From contig NZ_CP160906.1 of NCBI RefSeq assembly GCF_041080865.1, positions 248,001 to 312,000 of the forward strand: 64,000 bases of DNA, given 5' to 3'. Shown here one piece after another: positions 1 through 64,000 of this stretch (position 1 is the first letter of the stretch; each line of letters begins with the position of its first letter). Below the pieces are notes generated by a model. The model was not told where the DNA came from. It saw only the letters and a list, made by a program, of their open reading frames with translations, and did no database searches. The stretch is from Psychromonas sp. MME1. Lineage in GTDB: Bacteria; Pseudomonadota; Gammaproteobacteria; Enterobacterales; Psychromonadaceae. The position numbers and the translations under genes were made by a program.

Positions 1-2
1 TA

Positions 3-1955
3 GATATTCATGATATTCAAGATGCCGTTGAAGTTTGTTTAATGAAAAGTGGGCATAGTGAATTAGCCCGTGTTTACATTGAATATCGTCACGATAGAGA
101 CATTGCCCGTGAACGTAAAAGTCACTTAAATAGTGAGATTTATGGGTTGATTGAGCAAAGCAATGCCGCATTACTAAATGAAAACGCCAATAAAGATAGT
201 AAAGTTATCCCGACCCAGCGCGACCTCTTAGCGGGGATTGTCGCTAAGCATTATGCTAAATCTTATATATTACCTCGCGATGTGGTGCGTGCGCACGATA
301 AAGGTGAATTACATTATCACGATTTAGATTATGCGCCTTTTTTCCCAATGTTTAACTGTATGTTGATCGATATAAAGGGGATGTTTACGCAGGGCTTTAA
401 AATGGGCAATGCTGAAATTGAGGAGCCAAAATCAATTTCAACGGCGACGGCTGTTACGGCACAAATTATTGCACAGGTGGCTAGCCACATTTATGGTGGA
501 ACCACTATTAATGGGATTGATACTACGCTCGCACCCTATGTCAGCATGAGTTATAAAAAACATCTTGTGATAGCTAATAAGTGGAATATTGCCGAGCCGC
601 AAAACTATGCTGCTGAACAGACAGAAAAAGAGTGCTATGACGCCTTCCAGTCACTCGAGTATGAGGTGAATACCTTACATACGGCTAATGGTCAAACGCC
701 TTTTGTTACCTTTGGTTTAGGATTGGGCACCAGTTGGGAAGCGCGTTTAATTCAAGAGTCAATCTTTAAAATTCGTATCGCTGGTTTGGGTAAAAATCGC
801 AAAACCGCCATTTTCCCTAAATTGGTATTTGCGATTAAAGAGGGGGTTAACCATAAACAGGGCGATCCCAACTACGATATTAAACAATTGGCATTGGAAT
901 GTGCCTCAAAACGGATGTACCCAGATATTTTGAATTTCGATAAAGTGGTGGAAGTCACTGGGTCATTTAAAACCCCAATGGGATGCCGCAGTTTCTTGGA
1001 TGCCTATAAAGAAAATGATGAGCTGATCCATGATGGTCGTAATAATCTTGGCGTTGTAAGTGTTAACTTACCTCGTGTTGCTCTTGAATCTGGCTGTGAT
1101 GAAGAACAGTTCTACAAATTATTAGATAGTCGTTTAGCCTTGGCGAAAAAAGCATTAGATACGCGTATTGAAAGGTTGTCGGAAGTGAAAGCCAGTGTTG
1201 CTCCTATCCTTTATATGGAAGGTGCCTGTGGGGTACGTTTAAAAGCCAATGATTGTGTTGCCGATATATTTAAAAATGGCCGCGCTTCTATTTCATTGGG
1301 CTACATCGGTTTACATGAAACAATTAATGCATTGTACGGTACAGATGATCACCTATTTGATAACACTGAAAAACAACAAAAAGCACTTGCTGTCATTAGT
1401 TATTTAAAAGAGGCGACTAAACGTTGGACTGCGGAAACTGGCTATGGCTTTAGTCTATACTCAACGCCTTCAGAAAATTTATGTGACCGTTTCTGCCGCT
1501 TAGATGCGAAGCAATTTGGTGTTTTAGATGGGGTGACCGATAAAGGCTATTATACAAATAGTTACCATTTGGATGTTGAAAAAATCGCGAATCCATATGA
1601 TAAACTTGATTTTGAGATGCCATACCCTGCGATTGCTAGCGGTGGATTCATCTGTTATGGCGAATATCCAAATATGCAACATAACCTTAAAGCGTTAGAA
1701 GACGTTTGGGATTACAGCTATTCACGCGTCCCTTATTACGGTACTAACACCCCCATTGATGAGTGTTATGAGTGTGGATTCCATGGCGAATTTGACTGTA
1801 CCAGTAAAGGGTTTGTATGCCCTAGTTGTGGTAACTCCGACTCTGAAAAAGTGGCGGTAACACGCCGTGTATGTGGCTACCTAGGTAGCCCCGATGCGCG
1901 CCCATTTAATGAAGGCAAGCAAGAAGAAGTGAAGCGTCGCGTTAAACACCTTTAA
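3..1955 (+). CDS. nrdD: Anaerobic ribonucleoside-triphosphate reductase (5' end outside window)
   Basis: This class III reductase makes deoxyribonucleotides from ribonucleotides without oxygen, using a glycyl radical installed by NrdG. The frame is open from base 3, so the true start lies upstream; about 650 codons are visible against roughly 710 in E. coli, and the missing part is most of the ATP-cone region. The body is nearly colinear with E. coli NrdD as I recall it. The C-terminal end shows two zinc-binding cysteine pairs (CYEC and CPSC) followed by the glycyl-radical motif RVCGYLGSPDARPFN. nrdG follows after a hairpin, as in other enterobacteria and vibrios. The identification is firm. 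Confidence 0.97.
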   Translation, partial: DIHDIQDAVEVCLMKSGHSELARVYIEYRHDRDIARERKSHLNSEIYGLIEQSNAALLNENANKDSKVIPTQRDLLAGIVAKHYAKSYILPRDVVRAHDKGELHYHDLDYAPFFPMFNCMLIDIKGMFTQGFKMGNAEIEEPKSISTATAVTAQIIAQVASHIYGGTTINGIDTTLAPYVSMSYKKHLVIANKWNIAEPQNYAAEQTEKECYDAFQSLEYEVNTLHTANGQTPFVTFGLGLGTSWEARLIQESIFKIRIAGLGKNRKTAIFPKLVFAIKEGVNHKQGDPNYDIKQLALECASKRMYPDILNFDKVVEVTGSFKTPMGCRSFLDAYKENDELIHDGRNNLGVVSVNLPRVALESGCDEEQFYKLLDSRLALAKKALDTRIERLSEVKASVAPILYMEGACGVRLKANDCVADIFKNGRASISLGYIGLHETINALYGTDDHLFDNTEKQQKALAVISYLKEATKRWTAETGYGFSLYSTPSENLCDRFCRLDAKQFGVLDGVTDKGYYTNSYHLDVEKIANPYDKLDFEMPYPAIASGGFICYGEYPNMQHNLKALEDVWDYSYSRVPYYGTNTPIDECYECGFHGEFDCTSKGFVCPSCGNSDSEKVAVTRRVCGYLGSPDARPFNEGKQEEVKRRVKHL

Positions 1956-1981
1956 ATTTTATATTTAATAACAGCAAGATA

Positions 1982-2010
1982 AAAACACCTCGCTTAACGT
2001 GGGGTGTTTT
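1982..2010 (+). terminator. Hairpin between nrdD and nrdG
   Basis: AAAACACC and GGTGTTTT can pair across a 13-base loop, and a T-rich stretch follows. It lies between the nrdD stop and the nrdG ribosome-binding site, so it may attenuate transcription into nrdG rather than stop it completely. Confidence 0.6.
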
Positions 2011-2030
2011 GCTTTTAGGAATTCGCCGGT

Positions 2031-2501
2031 ATGAATTACAGTAAATATTATCCGCTTGATGTACTCAATGGTGAAGGTACGCGTTGTACACTATTTGTCT
2101 CTGGGTGTATTCATCACTGTAAAGGTTGTTATAATCAGTCAACCCTCTCGCCCGACGCTGGGGAGTTGTTTACCGAGCAGTTGGCTGATCAGATAATTCA
2201 AGACCTTAATGACACACGCATAAAAAGAGCGGGGTTAACCCTCTCCGGTGGTGATCCTCTGCATCCAGCAAATATCGAACAGGTTTTGGCATTGATTAAG
2301 CGTGTTAAAAATGAGTGTGTCGATAAAAATATATGGCTATGGACTGGCTATACATTAGCGGAACTTAATCCACAACAGCAAGAAATTATTGCGCTGATTG
2401 ATGTGCTGGTAGATGGTAAGTTTATTAAGGAGCTTGCCGATCCAAACTTGCAGTGGCGAGGCAGTAGTAATCAAGTCGTACATCGCTTTGAGAAAGTATA
2501 A
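2031..2501 (+). CDS. nrdG: Anaerobic ribonucleotide reductase activating protein
   Basis: This radical-SAM enzyme generates the glycyl radical on NrdD. The [4Fe-4S] motif CxxxCxxC is at Cys26, Cys30 and Cys33, followed by the SAM-binding region with the SGGDPL element near residue 73. The 156-residue length fits the family (154 in E. coli). A TAGGA ribosome-binding site lies just upstream of the ATG. The gene is 75 bases downstream of nrdD with a hairpin between. No clear terminator follows it. Confidence 0.96.
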   Translation: MNYSKYYPLDVLNGEGTRCTLFVSGCIHHCKGCYNQSTLSPDAGELFTEQLADQIIQDLNDTRIKRAGLTLSGGDPLHPANIEQVLALIKRVKNECVDKNIWLWTGYTLAELNPQQQEIIALIDVLVDGKFIKELADPNLQWRGSSNQVVHRFEKV

Positions 2502-2580
2502 ACCTTAAAGATGAGGGGAGCTATGTAAGTCATTAGGTATTCGTGTTTGAAATTCCGCTGGCTTGGTCAACGAATGCTAA

Positions 2581-2627
2581 CTTACATATCATAAATTCTA
2601 ATTTACATGTCATAAATTCTCTATAGC
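2581..2627 (+). promoter_or_regulatory. 21-bp direct repeat before the chemoreceptor gene, possible Pho-like site
   Basis: Two 19-base copies, CTTACATATCATAAATTCT and TTTACATGTCATAAATTCT, start 21 bases apart. The second contains ATGTCAT, one mismatch from the PhoB half-site CTGTCAT, and TATAGC (a possible -10) begins 8 bases after it. The 21-base period does not exactly fit the 11-base phasing of Pho boxes, so the regulator is uncertain. The repeat itself is plain in the sequence. Confidence 0.4.
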
Positions 2628-2713
2628 ACGGTTTTTTTTTACCTCTAACTTCCTAAAAAATGATTTATACATTACAGTACCCTCATATTTTATGGACGAA
2701 GTAATGGTGAAAA

Positions 2714-4330
2714 ATGAAAATTTCAAATTTAAAAATTAAACACCGTATTAACATGATAACGTTTGTTGCATTAGCCTCCTTTATCATTTCAGTCATTATT
2801 AATAACATGACTACTGCAAATAATGCAGCTAGGTTAAACGCTCTGCAAAATCAACTTTATCCGGTGCTCAATCTTGCGACGATCAATGAAGGGTTACTCA
2901 TTCAATTAGATCAGATTATTCAGTCAACGGTAACGACGGGTGAAGAAGAAAATTTACAAACCGTAAAAAAAATGGTCGATCAGATTAGTACTAACTTAGA
3001 TCAAATTGGTCAGTTATTGCCAGAAAAAACCAATACCATGCAGCAAGTAAAAAAAGACGTAGTAACTTACCATAAAAATGCAGAATTATTAGTTAGTGCT
3101 TTTTTAGCTGATGACGTGGATTTTAATGCGATTAAAGCACAAGCAGCTAGTAATGCAGAGCGCTACCAGAGTTTGGTTAAAAACTTTGCGAGTAATCTAA
3201 GAGAGTTTCAAGACCTTTTTACTCAAAGTATTGAAATTACCAATACTGAATCTGATAGTGCGCAAATGTCCATGATGATAATTGCTGTTATCGCTACGTT
3301 ATTAATGATTTTAGTGGGATTTTTAGTTAATCGCTCAATTACCTCTACACTGTCAAGTGTCACTATGTCATTACAAAATATATCCGAAGGTGAGGGTGAT
3401 TTACGTTCGCGTATTCAGTATGACGGTAAAGATGAAATAGCTGAATTAGTGCGTTGGTTTAATCAGTTTGTATCAAAATTGCAATCTTCAATCGCCGATA
3501 CTAAAAATACGACTGATAGCCTTAGTGAGGTATCAAATACCTTATTAAAGGGGACAAAAAATAGTGAGTTGAGCGTAAATGAGCAAAATATCGCTATTGA
3601 AAAAATATCGCATGCGATGAATGAAATGTTTATTAGTGTTACGCATATCGCGGAGTACGCCGCCAATGCTTCTAATGAGGCGAATGAGGCCCATAAAGAA
3701 GCACAAAATGGCTCCGTAGTGGTTAATGAAGCGGTGGCTACAATTAAGCAACTCGCAGGTGAAGTACAAACTACCGCTGCAGTCGTCAATAAACTCGATG
3801 CTTTTACGAACAATGTTAATGATATTTTAGACACTATCAGAGGCATTGCGGATCAAACTAATCTGCTTGCATTAAACGCCGCAATTGAAGCTGCTAGAGC
3901 GGGTGAACAGGGGCGCGGTTTTGCTGTCGTTGCTGATGAGGTGAGAACATTGGCTTCTCGTACTCAAGCGTCGACTCAAGAGATTCAGCAGGTGTTACAG
4001 GAACTTAGAACATCATCGAAGCAAGCTGTTCAAGCCATGCAGCATGGTGTGATAACTGCAAATGATGGCGTTGAATCAACGATGCGAGCAGGAACAGCAT
4101 TAACCAGCATTAACATGAAAGTCAGTGCGATAAGCGAAGTTAACGAACAGATTGCAGCTGCCACTGAAGAGCAAAATAATACCTCTGTGTTAATTCAAAA
4201 ATATGTTGCTGACATTCAATCTAATTCACAAAAAGTACAAACAACCACTAAAGATATGGGAGGGATTAGTTTCGATATTCAAAATGTAAGTCAACAGCTA
4301 CAAATTATCACCAATCAATTTAAAGTATAA
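2714..4330 (+). CDS. Methyl-accepting chemotaxis protein
   Basis: This is a membrane chemoreceptor that would signal through CheW/CheA to the flagellar motor. A first transmembrane helix lies near residues 14-32, a helical periplasmic region of about 150 residues follows, and the second membrane helix is near 187-207. A HAMP linker comes next, then a long coiled-coil signalling domain. The conserved hairpin tip ([19 protein letters not shown] onwards) is around residues 380-410. The 538-residue length is normal for the 4HB-type class. The ligand cannot be read from sequence, but the two genes after it encode a porin-like protein and a small PstS-like binding protein, which suggests a phosphate-related or other oxyanion signal. 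Confidence 0.93.
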
Positions 4331-4365
4331 GAAAAATAATAATTAATATTACAGGGAGTTACATA

Positions 4366-5532
4366 ATGAAGTTTAATTTGAAAACGTTACCACTGGCGAT
4401 TTCTATTGCCTTCGTGCCAGTCTCAGGGATGGCTGACGAAATGATGGATGCAAAAGTTGCACAATTAGAGCAACAAGTTAAGGCATTACAAGCGCACCAA
4501 ACCAATAGTTTAGTCGATAGATTTAATTTTAATGGATTTATCAGTGGTGCTTATATCAGTTCAAATAATCGAGCCAGTTATAACGGCGCAACCTCCAGTG
4601 CCGATTTTTCTCAAGATAGTAAAATGGGCTTTCAAGGCTCTTTTAATATCAATAATCAAACTCAGGCTGTTTTGCAGCTTCTGATGAAAGGTGAAGATGA
4701 TTGGGATGTTAAAGCGGAATGGGCGTATTTATCGTACCGTTTGGATAATGGTGTAAAGGTACGAGGTGGTAAGTTGCGTGTGCCTCTATTTATGTATTCT
4801 GATTACTTAGATGTTGGCTACGCTCAACCCTTTGCCCGTCCACCAAAAGAAGTTTATGACCATGTCATTTTTACTTCATATACAGGTGGTGATATTGCTT
4901 ATGATATCGAATTTGACGATTCAACCTTAACATTGCAAGCCTTTGGTGGTGAATCGAATGTTAATGAAGATAGTATTAATGTAGATTTTTCTAACTTAAT
5001 AGGGGGGAGTGCAGCCTGGACTGATCTCACCTGGACTGTCCGCGCTGTATATGGACAAGCTGATGTAGATGGCGCTGTCTTCGGTGGGGCTTTACCTGTC
5101 GAAGATGAGCAAGCTACATTTACAGGAATCGGTGGTAGTTACGATAATGGTTCATTCCTTGCTGTTACAGAATGGACAAAAGTAAAAGTTGATGGCTTGC
5201 TTGCCGATCATGAGTCAGGATATTTGACATTAGGTTATCGTATTGATGTATTTACGCCCTATACAACGGTCGCTTACATGAAAACTACCGACAACGACAA
5301 AAGAACCTCAATGCCGCTAAATCTTGCATTAAATGATAAAAGAACAGCTTATAGCGCAGGTGTTCGTTGGGATGCTATTGATAATGTGGCTATTAAATTT
5401 GATTTAACCTATGCCACTGATTTTGGTGATACCTCCGGTGGTTTATCTGGTAATGAATATAATCCTGCGACTGGTTCATTCATGCTCGATGATACATTTG
5501 TCTACACAGTTAAGTTCGACGCGGTATTTTAA
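4366..5532 (+). CDS. Outer-membrane porin-like beta-barrel protein
   Basis: The protein starts with a Sec signal peptide (residues 1-23, ending around GMADE). A short coiled-coil segment rich in Gln and Leu follows (about 27-48), then alternating aromatic/polar strands typical of a beta-barrel, ending in a terminal Phe as outer-membrane proteins do. N-terminal coiled coils before a barrel are known from trimeric porins. At 388 residues it is porin sized. A GGGAG ribosome-binding site precedes the start. It sits 35 bases after the chemoreceptor and 11 bases before the PstS-like gene, so the three are probably cotranscribed. I cannot name the substrate. Confidence 0.75.
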   Translation: MKFNLKTLPLAISIAFVPVSGMADEMMDAKVAQLEQQVKALQAHQTNSLVDRFNFNGFISGAYISSNNRASYNGATSSADFSQDSKMGFQGSFNINNQTQAVLQLLMKGEDDWDVKAEWAYLSYRLDNGVKVRGGKLRVPLFMYSDYLDVGYAQPFARPPKEVYDHVIFTSYTGGDIAYDIEFDDSTLTLQAFGGESNVNEDSINVDFSNLIGGSAAWTDLTWTVRAVYGQADVDGAVFGGALPVEDEQATFTGIGGSYDNGSFLAVTEWTKVKVDGLLADHESGYLTLGYRIDVFTPYTTVAYMKTTDNDKRTSMPLNLALNDKRTAYSAGVRWDAIDNVAIKFDLTYATDFGDTSGGLSGNEYNPATGSFMLDDTFVYTVKFDAVF

Positions 5533-5543
5533 GGGGCGATAAA

Positions 5544-5939
5544 ATGAAACAATTATTATTAGTATTAACGCTCGTATTTGGCGTTGTTTTCTCTGTTTCA
5601 GCAGGGGTGGTGGTTATAGGTAATCCAGCCGCGAGTGATATATCATTAGGTGAAGCCAAAAAATTGTTCTTAGGAAAAGGGGATACTTCACTGGTGATTT
5701 ATGAACTAGATGAAGGTGATGCAACTCGTACTGAATTCCACTCTGTGGTAACGGGGAAATCAGAGTCTCAGTTAAAAGCCTTCTGGTCGAAGCAAGTTTT
5801 TACCGGTAAGGGAAATCCGCCTGCAACGGTCTCATCAGCGTCTGCGATGAAAGCGGCTGTCGCTGCAAATCCTAATGCGATAGGTTATATTGATGAGGCT
5901 GATCTTGATAGTTCAGTTAAGGTTATTTTAAAGCCTTAG
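5544..5939 (+). CDS. Small periplasmic PstS-like substrate-binding protein
   Basis: A signal peptide covers about residues 1-20. The rest matches the short PstS-like phosphate-binding domain family: a start of the VVVIGNPAASDISLGEAKKLF type, a central KAFWSKQVFTGKG element, and a C-terminal AIGYIDE block. At 131 residues it is about half the size of a true PstS and has only one lobe-like unit, so high-affinity transport is doubtful. No ABC permease or ATPase gene lies nearby. It could bring a ligand to the adjacent chemoreceptor or the porin; that role is inference from position. Confidence 0.75.
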   Translation: MKQLLLVLTLVFGVVFSVSAGVVVIGNPAASDISLGEAKKLFLGKGDTSLVIYELDEGDATRTEFHSVVTGKSESQLKAFWSKQVFTGKGNPPATVSSASAMKAAVAANPNAIGYIDEADLDSSVKVILKP

Positions 5940-5967
5940 GTCTATTAATTAGTTCATTTCTCATAAT

Positions 5968-6007
5968 AAAAAGAGGTCGCCCCTATAAGGTGTTACCTCT
6001 TTTTTTT
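5968..6007 (+). terminator. Rho-independent terminator after the porin/PstS-like cluster
   Basis: AAAAAGAGGT pairs with ACCTCTTTTT around a 17-base loop and runs into a tract of Ts. It closes the chemoreceptor-porin-binding protein transcription unit. Confidence 0.85.
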
Positions 6008-6030
6008 AATCATCCCGTAGGTAATTGCAT

Positions 6031-6186
6031 TATTCTGCATAATATTGTGATCTGGGCTTGTTGAAGAAAAATGATGGAGAGTAAGGCGCATAATTGAGTA
6101 ATCGTTAGCTATTGCGATTGAATGCAATGCAGCTTTCTATTATTTTAACCAACAAGATAGATCAGATCTTAAGCTTATTGGTATAA
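6031..6186 (+). repeat. Dispersed repeat family 1, copy A
   Basis: This roughly 155-base intergenic sequence contains GCATAATATTGTGATC near its start and ACCAACAAGATAGATC near its end, and finishes with TTGGTATAAG. Related sequences occur at 9399-9559 (reverse), 27815-27980 and 37055-37192. It has no coding capacity. The inverted ends and intergenic placement suggest a non-autonomous MITE-like or REP-like element. Confidence 0.7.
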
Positions 6187-6203
6187 GTATCTGTTCTCAC
6201 TTT

Positions 6204-6854
6204 CTACTGCATTATCGCCTTTTTTTGACGCGATCCGTTCACTAGCTGCTGTGCCGTTAGTTGTTGTAACGGTGATAACTCGCTATATAGCAGCATCGGT
6301 TTTTGATACTTATTGGGATCGGTCACGAGTGCTAGCTCTCCCTGATGAAGTTGATAAAAATAATCCCGATAGCTTTCATTGTCATTGCTCTCTAAAAACT
6401 GTTTTAGATTTATAATTTTTTCTACCTCAGCGATAGATAATGGTTTTTTATAATGGCTAAATTCCACGATATGCGTTTGTTGTAACTGTGTCGATTGCTT
6501 GTTTTGTTGAGCAATTTGTTGTGCCGTGTGAATTTTATTGTTGAGCACATGCGCTTCGACAAGGGGAATGCGGTTAAAAAAATCATATAATTTATCTGCG
6601 CATAAAAAAAGTGCTTGCTGTTTCGCTAATGGAGCGTCTTGAAAATCGATAATTGGCTGGCATTTGCTAGATAAAAAAGGTTCATAGCCAATCTCTTTTT
6701 GTTGCATAAAGAGTAGTAGTTGTTGTACTGCATCACTCAATTTTCGTTGTGATGCCATAATGTTTTGCTTACTAATCTCTAATTGTTGCCCGTCAAAGCT
6801 CATAAATAGGGTGATCAGTGTTACTTCTATTTTTTGCATAATATGGCTGTCCAT
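6204..6854 (-). CDS. Uncharacterised protein paired with the PstS-like/OmpA fusion
   Basis: I do not recognise this 216-residue protein. It lacks a signal peptide and clear membrane helices. It is mostly helical and Gln-rich, with a central QQIAQQNKQSTQLQQT stretch near residues 112-128, and contains two cysteines. An ATG at residue 6 is an alternative start to the one at 6854. The gene begins 18 bases after the stop of the fusion gene, so the two are very likely cotranscribed from the PhoB-like promoter upstream of the fusion. A cytoplasmic partner of the fusion's N-terminal segment is possible but unproven. Confidence 0.7.
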   Translation of the reverse strand: MDSHIMQKIEVTLITLFMSFDGQQLEISKQNIMASQRKLSDAVQQLLLFMQQKEIGYEPFLSSKCQPIIDFQDAPLAKQQALFLCADKLYDFFNRIPLVEAHVLNNKIHTAQQIAQQNKQSTQLQQTHIVEFSHYKKPLSIAEVEKIINLKQFLESNDNESYRDYFYQLHQGELALVTDPNKYQKPMLLYSELSPLQQLTAQQLVNGSRQKKAIMQ

Positions 6855-6872
6855 CTTGATCTCCTGTTAATT

Positions 6873-8726
6873 TTAAAAAAACCAAACTTCCACGCGTCGA
6901 TTTTTACTTCGACCTAATGCGTTGCTATTTGAGGCTATGGGCATTTGTTCACCAAAGCCTTCGACAGCGACGACACTAATTCCTCTTGCCAATAACTCAT
7001 TTTCAATCATTTTAGCGCGTGCAAGTGAAAGTTTGATATTTTTAGCGCTATCGCCTAAAGCATCAGAAAAGCCCATTAAGGCGATGCGTCTACCCGGATT
7101 GTTTTCCATATATTGTACTAATCGCGGTAGATCCCGTTTGCTCTTATTGTCAAGCTCGTCACTGCTAGTTTGAAAACGGAAGTTGACTGAAAGACGTTTA
7201 GCAATATCGGTATAATTGTTGTAAACATCGGGGGCACTTTTAATGGGATAGACACTCTCTAGTTTAATGTTTTGTGAAATTAACCCTTCATTTTCAACGA
7301 TTATTTGCCCGTCATGGGAGGCAGCAAAGTCCGCAAAGCCCTTTGCCAAATCACTGCCATTGACCGGAAGATAGAGGTATAAGCGTCGCGCAAGGGGGTA
7401 ATCTTCTGTGCTGATTGTAAAGTGTGTTGGGTAGATGGAAATACTTCCTTGCGACTCGGCGATGGCGAGGCTTTTGCTATTATTAACATAGGGTAAACCA
7501 ATAAATCCAATCGCACTGGTATCTCCGGCGACTTGTTCGGAAAGTTCATTGCTAGATTCATAGCGTCGTGCGTTATCGGCTAATTTTTGTTGATTGGGTT
7601 TTAATACTAAATTTTTAAATGTATCCCATGTCCCTGAATTTTCATCGCGAGCATAGAGGTTAATTGGGCTATCTGCACCGCCTAACTCAGACCAATTCGT
7701 TATTTCACCTGAAAATATTTTAGCTAATTTATCATTTGTCAGCCCAGTTATAGGGTTCGTTGGGTTGACTATAATCGCTAATCCGTCTAAACCGATAATA
7801 TATTCTTGGCTTGCTAATCCTAGGTCGCCGTTGTTAGGGCGTAATGCTACTCTCTCTTTCTCTTTGATTTTTCGTGATGACATAGCGATATCAGCTTGTC
7901 GTTGAAATAAATCTTTGAAGCCAGTGGTTGAACCATGTGCATGTAATTGAATTGCTTTAATCTTATTATCTTCAATATATTGCAGCTCTCGTTCAACTTG
8001 AGCTTCACCTTGCACCCAATGCATCTCTTTAACGCCCTTATTTTTTAAATAGGCTTCCAGTAGGGCTGGCGCTAGGTTTTCACCAATGGTGTTGGAACCA
8101 TGTAATCGTAAACTGATCGTTCGTTCTTCACTGGGCAGGGTCAGTTTCTCAGGCTGCGGTTGAGGTTCGTTGACATGACTTATCGCCGCACTAGTGAGCT
8201 GATCTGCGATTAAATGTGCACCTTGAACTGTGGTTAATGCGCTTGAATATGAGTGGTTAAGTGGTAATTCGCTTTGTCTATGTAAACCGTTTTGTTGTTT
8301 TAGTGAAATATGTAAATAGCCCTGTTGCCAAGCAATGAACGTGATTAAAAATAAGAGTGAAATAGCGATTAACACCTTAATGTTAAAGGGTTTTTCATCA
8401 ATGTTTTCAGAACTGAGTGGTTTCTTACTTGGCTTGTTTTTGGCGGGCATGACTGGGCTGAGTGAAGGTAATTCATGTAAAGAAAATGCTTTTTTTGCTT
8501 TTTTTATGTAAACCGGGGTACGTTGCAGAACATGGATATATTGATTTAGTGTTGCATTATTTAGTTCACTTAACTCATCTAATACAGTCTGCCGATAATT
8601 TGGGTCGTGTATCATTTTATCGACAGAAAGCTGTATATTGTATGCGCTTTTAGTGGCGCTTTGTAATAAACCTAATTGTTCTTTAAATAGCGGGTTTAAA
8701 GCTAGTTCTTCTGTTTGTTCTGACAT
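6873..8726 (-). CDS. Membrane-anchored PstS-like phosphate-binding protein fused to an OmpA peptidoglycan-binding domain
   Basis: The 617-residue protein has an N-terminal cytoplasmic segment of about 115 residues and one membrane helix near 116-134. A periplasmic linker follows, then a PstS-type substrate-binding domain (about 205-480, with LHGSNTIGENLAP at its start). The last part is an OmpA-like domain (about 510-617) with the GFSDALGD and NRRVEVWF elements. It would hold a phosphate-type binding domain between inner membrane and cell wall. No transporter subunits are nearby, so sensing or envelope storage seems more likely than transport. A PhoB-type promoter lies about 110-150 bases upstream, and a small unknown gene follows after 18 bases. 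Confidence 0.85.
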   Translation of the reverse strand: MSEQTEELALNPLFKEQLGLLQSATKSAYNIQLSVDKMIHDPNYRQTVLDELSELNNATLNQYIHVLQRTPVYIKKAKKAFSLHELPSLSPVMPAKNKPSKKPLSSENIDEKPFNIKVLIAISLLFLITFIAWQQGYLHISLKQQNGLHRQSELPLNHSYSSALTTVQGAHLIADQLTSAAISHVNEPQPQPEKLTLPSEERTISLRLHGSNTIGENLAPALLEAYLKNKGVKEMHWVQGEAQVERELQYIEDNKIKAIQLHAHGSTTGFKDLFQRQADIAMSSRKIKEKERVALRPNNGDLGLASQEYIIGLDGLAIIVNPTNPITGLTNDKLAKIFSGEITNWSELGGADSPINLYARDENSGTWDTFKNLVLKPNQQKLADNARRYESSNELSEQVAGDTSAIGFIGLPYVNNSKSLAIAESQGSISIYPTHFTISTEDYPLARRLYLYLPVNGSDLAKGFADFAASHDGQIIVENEGLISQNIKLESVYPIKSAPDVYNNYTDIAKRLSVNFRFQTSSDELDNKSKRDLPRLVQYMENNPGRRIALMGFSDALGDSAKNIKLSLARAKMIENELLARGISVVAVEGFGEQMPIASNSNALGRSKNRRVEVWFF

Positions 8727-8832
8727 TAAATATCCTGATTGATATTACTTTGCAACTACTCTGTCAATAAGCCCTCATTGGCAGAGCGATTGGTTTTCGC
8801 TGATGAAATAAAAAAAACGGTTGATTAGCCCC

Positions 8833-8876
8833 ATTATAGGGATCAAGATGACACGGTCATGTCACCTTTGTGACGG
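8833..8876 (-). promoter_or_regulatory. Candidate PhoB-activated promoter (three half-sites plus -10)
   Basis: On the minus strand three heptamers lie exactly 11 bases apart: CCGTCAC (8876-8870), GTGACAT (8865-8859) and GTGTCAT (8854-8848). They differ from the PhoB half-site CTGTCAT/C at one or two positions each. A perfect -10, TATAAT (8838-8833), follows 9 bases after the last unit, with no good -35. This is the layout of class II PhoB promoters such as E. coli pstS. The downstream gene encodes a PstS-like protein, which supports the reading. Confidence 0.7.
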
Positions 8877-8952
8877 TTTTGTTACACGAAGTTTTTTGCC
8901 TGAGGATGTTTGATAAAAAGAGGAATCTCCTTTTCCTCTTTTCATTCGGTGA

Positions 8953-9383
8953 TTATGAAATAGCTATTTTAACGGTATCCTTTGATTGTTTCTGTTGTTT
9001 AGGCGCAGTCACTTTCAATACGCCATTAAGAAACTCTGCGCTTATTTGTCCAGAATCGATATTATCACCTAAGTTAATAGTACGGCTAAAGGAGCCATTC
9101 TTCTCTCTTTGCGGATGATTTTATCCGTTTCGGAATTGCTTTCTTCGCTTATTTTCGCTTCCATTGTTAATAGGCCATTATTAAATTGCACATTAACATC
9201 TTCTTTTGCGACACCGGGAAGGTCTGCAATAAATACGTAGTGATCCTCTTTATCAATGATATCAACGCGTGGTTCAAAGAAACCATTTTTGTGAGACAAT
9301 TGATTATGTTCAAATAAATCATCAAAGAAGTGATTCATATTAAACCATTGCTCTCTTGGTATAATGTTCATAATGCCTCCCAT
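8953..9383 (-). CDS. Small heat shock protein, Hsp20 family (one-base frameshift)
   Basis: This ATP-independent chaperone holds unfolding proteins for refolding by other chaperones. The first 95 or so codons read in one frame (FEPRVDIIDKEDHYVFIADL, then the NGLLTMEAK block). The rest, including the family motif AEFLNGVLKVTAPK, is in the next frame and ends at 8953. One base is missing near 9108, probably in an A/T run; restoring it gives about 143 residues, normal for bacterial Hsp20. The protein resembles the Hsp20 class with an acidic N-terminus rather than IbpA/IbpB. The shift looks like a sequence error, since both halves are intact. Confidence 0.88.
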
Positions 9384-9398
9384 TGGTTATTAGTTAAT

Positions 9399-9559
9399 AC
9401 TAATCCGCATAAGTACCGGATCTATCTTGTTGGTTCAAATAATAGATAACAGCGTTGCATTCAATCGTAATAGCCTGCGCTATTACTCAACCATGTGCTT
9501 TGCTCTCTATCATTTTTCCTCAACAATCGATGACCATAATATTATGCGAATTGGTATAA
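9399..9559 (-). repeat. Dispersed repeat family 1, copy B
   Basis: This is the reverse complement of the copy A type. Its ends form an imperfect inverted repeat: TACTAATCCGCATAAG on one side and TTATGCGAATTGGTATA on the other. Inside, CTATTATTTGAACCAACAAG and the GAGGAAAAATGATAGAGAG-type element match copies A and C. It sits directly upstream of the hsp20 start and could therefore influence that promoter. Confidence 0.75.
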
Positions 9560-9869
9560 GGTCATAGGAATAGGTCTTCCCATACAATATTTAGTATTAA
9601 ACATAGGAAATAAAAAGTGCTTTTGATTAAAATTTACACATTTTTTGATTGCAGACAAATGCTTTCTATTTAGTTATTATTTTTAAGCGATAGGGCATAA
9701 AAAATGCTGAAAATATTAAGTTTGCTTAGGGGCAAATATTCGATTTTTGTGATTTAACCATCGCTACTATTTGCACATTGGCAAAGTAACGATTAACCTG
9801 TGATTTAAATCGTTTTTTGACGAGATATTAATTTTCACCTAACTTTAGTAAATAAGACTAGACTTAAAC
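9560..9869. other. AT-rich intergenic region before clpS
   Basis: About 310 bases without a credible reading frame on either strand. In E. coli cspD lies here divergent from clpS; I see no cold-shock protein gene in this window. No clear terminator or consensus promoter stands out, though AT-rich promoter-like sequence precedes clpS. Confidence 0.6.
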
Positions 9870-10196
9870 ATGAGCGATAAAAATAGTACTAAAACAGGCC
9901 ATGAATCGGCAACGATAGAGCGTTCTAAAACAGAATTAGTTCCTCCATCAAAATATAATGTGTTGCTGCATAATGACGACTACACGCCAATGGATTTTGT
10001 GATTGAGGTATTGCAACGTTTTTTCCGTTTGAACCATGAAAAGGCAACTGAAGTTATGCTTAATGTTCATTATAAAGGTGTCGGTGTTTGTGGCATTTTT
10101 ACAGCTGAGATAGCAGAAACAAAAGTTGCTCAGGTCAGCCGTTACGCGCAACAAAATGAACATCCTTTACGTTGTTCAATGGAAAAAGAGTCATGA
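9870..10196 (+). CDS. clpS: ClpA adaptor protein ClpS
   Basis: ClpS delivers N-end-rule substrates to ClpAP. The 108-residue protein has the flexible N-terminal tail (about residues 1-27) and the core with [20 protein letters not shown] and the [11 protein letters not shown] helix, which hold the substrate pocket (the DDYTPMDFV region). It lies 45 bases upstream of clpA, the usual order. Confidence 0.97.
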
Positions 10197-10241
10197 GTAT
10201 ACAGGTTATAGGAATAGTCATCCCCTATTTAGGAGATTTTT

Positions 10242-12505
10242 ATGTTAGATAAAGCGTTAGAAAATAGTTTAGATTTGGCTTTCCATTTTGCTTTTGAAAA
10301 ATCTCATGAGTTTATGACGGTTGAGCATTTATTACTTGCGTTATTAGAGAATGGCGAGATAAAAACGTTGTTAACGGCCTGCTCTGTGGATCTAGTGTCA
10401 CTGAATATCGAAATTAATAGTTTTCTTGAAACACTGCCTGCGATCCCTGAGGTGCAATTACAGCAAATTGAAATTCAACCAACGATCGCCTTTGAGCGGG
10501 TGTTGCAACGTGCCATTTTTCATGTCCAGTCATCGGGAAATAACGAGGTTTCAGCTGCGAGTGTGTTAGTTGCTATTTTTAGTGAACAAGAGTCACAGGC
10601 TGTCTATTATTTAAAAAAAGCCCATTTATCTCGTTTAGATGTTGTCAACTTTATTGCCCATGGTATAAGCAAATCAGGAGTGCCAAGCATAGAGCCAATA
10701 CGCGAAGAAGATAATCTAGAGAGCGTGGTTGCCGAAAGCAATGACGAAATGCCCTTCACGATCAATTTAAATGAACAGGTGGCCGCTGGCAGTATTGATC
10801 CGCTTATTGGTCGGGATGCCGAGGTTGAGCGCTGTGTGCAAATTCTTTGCCGCCGACGTAAAAATAACCCTTTATTGGTCGGGGAAAGCCGGTGTCGGTA
10901 AAACAGCTATAGCAGAAGGATTAGCTTACCGTATTGTTAATCAGAATGTTCCTGATGTTATTGAAGATAATATTATATACGCACTAGATATGGGGGCGTT
11001 GCTAGCTGGTACCAAATATAGAGGGGAGTTTGAACAGCGTTTTAAAACGGTTTTAGGCAAATTAGAAAAACAGGATAATGCTATTCTGTTTATTGATGAG
11101 ATCCATACCATTATTGGGGCGGGGGCGGCGACGGGGGGGCAACTTGATGCGGCTAATCTATTAAAACCGTTGTTGAGCGGTGGCAAGTTACGCTGCATTG
11201 GCTCTACTACCTATAAAGAGTTCGGACAAATTTTTGAAAAAGAGCATGCATTAAGTCGACGCTTCCAAAAAGTCGATGTGCTTGAGCCCTCGGTCGAAGA
11301 GACGGCTCTTATCCTACTAGGTTTACGGTCTCGTTATGAAGAGCATCATCAGATTCGTTACACTAACAAAGCATTAAAAGCGGCTGCTGAACTTAGTGCA
11401 AAATATATTAATGATCGTCACCTTCCCGATAAAGCGATAGATGTGATTGATGAGGCAGGGTCACAAATGCGTTTGTTGCCTGCGAGTAAGCGAAAAAAAA
11501 CAATTGGTGTATTCGAAATTGAAAATATCGTTGCTAAAATTGCCCGTATTCCACAAAAATCGGTCAATAGCTCAGATAAAAGATCAATTAGCCAAATTAC
11601 CAGAGCGTTTAAAAATGACCGTGTTTGGTCAAGATGATGCGATTGACGCATTAACTAATGCTATTCACTTAAATCGTTCTGGTCTTTCTGAAGAGTCAAA
11701 ACCAATTGGTTCTTTCCTTTTTGCTGGGCCCACGGGGGTTGGTAAAACCGAAGTAACGCAACAATTAGCGAAAGCGATGGGAGTACAGCTATTACGTTTT
11801 GATATGTCAGAATATATGGAAAAACATACGATTTCACGTTTAATAGGGGCGCCTCCTGGTTATGTTGGCTATGAGCAAGCTGGGTTATTAACCGATGCGG
11901 TGGTCAAACATCCTTATGCGGTATTGCTATTAGATGAGATAGAAAAAGCCCACTCTGATATTTACAACATTCTATTGCAGGTAATGGATCATGGTACGTT
12001 AACGGATAGTAATGGCCGTAAAGCTGATTTTAGAAATATTGTTTTGGTGATGACCACCAATGCCGGTGCGCGCGAATCCATCAAACAGAATATAGGTTTT
12101 AAAACTCAACAAGATAATCATCAAGCAATGGATGAAATTAAAAAAGTCTTTTCTCCTGAATTCCGTAATCGTCTTGATAATGTTATCTGGTTTAACCATC
12201 TTGAAATTGAAGTTATCTATCAAGTTGTGGATAAATTTATAGTTCAGTTGCAAGCTCAGTTAGATAAAAAGCATATCTCTTTAGAGGTCAGTGAAAGTGC
12301 CCGTAAATGGCTGGCGGAACAAGGTTACAATCGTGCCATGGGTGCTCGTCCAATGGCTCGATTGATTCAAGAAAAATTGAAAAAACCACTGGCAAATGAG
12401 ATCTTATTTGGAGAGTTACAAGATGGTGGTAGCGTGGTTGTTTCATATGATAATGGCTCAGGTGGTATTATCTTCGATTATGTAAAATCACTCGCATTAA
12501 GCTGA
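10242..12505 (+). CDS. clpA: ATP-dependent Clp protease ATP-binding subunit ClpA (two frameshifts)
   Basis: ClpA unfolds proteins and threads them into ClpP. The N-domain covers about residues 1-145. The first AAA+ module has Walker A GVGKT near 10895-10910 and Walker B LFIDEIHT, and the second has [11 protein letters not shown] and [22 protein letters not shown] is near the end. Two one-base insertions break the frame. One is near 10892, where an extra C splits GES from GVGKT, and the other near 11578, an extra A after SSDK. Without them the protein is 753 residues (758 in E. coli). All motifs survive on both sides, so sequence error is the likely cause. Confidence 0.93.
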
Positions 12506-12613
12506 TAAATGATAGTTGCAAAGGTTCTTCCATTTCCACTTTATCTTTGTTTTTTGAGATAGAGTGGAACTGTTGAAAGTGATTTTTAAACGCCACAATT
12601 AGATCGGGATGGT

Positions 12614-12982
12614 ATGGAATTCGAATTTAGAAAAGATTTTATTAGTGAACAGGCAACCGTTAAAATATCCATGGGTCATGAGGCTTTTGCTACTTGGCTA
12701 GAACAAGAAGGGCAGTCATTAAATTGGGTGGATGCTTTGTTGCTAAAATTATCGGCTTTACAGCAACGCCAGATAAGTGAATATAAACTTACGGGAAGTG
12801 AGTTTATATTACTGCTTACACAGGATGAAGCCTTGGTTATCAATCACAGTCTATTAAATGATCACGATGATGTTGATTTGGAAGGGGACTTACATTTTTA
12901 TGATGCTGAAATAGAAGCCGCCTGTGGTTTAGAAGACTTCCTTGCTTTGATTGAATCATGGCAGTCCTTTTTAAAGGATTAA
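12614..12982 (+). CDS. yacL: YacL family (UPF0231) protein
   Basis: The 122-residue acidic protein begins MEFEFRKDFI, has the SMGHEAFATWLEQE block and ends with CGLEDFLALIESWQSFL, the pattern of the YacL family. Its biochemical function is unknown. There is no signal peptide or membrane helix. It stands alone between clpA and the convergent glgC gene. Confidence 0.85.
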   Translation: MEFEFRKDFISEQATVKISMGHEAFATWLEQEGQSLNWVDALLLKLSALQQRQISEYKLTGSEFILLLTQDEALVINHSLLNDHDDVDLEGDLHFYDAEIEAACGLEDFLALIESWQSFLKD

Positions 12983-12997
12983 TCCCTTTTTCCCCAT

Positions 12998-13050
12998 GCT
13001 ACTTCAATGTGCAATGTTAGCAAGAAAAAGCGTACCACCATGCTAGTTTA
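12998..13050 (+). repeat. Dispersed repeat family 2, copy G (diverged)
   Basis: The stretch CTACTTCAATGTGCAATGTT followed by AGCAAGAAAAAGCGTACC matches, with a few changes, sequences at 27753-27812 and (reverse) 60661-60720. It lies between the 3' ends of yacL and glgC. Confidence 0.5.
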
Positions 13051-13111
13051 AGTTTAAATAGATATTTTATAACAACGAAAATGGGTGCTATTTTCTTGCC
13101 TTACCATGGTG

Positions 13112-14333
13112 CTACAGTGTAAATTGATACTCCTCTGGCACGACCACAATTCCTTTTTCTGATATTTTGTAACGTTTTTTATCCCCTGCCGTATCAAAGC
13201 CAATACGAGTTCCGGCTGGAATTTTTACATTTTTATCAATAATACAGTTTTGAATTTGGCATCCTTTGCCGATTTCTACATTATCAAAGACAATGCTATT
13301 GGAAATACTGCAGTTATCAAAAATGCGTACATTGGATGATAGGATTGAGTGATATACAGAAGCATCGGAAATGATGACGCCATTTGAGATGATTGAGTTT
13401 ATCAATTGACCTGAATTTTTTGTCGTCGAAGAGACTGTTCGTGCGGGGGGAAGTTGTTGTTCATAGGTGCGAATAGCCCAATCTTGTTGATATAAATCCA
13501 GAGGAGGAATGGGCTGTAATAGATCCATGTTAGCTTGATAAAAAGAGTCAATAGTGCCTACATCGCGCCAGTAAACATCTTGGCTTACTCGGCCACTTTC
13601 TTCACCAAAACGGTATGCGTAAACGCTTTCTCGTTGGATTAATTTTGGAATAATGTCATGGCCAAAATCATTTTTTGAATTTATATCTGCTGCATTCTTT
13701 TCTAGGGCATCAATTAGCGCATCCATGGTAAAGATATAAATCCCCATTGAGGCAAGGCTCTTAGTTGAGTCGATCGGAGAGATTGGAGGGGTGCTTGGTT
13801 TTTCTACAAAATCAATGATACGTTTGTCACTATTAATTTCCATGATGCCATAGGAACTTGCTTCTTCTCCCAGGTACATCCATACAGGCAATGGTTAAAT
13901 CGGCGTTGTTTAAGCGATGCTGTGCAAGCATTGGAGCATAGTCCATGCGGTAGATATGATCCCCTGACAGTACAACGACGTATTTAGCATTACTACGTGA
14001 AAGTAGCCATATATTTTGATAAATGGCATCTGCCGTTCCGCCATACCATTGTTCACCTTTACGCATTTGCGGTGGAATAGAGGTGACATATTCTCCAAGT
14101 TCAGGATTAAAAACAGACCAGCCATCACGAAGATGTTTTTGCAGTGAATGGGATTTATATTGTGTTAAAACCAGTATACGCCTTAATCCAGAGTGGAGGC
14201 AGTTTGTTAATGTAAAGTCAATAATGCGATATTTTCCACCAAAAGGGACTGCAGGCTTGGCTCTATTATCCGTTAGTGGTGATAATCTTGAGCCCATTCC
14301 ACCCGCTAAAACTACTGTTAAGACATTTTGCAT
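13112..14333 (-). CDS. glgC: Glucose-1-phosphate adenylyltransferase (one-base frameshift)
   Basis: GlgC makes ADP-glucose for glycogen synthesis. The N-terminal nucleotidyltransferase domain shows VLAGGMGSRLSPLTDNRAKP, WYGGTADAIYQN and GDHIYRMDY. The C-terminal left-handed beta-helix repeats (VRIFDNCSISNSIVFDNVEI) end the protein. One extra G near 13872, in a GGG run, separates the two halves; removing it restores ACMDVPGEEASSYGIMEI and a 406-residue enzyme (431 in E. coli). No glgA, glgB or glgP lies nearby, so the rest of the pathway is elsewhere. The break is more likely a sequencing error than decay. Confidence 0.93.
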
Positions 14334-14663
14334 TGCACACTCTCCTTGGTTATTAGCGTCATTAAATAATATATTAATCGGAAACTGATGTTGTGCCGAT
14401 TAGAATAGATAGCTGATCTGTTTTACTGCTTAAATTAACTGAGTTTTTCATTTTCTGTGTCGCAAAGGGAACGTTTGATTTTTATATACGTGTTATTTAA
14501 TTATTTATTATTAATAGTTTTCAACTTCAAGCTTTATGCCAGTTGTTAATGTATTGAAAAATAAGGGATAAAATAAAAATAGAATCTATTAAGCACCACT
14601 TTGAGGCAAGTGTATAAATCCTTGCACTATAAAGGTTATAGATTAGATGGGAAAAGTGATCAT
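14334..14663. other. Intergenic region between glgC and mgtE
   Basis: About 330 AT-rich bases carrying the glgC upstream region and the mgtE downstream region. I find no credible reading frame, RNA gene or repeat-family copy in it. Confidence 0.5.
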
Positions 14664-14695
14664 AGTAATGCTCGTGAAGAACCATGAGCATTACT
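14664..14695 (-). terminator. Hairpin downstream of mgtE
   Basis: AGTAATGCTC and GAGCATTACT form a perfect 10-base stem with a 12-base loop, 7 bases after the mgtE stop. The U-tract on the minus strand is poor, so it may be a stabilising 3' hairpin rather than a strong intrinsic terminator. Confidence 0.55.
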
Positions 14696-14701
14696 GGGGG
14701 G

Positions 14702-16063
14702 TTAATGTCGTAGTACTAATGTTGCCATGCCGAGGAAGGAGAATAACCCGATGACATCGGTAACGGTTGTTAATGCCATTCCGCCTGCTAATGCCGGATC
14801 AATTTTATATTTATGCATTAATAGAGGGATCGTCACGCCAGCGATACCGGCTACAGAGAGATTAATGAACATTGCGCCAGCAATGATAAAGGCAACACGT
14901 ATATCATCTTTCCAAATAGCGACGGCAGAAGCGACTAAAATTGCCCAAACAATACCATTAAGCAATCCGATAGCGGCTTCTTTGCCAATTAGCCAGCGCG
15001 TGTTATTGTCACTTATATGGCCAACGGCAATACCACGGATAACCAATGCTAATGTTTGATTACCCGCGATCCCCCCCATGCTAGGGACAATCGTCATTAA
15101 GACGGCAAGAGTGGCCATTTGTTCTAAGGTCGCTTCAAACATATTAGATACGGAAGCGGCAACAAAGGCGGCCATTAGATTAACCGATAACCAAACAGTA
15201 CGTCGTTTAGCACTGGGAATTATCGCGGCAAATGTATCTTCATCATCGTCCATACCAGCCATACCCATCATCGAGTGTTCGGCATTTTCACGAATAATAT
15301 CAACAACATCATCGATAGTGATTCGACCAAGAAGGTGTTTGTTGGCATCGATAACAGGCGCGGATATCCAGTCATGACGTTCGAATAATTTAGCTATTTC
15401 ACCTTCATCGAGTTCTACCGATAACGCTTCGGTTTGATCATTCATTACCTGTTCAACAGACAGACTTGGATCAACGGTAAGTAGAGTCGATAGTGGTACA
15501 TCACCAATTAATTGGTCGTCTTCATTGACCACATATAAGGTGTCGGTTGCTTCTGGTAATTCCCCTTTGAGGCGTAAATAACGTAAAACAACATCAATAG
15601 AGACATCCGCTCTTAGCGTGATCGTGTCGGTGTTCATTAACGAACCAGCGGTATCCTCAGGGTAAGCCAATGCTTGTTCTACACGGTGTCTATCTTGCTT
15701 GTCCATCTTCTGTAAGACGGCTTGATAGAGGCTATCTGGAATGCCCCTTAGTATGTAGGCGAGATCATCGGTATCCATCCCTTCTGTGGCGGCTACAAGA
15801 TTAGCGGCACCCATTAAATTGATAATGCCATCTTTAGCATCTTCATTTAATTCTTCTAAAATTTCACCATGTTGGTCATGGTCGGTTAAATTCCAAAGCA
15901 CTTTACGGTGGGAAGGAGGGGAGGACTCCAGTAGTAAAGCGATGTCACAGGCAGCCATTTTATCAAGGATGCTGCGTGCACGGACAAACATGCCACTTTC
16001 TACTGCTTGATTAACTTCTTGAAGGCGTTGCTGAGCATTTTGTACATCTGTATTTTCCAGCAT
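14702..16063 (-). CDS. mgtE: Magnesium transporter MgtE
   Basis: MgtE is a magnesium-gated Mg2+ channel of the inner membrane. The 453-residue protein has the cytoplasmic N domain (about 1-130) and a CBS pair (about 130-255, with EDTAGSLMNTD and DWISAPVIDANKHLLGRITIDDV). The rest is a five-helix membrane domain with the conserved SMGGIAGNQTLAL pore element near residue 330. Length and order fit the family. It follows the npr gene by 12 bases, as in vibrios, so it is probably the last gene of the rpoN-ptsN-rapZ-npr transcription unit. Confidence 0.95.
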   Translation of the reverse strand: MLENTDVQNAQQRLQEVNQAVESGMFVRARSILDKMAACDIALLLESSPPSHRKVLWNLTDHDQHGEILEELNEDAKDGIINLMGAANLVAATEGMDTDDLAYILRGIPDSLYQAVLQKMDKQDRHRVEQALAYPEDTAGSLMNTDTITLRADVSIDVVLRYLRLKGELPEATDTLYVVNEDDQLIGDVPLSTLLTVDPSLSVEQVMNDQTEALSVELDEGEIAKLFERHDWISAPVIDANKHLLGRITIDDVVDIIRENAEHSMMGMAGMDDDEDTFAAIIPSAKRRTVWLSVNLMAAFVAASVSNMFEATLEQMATLAVLMTIVPSMGGIAGNQTLALVIRGIAVGHISDNNTRWLIGKEAAIGLLNGIVWAILVASAVAIWKDDIRVAFIIAGAMFINLSVAGIAGVTIPLLMHKYKIDPALAGGMALTTVTDVIGLFSFLGMATLVLRH

Positions 16064-16075
16064 TGCCTAACTCCT

Positions 16076-16351
16076 TTATTCTTCTTCGAAAAATTTATCT
16101 TCTATTAACTTTGTAACTGCACTCATTGCTTGCTCTGCTTGATTACCTTGGGCAATAATCTCTATCTCTTGACCATAACAGGTTTCTAACACCAACAATC
16201 CCAACACACTATCAGCATCGGCCTGTTTTCCTTGATGCTTAATGGTGATGGTGGCATCAAAAGAGTTTACTAATTCAACCAATTTTATGGTTGCTCGTGT
16301 ATGCAGGCCAAGTTTATTCTGTATTGTAATTGTTTGATTAATGATAGCCAT
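16076..16351 (-). CDS. ptsO: Phosphocarrier protein NPr of the nitrogen PTS
   Basis: NPr passes phosphate from PtsP to PtsN. The 91-residue HPr-like protein carries the phosphorylated histidine in GLHTRATIKLVEL (His17) and the DADSVLGLLVL segment corresponding to the regulatory serine region of HPr. It directly abuts rapZ and is followed by mgtE, the usual order in this lineage. Confidence 0.95.
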   Translation of the reverse strand: MAIINQTITIQNKLGLHTRATIKLVELVNSFDATITIKHQGKQADADSVLGLLVLETCYGQEIEIIAQGNQAEQAMSAVTKLIEDKFFEEE

Positions 16352-17200
16352 TTATTTATTGCCTTTTAAACATTTATGTTCAATTTGCACTTGGTAGTGA
16401 GGTTTAAAACGTGCCGCTATTTGCTCAGTGACATAGACGGAACGGTGTTTCCCTCCAGTACAACCAATCGCAATCGTGACGTAATTTCGGTTATTCGTTT
16501 CAAGGTAGGGTAACCAAGAGTGGAATAGATTTTCTATTTGATTGATGGTCTGCTCGACCATAGGCTGGCTACGCAGGTAATCTTTAACTGGCTTTTCAAG
16601 GCCAGTGTGTTCTTGCAGTTCTGGTATCCAATGAGGGTTGGGTAAAAAGCGTACATCAAACATATAATCAGCATCTTCCGGGACCTTATATTTAAAGCCA
16701 AAAGATTGGAAAATAATCAATAAGTTACTTTTAGTTGAACCTTGTAAGTGAAGTTTTAGATGTTCGTTGAGATTGTGAATCGATAACGTTGTGGTATCAA
16801 TCGTTAATGAGGCTATATTCTTTATGGGAAGTAGTAGCTCTTGTTCTAGGTCTAGCGCTTGCGATAAGGATAATTTGCGTTTAGATAATGGATGCAGGCG
16901 CCTTGTTTCACTATAACGGCGGATTAAAGCGCTGGTCATGGCATCGAGATAAATTATTTCTACTTCAATTTTATTCTGTAATGCAGCAAGCAACGTTTCT
17001 ATAGCGGCTATGTCGTGAGGCAAGTTGCGAATATCTAAGCTGATCGCAACTTTATTATTGCTGGGATCAACGCTATCAAGTAATTGTTCAAGGAGTTGGT
17101 ATGGGACACCATCGATGCAGTTATAACCTAAATCTTCAAGTACATGTAACGCGATCGTTTTTCCTGAGCCTGAGCGTCCACTAATAATTATTAATTTCAT
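16352..17200 (-). CDS. rapZ: RNase adapter protein RapZ
   Basis: RapZ binds the small RNA GlmZ and directs RNase E to it, thereby controlling glucosamine-6-phosphate synthase. The 282-residue protein has Walker A GRSGSGKT at residues 8-15 and the C-terminal RNA-binding region containing IGCTGGKHRSVYV near 247-259. The length matches E. coli (284). It lies 38 bases after ptsN and abuts npr. Confidence 0.96.
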   Translation of the reverse strand: MKLIIISGRSGSGKTIALHVLEDLGYNCIDGVPYQLLEQLLDSVDPSNNKVAISLDIRNLPHDIAAIETLLAALQNKIEVEIIYLDAMTSALIRRYSETRRLHPLSKRKLSLSQALDLEQELLLPIKNIASLTIDTTTLSIHNLNEHLKLHLQGSTKSNLLIIFQSFGFKYKVPEDADYMFDVRFLPNPHWIPELQEHTGLEKPVKDYLRSQPMVEQTINQIENLFHSWLPYLETNNRNYVTIAIGCTGGKHRSVYVTEQIAARFKPHYQVQIEHKCLKGNK

Positions 17201-17238
17201 GCTAATCCCAACTAGTTATTGACTCTGTCCTATGTTAA

Positions 17239-17685
17239 CTACTCTGATTGTAGTAATTTAAACAAGGCTTCGTCTGAATCTGCCGTTCTCAATTGACGCA
17301 GAAATGGTTTATCTAATAATTTTTTGCTAATTTCAGAGAGTGCAACTAGGTACTCTTGGCATTTATCTTCAGGAACAAAAATAGCAAATAAAAGGTCGAC
17401 ATTATTACCATCGTAAGCATCGTAATCAATGGCTGTATCACATTGTAAAAAAACGGCTGTAGCGGGCAACGATGTATCAATTTTTACATGTGGGATTGCA
17501 ATGCCGCTTCCGACCCCCGTTGACCCTATTTTTTCACGCGCAATTAAATCGTTAAATAACGTTTGTGCGTCAATGCCTAGTTTTTCAGCCGCGATATGGC
17601 TAATTTTTTCTAGTGCGCCTTTTTTACTTGTACAGTTTACCTTGCTGAAAACGGAGTCTTGAGTTAATAAAGTCGATATTTTCAT
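17239..17685 (-). CDS. ptsN: PTS IIA-like nitrogen regulatory protein PtsN
   Basis: PtsN (EIIA-Ntr) accepts phosphate from NPr and regulates potassium homeostasis and stress responses. The 148-residue protein has the active-site histidine in GSGIAIPHVKID (near residue 66) and the FAIFVPED and LRTADSDEALFKLL segments. It follows rpoN, but hpf, which lies between the two in E. coli, is missing here. Confidence 0.95.
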   Translation of the reverse strand: MKISTLLTQDSVFSKVNCTSKKGALEKISHIAAEKLGIDAQTLFNDLIAREKIGSTGVGSGIAIPHVKIDTSLPATAVFLQCDTAIDYDAYDGNNVDLLFAIFVPEDKCQEYLVALSEISKKLLDKPFLRQLRTADSDEALFKLLQSE

Positions 17686-17744
17686 ATTATATATTCTGTT
17701 TACGATCCATAAAATTAGCGCGCAATTCTAGCAGGTTCTTCTTG

Positions 17745-17773
17745 AATGACTATTAACAAATAGTCATTTTTTA
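17745..17773 (-). terminator. Hairpin between rpoN and ptsN
   Basis: AATGACTATT and AATAGTCATT form a 10-base perfect stem around a four-base loop. Ts follow it only on the plus strand, so on the minus strand it may act as an attenuator or processing hairpin between rpoN and ptsN. Confidence 0.4.
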
Positions 17774-17786
17774 ATCTTAATCAAGT

Positions 17787-19237
17787 CTATAGCAACTGTT
17801 TACGCTGATTTGATGGCGGTATACCTAATGATTCTCTATATTTTGCAATGGTTCTACGTGCGACTTTAATACCTTGCTCTTCGAGTAACTGAGTTATTTT
17901 ATTATCACTTAAAGGTTTATTTGGTGATTCTGCTGTTACTAGCTTCTTGATTAATGCGCGAATGGCTGTCGATGAACACTCTCCACCACTTTCAGTGGCG
18001 ACATGGCTAGAAAAGAAAAATTTGAGCTCATAAATCCCTCTAGGGGTGTGCATAAACTTCTGCGTAGTCACCCGAGAAATCGTTGATTCATGCATTTCAA
18101 CCTCTAGTGCTACATCATTTAACACCATCGGTTTCATTGCTTCATCACCATACTCGAAAAAAGCTTGCTGTTGTTGGACGATACAATTGGAAACCTTTAG
18201 CAGTGTCTCATTTCGACTCTCTAAGCTTTTAATGAACCATTTAGCTTCTTGTAAGTGACCTTTAATAAATTGTGAATCTGTTTTACTGATATTAGATTTA
18301 CATAAATCGGCATATTGCTGATTAATCGATAAGTGTGGATCGCAATCAGGGTTTAAAGAAACACGCCACTGCCCTGCAATTTTTTTAACGTAAACATCGG
18401 GTACGATATATTGTGCTTTACTCTCTTCGAGTTGATTGCCAGGACGAGGCTCTAGACTCTGAATAAGGCGCATTACTTCACCTAATTCACTCTCTTTTAG
18501 TTTAGTTTTTCTTGCTAATGTTCGGTAATCTCGATTAGCCAGTAAATCCATATGCAAATCAAGAATCATTAATGCTTCGCTGCGCCATTGTGTTTGTTCT
18601 GACAGATGTTTTAGTTGTATTTGCAAACACTCTTGTGTGGACCGAGCTGCCACACCAAGCGGATCAAAATGTTGGATACGTTTTAGTACCGCTTCCACTT
18701 CATCTAACTCTAGATCCGTTAGTTCATCATTTAAACTTTCTAAGATATCTCTGCAGCTAGTGGTTAAATAGCCGGATTCATCAATGGAATCGATAATTGC
18801 GGTAGCAATGAGCTGGTCTGTATCTGTAAATGGCGTCAACTGCATCTGCCAGATTAAGTGGTCTTGTAATGTATCTGAAGATTCGCCTTGATAGACAGTA
18901 TCTTCACCTTCATAATTGACTGTGCCAGAGGAGACTGACGTTGTTGGTGGTGCAGTGAATGACTCTTCCCAGCTATTTTCAATAGGCAAATCATCGGAGA
19001 ATCCTGTTGAGTTAACGCCTCCGATGTGTCCATGTCGCTACTATCTTTTTGTTCGCTACTTACCTCTGCAATACCACTTTCATCGTCTTGTTGAAGTAGC
19101 GGATTTTCATCCAGCACATTTTGAATTTCTTGCTGTAAATCAAGTGTAGAGAGTTGTAATAATTTAATAGCTTGTTGTAATTGAGGGGTCATAGCAAGCT
19201 GCTGACCCATTTTCAATTGTAAACCCTGTTTTATCAA
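17787..19237 (-). CDS. rpoN: RNA polymerase sigma-54 factor (one-base frameshift)
   Basis: Sigma-54 directs RNA polymerase to -24/-12 promoters with enhancer-binding activators. The Gln/Leu-rich activator-interaction region is at residues 1-50, followed by an acidic region II, the core-binding region, the helix-turn-helix region and the RpoN box [10 protein letters not shown] near the end. One base is missing near 18995, within region II: the frame changes between LTQQDSP and [11 protein letters not shown]. Restored, it is 483 residues (477 in E. coli). It lies downstream of lptB as usual. The break is in a variable region but the protein is otherwise complete, so sequence error is most likely. 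Confidence 0.94.
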
Positions 19238-19272
19238 AGTATCTCTTCCTCTTACGCAAATAAGGTGATTAA

Positions 19273-19998
19273 TTAAAGTCTAAACTCTTCACCCAAGTAG
19301 ACCTGTTTTACATGGTCATTCTCTAATATTTCTTGCTGTGTGCCAACTGCAATAATTTCACCATGACTAACAATGTACGAGTGTTGGCAGACATCTAAGG
19401 TTTCTCGAACGTTATGGTCGGTAATTAATACGCCCAAACCGCGGTCACGCAACTGCTGAATAATATTTTTTATGTCGATAACTGAAATGGGATCCACACC
19501 GGCAAAGGGTTCATCTAGTAATATGAATTTTGGCTCTGTAGCAAGCGCTCGGGCTATCTCTACCCTGCGACGCTCACCACCGGATAAGCTCATCCCTTTG
19601 CTGTGGCGAATGTGGGTGATATGAAACTCTTGTAATAGGGTCTCTAGCTTATCTTCGCGCTGTGCTGCCGTTAACTCTTTACGAATTTGTAAAATGCCCA
19701 TGATATTTTCGCTTACCGTTAAACGACGAAATATAGAGGCCTCCTGAGGGAGGTAACCGATCCCTTTTTGTGCTCGAATATGCATGGGATGATGAGAAAT
19801 ATCTTCATCATCAATGGTTATTTTACCTTCATCTTGTTTTACTAAACCCACCACCATGTAAAAAGAGGTTGTTTTACCCGCGCCGTTAGGGCCAAGTAAA
19901 CCGACAATTTCACCTGTTTTCACGGTTAAGCTAACACCATTAACTACCGTGCGACCTTTGTAGCTTTTCACTAAACCTTGTGCAATTAATTCTGCCAT
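19273..19998 (-). CDS. lptB: LPS export ABC transporter ATP-binding protein LptB
   Basis: LptB drives extraction of lipopolysaccharide from the inner membrane with LptF and LptG. The 241-residue ATPase has Walker A GPNGAGKT near residue 36, the signature [18 protein letters not shown], Walker [14 protein letters not shown] and the LITDHNV switch histidine. It follows lptA by five bases and precedes rpoN. Confidence 0.97.
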
Positions 19999-20003
19999 TC
20001 TAT

Positions 20004-20549
20004 CTATTCTTCTTTTTCTATGGTTTTGTCGTCCGAGGTCGATGTGTTTTTATTTTCAAATTGTGCGGGTAAAAATACCGTGTTAACACGATCAGTTGCA
20101 GCTTGACCCGTGCTCACCGTTAACTCTTCATTATTGATGGAGTACACGATTTTTTCACCATTAACTTCACTATCTAGTTGTTTTACTTGAGCATTGTCCT
20201 GTAGCGTGATGGTGCTTTCTGCTAGATCATAGCGAATGGTGTTGGCTTGGGCATCAAAGGGTTTGCCATCATCTTGTGTTTGATAAAATGTCGCTAAATT
20301 GCCTTCTGCTATCATTATTTCTTGGTTTGCTTTTTCACCACGAATGACCGTTAGTTTGTCTGCGGTAATTTTGATCGTTCCCTGAGTTAATATCACATTG
20401 TCAATAAATACAACCGTATTTTCCTTCATTTTTGCATGTTGACTGACGGAGCTAACATGGATCGGCTGTTCATAATCAGACTCAATGGAAAAGCAGGAAA
20501 ATGTGATGATTAACGTGCTGATTGCTATGCTAAATTTAATTTTTTTCAT
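20004..20549 (-). CDS. lptA: LPS transport periplasmic protein LptA
   Basis: LptA forms the periplasmic bridge that carries lipopolysaccharide to the outer membrane. The chosen ATG at 20549 gives a clear signal peptide ([20 protein letters not shown]) and 181 residues, close to E. coli (185); an upstream ATG would add 12 unlikely residues. The OstA-like jellyroll region includes [20 protein letters not shown] and [16 protein letters not shown]. The start overlaps the end of lptC by 14 bases, so translation is probably coupled. Confidence 0.93.
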
Positions 20550-21099
20550 TGAGATATACCGTTTCAATTTTATCTTTGACAACAAATTCTTCAGACTCTA
20601 ATGACCCCCATAGTCCGACGCCTTGTTGCTTCATTTGCGGCCCAGTCCAATTAACAAAAAGATCGCTGGTCACTTCTTTTTTATCTAATAGTATCGTTAG
20701 CTCTTGTGTGTGCATCGTTTGCACTAATTGATCCAAGCTCAGATTTTTTAGCCATACATCATCATTTAACGTTAGTGTGTCTTGATTGTAAAGCACCCCT
20801 TTTTTACTGCTTAGTTGCCAAATGGAGGGGACATTGTCGTCTGTTTTTCTAGCGTATATAATAACCCTTGGATTTTCAAAAAGGGTTTTATTGGTTGCAT
20901 TAAAATTAATTACTTTATCTGCATATAATTTATAATCGCTTCGTCCCGCAATATCAAAATGAGTATTAGTGACATTATAGGCTATATAGCTAGGTTGGTG
21001 TTTTGATGTTTCCGGTAGCTCTTTTTGTGGTTTCAAGTATAGCCACGTTAAAAATGCCACTAATAATATGATAAATGGAATGCTTTGCCGCTTATTCAT
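20536..21099 (-). CDS. lptC: LPS export ABC transporter periplasmic protein LptC
   Basis: LptC receives lipopolysaccharide from LptBFG and hands it to LptA. The 187-residue protein has one N-terminal membrane anchor (about residues 8-25) and a periplasmic beta-jellyroll with the SRGVLYNQDTLTLNDDVWL-type block here read as SKKGVLYNQDTLTLNDDV. It starts directly after the kdsC stop and overlaps lptA. Confidence 0.93.
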   Translation of the reverse strand: MNKRQSIPFIILLVAFLTWLYLKPQKELPETSKHQPSYIAYNVTNTHFDIAGRSDYKLYADKVINFNATNKTLFENPRVIIYARKTDDNVPSIWQLSSKKGVLYNQDTLTLNDDVWLKNLSLDQLVQTMHTQELTILLDKKEVTSDLFVNWTGPQMKQQGVGLWGSLESEEFVVKDKIETVYLNEKN

Positions 21100-21647
21100 T
21101 TATTCACTTTTGCCTTGTGTTGTATGCAACTGATTATTGCATTGTAGTAATAGGTCACATACCTCTCGTACAGCTCCAAAACCACCTTTTGTATAAGTAA
21201 TTAAATCAGCATGTTGCAGCACTAAAGGATGGGCATCGTTTACTGCAATACCTAGCCCACATGCTTGCATGACGGGTAAATCGACAACATCATCACCAAT
21301 ATAGGCAACTTCTTGTGCTGTTAATTTTTGTTTTATTAATAGTGATTGATAGGCACTTATCTTGTCTTCTTGCCCTTGAAATATATAGGTACGCCAAGTG
21401 CTTGCATTCTGTCAGAGACAATTTTAGATTGTCGTCCAGTTATCACCGCTACATCTATACCAGCTTTTAATATCGCTTTTATACCGAAGCCGTCTTTGGT
21501 ATGGAATGCTTTTAACTCTTCACCTTGGTTACCTAAATAAATTCGGCCATCTGAAAACACACCATCGACATCGCAGATAAGCATTTTTATTTTTTCTGCT
21601 TTGCGATAGTTTAATTGGCTAATTTTTCCATAGGGTGTTGTGACCAT
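21100..21647 (-). CDS. kdsC: 3-deoxy-D-manno-octulosonate 8-phosphate phosphatase (one-base frameshift)
   Basis: KdsC removes phosphate from KDO-8-P to make KDO for the lipopolysaccharide core. The HAD motif I LICDVDGVFSDG, KDGFGIKAI and the VITGRQS motif are in the first 90 codons. The rest (YFQGQEDKISAYQ, then AYIGDDVVDLPVM with motif IV aspartates, and KGGFGAVREVCDLLL) is in the next frame. One T is missing near 21385. Restored length is 182 residues (188 in E. coli). The stop abuts the lptC start. kdsD, normally upstream, is absent. Confidence 0.92.
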
Positions 21648-21930
21648 GATTTTCCCGATATTTAGATCGATAACTGGATACTATATAAAATGAATATAGT
21701 AATCTCATTAATTTTAATTCGTTATGTGGTGATGCTACATTGTTACGGTTATTGTCAGAAAAATAAAGTGTTAACGTGTAATTGTTATTTGTTTTTCAAC
21801 AATATACCATTATTACATAAATAGGTCATACCAGTGCTATGATAATTTATGTTCAGGCTATTAAATAATTGTATAAAAATGCTCATAACCTTACACTGTA
21901 CCTTTCTATCCATAAAGATAACGGTTGTAC

Positions 21931-22740
21931 ATGAAACATTCAAATCATCTTGTTATTAAAAACCTCTGTTTCTCTCGAAATGATAGATTATTGTTTGATA
22001 ATTTAAATTTTGAATTTAAACGTGGAAAAATAACAGCTATTTTAGGGCCAAGTGGTATCGGTAAAACGACGCTATTAAAACTTATTGGTGGCCAACTTGC
22101 GTTAGATAGCGGTGAAATAATTTTTAATGGCAAGGAAATTCATAACTGTTCTGATAACTCTTTGTACGAAGCAAGAAAAAAGATGGGCATGTTATTTCAA
22201 AGTGGTGCATTGTTTAATGAAATGTCTGTATTTGAAAATGTTGCATTTCCACTGCGAGAACATTGTAAGCTCGATGAGTCGCTACTCACTATCTTAGTGT
22301 TGATGAAATTAGAGGCCGTTGGTTTACGTGGCGCAAGAGATTTAAAACCAATAGAGCTCTCTGGTGGAATGGCTCGTCGTGTTGCTTTAGCACGAGCTAT
22401 CGCCTTAGATCCGGAAATGATTATGTACGATGAGCCCTTTACAGGGCAAGATCCTATTTCTATGAATGTATTGCTAAACTTAGTTAAGCAATTGAATCAA
22501 TCGTTGGGATTAACATCGATAATTGTTTCCCATGATGTGCATGAAGTCTTGTCTATTGCCGATGAGGTTTATGTTCTGGCAGGGCAAAAGATCATAGCGC
22601 AGGGACCAACGCATTCTGTACTTGAACAAAAGGATAATCCATTATTGCAACAATTTATTCATGGTAGAAGTGAAGGACCCGTGCCTTTTCATTTCAAGAG
22701 TGATGATTTTGCTGTTGATATAAAAAAGGTGAACTTATGA
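21931..22740 (+). CDS. mlaF: Phospholipid ABC transporter ATP-binding protein MlaF
   Basis: MlaF powers the MlaFEDB complex, which moves phospholipids between the membranes to keep outer-membrane asymmetry. It has Walker A GPSGIGKTTLL near residue 40, signature LSGGMARRVALARAI, Walker B MIMYDEPFTGQDP and the switch histidine SHDVHEV. The ATG at 21931 is preferred over a TTG two codons earlier. Length 269 is normal. Its stop overlaps mlaE by four bases. It is divergent from kdsC across a 283-base gap. Confidence 0.96.
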   Translation: MKHSNHLVIKNLCFSRNDRLLFDNLNFEFKRGKITAILGPSGIGKTTLLKLIGGQLALDSGEIIFNGKEIHNCSDNSLYEARKKMGMLFQSGALFNEMSVFENVAFPLREHCKLDESLLTILVLMKLEAVGLRGARDLKPIELSGGMARRVALARAIALDPEMIMYDEPFTGQDPISMNVLLNLVKQLNQSLGLTSIIVSHDVHEVLSIADEVYVLAGQKIIAQGPTHSVLEQKDNPLLQQFIHGRSEGPVPFHFKSDDFAVDIKKVNL

Positions 22741-23517
22741 TAAATACGTATATAAGTTCGATTGGCAGAGGCAGCATAGCAATTACGCGTACGATTGGTC
22801 GTAGTTGTTTGATGTTTTGGGATACATTTCGTGGCAGGCCTCATAGCAAGCTATTTTCGCTTGTTGTCGCACAGATATATCAGCTTGGGATCTTGTCCCT
22901 ACCTATTATTTTAACGTCAGGTTTATTTATAGGGATGGTATTAAGCTTACAAGGTTACTATGTATTAGTCGACTATGCCGCAGAAACAGAGCTTAGGTAG
23001 CATGGTGGCGCTCTCTCTATTACGAGAGTTAGCTCCTGTTGTTGGTGCTCTGCTTTTCGCTGGTCGTGCTGGCTCTGCGTTAACGGCTGAAATTGGTTTA
23101 ATGCAGAGCACTGAGCAGCTAGCTAGCATGGAAATGATGGCGGTTTCACCTTTAAAACGTGTCATTGCACCACGCTTGATCGCAGGGATTATTACCTTAC
23201 CTTTACTTGTCTTGTTTTTTAATGTTGTCGCCATTTGGGGGGGGTATTTAATTGGTGTTAGCTGGATGGGGATCGATGGTGGTTCCTATTGGTCAGTGAT
23301 GCAAGGTAGCGTTGATTATTATCCTGATGTTGTTGATAGTATAATAAAAAGTGTTTTTTTTGCCGTACTGATAACTTGGGTGGCACTTTATAATGGTTAC
23401 CATGTTATACCCAATGCGCAGGGAATTAGTAAGGCGACAACGCAAACGGTTGTTGTTTCATCATTGCTAGTGCTTGCGATGGACTTTGTATTAACAATAT
23501 TTATGTTTGGCACTTAA
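22737..23517 (+). CDS. mlaE: Phospholipid ABC transporter permease MlaE (one-base frameshift)
   Basis: MlaE is the membrane permease of the Mla system. The first part holds the amphipathic helix and first membrane helix ([20 protein letters not shown]). The second part contains [20 protein letters not shown], the conserved ELGPV-like loop, and further membrane helices. An extra A near 22990, in a GAAACAG context, separates them; without it the protein is 259 residues (260 in E. coli). The surrounding Mla genes are intact, so a sequence error is the simplest explanation. Confidence 0.94.
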
Positions 23518-23583
23518 AATAGATTATTGTTATAAGTGTTAAGCGATTAATTTACTCGGATTTTTATATGTTTGGAATATATT

Positions 23584-24054
23584 ATGTCTAAGAATAAACT
23601 GGAATTATGGGTTGGTAGCTTCGTTGTTGCTTCGATATTATGTTTAGCCATACTCGTATTTAGTGTTGCTGGTGTTTCGCTACGTGGTGAGGGGAATAGT
23701 TATACCTTATATGCGACTTTTTCTAACGTTGGTGGATTGAAGGTCAGAGCTCCCGTTAAACTCGGTGGCGTTGTTGTTGGGCGCGTGGAAAATATAAAGT
23801 TAGATGTTAAAAATTATCGCCCAATTGTGGAGCTCTCTATGTATGAAAGAAGTGGTTTCTATCCAGAAACATCGTCACTGTCGATATTGACATCGGGTTT
23901 GCTCGGTGAGCAGTACATTGGTATTCAACCTGGGTTTATTGATGATGATATTGCTATGTTAGCAGACGGGGATCGCATTGAGGATACTAAATCTGCATTG
24001 ATCCTAGAAGATTTAATCGGCCAATTCATTTACTCTATTAATAAGGATAAATAA
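23584..24054 (+). CDS. mlaD: Phospholipid transport lipid-binding MCE protein MlaD
   Basis: MlaD forms the hexameric MCE ring on the periplasmic side of MlaFEDB. An N-terminal membrane anchor (about residues 8-28) precedes a single MCE domain with VGGLKVRAPVKLGGVVVGRV and LTSGLLGEQYIGIQPG. The ATG at 23584 (MSKNKLELWVGSF) fits the family; an upstream TTG would add four residues. The 156 residues are somewhat shorter than in E. coli (183), the difference being at the C-terminus. Confidence 0.95.
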   Translation: MSKNKLELWVGSFVVASILCLAILVFSVAGVSLRGEGNSYTLYATFSNVGGLKVRAPVKLGGVVVGRVENIKLDVKNYRPIVELSMYERSGFYPETSSLSILTSGLLGEQYIGIQPGFIDDDIAMLADGDRIEDTKSALILEDLIGQFIYSINKDK

Positions 24055-24056
24055 TA

Positions 24057-24671
24057 ATGAAGCGTTTATTACCTATTTTAGCCTTAATTTTTGTCAGCTG
24101 TTCTTATGCCAAAATAGCAGAGATAAGTGATCCAAATGAAGTTATCCGCTCCGTTGCAATTAAAACGTCGGAACGTATAGACCTTGATGCTGAACGTTTA
24201 AAGCGTGAACCGAGTTATATTAAGGTGGTCATTGATGAAGAATTAATGCCTTATATCGATTATAAGTATGCAGCCTACAAAGTGATGGGTACACATCTTA
24301 AGGACACAACCGAAAAGCAGCGTGATGAATTTGTTGAAACATTTAAAACTTATCTAGTGAATGTCTATGGCCACATGTTACTTGAGTATGACCAACAAGA
24401 AATCAAAGTGCTCGATAATAGAAATTATGAAGATAGCTCGATTATATCGGTTGCCGTGCATGTTACAGATAAAAATGGCAAACTGACAAAACTAGCGTTT
24501 AAGCTGCGAAAAAATAAAAGAACGTTAGAATGGAAAGTATTTGACGTAGTAGCTGAAGGCATTAGCATGTTATCCACCAAGCAGTCTGAGATTAATGAAT
24601 TAATCGAAAAAAATGGCATAGACCATGTTATTAAGCTGCTCAATGAAAAAAATAGTGAGTTGTCATCGTGA
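24057..24671 (+). CDS. mlaC: Periplasmic phospholipid shuttle protein MlaC
   Basis: MlaC carries phospholipid between MlaA-porin at the outer membrane and MlaD. The 204-residue protein has a signal peptide (about 1-18), the DFKYAAYKVMG-type element read here as DYKYAAYKVMG, and TLEWKVFDVVAEGISM, both typical of the family. It lies two bases after mlaD, and its stop overlaps the mlaB start. Confidence 0.95.
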   Translation: MKRLLPILALIFVSCSYAKIAEISDPNEVIRSVAIKTSERIDLDAERLKREPSYIKVVIDEELMPYIDYKYAAYKVMGTHLKDTTEKQRDEFVETFKTYLVNVYGHMLLEYDQQEIKVLDNRNYEDSSIISVAVHVTDKNGKLTKLAFKLRKNKRTLEWKVFDVVAEGISMLSTKQSEINELIEKNGIDHVIKLLNEKNSELSS

Positions 24672-24934
24672 TAGATAATGATGATGGTACAACCGTAATA
24701 TTAACGGGAAATTTATTATTAAGTGAAATATCAGAGAGAAAGTTTCCTGCTATTGATAGCTATAAAAGTATAAAAACCGTTGATTTACATAAATTAGATA
24801 ATATTGATTCGGCTGGCATTGCCTATCTGGCACAAATTAAAAGTAATTATTCTGATTTGAATTATATCGGATTGTCAGATAAAGCATCAGTATTAGCTCA
24901 TTTATATGGGCTAGGTTTCATTTTTAAAATGTAA
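24668..24934 (+). CDS. mlaB: Mla transport STAS-domain protein MlaB
   Basis: MlaB is a small cytoplasmic STAS protein that supports MlaF assembly and activity. The 88-residue sequence shows VILTGNLLLSEI and VDLHKLDNIDSAGIAYLAQI, with the STAS loop containing DSAG. A GTG start overlaps the mlaC stop by four bases. Confidence 0.92.
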   Translation: MIDNDDGTTVILTGNLLLSEISERKFPAIDSYKSIKTVDLHKLDNIDSAGIAYLAQIKSNYSDLNYIGLSDKASVLAHLYGLGFIFKM

Positions 24935-24942
24935 GGTATTTA

Positions 24943-26463
<1,521 letters not shown>

Positions 26464-26470
26464 CGACCTT

Positions 26471-26500
26471 ACCCCATTGCCAACAATGGTAGTGGGGATT
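26471..26500 (+). terminator. Terminator after murA
   Basis: CCCCATTGCC and GGTAGTGGGG pair along 10 positions, including two G-U pairs, around AACAAT. ATTTTA follows. It closes the mla-ibaG-murA unit ahead of the convergent degS gene. Confidence 0.65.
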
Positions 26501-26552
26501 TTACGCTAATTAATCGCAGGCATAGCATACCATTCAATTTTTTATTATTACC

Positions 26553-27620
26553 TTATTGAATAGAATCTAATTCGCCTATTTCTACTTCCACTTCAATTTC
26601 CTTACCTTTGCGTAATAGCGTAAGTTTGGTTTTTGTTCCTGGTGGAATTTCTGCGACATCATCCATCGCTTCGACAAGATTACTGACCTTCTGAGAATCT
26701 ATTTTTAATAGAATATCATCGACTTCAATGCCTGCTTTTGCAGCTGGTCCTTGGGCATGTACTTTTTTAATGATAATACTGTTTTGTGCTTTTAATCCCC
26801 ATAACCTTGCAATTAAAGGATCTAAATTTTCAGCTACTAGGCCAAGGGAGCCTCGAATAACTCGGCCGTGTGCTATTAAACTATTTGCTATCCGTTGCGA
26901 GAGTTTATAGGGCACAGCAAAACTGATTCCATTGCTCATATTGGTATTACTTGTGTAAAACTCCGAAGTGTTAATTCCTACTAACTCTCCATTACTATTG
27001 ATTAAAGCTCCGCCAGAGTTGCCTGCATTAATAGCCGCATCTGTTTGCAGAAAATCTTGGCGGCCCGAGGAACTCATACCATTTCTGCCTGTGGCGCTGA
27101 TAATGCCTTGGGTAATGGTCTGTCCCAAATTGTAAGGGTTTCCTATGGCCAGAACAATGTCCCCGACCTGTGGTTTGTAGTGTTGATTTTGTGGGATAAC
27201 AGGTAAGTTATCACCATTTATTTTTAATACAGCTAAATCAGTGACGATATCACTACCAACAACCAAGGCAGTAAATAGACGGCCATCTTGTAGTGCGATT
27301 AAAATTTGATCTGCTTTAGCAACGACATGGAAGTTAGTTAAAATATGACCTTCACCATCAATAATGATTCCAGATCCTAGACCCGTTGGTTGAATGTGTT
27401 GCTCATTGTCAAGGCTAGAGTCGATATATTGCTGCGAGTATATATTAACCACGGCTGGAGATGCTTTCTTTACTGCTTCACTATAACTTGCAACTCGATT
27501 ATCTTTTTCGAGTAAGGTCATTAGATTATTTAATTTGTGAGCATAAATAATTGCCGTTGCCGCGAGCAGCCCCCAAAAAATGGGTTTAAAGAAATATAGA
27601 AATGAAGATTTAAAATTCAT
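26553..27620 (-). CDS. degS: Periplasmic serine endoprotease DegS
   Basis: DegS senses misfolded porins and cleaves RseA to switch on the sigma-E envelope stress response. The ATG at 27620 (MNFKSSF) gives 355 residues, the same as E. coli; an upstream ATG adds ten unlikely residues. A single N-terminal membrane anchor lies near 12-28. The catalytic triad is His98, Asp128 and Ser202 (NAGNSGGALI), and a C-terminal PDZ domain follows (about 255-350). No degQ lies beside it. It is convergent with murA. Confidence 0.95.
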   Translation of the reverse strand: MNFKSSFLYFFKPIFWGLLAATAIIYAHKLNNLMTLLEKDNRVASYSEAVKKASPAVVNIYSQQYIDSSLDNEQHIQPTGLGSGIIIDGEGHILTNFHVVAKADQILIALQDGRLFTALVVGSDIVTDLAVLKINGDNLPVIPQNQHYKPQVGDIVLAIGNPYNLGQTITQGIISATGRNGMSSSGRQDFLQTDAAINAGNSGGALINSNGELVGINTSEFYTSNTNMSNGISFAVPYKLSQRIANSLIAHGRVIRGSLGLVAENLDPLIARLWGLKAQNSIIIKKVHAQGPAAKAGIEVDDILLKIDSQKVSNLVEAMDDVAEIPPGTKTKLTLLRKGKEIEVEVEIGELDSIQ

Positions 27621-27752
27621 GTTATTAAATGCCAGTATCAAATAGAGCAAAGTGATTAGTATATATATAAAAATAAAAGTGCAGGGCGGCTTTATTATCG
27701 TTTCTTGAATTAGAACAAGTAATTATGGAAATAATCTATTTTTATGATGATC

Positions 27753-27812
27753 ATACTTCAAGATGCAAAGTCAGCAAGGATAAATATACAGAAATGCTAG
27801 GAATAAAATGTA
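27753..27812 (+). repeat. Dispersed repeat family 2, copy E
   Basis: ACTTCAAGATGCAAAGTCAG followed by CAAGGATAAA matches the reverse complement of 60661-60720 with no change over the first 22 or so shared bases, and 12998-13050 more weakly. It sits upstream of degS, beside a family 1 copy. Confidence 0.6.
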
Positions 27813-27814
27813 AG

Positions 27815-27980
27815 TAATACCAATTGGATTAAGTATGTGATCTAAATTTTGCGCAGGAAAAAAGGCTTAATTTGAGGCGTAAGTTGACATAAATGGTTGC
27901 CTCTTTACGAAACTTACAACAAAAAAGTAAGTTATTTTAACCAGCAAAATAGATCCGCTATTTACTCCGATTGGTATAAT
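27815..27980 (+). repeat. Dispersed repeat family 1, copy D (diverged)
   Basis: The element is bounded by TAATACCAATTGG and CCGATTGGTATAAT, an inverted repeat. TTATTTTAACCAGCAAAATA, followed by GATCCGC, matches the 3' part of copies A-C. The centre is more diverged. It fills most of the degS-pykF gap. Confidence 0.65.
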
Positions 27981-27995
27981 ATGGGTATAGACATA

Positions 27996-28026
27996 AAAAA
28001 GCATCACGCAAAGGTGATGCTTTTTA
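27996..28026 (-). terminator. Terminator downstream of pykF
   Basis: AAAAAGCATCAC and GTGATGCTTTTT form a 12-base perfect stem with a six-base loop, flanked by A and T runs, so it can terminate in either direction. It lies 33 bases beyond the pykF stop. Confidence 0.85.
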
Positions 28027-28058
28027 TTGAACAATTATCTAATCTGTTAGTTATTCAA

Positions 28059-29468
28059 TTAAGCAATAACGTGTACAGAAGAGGTATTTGTTGTGCCTGA
28101 GTCAACTAGCGCACCAGATACCATAACAACTTTATCACCCGCAGCAACAAGGCCAAGCTCTTTAGCCATATCCATACCTAGTTGATAAAAATCTTCTGTG
28201 GTTTTTTGCTCATCGATAACTTTAGCTGAAACGCCTTTAGTTAACGCTAATTGTTGGCGAGTCTTTGGATTGCTCGTTAGTGCTAAAATTGGCGTCGTTG
28301 GGAAGTATTTACGTAGTGAACGAGCTGATTTACCTGCACCTGTTGCAACAATGATTAGTTTAGCATCAAGTTGCTCTGCATTTTTAACTGCAGTGCTACA
28401 AACCGCTTCAGTAATACGTAAATCTTTTTCTTTAATGTTTGTTTTAGTTGGCATAACTTTATCTGTACGCTCACAGATAGTTGCCATGATCTCTACTGCT
28501 TCAGCTGGGTATTTACCTTTAGCACTTTCACCTGAAAGCATTACCGCATCTGTTCCATCTAGGATAGCGTTGGCAACATCGCCTGCTTCAGCACGAGTTG
28601 GACGAGGGTTTTTGATCATTGAATCAAGCATTTGTGTTGCAGTGATAACTGGTTTACGTGCTTTATTTGCTTTCTCAATCATCATTTTTTGAGCAAAGAT
28701 AACTTCTTCAACTGCAATTTCAACACCTAAGTCACCACGTGCAACCATGATTGCATCCGAAACGGCTAGGATCTCATCAAAGTTGTCCACACCTTCTTGG
28801 TTTTCAATTTTCGAAATAATTTGGATGTTTTCACCACCGTGAGCTTTTAAGTGCTCACGCATTTCAAGAACATCTTCTTTTTTACGAATAAATGATGCAG
28901 CAATAAAGTCAACTTGTTGTTCACAACCAAATACTAAATCGCCTTTATCTTTAGCAGAAAGTGCTGGAAGCTGTACTTTAACGCCAGGTAAGTTAACACC
29001 TTTGTTTTCACCAAGTTCACCAGTATTAACTACTTCACAGATTACATCTGTATCTGTAACACGTTTAACTGTCATTTCAATTAAACCGTCATCAAGTAAT
29101 ACGGTATTGCCAATTACTAGGTCTTTAGTTAAACCTTCATAAGTTACAGCTACTTTAGTATTGTCACCAACAATAGTTTGGTCTGTTGTTAGGGTAAACT
29201 CTTGACCAGCAGTAAGTAGTACATCTGCACCATTTTCAAGCTTAACGGTACGGATTTCTGGACCTTTAGTATCTAGTAAGATCGCAACATTTTTACCTGT
29301 TTCTTGGCAAACTTCACGAATAGTTGCAATTCGAGCTCCGTGCTCGGCAAAATTACCATGAGAAAAGTTAAGACGCATGACATTCATGCCGTTGTTCACT
29401 AACTTAGTTAGCATCTCTTTTGATTCTGATTTTGGCCCAATAGTACAAACTATTTTTGTTTTTCTCAC
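28059..29468 (-). CDS. pykF: Pyruvate kinase, PykF type
   Basis: The enzyme converts phosphoenolpyruvate and ADP to pyruvate and ATP. The preferred start is a GTG at 29468, preceded by GGAG at good spacing, giving [16 protein letters not shown] and 469 residues (470 in E. coli PykF); a longer frame reaching 29543 would add an unlikely lysine/asparagine-rich leader. The TIM barrel has [20 protein letters not shown] and [11 protein letters not shown], with the [20 protein letters not shown] signature. The C-terminal allosteric domain ends [12 protein letters not shown]. It stands alone. Confidence 0.96.
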
Positions 29469-29826
29469 AGTTTTTCTCCAATAATGTGTTTGATTTTTGC
29501 TATAGTTTAAAAAAAATTTAATCTGGTTATTTAACTGGCGCACATTTTACAATAAATACAGCAATAAAAAATGATTTATTCCAGTATATTGTCATTTAAT
29601 TGGATTTTTTTTCATTTTACTATTGTAATTTATTGTAAAATTTTGTGCGTTAGCTGTAATTTTTTGTAACTACTAATGATTATATGTTGATCTGCTTCTC
29701 ATTAATACAGCTCTTTAGATGCTAACTGGTGTTCTTGCCATGCGGGGATATAAATGTCGTTGGACAATCAACTGATAGTAGTTTGAATTACAATATATAC
29801 AATATTTCACCTATATCGAGCGCTAT
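29469..29826. other. Divergent intergenic region between pykF and zapE
   Basis: About 358 AT-rich bases that must hold promoters for both flanking genes. I see no reading frame, RNA gene or repeat-family copy. ATTGTAATTTATTGTAAAAT-like AT repeats occur near 29625-29645, but I cannot assign a regulator. Confidence 0.5.
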
Positions 29827-30936
29827 GTGACACCATCTTCCTTATATCAAACCGATTTGAAAAATAAAAAAATTGTGCATGATCCCGTTCAGGCGGATGC
29901 AATTAATCATTTGCAATGCTTATATGACCAGTTGATATCGAGAGAGTCTAGTAAGCCTGTGACAAGGGGATTAATTGATCGTATCAAAAATAAATTATTA
30001 AATACCGTTGAACAACGTCCTTTTATTAATGGGCTCTATTTATATGGTGGTGTGGGACGAGGTAAGACCTATTTAATGGATCTCTTTTTTCAAAGTTTAC
30101 CGACCAAGCGAAAATTACGATTACATTTTCATCATTTTATGCTGCGTGTGCACAAGGAGTTGACTCAACTACAAGGAGAAGTTAATCCATTGACAAAAAT
30201 TGCGAAAAAATTTGCTAAAGAAACCGATATATTGTGTTTCGACGAATTTTTTGTTGAGGATATTACGGATGCAATGATTATCTCCGGTGTATTAAATGCT
30301 TTTTTTGCCGAGGGGATAACCTTATTAGCTACTTCTAATCTTCACCCTGATGATCTCTATAAAAATGGTTTACAAAGAGCTCGATTCTTACCAACGATAG
30401 CCTTAATTAACCAGCATTGTGATATTTTTAATCTTGATGGTGGGCGAGATTATCGATTAGGACGGTTAACTGAAAGTGAAATTTACCAATACCCATTAGA
30501 TGAGAAGGCGCAATTACAAAATAAAGCGCATTTTGAAAATCTAGCTCAAGGAGATAAACATTATGGACAAGAAATAGTGGTGAATAATCGTTCTATAAAA
30601 ACCATTGCCTATAGCGCCAATACGTTAAGTATTGAATTTATCGCTTTGTGTGACGGCCCTAGAAGTGTTTTAGATTATATTGAAATTGCTATCATCTATC
30701 GCACTATTATTGTTGCTAATGTTAAACAGATGGACGCGGCGAATGATGATTTAGCACGGCGTTTCATTGCCATGGTTGATGAATTTTATGATCATAATGT
30801 TGCATTAATTATTTCTGCAGAAGTACAAATTGAGCAGTTATATATCGGTGAGCGCTTATCTTTTGAATTCAACCGTTGTATATCTAGGCTATTGGAAATG
30901 CAAAGCAAATCATACCTTCATCAGGCACATCATTAA
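29827..30936 (+). CDS. zapE: Cell division protein ZapE (AFG1-like ATPase)
   Basis: ZapE is an ATPase that associates with FtsZ late in constriction, especially under stress or anaerobic growth. The 369-residue protein has Walker A GGVGRGKTYLMD near residue 74, Walker B ILCFDEFFVED and the LATSNLHPDDLYKNGLQR motif. The start is GTG. It lies upstream of rplM-rpsI, the conserved order in this group. Confidence 0.94.
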   Translation: MTPSSLYQTDLKNKKIVHDPVQADAINHLQCLYDQLISRESSKPVTRGLIDRIKNKLLNTVEQRPFINGLYLYGGVGRGKTYLMDLFFQSLPTKRKLRLHFHHFMLRVHKELTQLQGEVNPLTKIAKKFAKETDILCFDEFFVEDITDAMIISGVLNAFFAEGITLLATSNLHPDDLYKNGLQRARFLPTIALINQHCDIFNLDGGRDYRLGRLTESEIYQYPLDEKAQLQNKAHFENLAQGDKHYGQEIVVNNRSIKTIAYSANTLSIEFIALCDGPRSVLDYIEIAIIYRTIIVANVKQMDAANDDLARRFIAMVDEFYDHNVALIISAEVQIEQLYIGERLSFEFNRCISRLLEMQSKSYLHQAHH

Positions 30937-31105
30937 TCTAATTTGTTTATTGTTATTTTTATTACAATATTTACGTGATCTCTGCTCTCTTTTTCTGTAC
31001 AATGTCGCCGCCCACGTTATCCACCTCCCCAATATATTACATGGTGGATCTATTGTTTACGCTTGACGTATTCGAAGGGATACGGAATGGCAAAATACAT
31101 TTCTG

Positions 31106-31131
31106 ATTATCAAATTTGATAATTGTTTTTT
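31106..31131 (+). promoter_or_regulatory. Palindrome in the rplM leader, possible attenuator
   Basis: ATTATCAAATTTGATAAT is an 18-base perfect palindrome followed by TGTTTTTT, 26 bases before the rplM start codon. As RNA it would form a small AT-rich hairpin with a U-tract. It could be an attenuator or an operator; the stem is weak at normal temperature but more stable in the cold. Confidence 0.4.
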
Positions 31132-31156
31132 AAATCATTAATTTGGGTATAACTTA

Positions 31157-31585
31157 ATGAAAACTTTTGTTGCTAAACCAGCTGAAGTCACACGCGACTG
31201 GTTTGTTGTCGATGCTGAAGGTAAAACCTTAGGCCGTCTGGCTACTGAAATTGCTCTACGTTTACGTGGTAAACATAAAGCAGAATACACTCCTCATGTT
31301 GATACTGGTGATTACATCATCGTTATTAATGCTGAGAAAATTACTGTAACAGGTAATAAAGCTAAAAATAAAATTTACTACCATCACACTGGTTTCATCG
31401 GTGGTATTAAATCAATTAGCTTTGAAAAACTAATCGATCGTGCACCTGAACGTGTTATTGAGACTGCTGTAAAAGGTATGTTGCCAAAAGGTCCTTTAGG
31501 ACGCGCAATGTATCGTAAATTGAAAGTTTATGCTGGTACTGAGCATCAACATTCTGCACAGCAACCACAAGTTTTAGACATCTAA
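31157..31585 (+). CDS. rplM: 50S ribosomal protein L13
   Basis: L13 is an early-assembling large-subunit protein. The 142 residues, beginning [20 protein letters not shown] and containing [17 protein letters not shown] and [19 protein letters not shown], match E. coli L13 in length and order. It is followed after 13 bases by rpsI. Confidence 0.98.
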
Positions 31586-31598
31586 TAGGATTAAAACA

Positions 31599-31988
31599 AT
31601 GGCAAATCAATACTACGGCACTGGTCGTCGAAAAAGCTCAACAGCTCGTGTATTCATGAAGGCTGGTAGCGGTAATATCACTATCAATAAACGCAATCTT
31701 GACGAATATTTTGGTCGTGAAACTGCGTGTATGGTTGTTCGTCAACCATTAGTACTTATTGACAGTCTTGAAAAATTTGACTTAAACATCACTGTTAAAG
31801 GTGGTGGTAATACAGGTCAGTCGGGTGCAATCCGTTTAGGTATCACTCGTGCTTTAATGCAATATGACGAAACTCTACGTGCGGAATTACGTACAGCTGG
31901 CTTTGTTACACGTGATGCTCGTAAAGTTGAACGTAAGAAAGTGGGTCTACATAAAGCTCGTAAACGTCCACAATTCTCAAAACGTTAA
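31599..31988 (+). CDS. rpsI: 30S ribosomal protein S9
   Basis: S9 contacts the P-site tRNA with its C-terminal tail. The 129 residues start [19 protein letters not shown] and end with the basic [11 protein letters not shown] tail, whose terminal Lys-Arg reaches the decoding centre. It is cotranscribed with rplM. Confidence 0.98.
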
Positions 31989-32010
31989 TATTTACGTTAT
32001 CAGAATTGCC

Positions 32011-32039
32011 AAAGCCCAGTGTTTACTGGGCTTTTTTTT
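32011..32039 (+). terminator. Terminator after rplM-rpsI
   Basis: AAAGCCCAG and CTGGGCTTT form a nine-base stem around GTTTA-type loop bases, followed by a run of Ts. This is a strong intrinsic terminator. Confidence 0.93.
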
Positions 32040-32315
32040 ATCTAAATTTCCCCCCTCTATTATCGATATTCTTCTCATAACAGTTATTGCCCTTAAAAAT
32101 AAAGGGATAAACTCGGTAAATTAATGTACTAATGAGAGCATTATCAATTAAGCAGTGATTTTATGTGGTTGCATTCTTAAAAATAATGTTAATAGCTTGT
32201 AAATTTATCCCTGTTTCTTTAAAATTCAAGCAGTTTATGCACCCACCAAATTTGTAATTTACACGCAATGATGTGCATCCTCACTATTTTAGTAGCTCAC
32301 AATGGAGATGGTTAA

Positions 32316-32907
32316 ATGAGCAATGCGCCTGTCAGTACTGGTCGCCGTAAGTTTCTAACATTAACAACAGGTGTTGTTGGTGCTGTAGGAGCCGCTGCAG
32401 TGGCGGTACCTTTCGTGAAATCTTGGAGCCCGAGTGAAAAAGCAAAAGCAGCTGGAGCCCCAGTTTCTGTCGATATTAGCAAGATACAACCGGGACAATT
32501 GATCCGCGTTGAGTGGCGAGGAAAACCTGTTTGGGTAGTATCACGTACTAAAAAGGTGATAGATGAGCTAGCGACTTTAGATGAGCAGCTGCGCGATCCT
32601 AATTCAGAAGAGCCTCAACAGCCAGTCTATGCAACAAATGCGTTGCGCTCCTTAAAATCTGATATCTTTATTGCCGTGGGTATTTGTACACATCTAGGGT
32701 GTTCACCGAGTTATCTGCCTGACAGTTTTTTCTGAGCAAGTAGAAGGTGTCGAATCAGGCTTCTTTTGCCCCTGCCATGGTTCCAAATTTGATATGGCTG
32801 GACGCGTTTTTCAAAATGTACCTGCACCATTGAATTTAGTTATTCCACCACACCATTACGTGAGTGATAGTGTGGTGTTAATCGGCTTAGATAAGGGAGA
32901 TGCCTAA
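32316..32907 (+). CDS. petA: Ubiquinol-cytochrome c reductase iron-sulfur (Rieske) subunit (one-base frameshift)
   Basis: This is the Rieske [2Fe-2S] protein of the cytochrome bc1 complex, which passes electrons from ubiquinol to cytochrome c1. A twin-arginine signal (TGRRKFLTLTTG) and membrane anchor lie in the first 45 residues. Cluster box 1 CTHLGC is before the frame change and box 2 CPCHGS after it. The shift is an extra T in a run of six near 32735; removing it gives 196 residues, the usual length. The TAA overlaps the petB ATG by one base. Confidence 0.95.
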
Positions 32908-34187
32908 TGCTTAATAAATTAGTCACGGGCACCATAGAGTGGATTGATGCTCGTATTCCTATGACGGAAACATGGAATAAACACTTAGCGCAATATCCGA
33001 CACCCGTTAATTTTAACTTTTGGTATTTTTTTGGTTCACTGGCGATGCTGGTGTTGGTCAATCAAATATTAACGGGTATCTGGTTAACCATGCATTATAA
33101 TCCATCAGCAGAGGGCGCCTTCGCTTCCGTTGAATATATTATGCGAGATGTACCATACGGTTGGTTGTTACGTTATATGCACTCAACGGGGGCATCCGCC
33201 TTCTTTGTGGTTATTTACCTACATATGTTTCGTGGATTAATCTATGGTTCATATCAAAAACCTCGTGAATTGATCTGGATTTTTGGTATGTTAATCTTTC
33301 TCGCTTTAATGGCAGAAGCATTTATGGGATACCTACTTCCTTGGGGGCAAATGTCCTTTTGGGGAGCGCAAGTGATTATCTCGTTGTTTGGTGCAATTCC
33401 TATTGTCGGTGATGATTTAACACTGTGGATCCGCGGTGATTATGTTATATCTGGTGCGACATTGACACGTTTTTTTGCGCTGCATGTTGTCGCATTGCCT
33501 TTATCTATTGTAGCTCTTGTATTTTTACATATTGTTGCTTTGCATGAGGTTGGCTCAAATAACCCAGATGGAGTTGAAATTAAACAGAAAAAGGGCAGTG
33601 CCTCTACTGAAGCGAAAGGAAAATTTACTTTTCATCCTCAGTATAGCGGTAAGAAGGATATTATTGATGCTGTGCCTTTCCATCCCTACTTCACTGTCAA
33701 AGATATTATGGGGGTTGCAGGTTTTCTTATTTTGTTCTGTGCCATTATCTTCTTTCTGCCAGAAGGTGGCGGTTATTTCTTAGAAGCGCCCAATTTTGAG
33801 CCTGCTAATAGCCTAAAAACACCCGCCCATATTGCACCTGTTTGGTATTACACGCCATTCTATGCCATTTTACGTGCTATCCCTGATAAATTAATTGGTG
33901 TTGTCTTTTTTGGTGGTTCAATTGTTATTCTATTTTTCTTGCCGTGGTTAGACCGTTGTAAAGTTAAATCAATACGCTACCGTAGTTTGATACACAAAGT
34001 GAATATTGCACAGTTTACCGTGAGCTTTATCGTTTTAGGTATTCTTGGAGCCTTACCTGCAACCCCGTTACTCACCATCATTGCACGTGTCGGTACGATC
34101 GGTTATTTCGGTTTCTTTATTGCGCTCTGGTTATACAGTAAAAATGAAAGAACTAAGCCATTACCAACGAGGTTAACATTCAAATGA
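32907..34187 (+). CDS. petB: Cytochrome b of the bc1 complex
   Basis: The diheme membrane subunit oxidises ubiquinol at the Qo site. The 426-residue protein shows the first-helix region, LLRYMHSTGASAFFVVIYLHMFRG with heme-ligand histidines, the GYLLPWGQMSFWGAQVI Qo segment, the second heme histidines (FALHVVALP), and PDNY-like changes to EPANSLKTPAHI. It overlaps both petA and petC by a few bases, so the operon is tightly coupled. Confidence 0.96.
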   Translation: MLNKLVTGTIEWIDARIPMTETWNKHLAQYPTPVNFNFWYFFGSLAMLVLVNQILTGIWLTMHYNPSAEGAFASVEYIMRDVPYGWLLRYMHSTGASAFFVVIYLHMFRGLIYGSYQKPRELIWIFGMLIFLALMAEAFMGYLLPWGQMSFWGAQVIISLFGAIPIVGDDLTLWIRGDYVISGATLTRFFALHVVALPLSIVALVFLHIVALHEVGSNNPDGVEIKQKKGSASTEAKGKFTFHPQYSGKKDIIDAVPFHPYFTVKDIMGVAGFLILFCAIIFFLPEGGGYFLEAPNFEPANSLKTPAHIAPVWYYTPFYAILRAIPDKLIGVVFFGGSIVILFFLPWLDRCKVKSIRYRSLIHKVNIAQFTVSFIVLGILGALPATPLLTIIARVGTIGYFGFFIALWLYSKNERTKPLPTRLTFK

Positions 34188-34918
34188 AAAAATTAATGAT
34201 AGCCTTAATGGCATTACTACCAGTGCTGGCCTTTGCATCCGCTGGCAATGTTCATTTAGATAAAGCAAATAATGATTTGCACGATAGAGCATCCTTGCAA
34301 AGTGGTGCAAAATTATTTATGAATTACTGTTTTGCTTGTCATTCAACGGGATACCAACGTTATCAACGTGTTGCTACAGACCTTGGGATTTCCGATGAGT
34401 TAATGCAAGAAAATCTCATCTTTACAGATAGCAAAATTGGTGAGTTGATGGTTAATAGTATGGACAAGAAGGATGCGACTAAATGGTTTGGTAGTCCACC
34501 TCCTGATTTGACATTAGTTGCTCGACTTCGTGGTACAGATTGGATTTATACCTATTTACGTTCTTTCTACCGTGATGAAAATAGACCTTTTGCTGTAAAT
34601 AATGTAATTTTTCCTGATGTTGCTATGCCACATGTACTTGAAGAGTTGCAGGGTATTCCCACTGCTATTTATGAAACAGAGATGATTGATGGGGTGGAGC
34701 ATAAGCGTATTGTCAGTTTAGAAAGCAATGGCCAAGGGGAAATGTCATCGGATGAGTATGACAAAGCCGTATTAGATCTGGTAAACTTCTTGGCCTATTC
34801 TGGTGAGCCAAATAAACTCGAGCGTGAAAGTATGGGGGTATGGGTAATTGCTTTCCTACTCGTATTATTTATCCTTAGTTACTTGCTGAAGAAAGAGTAC
34901 TGGCGAGACGTGCACTAA
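34184..34918 (+). CDS. petC: Cytochrome c1 of the bc1 complex
   Basis: Cytochrome c1 accepts electrons from the Rieske protein. The 244-residue protein has a signal peptide (about 1-19) and the heme c motif CFACH at Cys49-His53. The axial-methionine region comes later (DVAMPHVLEELQG), and a C-terminal membrane anchor lies near 219-237. It ends the petABC operon. Confidence 0.96.
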   Translation: MKKLMIALMALLPVLAFASAGNVHLDKANNDLHDRASLQSGAKLFMNYCFACHSTGYQRYQRVATDLGISDELMQENLIFTDSKIGELMVNSMDKKDATKWFGSPPPDLTLVARLRGTDWIYTYLRSFYRDENRPFAVNNVIFPDVAMPHVLEELQGIPTAIYETEMIDGVEHKRIVSLESNGQGEMSSDEYDKAVLDLVNFLAYSGEPNKLERESMGVWVIAFLLVLFILSYLLKKEYWRDVH

Positions 34919-34945
34919 CGTCACCATTATTCGTAATTCATTATT

Positions 34946-34980
34946 GGCAATGATGATATTGATCGTCATTGCCTTTTTTG
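34946..34980 (+). terminator. Terminator after petABC
   Basis: GGCAATGA and TCATTGCC pair around a 12-base loop, followed by six Ts. It separates petABC from sspAB. Confidence 0.88.
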
Positions 34981-35022
34981 CTTTTAAACCGAACAATTTA
35001 ATTTAAATATTAGGGGTTTTCC

Positions 35023-35658
35023 ATGGCTGTAGCCGCAAATAAACGTTCTATCATGACACTCTTTTCTGGTGCATCTGACTTATATAGTCATCAAACGCGT
35101 ATCGTATTAGCAGAGAAAGGAGTTAGTGTTGAGATAACTTTTGTTTCTGAAGATAACTGGCCAGAAGAGTTAACTGAACTTAATCCTTATAATAACGTGC
35201 CTACATTAGTAGACCGTGAACTGGTTTTATATAATTCACGTATTATCATGGAATACTTAGATGAGCGTTTCCCTCATCCACCATTGATGCCTGTTTATCC
35301 AGTTGAACGCAGTAAAAGTCGTTTAATGATGGAGCGTATTGAAAGTGATTGGTATCCGCTTGTAGACCGTATTTTAGGTAATGATGAAGCTGATGCAGAA
35401 GTAGCTCGTGTAAAACTACGTGATGCTATTTTATTAATCGCGCCTGTTTTTGACCATTTTGCTTACTTTATGTCAGAAGAGTTTACTCTAGTTGACTGTT
35501 ATATGGCTCCGCTACTATGGCGTCTTCCTGAATTGAAAATTGATCTTGGTTTTGACAATGTTGCAGGTCTGAAAAGTTACATGGTTAAGGTCTTTGAACG
35601 TGAGTCTTTCCAAGCGTCTATGACTGAAACTGAGCGTGAAATCCGTGTTGGTGGATAA
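35023..35658 (+). CDS. sspA: Stringent starvation protein A
   Basis: SspA is a glutathione-S-transferase-fold protein that binds RNA polymerase and lowers H-NS levels under starvation. The 211 residues show the thioredoxin-like N-domain (MTLFSGASDLYSHQTRIVLAEKG region) and the helical C-domain (LMPVYPVERSKSRLMMERIE). It has no catalytic GST cysteine or serine in the expected place. sspB follows after 105 bases. Confidence 0.95.
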   Translation: MAVAANKRSIMTLFSGASDLYSHQTRIVLAEKGVSVEITFVSEDNWPEELTELNPYNNVPTLVDRELVLYNSRIIMEYLDERFPHPPLMPVYPVERSKSRLMMERIESDWYPLVDRILGNDEADAEVARVKLRDAILLIAPVFDHFAYFMSEEFTLVDCYMAPLLWRLPELKIDLGFDNVAGLKSYMVKVFERESFQASMTETEREIRVGG

Positions 35659-35763
35659 TAGGCAAATTAATTGTTGTTAATCTATTAACGTGAGTAAAAT
35701 TAGTTATGGAGTGGTAATATACATTCCGTAACTTTCAATTGCTAATCAAATAGGATCTCTATT

Positions 35764-36186
35764 ATGAATAATATGTTGGTACAACGACCATACCTTTTAC
35801 GTGCATTCTATGATTGGATAGTCGATAGCGAATGTACGCCACATATTATTGTCGATGCCACTCAAACGGGTGTTGAGGTACCATTACAGTTTATTGAAGA
35901 TGGAAAAATTGTCTTAAATATCGCCCCTCGATCTGTGATGCAATTTTCTATGAATGATGATGCAGTTGCATTTAATGCGCGATTTTCAGGTGTTCCAATG
36001 CAAGTATATGTGCCTTTGTATGCTATTGAAGGAATTTATGCGAGAGAAAATGGTGCGGGTACTATTTTCCCTTCAGAGCCTGCCTATGAAGCGCTTGATA
36101 AAGATAGCAATAAAGATAATAGTGCAGACCATTCTTTGCAAAAAGAGACTAAACATAAACGCCCTAGCTTGACGATAGTTAAATAA
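35764..36186 (+). CDS. sspB: ClpXP adaptor, stringent starvation protein B
   Basis: SspB tethers ssrA-tagged proteins to ClpXP. The folded domain (about 1-105) has YLLRAFYDWIVDSECTPHII and IVLNIAPRSVMQF. A disordered acidic linker follows, and the C-terminal ClpX-binding peptide (RPSLTIVK) closes the 140-residue protein, as expected for the XB motif. Confidence 0.96.
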   Translation: MNNMLVQRPYLLRAFYDWIVDSECTPHIIVDATQTGVEVPLQFIEDGKIVLNIAPRSVMQFSMNDDAVAFNARFSGVPMQVYVPLYAIEGIYARENGAGTIFPSEPAYEALDKDSNKDNSADHSLQKETKHKRPSLTIVK

Positions 36187-36225
36187 TAAATCATACCGTT
36201 AAGCATTTAAGAAGTTATTGATATG

Positions 36226-36249
36226 ATGGCAAAGTGATCATTTTGCCAT
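36226..36249. terminator. Hairpin between convergent sspB and yrfG
   Basis: ATGGCAAA and TTTGCCAT form an eight-base stem with an eight-base loop between the two convergent genes. T-tracts are weak in both directions, so activity is uncertain. Confidence 0.45.
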
Positions 36250-36294
36250 TTACAAAGCTTTATTATCATAACCGTTACGTAAATGAATAGGTAA

Positions 36295-36963
36295 TTATTC
36301 TATTTCTGTTAACTGCTTAGTTAATATCCCGTAGTCATCAATTGATAGGCAATCATTAAATAGTTGCATTGGTTTAGTTGAGTCTGGGTTTTTAATTCCA
36401 AGTACATGACGTATTCCAAATTGACGAGCGACTAGCAGTAGATCTTCATTGTCATCAATAAATAAGGTCCTTTCTGGATTAAAAGGATGATGTGCTTGTA
36501 AGCGCTGCCAAAGCGTTAAAGATTCCTTACAGTGGCCAAATTGATGCGTAGAATAGAGATGGTCAAGATGTTGATCTAGTCCTGTTTGCTCCATTTTAAG
36601 GCTTAAACTATCTGGATGTGCATTTGTTAGCAATACTCTTTCAATATTACGTTCCTGCAATGCAATTAAAAAGGCAATAACATCGATACGTATGCTAATG
36701 TTTTTTGCATTGCTGCGTTTTAATTGACGAATATCTATACCCGTTTGCTTACTCCAGTAATCAATACAATACCAATCAAGCGTTCCTTTTACTGCATTGT
36801 ATTGGCTTGTTATTTTTGTTTTAGCAACTTCTATAGATATGTTATTTTTACGGGCAATGGCAACGGGTAATTGTTCTAGCCAAAATTGGTTATCAAAGCG
36901 TAAATCTAATAATGTGCCGTCCATATCTAACAGTACGGTATCTACGTTATTCCAGTCAAACAT
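36295..36963 (-). CDS. yrfG: HAD-family GMP/IMP nucleotidase YrfG
   Basis: The E. coli relative dephosphorylates purine mononucleotides. The 222 residues show HAD motif I VLLDMDGTLLDL (Asp13, Asp15), motif II VLLTNAHP, the HQFGHCKESLTLW lysine region, and motif IV TLFIDDNEDLL. Length equals E. coli YrfG. It is monocistronic. Confidence 0.9.
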   Translation of the reverse strand: MFDWNNVDTVLLDMDGTLLDLRFDNQFWLEQLPVAIARKNNISIEVAKTKITSQYNAVKGTLDWYCIDYWSKQTGIDIRQLKRSNAKNISIRIDVIAFLIALQERNIERVLLTNAHPDSLSLKMEQTGLDQHLDHLYSTHQFGHCKESLTLWQRLQAHHPFNPERTLFIDDNEDLLLVARQFGIRHVLGIKNPDSTKPMQLFNDCLSIDDYGILTKQLTEIE

Positions 36964-37016
36964 AGTTGTCTCTTGTTTAATTCAATAATGTAAGTATACC
37001 TTCTTATTCTGATGGG

Positions 37017-37052
37017 TATACCAGTTATACCAGTTATACCTGTTATGCCATT
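37017..37052 (+). repeat. Short tandem repeat (9-base unit) at the edge of a family 1 element
   Basis: TATACCAGT occurs twice, followed by TATACCTGT and the degenerate TATGCCATT, all head to tail. The unit resembles the TATACCAAT end of the family 1 repeat that follows, so the repeat end seems to have expanded locally. Confidence 0.65.
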
Positions 37053-37054
37053 AT

Positions 37055-37192
37055 AGCAATTTGCATAATATTATGGTCATAGCTTGCTGAGGAAAAATAA
37101 GGGAGAGCAGGAGGGCGCGAGATTCAATAGTAATCGCAGTCTATTCTTTTAACAAACAAGATAGAGTAGATACTTATGCGGATTAGTGTTAT
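37055..37192 (+). repeat. Dispersed repeat family 1, copy C
   Basis: GCATAATATTATGGTCATAG, CTGAGGAAAAATAAGGGAGA and ACAAACAAGATAGAGTAGA match copies A and B in order, ending with CTTATGCGGATTAGTGTTAT. It lies between yrfG and a small gene. Confidence 0.75.
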
Positions 37193-37249
37193 CTACTCTA
37201 AAATATATGCGCACTGTTATTGATTTATTCTTCTACCTAAATAGATCAT

Positions 37250-37426
37250 CTAATTAATGGAATTGGCATTATTATTTAACTGTTTTATTTTATTTTGCAT
37301 TGCTTTTGCTTTACTAACTATTGGGTGATGATTTTCACAGCCACGAAGCTCTAATTCTAAAATCATTGCTTCTAATAATAGTGGCACTTCCATCAGTAAC
37401 GCTGTTGAATTTTCGTGATTACTCAT
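37250..37426 (-). CDS. Small uncharacterised protein (58 residues)
   Basis: An ATG at 37426 preceded by a strong GGGGGG-type ribosome-binding site opens a 58-codon frame beginning MSNHENSTALLMEVPLLLEA and ending NNANSIN. It is hydrophilic and helical with one cysteine in LRGCENHHPIV, and has no signal peptide or membrane helix. I do not recognise the family. The ribosome-binding site and position, on the same strand as and just downstream of the ATP-grasp module, support a real gene. Confidence 0.6.
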   Translation of the reverse strand: MSNHENSTALLMEVPLLLEAMILELELRGCENHHPIVSKAKAMQNKIKQLNNNANSIN

Positions 37427-37579
37427 TTTCGTTCCCCCCTTTTATCTACAGATTAATATAGGCACTAAGCTAGTAAATTTGCGATTAGTTCATTATCTCA
37501 ATTAACTACTCTTAGTATATAACTGCTTATTAAAAGCTGCCTGTTTGGCCAGAATAAAATATAAGTTAGAACAAGATAG

Positions 37580-37631
37580 CAAACCCGTCATTATTGCATC
37601 TCAGTTACGATATGAACGAATGACGGGTTTG
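37580..37631. terminator. Hairpin downstream of the ATP-grasp gene
   Basis: CAAACCCGTCATT and AATGACGGGTTTG form a 13-base perfect stem with a 26-base loop, six bases from the 3' end of the ATP-grasp gene. The long loop and weak U-tract on the minus strand make a stabilising or regulatory role possible as well as termination. Confidence 0.6.
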
Positions 37632-37636
37632 TTTAT

Positions 37637-38590
37637 TTAGCGCGAGGGAGTAAAGTGTTGTTTACAAAAATCAATGCGCTCCTGAACACTCATTGTACTT
37701 GTGTCTCCTAAGCTTTCGATAAGCTTTAATCGAGGTAAAATGCCTGTTCCATTGGCTATTTGAATTGCAAGTCCGGGGCGAGCATTGAGCTCCAATAACA
37801 TAGGCCCTTGCTCGCGATCTAATACCATATCAGTGCCAAGATAACCCATTCCACACATTTCATAGCAACTAGCAGCAAGATAAATAAGCCTTTCCCAATG
37901 TGGTACTTCTAATGTTTTTAACTCTTTATTGGTATCAGGATGAAATTTAATTGATTGATCAAACTGCACTGCATGTAACGCTCTGCCGGATGTTATATCA
38001 ACACCAACTCCAACAGCACCTTGATGCAAATTAGCTTTACCATTGGATGCTGCGGTTGAAAGTCGCATCATCGCCATTATAGGAAAGCCTTTAAAGACGA
38101 TTACGCGAACATCGGGAACACCTTCAAAACTAAATCCATCAAAGGCATTATCAAACTGGATAAGTCCTTCAATAACGGCAACATCAGCGCCTCCCCCTAA
38201 ACTAAACAATCCTGCAAGAATATCTGTAACATGGCGTTTAATTTCCGATAGGCTTTCTTCGCTACCACTGGCTTTAAAATAGCGACCATTCTCAATTTTA
38301 GTAATAACTAAAATACCTTTACCACCACTACCTTTTGCAGGCTTAATAACAAAACCAGGCGCATCTTTAATATATTTTTCAACGCCGTCAACTTCAGCTT
38401 GTACGGATATAACACCTAATAAAGCGGGTGTTGTGACATTGGCCTTTTGGGCTATTATTTTAGTTTGTAACTTATTATCAACTAAAGGATAAAGCCTACG
38501 TGGATTATAACGGCCAATATAGCGACCGTTACGTTGGTTCATGCCAAGCACTCCATTAGCCTTTAGTGTAAATGGATTCGCAAATAACAT
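37637..38590 (-). CDS. RimK-related ATP-grasp, alpha-L-glutamate ligase-like protein
   Basis: ATP-grasp ligases of this type join an amino acid, usually glutamate, to a carboxylate. The 317 residues include GVLGMNQRNGRYI near the start, the ATP-binding lysine segment FVIKPAKGSGGKGILVI around 81-97, and the metal-binding GYLGTDMVLDREQGPMLLELNARPGL near 247-272. No substrate can be read from sequence. Its start overlaps or abuts the stop of the 7-TM gene upstream, so translation is coupled. The three-gene set with the 7-TM inactive transglutaminase and the retropepsin-like lipoprotein recurs in many proteobacteria. Confidence 0.9.
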   Translation of the reverse strand: MLFANPFTLKANGVLGMNQRNGRYIGRYNPRRLYPLVDNKLQTKIIAQKANVTTPALLGVISVQAEVDGVEKYIKDAPGFVIKPAKGSGGKGILVITKIENGRYFKASGSEESLSEIKRHVTDILAGLFSLGGGADVAVIEGLIQFDNAFDGFSFEGVPDVRVIVFKGFPIMAMMRLSTAASNGKANLHQGAVGVGVDITSGRALHAVQFDQSIKFHPDTNKELKTLEVPHWERLIYLAASCYEMCGMGYLGTDMVLDREQGPMLLELNARPGLAIQIANGTGILPRLKLIESLGDTSTMSVQERIDFCKQHFTPSR

Positions 38591-40119
38591 TATTTTTCCT
38601 TGTTAGCTAAGGGTCTAAATCTGCGTAGCTCTAATAAACGGTAACCCGTATAGCTTCCGAGTACGAGTACTAATGACATAACAACAAACTGTAATCCAAT
38701 AAAGTTAAACATTAAATAGCGAGTGACCACGTTGCTCATGGCGAAATAGGCGAGCACTGCAACAATTAAGCTTCCACCACCTTGTAGCATAACCTGTTTA
38801 GGGCCTTCTTCTTCCCATAGAACCGACATACGTTCAATGGTCCATGAAAGAATGATCATTGGGAAGAATGTTATTTTTAATCCTTCAGTGAGACCTAGCT
38901 TATAAGCTAGGACACTAAACATAGCGATCAACAAAATAACCATGATGATAACAGTCGATATTCGTGCCACCAGTAATAAATTGAGGTGTGAAAGATATGA
39001 ACGGATAAATAAGCCAACCGCTACGAGTAGCAGAAAACCTAAAATCCCGGTTATCAGACTGGTTTGAATAAATGCCATGGCGATTAAAACAGGCATGAAT
39101 GTACCTGATGTTTTAAGTCCAATTAGTACGCGCATAATAACAACAATTAGCACACCTAATGGAATCATTAAAATATTTTTAAAGGTTGATTGGTCTTCAA
39201 TAGGTAGGCTATGTATTGAAAAATTGAACAAATGGTCGTTATCTGATTTTTGTAGCAAGGCGGATAAAGCAGGGTGTTCTTGTTTGATCATAGAAAAACT
39301 GATGCGAGAGTTTTCTCCGCCAGTCAGCTCAATAACGGCCTTGCCGCTTTGATCCCAAAGCAATAAATTATCACGATTGACTGCTTGCAGGTTTTCAGGG
39401 TTGAATAGTTTTGATGTAATATCGCCATCTTTTTCTTCAAACACTTCAACGAAATACGATAATTGCTGTTGTCTAAAACCATCCTCTAATTCAAGCGCTG
39501 CAATTTTTTTGCTTGGTATTTCAGCTTCATTTAGCAGTGAGATCAGTAAGTCTGCTTTTGAAGTGGCTCGTGATAATAGCAATGTCACATTTTGGTTTGG
39601 ATTTTGGTCATTAAGTTGCTTGATTATTTCACGAGCGAAACTATATGCATCGGCACTTGTTGCCATGGCATCTTTAATGAGATCTTTTCCTGCTGTATAT
39701 GCTGAGGCTTCATATTCTTTTTCAAATAAAGGTGGCAGGGCGGTTATTTGTGGGGCATCAATTTTATCACTCACAAGCATTTGTACATTATAGTAGAGTG
39801 TTTGTGTGCCATTGGCTTCACGTTTAGTCCATTGTGCCAACGCGTGTCCATTTTCATCTAAAAATGATAGCCCATAGCCAGGCGATGAAGCTGTTTGTGA
39901 TATTTGATTATATCCAGCTTGCTGAGTCGGGATAGATAATGAAGCGATAATAGGCTCACCATTCGCTTCAAAACTAACCTTAGCATCAATATTCCAAATA
40001 GTACGAGTTTCTCCTGGTAACCAAGGAATATCAAAGGCAATGTGTCGTTGTACTGTTTGAAATATACCAATGCTAAACAGCCCTGCAACTAATGCATAAA
40101 ATAAAATACGAGCCTTCAT
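38590..40119 (-). CDS. Inactive transglutaminase-like domain fused to seven membrane helices
   Basis: The 509-residue protein has an N-terminal membrane segment (about 4-20) and a large periplasmic region. That region contains the degenerate transglutaminase-like domain (about 160-260), in which I see no Cys-His-Asp triad. It ends with a block of about seven membrane helices from residue 315 onward (SLPIEDQSTFKNILMIPLGV, then many hydrophobic stretches). This domain pair is known from genomic surveys and is found beside ATP-grasp and retropepsin-like genes. It may present or bind a periplasmic peptide substrate. Confidence 0.88.
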   Translation of the reverse strand: MKARILFYALVAGLFSIGIFQTVQRHIAFDIPWLPGETRTIWNIDAKVSFEANGEPIIASLSIPTQQAGYNQISQTASSPGYGLSFLDENGHALAQWTKREANGTQTLYYNVQMLVSDKIDAPQITALPPLFEKEYEASAYTAGKDLIKDAMATSADAYSFAREIIKQLNDQNPNQNVTLLLSRATSKADLLISLLNEAEIPSKKIAALELEDGFRQQQLSYFVEVFEEKDGDITSKLFNPENLQAVNRDNLLLWDQSGKAVIELTGGENSRISFSMIKQEHPALSALLQKSDNDHLFNFSIHSLPIEDQSTFKNILMIPLGVLIVVIMRVLIGLKTSGTFMPVLIAMAFIQTSLITGILGFLLLVAVGLFIRSYLSHLNLLLVARISTVIIMVILLIAMFSVLAYKLGLTEGLKITFFPMIILSWTIERMSVLWEEEGPKQVMLQGGGSLIVAVLAYFAMSNVVTRYLMFNFIGLQFVVMSLVLVLGSYTGYRLLELRRFRPLANKEK

Positions 40120-40127
40120 AGGATTCC

Positions 40128-40856
40128 TTACTCTTTAGTTTTTGATTTATATTTGGGGTGAATATATTCTTGGCTAATATCAACAAGTACAAGATCTTGC
40201 ATGAATGTACGGCCAATTAAAACGGGGTATTCCATATGTGAACGGTCAGCAAGAGTGAACTCTGTCAAGGTTGAAATACCACCAAGGTGAATACGTAACT
40301 TAACTACGATACGTTCATTTTCTACACCAGGATTGCTTGATTGTACAATTTTAGCGATACGGTCAATTTTTGCTTCTATTGGTGTGCCTTTCTCTTCATT
40401 TACATGGGGTAGTGTAAAACGAACCCATTTTTGACCATCGCGTTCAAATCTTTGGATATCTTGGGCATTAAGTGAAGAGGTGGTCGCTCCGGTATCAATT
40501 CTCCCTTTAAAATTACTTTTTGCTGAAGAGATGTATACCCATTCAGTCTGTCCAAGAATCGTTTTATTACCAATTTTTTCTACACTGTTATTGGTTGCTG
40601 CATTTGCTGTTTTAACTTCTGCTTTTAATGTATTTGTTAGCGTTGTTAATTGAGCAACTTTTGTTTTGCTTTTTGCTAGTTCAGTTTCTTTTTCAACTAG
40701 TTTGCTTTGTAATGCTTTATTTTGTTGTTGATTTTCTTGTAAAGATGTTTGTAAATCATTTAATTGTTTTTCTTGTACTTCATTACTTGTTACTGCACAC
40801 CCTGAAAGGAGAAAAAAAGTGAGTAAAAGTGTCATTGTACATTTATTTAATGGCAT
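40128..40856 (-). CDS. Retropepsin-like aspartic peptidase lipoprotein (often mislabelled ATP-dependent zinc protease)
   Basis: The 242-residue protein has a lipoprotein signal with lipobox LLSGC (Cys20). A coiled coil of about 60 residues follows (25-85), then a retropepsin-type domain with the catalytic DTGATTSSL motif at Asp121 and VLIGRTFMQDLVLVDIS near the end. The DTG motif and absence of an HExxH site contradict the common zinc-protease label. It starts the three-gene operon and lies nine bases before the 7-TM gene. A role in trimming peptides modified by the ATP-grasp enzyme is plausible but unproven. Confidence 0.88.
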   Translation of the reverse strand: MPLNKCTMTLLLTFFLLSGCAVTSNEVQEKQLNDLQTSLQENQQQNKALQSKLVEKETELAKSKTKVAQLTTLTNTLKAEVKTANAATNNSVEKIGNKTILGQTEWVYISSAKSNFKGRIDTGATTSSLNAQDIQRFERDGQKWVRFTLPHVNEEKGTPIEAKIDRIAKIVQSSNPGVENERIVVKLRIHLGGISTLTEFTLADRSHMEYPVLIGRTFMQDLVLVDISQEYIHPKYKSKTKE

Positions 40857-41044
40857 AAAAATTCCTTAACTACTATTTGATAACCTAATAAATTATAAAA
40901 TATATTTTATATAATGGTAATAGTAGCATTTTTATTGTGTTGTTATCTGTAACTTATTAATTTTTTATAGTGTGTAGTTAATTTTTATTACGCAACGAAC
41001 CATTGGTTTAGCTTTTGATAGTCGTTTCATGTGATGGATAAGTG

Positions 41045-42606
41045 CTAATTGTGAGTTTTTACTTTTCGGTATATAAACACGCCTAGCAATATCAATGTGC
41101 AGTAGATTTGTAATGGTATTGAGCCATAGTTTTGATAAGGTGTTTTGCCTATCGCAGGCTTAAATAAATGGCTCAATACCGCCGCTTTATCGCGTTCTAG
41201 CCGAGCGATTTCATCGCCATTCCTATCAAACATAGCCGTAACACCATTATTTGTGACGCGTAGTAGTGGGCGAGCAAATTCAATGGCGCGCATTCTTGCA
41301 ATTTGTAAATGCTGGTCGGGACCGATTGAGTTGCCAAACCATGCATCATTACTAATTGTTAAGATTGTGCCTGTGGTTGCTGTTATGTTTTGTCTTAATA
41401 GTTCTGGGAATGCGATTTCATAACATAATGCAGCGGCTATTGCTGACTCTGGAGATTGTAAGTTATTTTGTACCTCCGAACCTCGAGCAAAGCTTGACAT
41501 CGGTAGGTTGAAATAAGGGGCAAGTGGACGTAATAGGTTTTCGAAGGGAACAAATTCACCGATCGGTAACAGATGATGTTTTTGATAGCGATTACCGCCC
41601 GTTAAAGAATAATCACTCCCAGCGGGTAACTTACCCAGTGCAATGATGGTATTATAATATTGATCCGTTTTACGTGTATAACCAATTATTCCAGTGATCA
41701 GTGTTTTGTTGCGAATGGCTAGGCTTTCTGAAAGTGGTTGTAAGAAATTTTGCATATCTAGTTCAAGTGCTGCAATGGCTGACTCAGGCCAGATGATCAG
41801 CTCTGGTTGGTCATCTAAACCTGTCTCACTAAGGTCAAGGTATTTAAACAGCGAGGGGTAGAGCTGTTCTGGTAACCACTTTTCCTTTTGCGCTATATTT
41901 CCCTGTACTAAAGAGGCCATTTGCGCAGGTTGTTGATCTGTATATTCCTTTGTTTTTAATGCACTGCCCGTTATGAATAAAATACAGATAAGGGTAATAT
42001 TTAAGAATATTTTTTCTCTTTGTAGCAGTAATGCCAGTGCACCACAGATAATCATAATTGCGAGGGTTACACCTTGAACACCTAAAATAGGCGCATAACC
42101 AACGAGAGGGGTATCTGCATGGCTATAACCTAAATAGGCCCATGGGAATCCTGTTAAAACAAATCCTCTTAACCAATCAGATATTAACCACAAAACGGGT
42201 GTTAATAAAAGATAGCGAATGCTTTTATTAAGCCAGAAAAAGCGGGCATTTAGCCATAATGCTAAGGTTGGAAAAAGCGCTAAATAGGCACATAAAATAA
42301 GGATGAGTAATAGATTGACTAACATTGGCATGCCACCAAATAGGTCCATGCTCACATAGACCCAGTGGATGGTACCGATAAAAAAGGCAATGCTAAAAGT
42401 AAAACTCACTAAAAAATAGTGTTTAGTGGTCTTGTGTAGATGGTCAAATAATAGAAAAAAGCGACCAAAGAGGGATAAATGACCCATTCGTGTTGATATG
42501 GTGCAAATGCAAAAATTTGTACGACACCCAAAACAAAGGCAACAATCAGTTGCCCCCAAATCTGTCCTATAAATCGGCGCAGATGACTGAATATACTATT
42601 TATCAA
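41045..42606 (-). CDS. lnt: Apolipoprotein N-acyltransferase (one-base frameshift)
   Basis: Lnt adds the third acyl chain to outer-membrane lipoproteins. An N-terminal set of membrane helices precedes a nitrilase domain with the catalytic glutamate in IWPESAIAALEL, the lysine in RYQKHHLLPIGEFVPF, and the cysteine in AALCYEIAFPE. The first 50 residues ([20 protein letters not shown]) are in a different frame; one T is missing from a T run at 42455-42460, after PSLVAFF. Restored length is 520 residues (512 in E. coli). lnt overlaps corC by four bases. The gene is essential in most relatives, so the break is probably a sequence error. Confidence 0.94.
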
Positions 42607-43463
42607 TCGGTTTTTCGCTCTTTAGGAATACGTACTTGCAATTGTATTAAACGACGGCTATCAGCTTTAGTTACCTTAAACTTGTAGCCATCAATGACTG
42701 CAATTTCTTCTCTTGCTGGTAAATGGCCAAGTTTATGTGTGATTAATCCACCTATCGTATCTTGCTCTTCATTACTATATTTTGTTAAAAAATAATCATT
42801 AAAGTCTTCGATAGAGGTGAGTGCATTGACCGCATAGGTTCTTTTGCCTATTTTGCGTATTTCAGCAATATCGACATCATCATATTCATCTTCTATTTCA
42901 CCCACAATTACTTCGAGAATATCTTCAATAGTGACCAACCCTGATACACCACCATATTCATCAACAACAATGGCCATGTGGTAGCGTTGGCTGCGAAACT
43001 CTTTTAGCAGTGTATCGAGACGTTTACTTTCTGGGACAACAACCGCTTCACGAAGAATATCTTCAATTTTAAAATCGTGTGCCTCGCTGCTGAAGCCGTA
43101 TACAAGTAAGTCTTTGGCCAAAAGCAAACCGACTATATGGTCTTTATCCTCGGTTATCACCGGGAAACGCGAGTGTGATGATTCGATAAGCTGAGGAAGA
43201 AATTCTTGTACACTTTGATGTAAACCAAGCGTTATCATTTGCGCTCGCGGTATCATGATATCACGAACGCGTAATTTAGAGACATCAAGCACGCCTTTGA
43301 TCATATCTTTGGTTTTTTGATCGATGATCTCACGTTGTTTTGCACCTTGAATAATTTCTAATAACTCTTTTTTATTTTTTGGAACGCCATTAAAAAGGTT
43401 ACCAATTTTATCAAATAATCCAGGTTTAGGCTCGTCTAGTTGCTCTTGCTTGTCATCAGACAT
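42603..43463 (-). CDS. corC: CorC-type CBS/transporter-associated domain protein (YbeX)
   Basis: CorC is linked to magnesium and cobalt efflux and to ribosome-related stress. The 286 residues have two CBS domains ([13 protein letters not shown] near 68, and [21 protein letters not shown] near 156) and a C-terminal CorC/HlyC domain ([16 protein letters not shown]). It lies between ybeY and lnt as in E. coli, six bases after ybeY. Confidence 0.95.
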
Positions 43464-43468
43464 TAATT

Positions 43469-43948
43469 TTATTTACTCTTTTCACTTAAATAGGGATCTG
43501 CAAAATCAAGTTTGATTAACAGCTCTGTTTCGATTGATTCCATTTTTTCAGCTTGCTCATCAATGATATGATCATAACCTAAAAGGTGCAAGGTACCATG
43601 AATGAGCATATGTGCCCAGTGAGCAGTTAGCTCTTTTTTTTGTGCTATTGCTTCACTTTCAACAACTTCCTTACAAATAATAAGATCCCCAAGTAGTGGT
43701 AATGTTAACCCTGGGGGATTTTGAAAAGGAAATGAAAGGACATTGGTTGGCTTGTCTTGAGCTCTATATTGATTATTTAATTGCTGACTCTCAATGAGTT
43801 CAACAATACGTACCGTGACTTCTGCTCTTTTGCGTAGCGATTTTGAACCCGCAGTGATTGCTGCACTAACCCATTCTTGCATCATTGCTAATGAGGGTAA
43901 TGATTGTTGATTAATAGTCGCTATTTGTAAATCAATATAAAGTCGCAT
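43469..43948 (-). CDS. ybeY: Endoribonuclease YbeY
   Basis: YbeY is a zinc-dependent RNase for 16S rRNA maturation and 70S quality control. The zinc motif [11 protein letters not shown] places ligands at His117, His121 and His127, preceded by the conserved TNVLSFPF block and GDLIIC. At 159 residues it matches E. coli (155). The start overlaps the ybeZ stop by one base. Confidence 0.96.
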
Positions 43949-44982
43949 TATTTTTTCTCCATATGCTCCGCTGCTAATTCAGTTTTTCGGTCAAAGGCTT
44001 CATAGGCCTTGACGATGCGAGCCACAACTGGATGTCGAACAACATCATCAGCGACAAAGAAGCTAAAACTGATTCCATCATCGATTTCACCCAGTACTTC
44101 AATCGCATGACGTAATCCTGATTTCTGATGCCGAGGTAAATCGATCTGTGTAATGTCGCCGGTGATAACCGCGGTCGAATTAAAACCGATGCGGGTTAGA
44201 AACATTTTCATCTGTTCAACAGTTGTATTTTGGCTCTCATCTAAAATGACAAATGCATCATTTAACGTGCGTCCTCGCATATAGGCAAGAGGTGCAATTT
44301 CTATTACATTGCGTTCGATTAATTTCTCAACTTTCTCAAAGCCTAGCATTTCGAAAAGGGCATCATACAAAGGTCGTAAATAGGGATCAACTTTTTGCGA
44401 TAAATCCCCGGGTAAAAAACCTAATTTTTCACCCGCTTCAACGGCTGGACGAGTCAATAATATACGGCGAACTTCTTGCCGTTCCAACGCTTCAATGGCG
44501 CATGCCACGGCTAGATAGGTTTTACCTGTGCCAGCAGGCCCGATACCAAAGCTAATATCATTGGTGAGCATGTTATTGACATATTTTGTTTGATTTTCCC
44601 CACGAGGTTTAATGATGCCACGTTTTGTTTTAATTGATAACGTTTGGTAGGCCGTTTGCTGTTCGTTACTCTTCACTTCTAATAAATGATGATTATTAAT
44701 GAGCGCTTGCAGGGCGAGATGGATATCAGAATCATTTAAGGTTGCCCTTTTTCCTTTTACGGTCAATGTTTCGATATAAAGATCTTTTAATAAATCACTA
44801 CAAGCTTGTGCATAGCGATGTTCACCAAGAATTTGGAAATGTGCACCCTTATAGACGATTTCAACACCTAAACGACGTTCAATTTGTTTTAAATTGTCAT
44901 CAAAGGCACCGCACAAGATCGCTAATCGGCTGGTATCGGCTGGTACTAAATCAAGATGAACTGTAGTTAACTTTGTAGTCAA
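43948..44982 (-). CDS. ybeZ: PhoH-like ATPase YbeZ
   Basis: YbeZ is a PhoH-family ATPase that works with YbeY. It has Walker [13 protein letters not shown] near residue 133, [23 protein letters not shown], and Walker [17 protein letters not shown] at 44982 is the likeliest start because GAGG lies about 10 bases upstream; the TTG at 44991 is too close to that site. The predicted length of 344 residues fits E. coli (346). Confidence 0.95.
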
Positions 44983-45027
44983 AATTATCAAACCTCATTA
45001 TATGGGGATTTATACCCCTTATTATAT

Positions 45028-46458
45028 TTATGCATTTAATTCAGGCGTAAAAGTTTCAACACCTAATTTATTTTCATGTTTATTAACAATATCACTTGGG
45101 CGAATTGATTCGCGTAAATTCATTTCAGATTCACCCCGAATGAATTTTCCTCGAATGGAGTTGGTATGCACTTCGGTTATTTCAACATCAACGAATCCAC
45201 CAATTGAGCGATGGTCACCTTCAAAATTGACTATGCGATTGTTCTCTGTGCGTCCGTACAGTTCCATGATATTTTTTCGTGAAGGTCCCTCAACTAATAT
45301 ACGCTGTACCGTGCCGACCATTTTACGACCAATAAGCTGAGAGTTTTGATGAATTCTATCTTGTAAAATAGCTAAACGCTGTTTTTTAGTTTCAGGGCTT
45401 ACATCATCAGGCATATCAGCTGCCGGCGTGCCTGGGCGTTGACTATAAATGAAGCTATAGCTGGTATCAAAACCAATATAATTAATTAGATCCATTGTTT
45501 GTTGGAAATCGTCATCGCTTTCATTAGGGAAACCAACAATAAAATCACTACTGATGGTTAAATTGGGGCGAACGGCTTTGAGTTGTGCAATTTTTTCTTT
45601 GTACTGAGCTACGCTATGGCCGCGTTTCATGGCACTTAAAATGCGATCTGAACCAGCTTGTACTGGTAGATGTAAAAAATCCACTAGTTCTGGGGTATCT
45701 CTATAAACATCAATAATCTCTTCCGTAAAGTCAATTGGATTACTGGTGGTGTAACGTAAACGATCAATGCCATCAATCGAGGCGACATAACGCAATAACT
45801 CTGCAAAACTACAGGTATCGCCATCATGTGTTGCACCAATGTATGAATTTACATTTTGTCCCAGCAGATTAACTTCACGCACACCTTGTTCTGCAAGTTG
45901 TGCAATTTCTAACAGTACATCGTCTAGAGGGCGACTGACTTCTTCACCTCGAGTATAAGGAACAACACAGAAAGTACAGTACTTAGAGCAGCCTTCCATA
46001 ATTGAAACAAAAGCCGTAGCTCCTTCCGCTCTTGGCTCTGGCAAGGAATCGAACTTTTCTATTTCAGGGAAGCTAACATCGACCACAGCCCCTTTATTTT
46101 CTCTTATCTCTTTTATCATGTCAGGTAGGCGATGTAATGTTTGTGGTCCAAATACAATATCCACATAGGGCGCACGAGTACGGATAGCTTTGCCTTCTTG
46201 TGATGCAACACAGCCCCCGACACCAATAATTAGGTCTGGCTTGTTATCTTTTAATTTTTTCCAGCGTCCAAGTTGATGGAATACTTTTTCTTGCGCTTTT
46301 TCTCGAATAGAGCAAGTATTCAGTAGAATAACGTCGGCATCTTCGGCACTATCGGTCGCGATATAACCATTAGTTGAATTTAATAGATCGGCCATTTTAG
46401 ATGAATCGTATTCATTCATCTGACAACCCCAAGTTTTGACGTGTAACTTCATACTCAT
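45028..46458 (-). CDS. miaB: tRNA-2-methylthio-N6-dimethylallyladenosine synthase
   Basis: MiaB methylthiolates i6A37 in tRNAs that read UNN codons. The N-terminal UPF0004 domain holds three cluster cysteines. The radical-SAM motif is CSKYCTFC near residue 157, and the C-terminal TRAM domain contains [11 protein letters not shown] and GFVDVEIT. The ATG at 46458 ([20 protein letters not shown]) gives 476 residues, against 474 in E. coli; an upstream ATG would add 19 unlikely residues. It heads the miaB-ybeZ-ybeY-corC-lnt run and is divergent from ubiF. Confidence 0.96.
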
Positions 46459-46647
46459 AATTTCTTGCTCATTCGTGCTTATAAAAAAATAGAGGTGGCA
46501 TTTTACGCACATCAACGCGATCTTGCTACTGTTTGTTTAGATCTTAGTTGATCCCTCCCTAAGTTCAGTATAAAGAAAGATAGTTGCTTATAATAAGCTT
46601 TGTTATAGTAACGCTATTAATTGAAATACCTAGTTGAGGAAGGTTTA

Positions 46648-47805
46648 GTGCAAAATAGAGAAGTTATTGTTGTTGGCGGTGGGATGGTCGGTGCGCTTAC
46701 TGCTTTGCTATTGGCACAGCTAGGTAATAAGGTTAAGTTGATCGAAAAGTCTCCCTGTATCAGACCTATGGAAAATGATGGTTTTGATTTACGTGTTTCT
46801 GCTTTTAGTGCGCAAAGTAAAAATATACTCGTAGCAGCGGGTATTTGGGATGATCTACCCAAATCGCGGTTATGTGCCTATCAGAGATTACAAACCTGGG
46901 AGAAAAGTAGTGAAAAATTGTGCTTTGATAGTCAAGCTGTTGGTCTCGAGGCTTTAGGGTATATCGCCGAAAATAGGCTTATTCAATCTGCTTTGTGGGA
47001 TAAATTAAAACAGCTTGATAATGTCTGTTTGTACGAAAAAAGGCAGGTAAAAAAAATTGTCAATGGTTATGCAGAGGTCTCTCTCCTATTAGATGACGAG
47101 CAGAGTCTGAGAGCTGACTTATTAATTGCCTGTGACGGTGGGAATTCAGCGGTTCGGCAATTATTGCAGATCGGTATTACGGCTTGGGATTATCGCCAAC
47201 AATGCCTGCTCATCACAATTAAAACAGATATTGCGCAGCAAAATATCACTTGGCAAGAGTTTCGAGAGAGCGGCCCCTGCGCCTTTTTACCCTTAGCGAA
47301 TAACAATGCCTGTTTAGTTTGGTACCATAAACCACAAAAAATAAAACAGTTACAATCACTTTCTAATGAGCAACTTAAGCTCGCTATCTTACAAGAATTT
47401 CCTGCTCTATCCTTTGATTTTTCAGTACAAGATAAAGGTGGCTTTCCGTTAACTCGTCGTCATGCTCAGCGTTATTATCAAGGCCGTTGTGTGTTATTAG
47501 GTGATGCTGCACATACCATTAACCCTTTAGCTGGGCAGGGGGTTAACTTAGGTTTTAAAGATGTGCAATGCCTCGTTGATTTATTGCAACATTGTGCTGA
47601 TTTACCTATCAATAATATATTACAACGCTATCAATCAATGCGTAAACCCGCTAACTTAGTGATGCAGACTGCGATGGATCTGTTTTACAAAAGCAGTAAA
47701 TCAGAGTTACCACTATTACGTATTTTACGTAAAGGGGTGTTATCGGCAGCTCAGCATAGTGGTGGGTTAAAAAATAAAGTAATGAAATATGCGATGGGAT
47801 TGTAA
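46648..47805 (+). CDS. ubiF: Ubiquinone biosynthesis FAD monooxygenase, UbiF-like
   Basis: UbiF hydroxylates C-6 of the demethoxy-ubiquinone precursor. The protein has the FAD-binding VIVVGGGMVGALTALLLAQLG near its start, the DG motif LIACDGGNSAVRQLL, and the second FAD motif RCVLLGDAAHTINPLAGQGVN. A GTG at 46648 with GAGGAAGG just upstream is the preferred start, giving 385 residues (391 in E. coli); a TTG at 46621 is an alternative. UbiH and VisC are close relatives, but the divergent position next to miaB is that of E. coli ubiF. Confidence 0.88.
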   Translation: MQNREVIVVGGGMVGALTALLLAQLGNKVKLIEKSPCIRPMENDGFDLRVSAFSAQSKNILVAAGIWDDLPKSRLCAYQRLQTWEKSSEKLCFDSQAVGLEALGYIAENRLIQSALWDKLKQLDNVCLYEKRQVKKIVNGYAEVSLLLDDEQSLRADLLIACDGGNSAVRQLLQIGITAWDYRQQCLLITIKTDIAQQNITWQEFRESGPCAFLPLANNNACLVWYHKPQKIKQLQSLSNEQLKLAILQEFPALSFDFSVQDKGGFPLTRRHAQRYYQGRCVLLGDAAHTINPLAGQGVNLGFKDVQCLVDLLQHCADLPINNILQRYQSMRKPANLVMQTAMDLFYKSSKSELPLLRILRKGVLSAAQHSGGLKNKVMKYAMGL

Positions 47806-47930
47806 GGCTTGAAGATAGGCGAAGCATGGTAAAGCGCATTACTTAGTATATAAAATGGGTGTTCGCTCGTGTACTGCAATGTTAGTATTTGTTTCTACAT
47901 ATTTAAAAATTTTACAAAGGGACACTGTTA

Positions 47931-48497
47931 TTGAATTTATTTACTCGCCAGCGCAATAAAAAAGTGGTGTCAACGGTCTTGTTAGATATGAATAGAAAAC
48001 AAAAGCGTTACGAAGCACTCGTACATATCTACAGCCCAGACCTTTATCGCTATGCATATTGGATTTGTCATGATCCTGACGTTGCGCAAGATTTGGTGCA
48101 AGAGACATGTTTACGTGCATGGAAGAATTTAGATAGCTTACAAGATGATAAGTCTGCTAAAGGCTGGCTGTTTACCATCTTGCGTCGGGAAAATGCCCGT
48201 CGTTTTGAGCGAAAGCAGTTGCCGTTGGTTGATATCGATGATTATGAGGTGGCTGGACCATCTGATTCAGATCGTGATATGGATAATGAGCTATTAATAC
48301 GTAAAATATCTATGTTATCGGTTGAATATAAAGAGCCTTTATTGTTGCAACTTATTGCTGGTTTTAGTGCTGAGGAGATCGCTGTACAGTTGGACCTCAA
48401 TAAAAACACCGTATTAACAAGATTGTTTAGAGCAAAAAATTTATTAAAATCATCACTGGAAACAGTGCAAGAAGAAGGTGAAAAAGCAAATGGATGA
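47931..48497 (+). CDS. ECF-type sigma-70 family RNA polymerase sigma factor
   Basis: This 188-residue protein has region 2 with LYRYAYWICHDPDVAQDLVQETCLRAWKNL and region 4 with LLLQLIAGFSAEEIAVQLDL and NKNTVLTRLFRAK. Such factors redirect polymerase to a small regulon. A TTG start at 47931 is preceded by AAAGGGAC, and an ATG at 47988 (MNRKQKRYEALVHIYS) is an equally plausible start that fits relatives better. The next gene encodes its probable membrane-bound regulator and overlaps it by eight bases. Confidence 0.87.
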   Translation: MNLFTRQRNKKVVSTVLLDMNRKQKRYEALVHIYSPDLYRYAYWICHDPDVAQDLVQETCLRAWKNLDSLQDDKSAKGWLFTILRRENARRFERKQLPLVDIDDYEVAGPSDSDRDMDNELLIRKISMLSVEYKEPLLLQLIAGFSAEEIAVQLDLNKNTVLTRLFRAKNLLKSSLETVQEEGEKANG

Positions 48498-49203
48498 TAT
48501 CTTATTTCGTCATACAGCCGTTGCCACACCAAACGATAAAAGTGAAGCATTTTTGCAGCGCCAAGAAGCCGTAGAACAAGATAAAGCCTTGGTCAAAGAA
48601 GCTAAGCTGTTTGACGCGAAGTTACAGTCTTTATTGAAAGTAGATGTACCTGAAGAGCTAAGTAATAAAATTTTGCTAGAACAAAGTTTTGTTGTTGAAC
48701 ATGAAAGGGTATTAAGCAGTCGTTGGCATGTCGCTATCGCGGCATCCATTGCATTTATAATAGGCATTAGTTTACCCTTATTAAATAACATTAAGTTGGC
48801 ACCTGCCGATATAGGGCAGGTAGCGCTGCAGCATGTTCAAGAAGAGTACTATTTTACTGACAAACTTAATGAACAAGCGTCCATCACCACAGTTAACGCC
48901 AAATTGGCGAGCTATGGCGCGCAATTGCAAAGTGACATTGGTGAAGTGTTATATGTTAATTACTGCTCATTTGAAGGGATACCGGCTTTGCACATGATTG
49001 TTCAAGGTGAAAAGGGAAAAGTGACCGTCTTTGTTGTCCCTGAAGATGCGCAGTTTACAGAAACAGCAAAATTTAATAATCAGCATTTAAAAGGTATTAC
49101 GGAAAAAATGGGGCGTGCCAATGTCGTTATCGTTGGTGAAAAAAATGAACCCCTAGAAAAAATGCAGCATAAGCTTGAAACAAATGTTGTTTGGAATATT
49201 TAA
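48490..49203 (+). CDS. DUF3379-type membrane protein, putative anti-sigma factor
   Basis: The 237-residue protein has a cytoplasmic N-terminal helical region (about 1-75), one membrane helix near residues 78-95 (VAIAASIAFIIGISLPLL), and a periplasmic domain. That domain contains the only cysteine, in YCSFEGIPALHMIVQG. The ATG at 48490 overlaps the sigma-factor stop. Overlap with an ECF sigma gene and the one-helix layout are those of anti-sigma factors; the domain has no known signal. The family is common in vibrios and relatives. Confidence 0.8.
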   Translation: MDDILFRHTAVATPNDKSEAFLQRQEAVEQDKALVKEAKLFDAKLQSLLKVDVPEELSNKILLEQSFVVEHERVLSSRWHVAIAASIAFIIGISLPLLNNIKLAPADIGQVALQHVQEEYYFTDKLNEQASITTVNAKLASYGAQLQSDIGEVLYVNYCSFEGIPALHMIVQGEKGKVTVFVVPEDAQFTETAKFNNQHLKGITEKMGRANVVIVGEKNEPLEKMQHKLETNVVWNI

Positions 49204-49255
49204 ATTCGTTTATGGGAAGCGACGAATAAATATCAACTAAAGGTGTTATTTTGTG

Positions 49256-49291
49256 ATTGGTTGCTTGAAATATCAGCAACCAATTTTTTTA
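49256..49291 (+). terminator. Terminator after the sigma/DUF3379 pair
   Basis: ATTGGTTGCT and AGCAACCAAT form a perfect ten-base stem with a nine-base loop, followed by seven Ts. Confidence 0.92.
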
Positions 49292-49304
49292 TCTCTGTTT
49301 TCGG

Positions 49305-49333
49305 TTGACAGAAAGAAACGCAAAAAATATACT
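49305..49333 (+). promoter_or_regulatory. Promoter of the tRNA-Asn cluster
   Basis: A consensus -35 TTGACA (49305-49310) and a -10 TATACT (49328-49333) are separated by 17 bases, followed by the G/C-rich discriminator GCGCCCG. This is a strong sigma-70 promoter of the stringently controlled stable-RNA type, 17 bases before the first tRNA. Confidence 0.92.
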
Positions 49334-49350
49334 GCGCCCGTCTTAACGAT

Positions 49351-49426
49351 TCCTCTTTAGCTCAGTTGGTAGAGCAACGGACTGTTAATCCGTGTGTCGC
49401 TGGTTCAAGCCCAGCAAGAGGAGCCA
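49351..49426 (+). tRNA. tRNA-Asn (GTT), copy 1
   Basis: A 76-base gene with a TCCTCTTT acceptor strand pairing with AAGAGGA, followed by GCCA. The anticodon GTT at 49384-49386 lies in ACTGTTAAT, the T-loop is GGTTCAAGCC, and CCA is encoded. Confidence 0.97.
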
Positions 49427-49489
49427 CTTTCTTCAGTTTGATTCGCATCAGGCTGAACGTGTGAAACCACGTAAAAATAAATAAACAAT

Positions 49490-49565
49490 TCCTCTTTAGC
49501 TCAGTTGGTAGAGCAACGGACTGTTAATCCGTGTGTCGCTGGTTCAAGCCCAGCAAGAGGAGCCA
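49490..49565 (+). tRNA. tRNA-Asn (GTT), copy 2
   Basis: Identical in sequence to copy 1, 139 bases further on. The spacer is nearly identical to those between the later copies but lacks a five-base ATAAA. Confidence 0.97.
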
Positions 49566-49633
49566 CTTTCTTCAGTTTGATTCGCATCAGGCTGAACGTG
49601 CGAAACCACGTAAAAATAAATAAAATAAACAAT

Positions 49634-49709
49634 TCCTCTTTAGCTCAGTTGGTAGAGCAACGGACTGTTAATCCGTGTGTCGCTGGTTCAAGCCCAGCAA
49701 GAGGAGCCA
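49634..49709 (+). tRNA. tRNA-Asn (GTT), copy 3
   Basis: Identical to copies 1 and 2, 144 bases after copy 2. The anticodon is GTT and CCA is encoded. Confidence 0.97.
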
Positions 49710-49777
49710 CTTTCTTTAGTTTGATTCGCATCAGGCTGAACGTGTGAAACCACGTAAAAATAAATAAAATAAACAAT

Positions 49778-49853
49778 TCCTCTTTAGCTCAGTTGGTAGA
49801 GCAACGGACTGTTAATCCGTGTGTCGCTGGTTCAAGCCCAGCAAGAGGAGCCA
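49778..49853 (+). tRNA. tRNA-Asn (GTT), copy 4
   Basis: Identical to the other three, 144 bases after copy 3. The spacer repeat ends here and a terminator follows directly. Confidence 0.97.
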
Positions 49854-49858
49854 CTTTG

Positions 49859-49895
49859 AAACCTAAGCTTAGTTGATAAGCTTAGGTTTTTTTTT
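49859..49895 (+). terminator. Terminator of the tRNA-Asn cluster
   Basis: AAACCTAAGCTT and AAGCTTAGGTTT form a 12-base perfect stem with a seven-base loop followed by Ts. Confidence 0.95.
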
Positions 49896-50005
49896 ACTTC
49901 TAATTTTTTGTCGCTATTAGCAATTACTGTAAACTGCTAACGAATAAGTGTTTTTATTTCTGTGTACTGCTATTATTTAGAGATTATTTTTTAAAAACAT
50001 TCACT

Positions 50006-50419
50006 ATGATTAATAACAATAAAAAAATACATATTACTGCTCGTTTGTCCGCTTTTATCCATGCAAGCATTGATTTTTTGCGTGGATTTCTGCTTATTCT
50101 ACTGTTCTTAATCATTGGTAAAGTTATTAGTGCTTATCTACCTATTCCTTTTCCTGGTAGTATTATCGGCTTAGTTTTACTCTTTATTGGGCTATCTACC
50201 TCACTTGTTAAAAGTAAATGGATCATGATGTCCGGTAATTTTATTTTAAAATATATGGCATTGCTCTTTATCCCTATTGGAGTCGGTTTGTTAAATTACT
50301 TTGAACTGATTCTTGATAATTGGCTTGTTATTGTTTGCTCTTTATTGTTTACCACTTTTCTTATTTTGTTTGTTATTGGCCATTTTTATCAATTTTTGAA
50401 TAAAGAAAAGGATATGTAG
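50006..50419 (+). CDS. CidA/LrgA family holin-like membrane protein
   Basis: The 137-residue protein has four predicted membrane helices and the conserved IPFPGSIIGLVLLFIGL-type motif (PIPFPGSIIGLVLLFIG) near residues 46-62. CidA/LrgA proteins modulate murein hydrolase activity or act in metabolite export. The LrgB partner follows after one base. Confidence 0.9.
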   Translation: MINNNKKIHITARLSAFIHASIDFLRGFLLILLFLIIGKVISAYLPIPFPGSIIGLVLLFIGLSTSLVKSKWIMMSGNFILKYMALLFIPIGVGLLNYFELILDNWLVIVCSLLFTTFLILFVIGHFYQFLNKEKDM

Positions 50420-50420
50420 T

Positions 50421-51098
50421 TTGTTTTTTTATCTTGCATTACCGTTAACATTATTAGTTTTTTTTGCATGCCGACATTTACATGCAAAAAGAGCATGGCC
50501 CATTTTTAATCCCGTACTATTGTCAATCGCTTCTCTAATTGCTATTCATTATCTGTTTGCTTTGGATTTTCGTGATTATGAACGCGGAGCCTATCCATTG
50601 ACCGCTTTATTAGAGCCTGCAGTCGTTGCGTTAGCATTGCCGCTCTATTTACAGCTTCATTTGATTAAGGCGAAATTAAAGGGGATTTTGCTCGCCTGTT
50701 TATTATCGGTGGTGAGTGCTTTTTGCTGTGCTTTTTATATTATGCCATTGCTTGGTGCCGATCTCGTTACGTCGGCATCTGTTGCCGCTCAGTCAGTTAC
50801 TACGCCGATTGCAATGGAAATTAGCCGAAGTTTAGGTGGGATAATTTCATTAACGGCTGCGATGGTTATCTTTGCTGGTATTATTGGGGCTAGTGTTGGT
50901 CTGGGCTTTCTAAGTTTGGTGGGGGTTCACGATAAGCAGGCGCAGGGGGTTGCCATTGGCTGCGCTTCGCATGCGTTGGGGACAGCAAAAGTACTTGAGG
51001 TGGATCAAGTGTCAGGGGCTTTTTCTTCGGTAGCGTTAATACTTTGTGCGATATTGTCCGCGCTACTAATGCCTGTTTTTTACGTAATACTTTTTTAA
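50421..51098 (+). CDS. LrgB family membrane protein
   Basis: This 225-residue protein has six or seven membrane helices. The family motif is present as YPLTALLEPAVVALALPLY near residues 57-75, along with SVTTPIAMEISRSLGG and ASHALGTAKVLEVD. Plant and bacterial relatives act in glycolate or pyruvate transport or lysis control. The start is TTG, two bases after the cidA/lrgA-like stop, so translation is coupled. Confidence 0.9.
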   Translation: MFFYLALPLTLLVFFACRHLHAKRAWPIFNPVLLSIASLIAIHYLFALDFRDYERGAYPLTALLEPAVVALALPLYLQLHLIKAKLKGILLACLLSVVSAFCCAFYIMPLLGADLVTSASVAAQSVTTPIAMEISRSLGGIISLTAAMVIFAGIIGASVGLGFLSLVGVHDKQAQGVAIGCASHALGTAKVLEVDQVSGAFSSVALILCAILSALLMPVFYVILF

Positions 51099-51123
51099 AA
51101 TATTTTAAAAATGCCAATCAAAA

Positions 51124-51151
51124 AAATAGCCGAGTAAAACCTCGGCTATTT
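51124..51151. terminator. Bidirectional terminator between lrgB-like and purN
   Basis: AAATAGCCGAG and CTCGGCTATTT form an 11-base perfect stem with a six-base loop between convergent genes, flanked by As and Ts. Confidence 0.9.
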
Positions 51152-51171
51152 ATTACCTATGACATTAAACA

Positions 51172-51834
51172 TTAATCTGCGGCATAGCCACTGCTAGGAA
51201 GGATATTACCATCCAGCACCGCTTGCCCATTAATCATGGATAAGCGGCCTGTTATAAACCACTGTACAACTAAGGGATAGATTAAGTGTTCTTGTGTTAA
51301 CACCCGTTCAGCTAAGTCTGTGATTTCATCTTCAGGAAATACAGGCACTTTGGCCTGTAATACCGTCGGTCCACTGTCTAACTCTGGTGTAACAAAATGC
51401 ACACTTGCTCCGTGCTCTTTATCTCCTGCTTCAATTGCTCTTTGATGTGTTTTTACACCAGTATATTTGGGCAGTAATGAAGGGTGGATGTTAAGCATTT
51501 TGCCAAAGTATTTATTTACAAATGCAGCACTTAAAATGCGCATAAAGCCAGCCATTACAATCAAATCAGGCTGTAGAGTATCAATTGTTTCGCTTAATAG
51601 CGCATCGTACTCTTCGCGTAGCATGCCTGGCACACTTTCAATGATTTTAGTGGGAATGTTGGCTTCTTGAGCTAGCTGTAAACCATAAGCATCAGCTTTA
51701 TTGCTAATAACGGCAACGAGCTCAGCAGTTTGCTGAGCAAATGTTTTGTTATGCACTTTATCGATGATAGCTTGCAGATTACTGCCATTTCCAGAAATAA
51801 GTACGACTATCTTTTTAGTTGTTAAAGTTGTCAT
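51172..51834 (-). CDS. purN: Phosphoribosylglycinamide formyltransferase
   Basis: PurN transfers a formyl group from 10-formyl-THF to GAR in purine synthesis. The 220 residues show VLISGNGSNLQAIID at the start, the catalytic NIHPSLLPKYTGVKTHQRAI (Asn and His) and the HFVTPELDSGPTVLQA segment with the catalytic Asp. It lies six bases after purM. Confidence 0.96.
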   Translation of the reverse strand: MTTLTTKKIVVLISGNGSNLQAIIDKVHNKTFAQQTAELVAVISNKADAYGLQLAQEANIPTKIIESVPGMLREEYDALLSETIDTLQPDLIVMAGFMRILSAAFVNKYFGKMLNIHPSLLPKYTGVKTHQRAIEAGDKEHGASVHFVTPELDSGPTVLQAKVPVFPEDEITDLAERVLTQEHLIYPLVVQWFITGRLSMINGQAVLDGNILPSSGYAAD

Positions 51835-51840
51835 AAATAC

Positions 51841-52881
51841 CTAGTTTATCTCTACCTGCGCTTCATTTTCAGCTGCGTTTTCTATGTGTCCTAATACCCA
51901 AGCGTTTTCGCCTTGTGCTGACAAAATCTCAACTGCTTTCTCTTTTTCACTATCAGGTACAACGATCATTAAGCCAACACCACAGTTAAATGTGCGATAC
52001 ATCTCTTCTGTTTCAACATTGCCATTTTCTTGTAACCAATTAAATATTTCAGGCCATTGCCAACTTTTCCCATCGATAACAGCTTTGCTACCGGCAGGTA
52101 ATACGCGTGGAATATTTTCCCAAAAACCACCGCCAGTGATGTGTGAGATCGCATGTACTGGACAGTTTTTAATGAGTTCTAAGGTTGATTTTACGTAAAT
52201 TTTAGTCGGCGTTAATAGCGTTTCACCAAGGGTTGACTCACCAAATGCCGCGCTTGTGTCTGCTTCCGAGACTTCTAAAATTTTACGAATTAAAGAGTAG
52301 CCATTTGAATGAGGGCCACTTGAAGCAACCGCGATTAATGCATCACCAGCAGCCACTTTTGTCCCATCGATGACTTCTGATTTTTCAACAACGCCAACAC
52401 AAAAGCCGGCTATATCATAATCATCACCTTCATACATACCTGGCATTTCAGCTGTTTCACCACCGATAAGTGAGCAATTTGAAAGCTCACAACCCGCGCC
52501 AATACCTGTTACTACATCTGCTGCTACGTCAACATCAAGTTTACCTGTTGCATAGTAGTCTAAGAAAAATAGTGGCTCGGCACCTTGTACAATAAGGTCG
52601 TTAACACACATGGCCACGAGATCGATACCAACGGTATCATGTTTTTTTAAATCAATTGCCAGACGCAGTTTTGTACCTACACCATCGGTACCTGCAACTA
52701 ATAAAGGCTCTTTATACCCGGTTGGTAGCTGACACAAAGCACCAAAACCACCTAAACCTCCCATTACTTCTGGGCGTTTAGTGCGTTTTGCTACACTTTT
52801 AATACGTTCAACTAATGCTGTACCCGCGTCAATATCAACGCCAGCGTCTTTATAGCTTAAAGAGGTTTTTTCCTTGCTCAC
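51841..52881 (-). CDS. purM: Phosphoribosylformylglycinamidine cyclo-ligase
   Basis: PurM closes the imidazole ring to form AIR. It starts at a GTG at 52881 preceded by GGGG; a TTG at 52887 is less likely. [44 protein letters not shown] and [13 protein letters not shown] match E. coli PurM; the length of 346 fits (345). purN follows. A perfect inverted repeat lies about 20 bases before the start. Confidence 0.96.
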
Positions 52882-52901
52882 TTGCAATCCCCGCAGAATT
52901 T

Positions 52902-52920
52902 AAAAGCGATTGTCGCTTTT
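52902..52920 (-). promoter_or_regulatory. Inverted repeat upstream of purM, possible operator
   Basis: AAAAGCGA and TCGCTTTT form a perfect eight-base inverted repeat with three bases between, beginning 20 bases upstream of the purM GTG. It differs clearly from the PurR consensus (ACGCAAACGTTTGCGT), so it may be another regulator's site or an mRNA leader hairpin. Confidence 0.45.
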
Positions 52921-53111
52921 ATTGAATTTATGACCGGGGGTATTTTAGCATTTATATGAGCAGGATCTAATGATTTATCAATTGATTTTAAATTTGATTA
53001 TGAATTTATTCTATTTTCGATGAAATTAGCCGTTTTTTCCGTTGAGATAGAAGCTGTTTTAGGGGAATTGATAAGTTTGACCATTTTATTGTTATTATCA
53101 CCTTGCAATAC

Positions 53112-53138
53112 AATTAGATCTGCTTATGATCTAATTTT
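53112..53138 (+). terminator. Hairpin in the leader of the DUF2066-hda unit
   Basis: AATTAGATC and GATCTAATT form a nine-base perfect stem with a seven-base loop and a short T run, 27 bases before the DUF2066 start. No gene ends upstream on this strand, so it may be an attenuator rather than a plain terminator. Confidence 0.4.
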
Positions 53139-53164
53139 GTCCCTTGCTATTGGTAGTTAGATTA

Positions 53165-54220
53165 ATGAGAGTAATTGTTGTGTTACGCAGTTTATGTATT
53201 TTACTTTTTTTATTTAGTTGTTTAATTAATGCCACTCAATTTGACGACCCTTATCAAGGGTATATTGTTGTCGAAAATCAAAATGAAGCGCAATTAAAGT
53301 CATTAGCACTTAAGCAAGTGTTGATAAAAGTTTCTGGTAATAAGGAAATAACAGCGCTTAGCGATAGTAATAGCTTATTTCAAAATATCAATACCATGCT
53401 TTCTCAATATGGTTATGTGAACTTAGGTAGCACACGTTATTTTACGGCTGTCTTTGATAAACATAAAATTAATCAAGCGCTAACAGATATGCAGCAATCT
53501 ATTTGGGGAGATACCCGACCAATAACGCTAGTCTGGTTAATTAGTGATGGACAAGGTGAGCGAAAGCTTGTTTCCGACAATGTGATCACCAGTGCGAGCG
53601 ATAATGTCTTGTCACAAACGTTGCAAAATGAACAGCTAAATCGTGGTATTAAATTACAGTTTCCTTTGATGGATCTTGATGATAATTTGGCTATCTCTGT
53701 TTCCGATGTTTCTGGGCGTTTTTATGGGCAAATAGCCTCAGCCTCAATGCGCTACAATACGAATCATTTTGTGGTCGCTCAATGGCAGGAAGATAGTACC
53801 TCGATGGGGACGTTAACATGGCAGCTAGTGACTTATAATGAGCAAAATAAACAGAGTAGAGTACTTATAAACGAAGAGTCTCGCGGTAGTAAAGAGTCAT
53901 TGATAACTGCGATGATTGATAAAGTCGCTGATTATTATGCCGGTCAATATGCGATTTCTATTAATCCAGATGGAGAGTTGAGTCAGACGATTACCGTTAA
54001 TGGTATTACGTCTCTTGCCCAGCTCACCGAATTGACGGCCTTATTGGGGAATTTATTATCAGTATCAAGTTATTCAATTGCGCATGTGGATGTTTCTACC
54101 GTCACTATAGATATACAAGTAAATGGTGGACTAGATAGTTTCAAAAATGGCCTTCTTGCTCAGCCTCATTTACAAGCAGAACTATCAGATAGTAACGAAT
54201 TTAACTTTAATTGGCGTTAA
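53165..54220 (+). CDS. DUF2066 family exported protein
   Basis: The 351-residue protein has a signal peptide ending around CLINATQ and a mature part starting FDDPYQGYIVVENQNEAQLK. Family members lie directly upstream of hda in vibrios and relatives; the function is unknown. It ends in the same region where the hda ribosome-binding site sits. The preferred ATG is at 53165; a TTG at 53144 is possible. I see no catalytic motif. Confidence 0.82.
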   Translation: MRVIVVLRSLCILLFLFSCLINATQFDDPYQGYIVVENQNEAQLKSLALKQVLIKVSGNKEITALSDSNSLFQNINTMLSQYGYVNLGSTRYFTAVFDKHKINQALTDMQQSIWGDTRPITLVWLISDGQGERKLVSDNVITSASDNVLSQTLQNEQLNRGIKLQFPLMDLDDNLAISVSDVSGRFYGQIASASMRYNTNHFVVAQWQEDSTSMGTLTWQLVTYNEQNKQSRVLINEESRGSKESLITAMIDKVADYYAGQYAISINPDGELSQTITVNGITSLAQLTELTALLGNLLSVSSYSIAHVDVSTVTIDIQVNGGLDSFKNGLLAQPHLQAELSDSNEFNFNWR

Positions 54221-54232
54221 TTGGGGAGCAAT

Positions 54233-54961
54233 ATGCCGCAGGATGAATTGCGCTTTCAATATCCATTACTAGCACTAAAATTACCCGATGATGAAACATT
54301 TGCTAGTTTTTACCCGGGACAAAATGCAGATCTATTAACGCAACTAAAAAACAGTGTCGTTGGACTAGGTGTTCCTGTCTTATATATGTGGGGGGAGTCT
54401 GGAAGTGGACGTTCACACCTGTTACATGCCCTTTGCTCTGAAGTTGATGAACGGGGCGATAGTGTAGCCTATATCCCCTTGCATCATTATCAGGGGATGA
54501 CCTTAGATATTTTTGAGAATATGGAGTCAGTCACACTGCTGTGTATTGATAATATTGATGCGATAGCGGGTAATGCCAAATGGGAAAAAGCGCTATTTGA
54601 TTTTTATAATCGTTGGTCCGATAGTGAAAAAAGTCGTCCAGCAGGTTCAAGTTTGGTATTGTGTGCGAGTAATTTACCTAAAAAATTGGGGATTAAGCTT
54701 GACGATTTAGTATCTAGGCTTGAGTGGGGGGCCTGTTATCACTTAGCCTCTTTGAGCGATGAAGAGAAACTTGGTGCATTGCAACTTCGTGCGCAATTAA
54801 AAGGAATGAAATTGCCCGTAGATGTTGGGCGGTTCTTATTAAATCGTCTATCGAGGGAAATGAAAACATTATTAACAACTCTTGACCGTCTTGATAACGC
54901 GTCCTTGGTGGCCAAGCGTAAGTTGACCATTCCATTTGTAAAAGAGGTGTTAGACCTTTAA
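54233..54961 (+). CDS. hda: DnaA inactivator Hda
   Basis: Hda, with the sliding clamp, stimulates hydrolysis of DnaA-bound ATP and so limits initiation. It is an AAA+ protein with a DnaA-like fold: MWGESGSGRSHLLHAL (Walker A variant) near residue 46, LLCIDNIDAIAG (Walker B), and LSRLEWGACYHLASLSDEEKL-type sensor region. The clamp-binding peptide QYPLLALKLPD is near the start. The ATG at 54233 is preceded by GGGGAG; length is 242. Confidence 0.94.
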   Translation: MPQDELRFQYPLLALKLPDDETFASFYPGQNADLLTQLKNSVVGLGVPVLYMWGESGSGRSHLLHALCSEVDERGDSVAYIPLHHYQGMTLDIFENMESVTLLCIDNIDAIAGNAKWEKALFDFYNRWSDSEKSRPAGSSLVLCASNLPKKLGIKLDDLVSRLEWGACYHLASLSDEEKLGALQLRAQLKGMKLPVDVGRFLLNRLSREMKTLLTTLDRLDNASLVAKRKLTIPFVKEVLDL

Positions 54962-54963
54962 TT

Positions 54964-55341
54964 TTATTGTTTTTTTTTCCGGATACTTAACCCTAACTCT
55001 TGCCCTTTATATTTTGCATAATAGATACCCCCAATTAAAAAGAGAAGGGTTAATAATAACTCAATACCTGCCAGTATTCTTTCCGTCTCAGAGCTAATTA
55101 AAATCACAATCCCATGCATTAGGTAAAATAGCGCAATAAAGCCACTCCATGCATAAGTATAGGGGGAACCCTTGATTATTCCCTTCAAGGGAAATAAGAG
55201 AGGAATAAGCCAAATTGCACTAACAAGCCATCCAGAAAGGTTTAATGTAGGTGGTGATAACCATAGATGCCAACAAGGTATGAGGAGCAATAGCCCAAAA
55301 TAGCCTATTTTTGCTGACAATCGGTAATGTTCTATTTTCAT
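54964..55341 (-). CDS. DUF2069 family membrane protein
   Basis: The 125-residue protein has four predicted membrane helices (around 11-27, 32-50, 64-80, 90-108) and a short basic C-terminal tail (SIRKKKQ). The family is found near hda and arsC-like genes in gammaproteobacteria and has no known function. It is convergent with hda, leaving two bases between the stops. Confidence 0.8.
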   Translation of the reverse strand: MKIEHYRLSAKIGYFGLLLLIPCWHLWLSPPTLNLSGWLVSAIWLIPLLFPLKGIIKGSPYTYAWSGFIALFYLMHGIVILISSETERILAGIELLLTLLFLIGGIYYAKYKGQELGLSIRKKKQ

Positions 55342-55372
55342 GTTGGTAACTTAATCAATAATAGATGTTATT

Positions 55373-55393
55373 AAAGGGGATTGTTGCCCCTTT
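55373..55393 (-). terminator. Hairpin between arsC-like and DUF2069 genes
   Basis: AAAGGGG and CCCCTTT pair around ATTGTTG seven bases after the arsC-like stop, with AT-rich sequence on the minus strand beyond it. Confidence 0.6.
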
Positions 55394-55399
55394 AACCAT

Positions 55400-55750
55400 T
55401 TAGATAATAGCAAGAACCGTTTCTGGTGGGCGACCAATTGCAGCTTTGCCATTGGCAATAACAATGGGACGTTCAATTAGCTTAGGGTTATTTATCATTG
55501 CCGTCAGTAAAACCGATTCGTCTTTCTCATCTTGTAAAGCTAATGTACTATATAACGCTTCTTTAGTGCGCATCAGTTGTCGCGCAGAAGTGAAGCCTAA
55601 CTGTGAGATAATTTGCTGTAATGTCGCCTTCGTTGGTGGCGTATCAAGGTATTTTATTATTTCGATCGAATCACTTTTACCTTCAATAAGGGCTAAGGTT
55701 TCGCGACTTTTCGAACAACGGGGATTATGGTAAATGATAATATCTGTCAT
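55400..55750 (-). CDS. ArsC-family arsenate reductase-like protein (YfgD type)
   Basis: The 116-residue thioredoxin-fold protein has the catalytic cysteine at residue 12 in HNPRCSKSRETLAL and the KAAIGRPPETVL C-terminus with the active-site Arg regions. E. coli YfgD has the same size and also lies near hda. Arsenate reduction is possible, but no other ars genes are nearby, so a housekeeping redox role cannot be ruled out. Confidence 0.88.
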   Translation of the reverse strand: MTDIIIYHNPRCSKSRETLALIEGKSDSIEIIKYLDTPPTKATLQQIISQLGFTSARQLMRTKEALYSTLALQDEKDESVLLTAMINNPKLIERPIVIANGKAAIGRPPETVLAII

Positions 55751-55782
55751 GGTTACTCCTTATTTAGTGTATCTTTCTTATA

Positions 55783-56223
55783 TTATTCAGCAGGCCAAAG
55801 CACAATGTAATCTTCCAGGTTTTCCGGATCAATCGTTGTCTCTGAGATAATTTTTCCACGAATGGATGCACCTGCTTTATGCATGGCTGATTTACTGCCT
55901 GTGAGTAAGGGGTGCCATGCCGGTAATGCTTTACCTTCAACGAGTAAGCGATAAGCACAGCTGCCTGGTAGCCAATGAAATTGGTTAATATCATCTAGCG
56001 AAATTTTGACGCAATCTTTGACTAATTTAAAACGTTGATCATATTTTTTACATTGACATGATTTAGTATTTAATAAATGACAAGCTACATTGGTAAAATA
56101 TAGCTCTTCTGTATCATCATCAATTATTTTATTTAGACAACACTTCCCGCATCCATCGCATAATGATTCCCATTCACTGGTAGTCATCTGAGAAAGTGTT
56201 TTTTCTTGCCAAAATTTAGCCAT
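55783..56223 (-). CDS. ycgN: YcgN family cysteine-cluster protein
   Basis: The 146-residue protein has a cysteine cluster ([13 protein letters not shown] near residues 22-34, [14 protein letters not shown] near 48-61, and DCVKI) that may bind a metal or an iron-sulfur cluster. YcgN/UPF0260 proteins lie near minCDE and ycgL in many relatives. Function is unknown. Confidence 0.85.
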
Positions 56224-56230
56224 GTTGATC

Positions 56231-57262
56231 CTATTGTAATGGTGGTGCTATGCGAGGGTAGTTAATTCGTTCTGATAGATAGCTGACTGCCGTTGCAAAG
56301 TAGTAAGAACGATTCCAGTGCATTAATACACGGTAATTATTGTAAGCGAGGTAGACTCGACCGCTAGCATCATCCGGAATAACAATGGAGGCCATGATAT
56401 CGACTTTTGGTAATGCGCTACCATCAAAGCGACGAATCCCTAGCGCTTGCCATTCGGGTAACGATTTTTGTTTGTCGAGTCCCGCTAACGTTACATCAAA
56501 ATTTTCGGGCAATAAAATTTGTCGGCCCCACGTTTCTGTGGAATCCCAACCTTCTGTTTTTAAATAATTGGCCGCTGAAGCAAACACATCGGCATAATTA
56601 TTCCAAATATCTTTTTTGCCATCACCATCGTAATCAACCGCATAATTTAAATAAGAGGTTGGCATAAATTGTACTTGCCCCATGGCGCCAGCCCATGAAC
56701 CTAAAAAGTTATCTTGGCTAACATGGCCCTGTTGCAATATGGTTAATGCAGCAAATAATTGTTTTTTGAATAATGCTTCTCGACGTCCATCATAGGCCAT
56801 GGTGGTTAAAGCGGAGATAATATAATGGTTACCCGTTAGTTTGCCGAAATTTGTTTCGATTCCCCATAGTGCAACGATAAAGCGGGGTTGTACGCCGTAC
56901 TCTTTACCTATTTTGTGTAGTAGATGATAATGTTTTTTATAAGCTTCCCGAGCTTGTTCTATTTTCCAATTTGGTACAGCACGAGGAATATAAGTATCCA
57001 AGGTGAGTTTAAATTCTGGCTGTGCTTTATCTGATTTAATGCTGCGTTGAAGAAACTCTACGTTTTGAAATGCATTATCGACAACATTGGCATCAATACC
57101 TGCTGCCTTGGCTTCGCTCTTTAGTTGCTCAACATATTGTTCAAATGGTATTTTCTGCTGTTCCTCGGCCTGCACGAGTGATGTGCCAAATAAAAGTACT
57201 AATCCCGAAATATATAACTTTTTTAGTAAGGTGCAGCGATGTGCTGAGTTAATCAATTTCAT
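56231..57262 (-). CDS. Lytic murein transglycosylase, MltB family
   Basis: The enzyme cleaves the MurNAc-GlcNAc bond in peptidoglycan to form 1,6-anhydro ends. A signal peptide (about 12-32, ending SLVQAEE) has no lipobox, so it is probably soluble rather than the lipoprotein MltB. The SLT-2 domain has the catalytic glutamate in [15 protein letters not shown] near residue 135 and [18 protein letters not shown] near 188. At 343 residues it is close to E. coli MltB (361). Its start overlaps the ycgL 3' end by 14 bases. Confidence 0.92.
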
Positions 57263-57548
57263 TACTGTGTCCTTGTTGTTTTTTTTGCCATTTTTTGTGC
57301 TCAGCTAAATGGTCAATGGGTGGGGGAGGTAGTTGTAAATAATAACCAGTTTTTGTGATCGCAGAAAGGACATTTTTTGCCTCTGTTAACGCAAGTTTGG
57401 TTTCTTCTTTAATATTGAGTAAAGAGACTAGCTGTGGTGGACCAAATTGTGTAAGTAGCGCATCTGGTACCATCGAAAAGTCATCTCTTTTGGCGATAAA
57501 AAGATAAGTCTGTTGTTTACGAATACTTTTATATACAGCACATAACAT
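57249..57548 (-). CDS. ycgL: YcgL domain protein
   Basis: The 99-residue protein starts MLCAVYKSIRKQQTYLFIAK and has the LLTQFGPPQLVSLLNI and GYYLQLPPP elements of the YcgL family. It is a small alpha/beta protein, unknown in function, almost always beside minCDE. It precedes the transglycosylase gene in the same transcript and is divergent from minC. Confidence 0.92.
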   Translation of the reverse strand: MLCAVYKSIRKQQTYLFIAKRDDFSMVPDALLTQFGPPQLVSLLNIKEETKLALTEAKNVLSAITKTGYYLQLPPPPIDHLAEHKKWQKKQQGHSNEID

Positions 57549-57676
57549 AATAGTAATATAGCCCTTTACTTGCCTATTGTTATAGCAAACTATAACATGC
57601 CTAGATAATTAATTTTTATAGAAAATTACTGATTTTTTACGTCAGGCACTTACAATATTTTAAATATAGGATGATT

Positions 57677-58402
57677 ATGGCATTGAAATCTTTAAATTTC
57701 ACCTTGTTGGTGGTGGATATTGACAGTGAAGATCTGTCTGTTTTTTCTGATGTGCTTATTAAAAAACGGGCTATGGCACCAGATTTCTTTAATGGTGCAC
57801 CGATTGTTATTAAAGTTGATAATGAAGCAATTAGCATCGATTTTGCCCAGTTACAAGCAATAGTGCATGAGCAGGCATTTATTTTAGTGGGGGTGACCGG
57901 AGAGCTTTCTGTATCACAAAAAGAGCAGTTAAAAGCAGCAAAAATTGCTATATTGAGCAGTTCTAAGCATAGTCCTCGTCGTGATAAAGTAGAAAAAGAA
58001 GTTGAAAGTGATATTGAAAGCAGTGGTGAGGTTGTCGTTGAACCCAGTGCATTTATTCCGCCGAGCATAAAAACAACAATTTATAGTGGACGTGTACGAT
58101 CAGGGCAGCAGATTTATGCAAAGGAAAGTGATTTAGTCATCAATGGTGACGTTGGCGCAGGAGCCGAAGTGATTGCCGATGGAAGTGTTCACATATATGG
58201 TGCATTACGCGGTAAAGCATTGGCTGGTGCTATGGGCAATAAAAGTGCAGCAATATTCTGTCAAATATTGAGCCCTGAGCTTGTTTCTATTGCTGGTGTA
58301 TATAAATTAAGTGATGATCTTGATACTCATTTTGTAGGTGGGAATTGTATGGTTTCATTACAAGATGAACAAATCGTATTAAACAAGTTAACTCAAATTT
58401 AA
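57677..58402 (+). CDS. minC: Septum site-determining protein MinC
   Basis: MinC inhibits FtsZ assembly away from midcell. The N-terminal FtsZ-binding domain (about 1-105), a variable acidic linker and the C-terminal beta-helix dimer domain (IYSGRVRSGQQIYAKESDLV and GSVHIYGALRGKALAG) are all present. The ATG at 57677 fits family starts (MALKSLNFTLLVVDI); length 241. minD follows after 11 bases. Confidence 0.95.
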   Translation: MALKSLNFTLLVVDIDSEDLSVFSDVLIKKRAMAPDFFNGAPIVIKVDNEAISIDFAQLQAIVHEQAFILVGVTGELSVSQKEQLKAAKIAILSSSKHSPRRDKVEKEVESDIESSGEVVVEPSAFIPPSIKTTIYSGRVRSGQQIYAKESDLVINGDVGAGAEVIADGSVHIYGALRGKALAGAMGNKSAAIFCQILSPELVSIAGVYKLSDDLDTHFVGGNCMVSLQDEQIVLNKLTQI

Positions 58403-58419
58403 TTAGTTAAGGAATGAAA

Positions 58420-59232
58420 ATGGCAAAAGTTATTGTCGTAACATCTGGTAAGGGTGGGGTTGGAAAAACGACGAGTAGTGCTGCAATTGGCTGTGGCCTT
58501 GCAAAGAGTGGTGCTAAAACTGTCGTAATTGATTTTGATATAGGCTTACGTAATCTTGATTTAATTATGGGATGTGAACGCCGTGTTGTTTATGATCTTA
58601 TCAATGTGATTAATGGTGAAGCAAATCTACAACAAGCATTAGTTAAAGATAAACGTATTAATGATTTGTATATACTGCCGGCATCACAAACAAGAAATAA
58701 AGATGCATTGACTAAAGAGGGTGTTGATAAAGTTATTTCCACCTTAAAAGAGGAAGGCTTTGAATATATTATTTGTGATTCCCCCGCTGGCATAGAGCAG
58801 GGGGCTATGATGGCTTTATACTTTGCTGATGAAGCGATTGTCACGACTAATCCAGAAGTATCCTCAGTACGAGATTCTGATCGTATAACGGGTATGTTAT
58901 CTAGTAAATCATATCGTTCAGAACAACAACTTTCGCCAGTTAAAGTCCATTTGCTCATTACTCGCTACAGTCCTGAGCGTGTTGAAAGAGAGGAAATGCT
59001 AAGTATAGAGGATATTGATGATTTACTCGGTATTGAGTTGATAGGGGTTATTCCTGAATCTCAAGATGTGCTAAATGCATCAAATTTAGGTGAGCCAATT
59101 ATTTTGAATCAAGAGTGCGATGCAGGAAAAGCATACCAAGATACGGTTGATCGTTTAATGGGTATTGAACGAGAGTTTCGTTTTATTACTCACCAGAAGA
59201 AAAGTTTTTTAAGCCGTATATTTGGAGGGTAA
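58420..59232 (+). CDS. minD: Septum site-determining ATPase MinD
   Basis: MinD binds the membrane in its ATP form and recruits MinC. Deviant Walker A GKGGVGKTT is at residues 10-18; DFDIGLRNLDLIMGCERR and CDSPAGIEQGAMMAL follow; the membrane-targeting helix KSFLSRIFGG ends the protein. Start at 58420 (MAKVIVVTSG) gives 270 residues, identical in length to E. coli. Confidence 0.97.
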   Translation: MAKVIVVTSGKGGVGKTTSSAAIGCGLAKSGAKTVVIDFDIGLRNLDLIMGCERRVVYDLINVINGEANLQQALVKDKRINDLYILPASQTRNKDALTKEGVDKVISTLKEEGFEYIICDSPAGIEQGAMMALYFADEAIVTTNPEVSSVRDSDRITGMLSSKSYRSEQQLSPVKVHLLITRYSPERVEREEMLSIEDIDDLLGIELIGVIPESQDVLNASNLGEPIILNQECDAGKAYQDTVDRLMGIEREFRFITHQKKSFLSRIFGG

Positions 59233-59233
59233 A

Positions 59234-59515
59234 ATGGGAATATTACAGTACTTTAGACAAGAAAAACCAAAGAAAGGTAGTGCTAAACTTGCCAAAGATC
59301 GTTTGCAAATTATTGTTGCACATGAACATTCAAATGCCATTAGACCCGCTTATTTACCTGAAATGCAGCAAGAAATTATTGCAGTTATACGTAAATATAT
59401 GGACATATCGAGTAATGATGTGACCTGTGAATTTACAGATAAAGCTGATGATGACATGTCTGTATTGGAAGTGAATGTGGCATTGCCTAAACACGCTCAA
59501 GAATTAATAAAGTAA
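59234..59515 (+). CDS. minE: Cell division topological specificity factor MinE
   Basis: MinE stimulates MinD ATPase and drives pole-to-pole oscillation. The anti-MinCD region (about 1-32, with SAKLAKDRLQIIVAHEHSN) and topological domain (about 33-93, ending HAQELIK) are normal. Start at 59234 (MGILQYFRQEKPKKGS) follows GGAGGG; length 93 is close to E. coli (88). Confidence 0.96.
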   Translation: MGILQYFRQEKPKKGSAKLAKDRLQIIVAHEHSNAIRPAYLPEMQQEIIAVIRKYMDISSNDVTCEFTDKADDDMSVLEVNVALPKHAQELIK

Positions 59516-59530
59516 GCGTGGCTAAGATGA

Positions 59531-59564
59531 ATAAAAAGCTGTTCATTAAATTACAGCTTTTTAT
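59531..59564 (+). terminator. Terminator after minCDE
   Basis: ATAAAAAGCTGT and ACAGCTTTTTAT form a 12-base perfect stem with a ten-base loop. It lies between minE and the convergent aldo-keto reductase gene and may work in both directions. Confidence 0.85.
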
Positions 59565-59576
59565 TCGGCAGGGTAA

Positions 59577-60629
59577 TTAAAACGGTTGTGGATAAAGTTT
59601 AAGCACGTTATTAATATCACCAAGTGTTTGTGTACTCAATGGTTTAGAGAAGGCTTCTATATCCTCTTTCAATTGGTCCATTCTTGTCGCACCGATGATA
59701 GTCGAAGTGACGCCATCAACTTGATTGCACCATGCTAACGCGAGTTGTGCCGTTGTCATATTGTTTTGCTGTGCAATTTCGCCATAAGCTTTGATTGCTT
59801 GGTGCGCTGTGGCTGTGTCTCTGAATAAACTATTGCGTTGTGCAAAAGTCCAACGGCTCCCTGCTGGGCGTGCATTATTTTGATACTTGCCACTTAACAT
59901 ACCTCCAGCAAGAGGGGACCAAGGCAAGTAGGCGATATCTTCATGCACACAATTTTCTATTAAATAGGGCCAATCTTTAGTGTGTAGCAAGTTAAATTCA
60001 TTTTGAATGGATACCATTCGGGGTAAATCGTGTTTTGCACTTAACTTCAGGTAGGTATTTATTCCCCACGGAGAATCGTCCGATAGTCCACAAAAGCGAA
60101 TTTTACCAGCCGCTATGCAGCGTTGTAGACCCTTTAAAATATCTAGCATTTGGGCATTTTGGTCTGCGCTTTTAGCATCACTGAATTTAAACTGATTAGG
60201 CCAGTGCTTGCCGAAATGTGGTGAAGTGCGGTTCGGCCAATGCAACTGAAATAGGTCGATATAATCAGTTTTTAAACGTTTAAGTGATGCCTCGACCGCT
60301 TTCTCAACGGCCGCGCCCGTTATTGGGCCTCCATCACGCACCCAAGGGAGTCCTGCTCCTGCAATTTTGCTGGCAAGAATAATTTTTTTTCTCTCTGTTT
60401 TGTTGGCATCCAACCAGTTACCAATAATCGTTTCTGTTTTGCCATAAGTTTCAGGTGAGGGCGGCACGGCATACATTTCTGCAGTATCAATAAAGTTGAT
60501 GCCCTGTGCAAGAGCGTGTTCTATCTGCGTATTGGCTTCTTGTTGATTATTTTGTAATCCCCAAGTCATGCTGCCTAAGCAGATGCGTGAAACGGAAAGG
60601 CCACTGCTGCCTAATGTCGAATATTCCAT
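59577..60629 (-). CDS. Tas-like aldo/keto reductase
   Basis: NADPH-dependent reductase of the aldo/keto family. The 350 residues show FIDTAEMYAVPPSPETYGKTE (catalytic Asp and Tyr), the catalytic lysine in IILASKIAG, and DLFQLHWPNR with the histidine. The sequence resembles E. coli Tas (346 residues), whose true substrate is unknown. Monocistronic, convergent with minE. Confidence 0.92.
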   Translation of the reverse strand: MEYSTLGSSGLSVSRICLGSMTWGLQNNQQEANTQIEHALAQGINFIDTAEMYAVPPSPETYGKTETIIGNWLDANKTERKKIILASKIAGAGLPWVRDGGPITGAAVEKAVEASLKRLKTDYIDLFQLHWPNRTSPHFGKHWPNQFKFSDAKSADQNAQMLDILKGLQRCIAAGKIRFCGLSDDSPWGINTYLKLSAKHDLPRMVSIQNEFNLLHTKDWPYLIENCVHEDIAYLPWSPLAGGMLSGKYQNNARPAGSRWTFAQRNSLFRDTATAHQAIKAYGEIAQQNNMTTAQLALAWCNQVDGVTSTIIGATRMDQLKEDIEAFSKPLSTQTLGDINNVLKLYPQPF

Positions 60630-60660
60630 GGTAATTCCTCAATAAATCAAAAATAACTAT

Positions 60661-60720
60661 ACTTCAATTTTTTGCCTCGCATCTCGGTACTCTTTTTCTT
60701 GCTGACTTTGCATCTTGAAC
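60661..60720 (-). repeat. Dispersed repeat family 2, copy F
   Basis: Read on the minus strand it begins GTTCAAGATGCAAAGTCAGC and continues AAGAAAAAGAGTACCGAGAT, ending TTGAAGT. The ends ACTTCAA/TTGAACT are nearly inverted. Matches at 27753-27812 and 12998-13050. It sits upstream of the aldo/keto reductase start. Confidence 0.6.
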
Positions 60721-60742
60721 TCTCATGGGTATAAAGATAGCC

Positions 60743-61363
60743 TTAAATTACCACTAACCAAAGTGCAATACCTATCATAAGAGTACCTGCTATTCTATTC
60801 ATTAATATGATATTACCGCGTTGTTGTAGTAAGTGACGTAAGGTTCTTCCTCCGGTTGCGTAAAGTAGCAAACAAATAAGTTCAAAGCATAATATAATAG
60901 CAATTAAAATCGTTGCTTGCGGATGTAGAGGTTGGCTAGAGTCAATAAATGGGGGAAGCAATGAAATGATAAACGCCCATCCCTTAGGATTGGCAATAGC
61001 GGTGATAAAGCCTTGCATTGCTAATGCTGGAGCAGATGTTTTTTGTGGGATGGAAAAATCCTCTTGGAGAGCCATTTTTCCACGTGATAACCATAGTTGA
61101 ATGCCTAAATAACCAAGGTAGCTGCCACCAATATATTTAAGTGTTAAGAACAGCCCAGGGTTAGTTAACAAAATAGTGGCAACACCTATTAGCGCGGAAA
61201 TACAAACGAGCGCGACCCCTGCTAATTCACCTACAATCATCCATAAACAGCGGCGAACGCCAATAGTCATGCCAAGCGTCATCGCTAGCGTCATGCACAT
61301 ACCTGGCGTTGCTGATACGGCAAAAAATGTAGGGGCAAAGATAAGTAAAACGGAAAGTTCCAT
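60743..61363 (-). CDS. LysE/RhtB family amino-acid exporter
   Basis: The 206-residue inner-membrane protein has six hydrophobic segments and the family N-terminus FAVSATPGMCMTLAMTLGM with the conserved PG motif. ANPKGWAFIISLLPPFI near residue 122 is the second family signature. The exported amino acid cannot be predicted. Monocistronic. Confidence 0.88.
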   Translation of the reverse strand: MELSVLLIFAPTFFAVSATPGMCMTLAMTLGMTIGVRRCLWMIVGELAGVALVCISALIGVATILLTNPGLFLTLKYIGGSYLGYLGIQLWLSRGKMALQEDFSIPQKTSAPALAMQGFITAIANPKGWAFIISLLPPFIDSSQPLHPQATILIAIILCFELICLLLYATGGRTLRHLLQQRGNIILMNRIAGTLMIGIALWLVVI

Positions 61364-61478
61364 TACAGCTCCATAGGATGCTATCTAAAGTTAGCATCGT
61401 CATCCATCATGTTGGTTCATTGAAATTAATTAAGTGGGGCCATTATAGCAATGGGAATCATCCAATAAATTAGTATTG

Positions 61479-62933
61479 TTACTTTTGTAAGGATCTTAAT
61501 TTTAAATCATCTTTTTTATAATTTTCAATTTGAGCCGCATAACGAGCTTGATCTAACTTATTATCGGCATAAATAAGTGCGCTGCCCATTTCTTGACTTG
61601 CTTCTCTAAATTGACCTAATAAAGCTAAGTATTGCGCTTTACTCGCATGCTCTTTTGCCGGTTTTTTCATTTGACGATATAAATCTATTGCTAATTGATG
61701 TGCCAATATATTATTCGGATGTGTGCGAATAAACAGTGCTAGTTTTTCTTCTGCTTCTTGGTACTGTTTCGTCATTTGCAATATATTAACTAAATTCAGA
61801 GTGTAAACCGGGTTTTCAGGTGATTGCTTATAATAGGCTTGTAATACCTTAATTGCCTCTTCGGGTTTCTTTACGCTGATCGCCGTGTCGGCTAAAAGGT
61901 CGATGAAAAATAGGTTGCTGGGATTGTTTTTTAACAAAGCTAAAGTCATTTCATGAGCTTTTTCATAATCTTTATTTTGCAAATAAGCAAGAGTGAGACC
62001 ATATTCAGCAGCTTCTTCAAGTTGATAGCTTTTATTTTTTAATTGATTTTGATAAAAGTTAATCGATGTTTGTGCAGGGGCATCATTGTAACGAACGATG
62101 ATTCGTGCTTTGCTCAGCTGATAAGCTAAATTGTTTTTCACTTTTTTTACGGGAAATTGGCTTGCCCGAAGGCGAGATTCAGCCAGTCGTGTTTCTGGTA
62201 TTGGGTGAGTTAATAGCATTTGTGGTGGCATGGTCGCGTATTTATATTTTTCTGCTAATTTAGAAAAAAAGTTAGCCATTCCATAGGGGTCATAACCTGC
62301 GTTTGCCAAGGTTTGTATGCCTATCCTGTCCGCCTCATATTCATTTTGGCGTGTATAATTTATTTGTGATTGCATGGATACTGCCATGCTTGTACTGAGT
62401 GCGGCTATACCTGCTGCAGGATTCACTAACGTAAGTAATACTGAGCCAGCTAATGCGGCTAGTGTCGTCGGGCTATTAATAGACTGCTGTTCTAACATAC
62501 GCGCTAAATGACGTTGCGTAATATGTGCGATTTCGTGTGCGAGAACACTTGCCAATTCACTTTCATTTTTTGCATAGAGAAATAATCCAGTATGAATTTT
62601 TACATTTCCACCTAAAAATGCAGCAGCATTGATCTCTTTATCTTGGATAAGAAAAAAGTGAAAGGGTAATTTTACTGAATCGGCATGCGCGACAAGGTTA
62701 TCGCCTAAATCATCAATATATTTATTCAGCACTGGATCATGGATAATAGGAAGTGCTTGATTTGCCATCATTCGAAAGGCCCAACCATATTCTTTTTCTT
62801 TATCTATGGTTAATGCAGAAGATCCTACGGTACCAATATCAGGCAGCTCTTGAGAGGCCGTTGCAATTGAACACCATAAAATAGAAAAAAGATAAAGTGA
62901 AAACGGGAATGATTTCTTAAACACGGTAACCAC
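61479..62933 (-). CDS. bepA: Periplasmic metalloprotease/chaperone BepA
   Basis: BepA matures or degrades LptD and other outer-membrane proteins during assembly. A signal peptide (about 1-27) precedes an M48 peptidase domain with HEIAH (His133, Glu134, His137) and the third ligand in NEYEADRIG. A C-terminal TPR block runs from about residue 265 to 475. Length 484 matches E. coli (487). The start is GTG. It is divergent from the TusA-like and PerM-type genes. Confidence 0.94.
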   Translation of the reverse strand: MVTVFKKSFPFSLYLFSILWCSIATASQELPDIGTVGSSALTIDKEKEYGWAFRMMANQALPIIHDPVLNKYIDDLGDNLVAHADSVKLPFHFFLIQDKEINAAAFLGGNVKIHTGLFLYAKNESELASVLAHEIAHITQRHLARMLEQQSINSPTTLAALAGSVLLTLVNPAAGIAALSTSMAVSMQSQINYTRQNEYEADRIGIQTLANAGYDPYGMANFFSKLAEKYKYATMPPQMLLTHPIPETRLAESRLRASQFPVKKVKNNLAYQLSKARIIVRYNDAPAQTSINFYQNQLKNKSYQLEEAAEYGLTLAYLQNKDYEKAHEMTLALLKNNPSNLFFIDLLADTAISVKKPEEAIKVLQAYYKQSPENPVYTLNLVNILQMTKQYQEAEEKLALFIRTHPNNILAHQLAIDLYRQMKKPAKEHASKAQYLALLGQFREASQEMGSALIYADNKLDQARYAAQIENYKKDDLKLRSLQK

Positions 62934-63048
62934 AAGCTAATAGAAAGATGATAAAAGAATAAACAAGCTGTAATATATTGCAAGCGATGATTGTCTTATA
63001 TCAGTGGAAAGGTAATAATTATTAGTCGTTTTTAACCAGTAAAGAGAT

Positions 63049-63282
63049 ATGAAAATAATAGATTTACAATCAATGCGTTGTCCTATGTCTTTAATCATTG
63101 TTAAACAGTTTTTATTAGCGCAAAAAAAGGTAATATCAATCACTGAAAGCCACTCAGCTTGTTTACTGTTTGATAATTATCGAAGCCTGCAAGATATTAA
63201 AGACTATTTTGATAAAAAGGGCTATCAATATGTGATTAATGAGCACGAGAATATAATAAAGTTAGTTATTCATTTTAGTTAG
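63049..63282 (+). CDS. TusA/SirA-like small protein
   Basis: The 77-residue protein has the TusA-type fold signature at its start: IDLQSMRCPMSLIIVKQFL, with the CP dipeptide but MS in place of the usual EP. Cys11 would be the sulfur-carrying residue if it is active. It lies between bepA and the PerM-type permease, not near other tus genes, so the role may differ from tRNA thiolation. Confidence 0.78.
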   Translation: MKIIDLQSMRCPMSLIIVKQFLLAQKKVISITESHSACLLFDNYRSLQDIKDYFDKKGYQYVINEHENIIKLVIHFS

Positions 63283-63307
63283 TTTTTGAGTAGAGGTGCA
63301 AGGATTT

Positions 63308-64000
63308 ATGTTTGGTCAATTAACACAATGGTACAAAAATCGCTTTGAAGATCCTAATTTAAGTGCTTTATTCCTATTACTTGCATTCGCTATTTTGATT
63401 TTTTATTTCTTGGGAAATATTCTTGTTCCTGTTTTCGTTGCTTTGGTACTTGCATACCTTCTTGATTGGCCTGTTAATTATCTTGTGCGTTGCAGATTAA
63501 ACCGGACAGTTGCAACATTTTTAGTGATGCTTTTGTTTGTATCTGTTGCCATTTTTGCTTTCCTTGGGGTACTGCCAACAGTATTTAAACAAGGTGCTGA
63601 GTTAATCAAAGATTTACCTGCTATGTTTAATCAAATACAAGGTTATGTTTCAACTTTACCTGCACAATACCCGGATGTCATTGATCCTAATACCATTAAC
63701 CAAATCGTTGTAAAGGTGCGTTCATATATATTAGAGAGTGGTGGATTTTTATTATCACAATCTTTTGCTTCTCTGTTAAATATTGCCGCGTTAATAATTT
63801 ATGCTGTATTAGTGCCTATGATGATGGTTTTCATGCTTAAAGATAAAACATTTCTGATTGCTAGCTTTGTAAAATTCTTACCGCGTAACCGTAAATTGAC
63901 CGATCAAGTTTGGGTGGAAATGAATGGTCAAATAATGAATTACATTCAAGGCAAAATCATAGAAATATTGATTGTTGGTGGTAGCACTTATATTACCTTT
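63308..64000 (+). CDS. AI-2E/PerM family permease (3' end outside window)
   Basis: An ATG at 63308 opens a frame that runs off the window with 231 codons visible. It begins MFGQLTQWYKNRFEDPNLSA and has hydrophobic helices near 21-45 (LFLLLAFAILIFYFLGNILV), LVLAYLLDWPVNYLV and others, with the PMMMVFMLKDK motif near residue 174. This is the PerM/YhhT permease family; the E. coli relative lies beside bepA. The substrate is unclear. Confidence 0.92.
   Translation, partial: MFGQLTQWYKNRFEDPNLSALFLLLAFAILIFYFLGNILVPVFVALVLAYLLDWPVNYLVRCRLNRTVATFLVMLLFVSVAIFAFLGVLPTVFKQGAELIKDLPAMFNQIQGYVSTLPAQYPDVIDPNTINQIVVKVRSYILESGGFLLSQSFASLLNIAALIIYAVLVPMMMVFMLKDKTFLIASFVKFLPRNRKLTDQVWVEMNGQIMNYIQGKIIEILIVGGSTYITF

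Follow-up and report, generated by a model that had tools for sequence, protein, structure and literature searches.

Three tightly packed genes on the minus strand at positions 37637-40856 of the window, the 64,000-nucleotide stretch of the Psychromonas sp. MME1 genome that was analyzed, are by their sequences an rloABC-type operon. It is the version of a marine bacterium, with a protease architecture different from that of Pseudomonas aeruginosa. In P. aeruginosa, rloABC was characterized genetically in 2025 and connected to hypo-osmotic survival, and the accessible text of that study describes mutants, crystal structures, and the cutting of polyglutamate in vitro (PMC12239564). The original prediction had drawn on comparative genomics for the set and had named no substrate; these published results go beyond both statements. 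The window set is like P. aeruginosa rloABC in its three domains, its A-B-C order, its retropepsin motif and basic residues, and its dead transglutaminase. New here are the co-inheritance of the genes, an outer-membrane-type RloA that is predicted to sit on a spacer without the disulfide while keeping the basic residues, and a sister clade with an active triad.

Reading of the open reading frames together with Pfam confirmed the coordinates, the domains, and the catalytic Asp121. The genes encode an RloA-type retropepsin (40128..40856, minus strand, 242 aa; PF05618), an RloB-type membrane protein (38590..40119, minus strand, 509 aa; PF14400 and PF14402), and an RloC-type ATP-grasp ligase (37637..38590, minus strand, 317 aa; PF14397, TIGR02291). 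The genes rloA and rloB are 8 nt apart, rloB and rloC overlap by 1 nt, and an AAGGA site lies 5' of all three start codons. An AT-rich gap of 188 nt (40857..41044, minus strand) follows lnt and contains a promoter-like TTACCA-17-TATAAT at 40920-40892, which is weak because such matches are no commoner in the region than in shuffles. Directly 3' of rloC, an inverted repeat, CAAACCCGTCATT ... AATGACGGGTTTG, was seen by eye on the minus strand at approximately 37580..37630. It is a possible terminator of the operon with a long loop and was not among the sites of the terminator scan. The promoter and terminator scans gave site numbers no higher than in shuffles. TATAAT itself occurs 56 times in the window, fewer than in shuffles (mean 100). 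A small ORF at 37250-37426 (minus strand, 58 aa) had no tblastn match at 1e-3 among the collected loci.

All 80 related loci retained from the search have the A-B-C order on one strand, which is more than chance. A strong RloB is present in 21 of 143 genomes of the class, and all 20 RloC-positive genomes (above the cut-off) are among these 21. RloA adjoins RloB in 20 of the 21. Co-occurrence of RloB and RloC has a P of about 1.6e-23 when the 143 genomes are treated as independent, without correction for kinship. Independent distribution was the outcome that the original prediction had named as speaking against it; the three genes co-occur and adjoin. RloB and RloC remain paired also at loci without RloA nearby (L087 and L107/L132), and trimming by an RloA of the operon is therefore not universal. 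RloA was sought along the whole stretches of the RloA-less loci and none was found; at L125, an RloA fragment is present that is cut by the contig end. A 20-bit match to RloB in genome G077 is most likely false; the start of that frame (L094, 496 aa) resembles a sodium-solute symporter by eye.

It is tentatively proposed that polyglutamate is synthesized in the cytosol by RloC, crosses with the help of RloB, and is trimmed in the periplasm by RloA, and that this allows survival of a drop in salinity. RloC would join glutamates into an alpha-linked chain, either free or on an acceptor. The chain would be taken up by RloB at the inner membrane and passed across, and on the periplasmic side the dead transglutaminase domain of RloB would bind but not cleave it. 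Anchored in the outer membrane through a helical spacer, RloA would cut the chain at about eight or more residues. This trimming would keep the periplasm from becoming too highly charged or osmotically loaded, so that the cell would survive. Direct support in this analysis comes from the gene linkage, the ligase motifs, the predicted RimK-like fold, the basic residues, and the dead triad. We infer what RloC makes, that RloB acts in transport, which ligand the dead domain has, that RloA sits at the outer membrane, and that the product has an osmotic role. The chemistry has been demonstrated solely for the P. aeruginosa protease, which, in the accessible text, cuts Glu runs of at least 8 and does not cut those of 6 or fewer (PMC12239564). 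A triple protease mutant of P. aeruginosa is reported to be rescued at low osmolarity by deleting rloB or rloC (PMC12239564). The original prediction had imagined a product made inside, moved or sensed across the membrane, and trimmed outside; this anatomy and idea fit the linkage results and the published epistasis, and overall the claim is partly supported.

RloA matches PF05618 (E 1e-40) over residues 100-235. In its translation, DTGA occupies residues 121-124, the catalytic domain starts at about 99, and the signal peptide has a lipobox, LSGC, ending at Cys20, with Ala at +2. Thus, the lipoprotein aspartic peptidase with its DTG at Asp121, encoded among three packed genes, was correctly recognized beforehand. 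Under the E. coli +2 rule, Ala at this position is expected to lead to outer-membrane sorting, and RloA of the window clade is predicted from its sequence to be an outer-membrane lipoprotein. A spacer of about 77 aa is coiled-coil-like, and the heptad pattern in residues 28-92 was not equaled in any of 2000 shuffles. The published P. aeruginosa RloA, as far as its description is accessible, differs in having its active Asp at 48 and a disulfide, whereas the window RloA has the lipoprotein signal, the spacer, and a catalytic domain without Cys. The disulfide is reported to be conserved in periplasmic RloA orthologues (PMC12239564). None of the 81 alignment rows, the window included, has a Cys in the catalytic domain; the operon RloA of other branches (16 rows) has two Cys in 15 rows and three in one.

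The basic residues of RloA in the alignment are R119, R166, R182, and R205. Columns 182 and 205 are R in 81/81 rows each, column 166 is R or K in 81/81, and column 119 is R in 79/81, with one gap and one Gln in the remaining two. These columns were matched to the glutamate-binding residues K46, R92, R114, and R137 of P. aeruginosa RloA by motif and spacing, with the P. aeruginosa protein outside the alignment, and the match of R92 to column 166 is approximate only. Solved structures related to RloA by sequence are 9g59, 9g58, and 2pma. RloA scores below the cut-offs of the narrow NCBIfam models RloA3 (108.5 of 210 bits), RloA2 (94.8 of 250), and RloA (91.2 of 280), and RloB scores below that of the RloB model (322.7 of 900). 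The window genes are therefore called rlo-type and not named orthologues. The RimB model NF052261 was likewise not reached by RloA (80.5 of 200 bits). One exported PF05618 gene is present in the genome, versus three described in the accessible account of P. aeruginosa.

RloC is expected to be cytosolic, without a signal or transmembrane helix. It matches PF14397 (E 1.7e-96), a domain named "sugar-transfer associated ATP-grasp" in Pfam, and the NCBIfam model TIGR02291 (460.8 bits, cut-off 314.2), whose status is "hypothetical equivalog" only. The glutamate-ligase-like ATP-grasp enzyme expected from the first inspection is borne out by these matches. RloC of P. aeruginosa presumably belongs to the TIGR02291 family, and we know of no product for any RloC. 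A GSGGKG loop and an ELNARPG motif are conserved in the alignment. The best PDB match of the AF2 model (pLDDT 87.5) is RimK (5zct, E 2.7e-11), and the fold match is moderate (TM 0.52-0.56). D-Ala-D-Ala ligases, ArgX/LysX, and cyanophycin synthetase also match the model. RimK is a poly-alpha-glutamate synthetase; RloC scores 38.3 bits against the RimK subfamily TIGR00768, far under the cut-off of 143.4. The Pfam domain name and the D-Ala-D-Ala ligases among the model matches could point to RloC making another amide, for example one that is amino-acid-sugar or peptidoglycan-linked, with the in vitro polyglutamate activity of RloA being off-target. This is very improbable, and it is opposed by the report that R114A and R137A of RloA, which impair polyglutamate cleavage, do not restore growth in vivo either (PMC12239564).

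The polyglutamate route has a parallel in rimK-rimB, which also has an ATP-grasp ligase and a retropepsin, and RimK is the closest structural match of the RloC model. Unlike that set, in which RimB is reported to have no export signal and which has no membrane protein like RloB, the window has an RloA with a lipobox signal. The genome has its own rimK and rimB-like genes elsewhere, at 3.549-3.551 Mb. In the rim system, RpsF is tagged by RimK and the tag is removed by RimB (PMC11957791), and RpsF with 8 C-terminal Glu can be cleaved by RloA in vitro (PMC12239564). Along these lines, RloC could be the writer and RloA the eraser of a protein mark. RloC would add glutamate tails to some protein of the membrane or envelope, for which RloB itself (through its cytosolic tail) or a client that it presents are candidates, and RloA would strip them in the periplasm. 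Strong conservation of the C terminus of RloB in the alignment agrees with this. However, it has no known target, a periplasmic protease cannot reach a cytosolic tail unless the tagged part crosses, and the explanation is considered rather doubtful.

RloB matches PF14402 (2e-108) and PF14400 (7.6e-51), both over the cut-off. It has an N-terminal transmembrane helix, a periplasmic domain of the transglutaminase fold, and then a block of seven transmembrane helices. The seven-helix protein of the original prediction was therefore right as to the block and missed the additional N-terminal helix. Not one Cys occurs in RloB, which therefore has no transglutaminase triad, as had been anticipated. 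At the columns of the Cys-His-Asp triad, which are partly gapped in RloB alignments, the window protein has a gap, Ser, and Asn. Invariant motifs such as TSGTFMP and WEEEG are present in the 7-TM block. In the AF2 model (pLDDT 77.1, pTM 0.55), the periplasmic domain matches 3isr (Z 13.3). No transporter match of the 7-TM block stood out from noise, an RND-like fold included; the AcrB-type chains gave Z 5.7-6.8 over 102-106 residues, inside the stated noise of the tool.

RloB might instead sense or regulate the synthesis of the cell wall, with RloC making a glutamyl ligand for it that RloA destroys. Phenotypes of P. aeruginosa that concern cell shape, ampicillin, and biofilm (PMC12239564) would agree with this, as would a partly accessible account in which Shewanella vesiculosa without an RloB-type gene makes more vesicles with altered uniformity of size. 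The need of RloA for 8 Glu and its failure at 6 or fewer (PMC12239564) would be odd for a small ligand. No regulatory gene in linkage with the operon was noticed in passing, and this possibility appears quite improbable.

For the polyglutamate chain itself, a genome-encoded source was considered and rejected. A search for pure Glu runs, without Asp, found no exact (GAR)8 (8 Glu codons) in the 3.59-Mb genome, and thus an enzymatic origin of the substrate is probable. The accessible P. aeruginosa text likewise has no genome-encoded run of 8 Glu. The absence of OpgG from this genome was also rejected as evidence that rlo replaces periplasmic glucans; among the 143 genomes, it is present in 3 of 21 with strong RloB versus 12 of 122 others (P 0.46). 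OpgG thus does not avoid RloB genomes, and replacement is not supported.

The relatives of rloABC hint at a possible course of its evolution. In a sister clade of eight loci (L090-L092 and L097-L101), RloB has an intact Cys-His-Asp triad. RloB and RloC are homologous to those of the window and adjoin, no RloA is nearby, and RloC is followed in seven of the eight by a TPR protein and by what is probably an outer-membrane barrel. The window operon and this cluster have RloB and RloC in common; the live triad, the TPR protein, and the barrel belong to the cluster alone. A live triad without RloA is one evolutionary event and not eight, because the loci form one clade and five were retrieved with another of the eight as the query. 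The tree took in 15 of 81 near rows, and the joining point of this clade carries a warning of the tool that long branches come together there. No literature on the active-triad cluster or on a lipoprotein RloA was recognized among the matches listed, a scope outside of which lay subscription papers, preprints, supplements, and Iyer et al. 2009 (amidoligases). As an unlikely but wider scenario, RloB-RloC could be the core of a family that makes a glutamyl polymer and carries it across the Gram-negative envelope. The live-transglutaminase clade would end in its TPR protein and barrel, serving secretion or attachment at the surface. Along the rlo branch, to which the window operon belongs, the transglutaminase would have died, the outer-membrane exit would have gone from the operon, and a retropepsin would have taken over processing, leaving a periplasmic polymer as an osmotic regulator.

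With a single exported PF05618 gene in this genome, one deletion may reveal what P. aeruginosa needed three for. The lipoprotein RloA with its spacer gives a testable site of action, and the active-triad relatives provide a route toward finding the ligand of the dead transglutaminase domain.

The operon consists of three genes on the minus strand, RloA-type (40856-40128, 242 aa), RloB-type (40119-38590, 509 aa), and RloC-type (38590-37637, 317 aa). There are 8 nt between the first two genes, the second and third overlap by 1 nt, and an AAGGA site is present 5' of all three starts. In Pfam, gene 1 belongs to PF05618, gene 2 to PF14400 and PF14402, and gene 3 to PF14397. Gene 3 also passes the NCBIfam cut-off for TIGR02291. 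In the RloA product, the motif DTGA occupies residues 121-124, and the lipobox ends at Cys20, which is followed by Ala. The original prediction of a retropepsin, 7-TM, and ATP-grasp set was a correct observation, but the system that it considered little described has already been named, as rloABC of Pseudomonas aeruginosa (PMC12239564). The window genes are called rlo-type because they score below every cut-off of the narrow NCBIfam models RloA, RloA2, RloA3, and RloB. The closest relatives of gene 2 are in Psychromonas-titled loci (72-75% identity in 13 of 14, 61% in one). The window's genome is a single contig of 3.59 Mb. Upstream of the operon, after a gap of 188 nt, lies lnt (assigned by family search), the last of a phoH-like, ybeY-like, corC-like, and lnt cluster at 41045-44991 on the minus strand, the other three assigned by eye. 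A 58-aa ORF 3' of the operon (37250-37426, minus strand) matches none of the loci compared.

Linkage of the three genes, for which a co-occurrence comparison had been suggested, is upheld among close relatives and across the class. Confirmed relatives of RloB on genome contigs number 245, and in the best 80, chosen by similarity to the window, the order A-B-C on one strand is found in 80/80, with the RloA of one locus (L020) truncated by the contig end. A less biased sample comprised 143 genomes evenly spread over the class. PF14402 matches occur in 26 of these, above 300 bits in 21. TIGR02291 matches occur in 40, and the 20 above cut-off are all among the 21 strong-RloB genomes; in the 21st (G033), the RloC match reaches the contig end. 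PF05618 matches are present in 65 genomes, including 21/21 with strong RloB, and the gene adjoins RloB in 20 of them. The exception, genome G120 (locus L087), has RloB and RloC with no RloA within 14 kb. As for the weaker PF14402 matches, G101 and G071 carry relatives with an active triad, G132 has a protease gene on the opposite strand and no RloC, and G055 has neither neighbor. The match in G077 (20 bits) is likely false and was rejected. In the phylum sample of 398 genomes, an active-triad RloB was the query and the best 30 matches were taken as loci. The typical kind accounts for 25 of these (L102-L126). RloC adjoins RloB in 25/25 and RloA in 24/25, one a fragment at a contig end; in L107 there is no RloA within 17 kb.

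The transglutaminase-like domain of the RloB in the window lacks a catalytic triad, as had been claimed. Its triad columns hold a gap, Ser, and Asn, and Cys is absent altogether from 95 of the 117 aligned RloB proteins. The AF2 model (pLDDT 77.1, pTM 0.55) places the periplasmic domain closest to 3isr, titled a putative cysteine protease (Z 13.3, rmsd 4.1, 215 residues), followed by transglutaminases including TgpA (6g4h) at Z 6-7. The 7-TM block has no structural match above noise. A distant third RloB branch, with a dead triad and no adjoining RloC, was also seen (L088, 7447-9072; L089, 7139-8761); in L088, a PF05618 protease gene adjoins RloB on the opposite strand.

Cys-His-Asp is kept in 8 of the 117 proteins. 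Three are from the 143 class genomes (L090, L091, and L092), where G033 additionally carries a typical operon, and five are from the 398 phylum genomes (L097-L101) under a single family label. The eight form one clade (100/100), whose joining point may be affected by long branches. An RloC-type gene adjoins RloB in 8/8, and no RloA match is present in any of these stretches of 8.4-20 kb. A profile search of the whole genome G071 found no PF05618. In 7/8 loci, two further gene products come next: one is TPR-rich and judged by eye to have a hydrophobic N-terminus, the other is a probable outer-membrane barrel. In the eighth, L129, the contig stops about 1.8 kb past RloC, and neither gene was found there. 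For the barrel, PF11854 is above cut-off in L092, PF13505 is below cut-off in L091, and L090 has no Pfam match; all of the barrel proteins resemble that of L091 (147-174 bits). L090 and L092 also have a TPR lipoprotein upstream. TPR proteins with a barrel are reminiscent of polysaccharide exporters. By this analogy, these neighbors support the possibility that a polymer crosses the envelope.

The RloC model (pLDDT 87.5, pTM 0.87) best matches RimK in the PDB (5zct, E 2.7e-11; 7qys; 5zk6), followed by ArgX/LysX-type ligases, D-Ala-D-Ala ligases, and cyanophycin synthetase. The motifs GSGGKG and ELNARPG are invariant in the alignments. These RimK-led fold matches and motifs support RloC as an active ligase and make the addition of glutamate likely rather than proven. 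Elsewhere, in L093 (3545000-3556000 of the window's genome), rimK and a rimB-like gene are grouped at 3917-6303 with a gene that by eye encodes an AstE-like peptidase. At 114 aa, the rimB-like frame is cut short, covering profile positions 1-105 of 138, and what resembles the remainder of the domain can be read in another frame, so the gene looks frameshifted in the assembly, whether really or by sequencing error.

RloA appears in two kinds. Solved structures related by sequence to the window protein are 9g59, 9g58, and 2pma. Cys is missing from the catalytic domain in 81/81 rows (the window and the 80 nearest loci). Cys fills the lipobox column in 80, the exception being the truncated L020, and pattern rules call a lipobox in 74/80 loci and 78/81 rows, the misses being partly limits of the rules. 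The residue after this Cys is Ala (43), Val (19), Ile (11), or Thr (7), and never Asp. Between this Cys and the catalytic domain, the spacer spans 69-109 residues in 79/80 rows and 20 in L016. The heptad pattern of the window spacer was reached by 0/2000 shuffles. These features predict that the RloA of the window is tethered to the outer membrane by a helical stalk. DSGA replaces DTGA in 32 of the 81 rows (L022, L035, L043, and 29 other loci), mostly Halomonas-type, and Moritella L044, L045, and L047 have a second RloA-type gene 5' of the operon RloA. Seven more operon RloA (L108, L110, L111, L113, L114, L122, and L126) also lack catalytic-domain Cys, and all except L122 have a lipobox. Rows of the no-Cys type, 22 in all, group together in the RloB tree (100/100). 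The remaining 16 operon RloA have 2 or 3 catalytic-domain Cys and Lys instead of Arg119. Among these, a lipobox was found in L123 alone, 9 residues before the catalytic domain, and in none of the other 15. This domain starts after 24-35 residues in 10 rows; 43-105 residues precede it in the other six, where the ORF rule may have placed the start too far upstream. Long forms are not unknown, since residue numbers in PMC12239564 suggest that RloA2 of P. aeruginosa also has a longer N-terminus. The terms "lipoprotein" and "coiled" do not occur in the main text of that paper.

The activity of the system is described from another species. In P. aeruginosa, the three exported proteases are redundant and are required at low osmolarity (PMC12239564). 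RloA cleaves runs of 8 or 10 Glu and leaves runs of 6 or fewer uncut, and when the authors searched the proteome, at least 8 consecutive Glu occurred in none of the periplasmic or extracellular proteins (PMC12239564). Deletion of rloB or rloC lets the triple protease mutant grow again at low osmolarity and partly restores other phenotypes (PMC12239564). In Shewanella vesiculosa, disruption of an RloB-type gene increases vesicle production (PMC12096838). In the window operon, RloC would make the product, RloB would move it across the membrane, and the product may have an osmotic role here as well. The interest of this operon lies in the question of the substrate, the single exported protease in the genome, the lipoprotein variant, and the relatives with a living triad.
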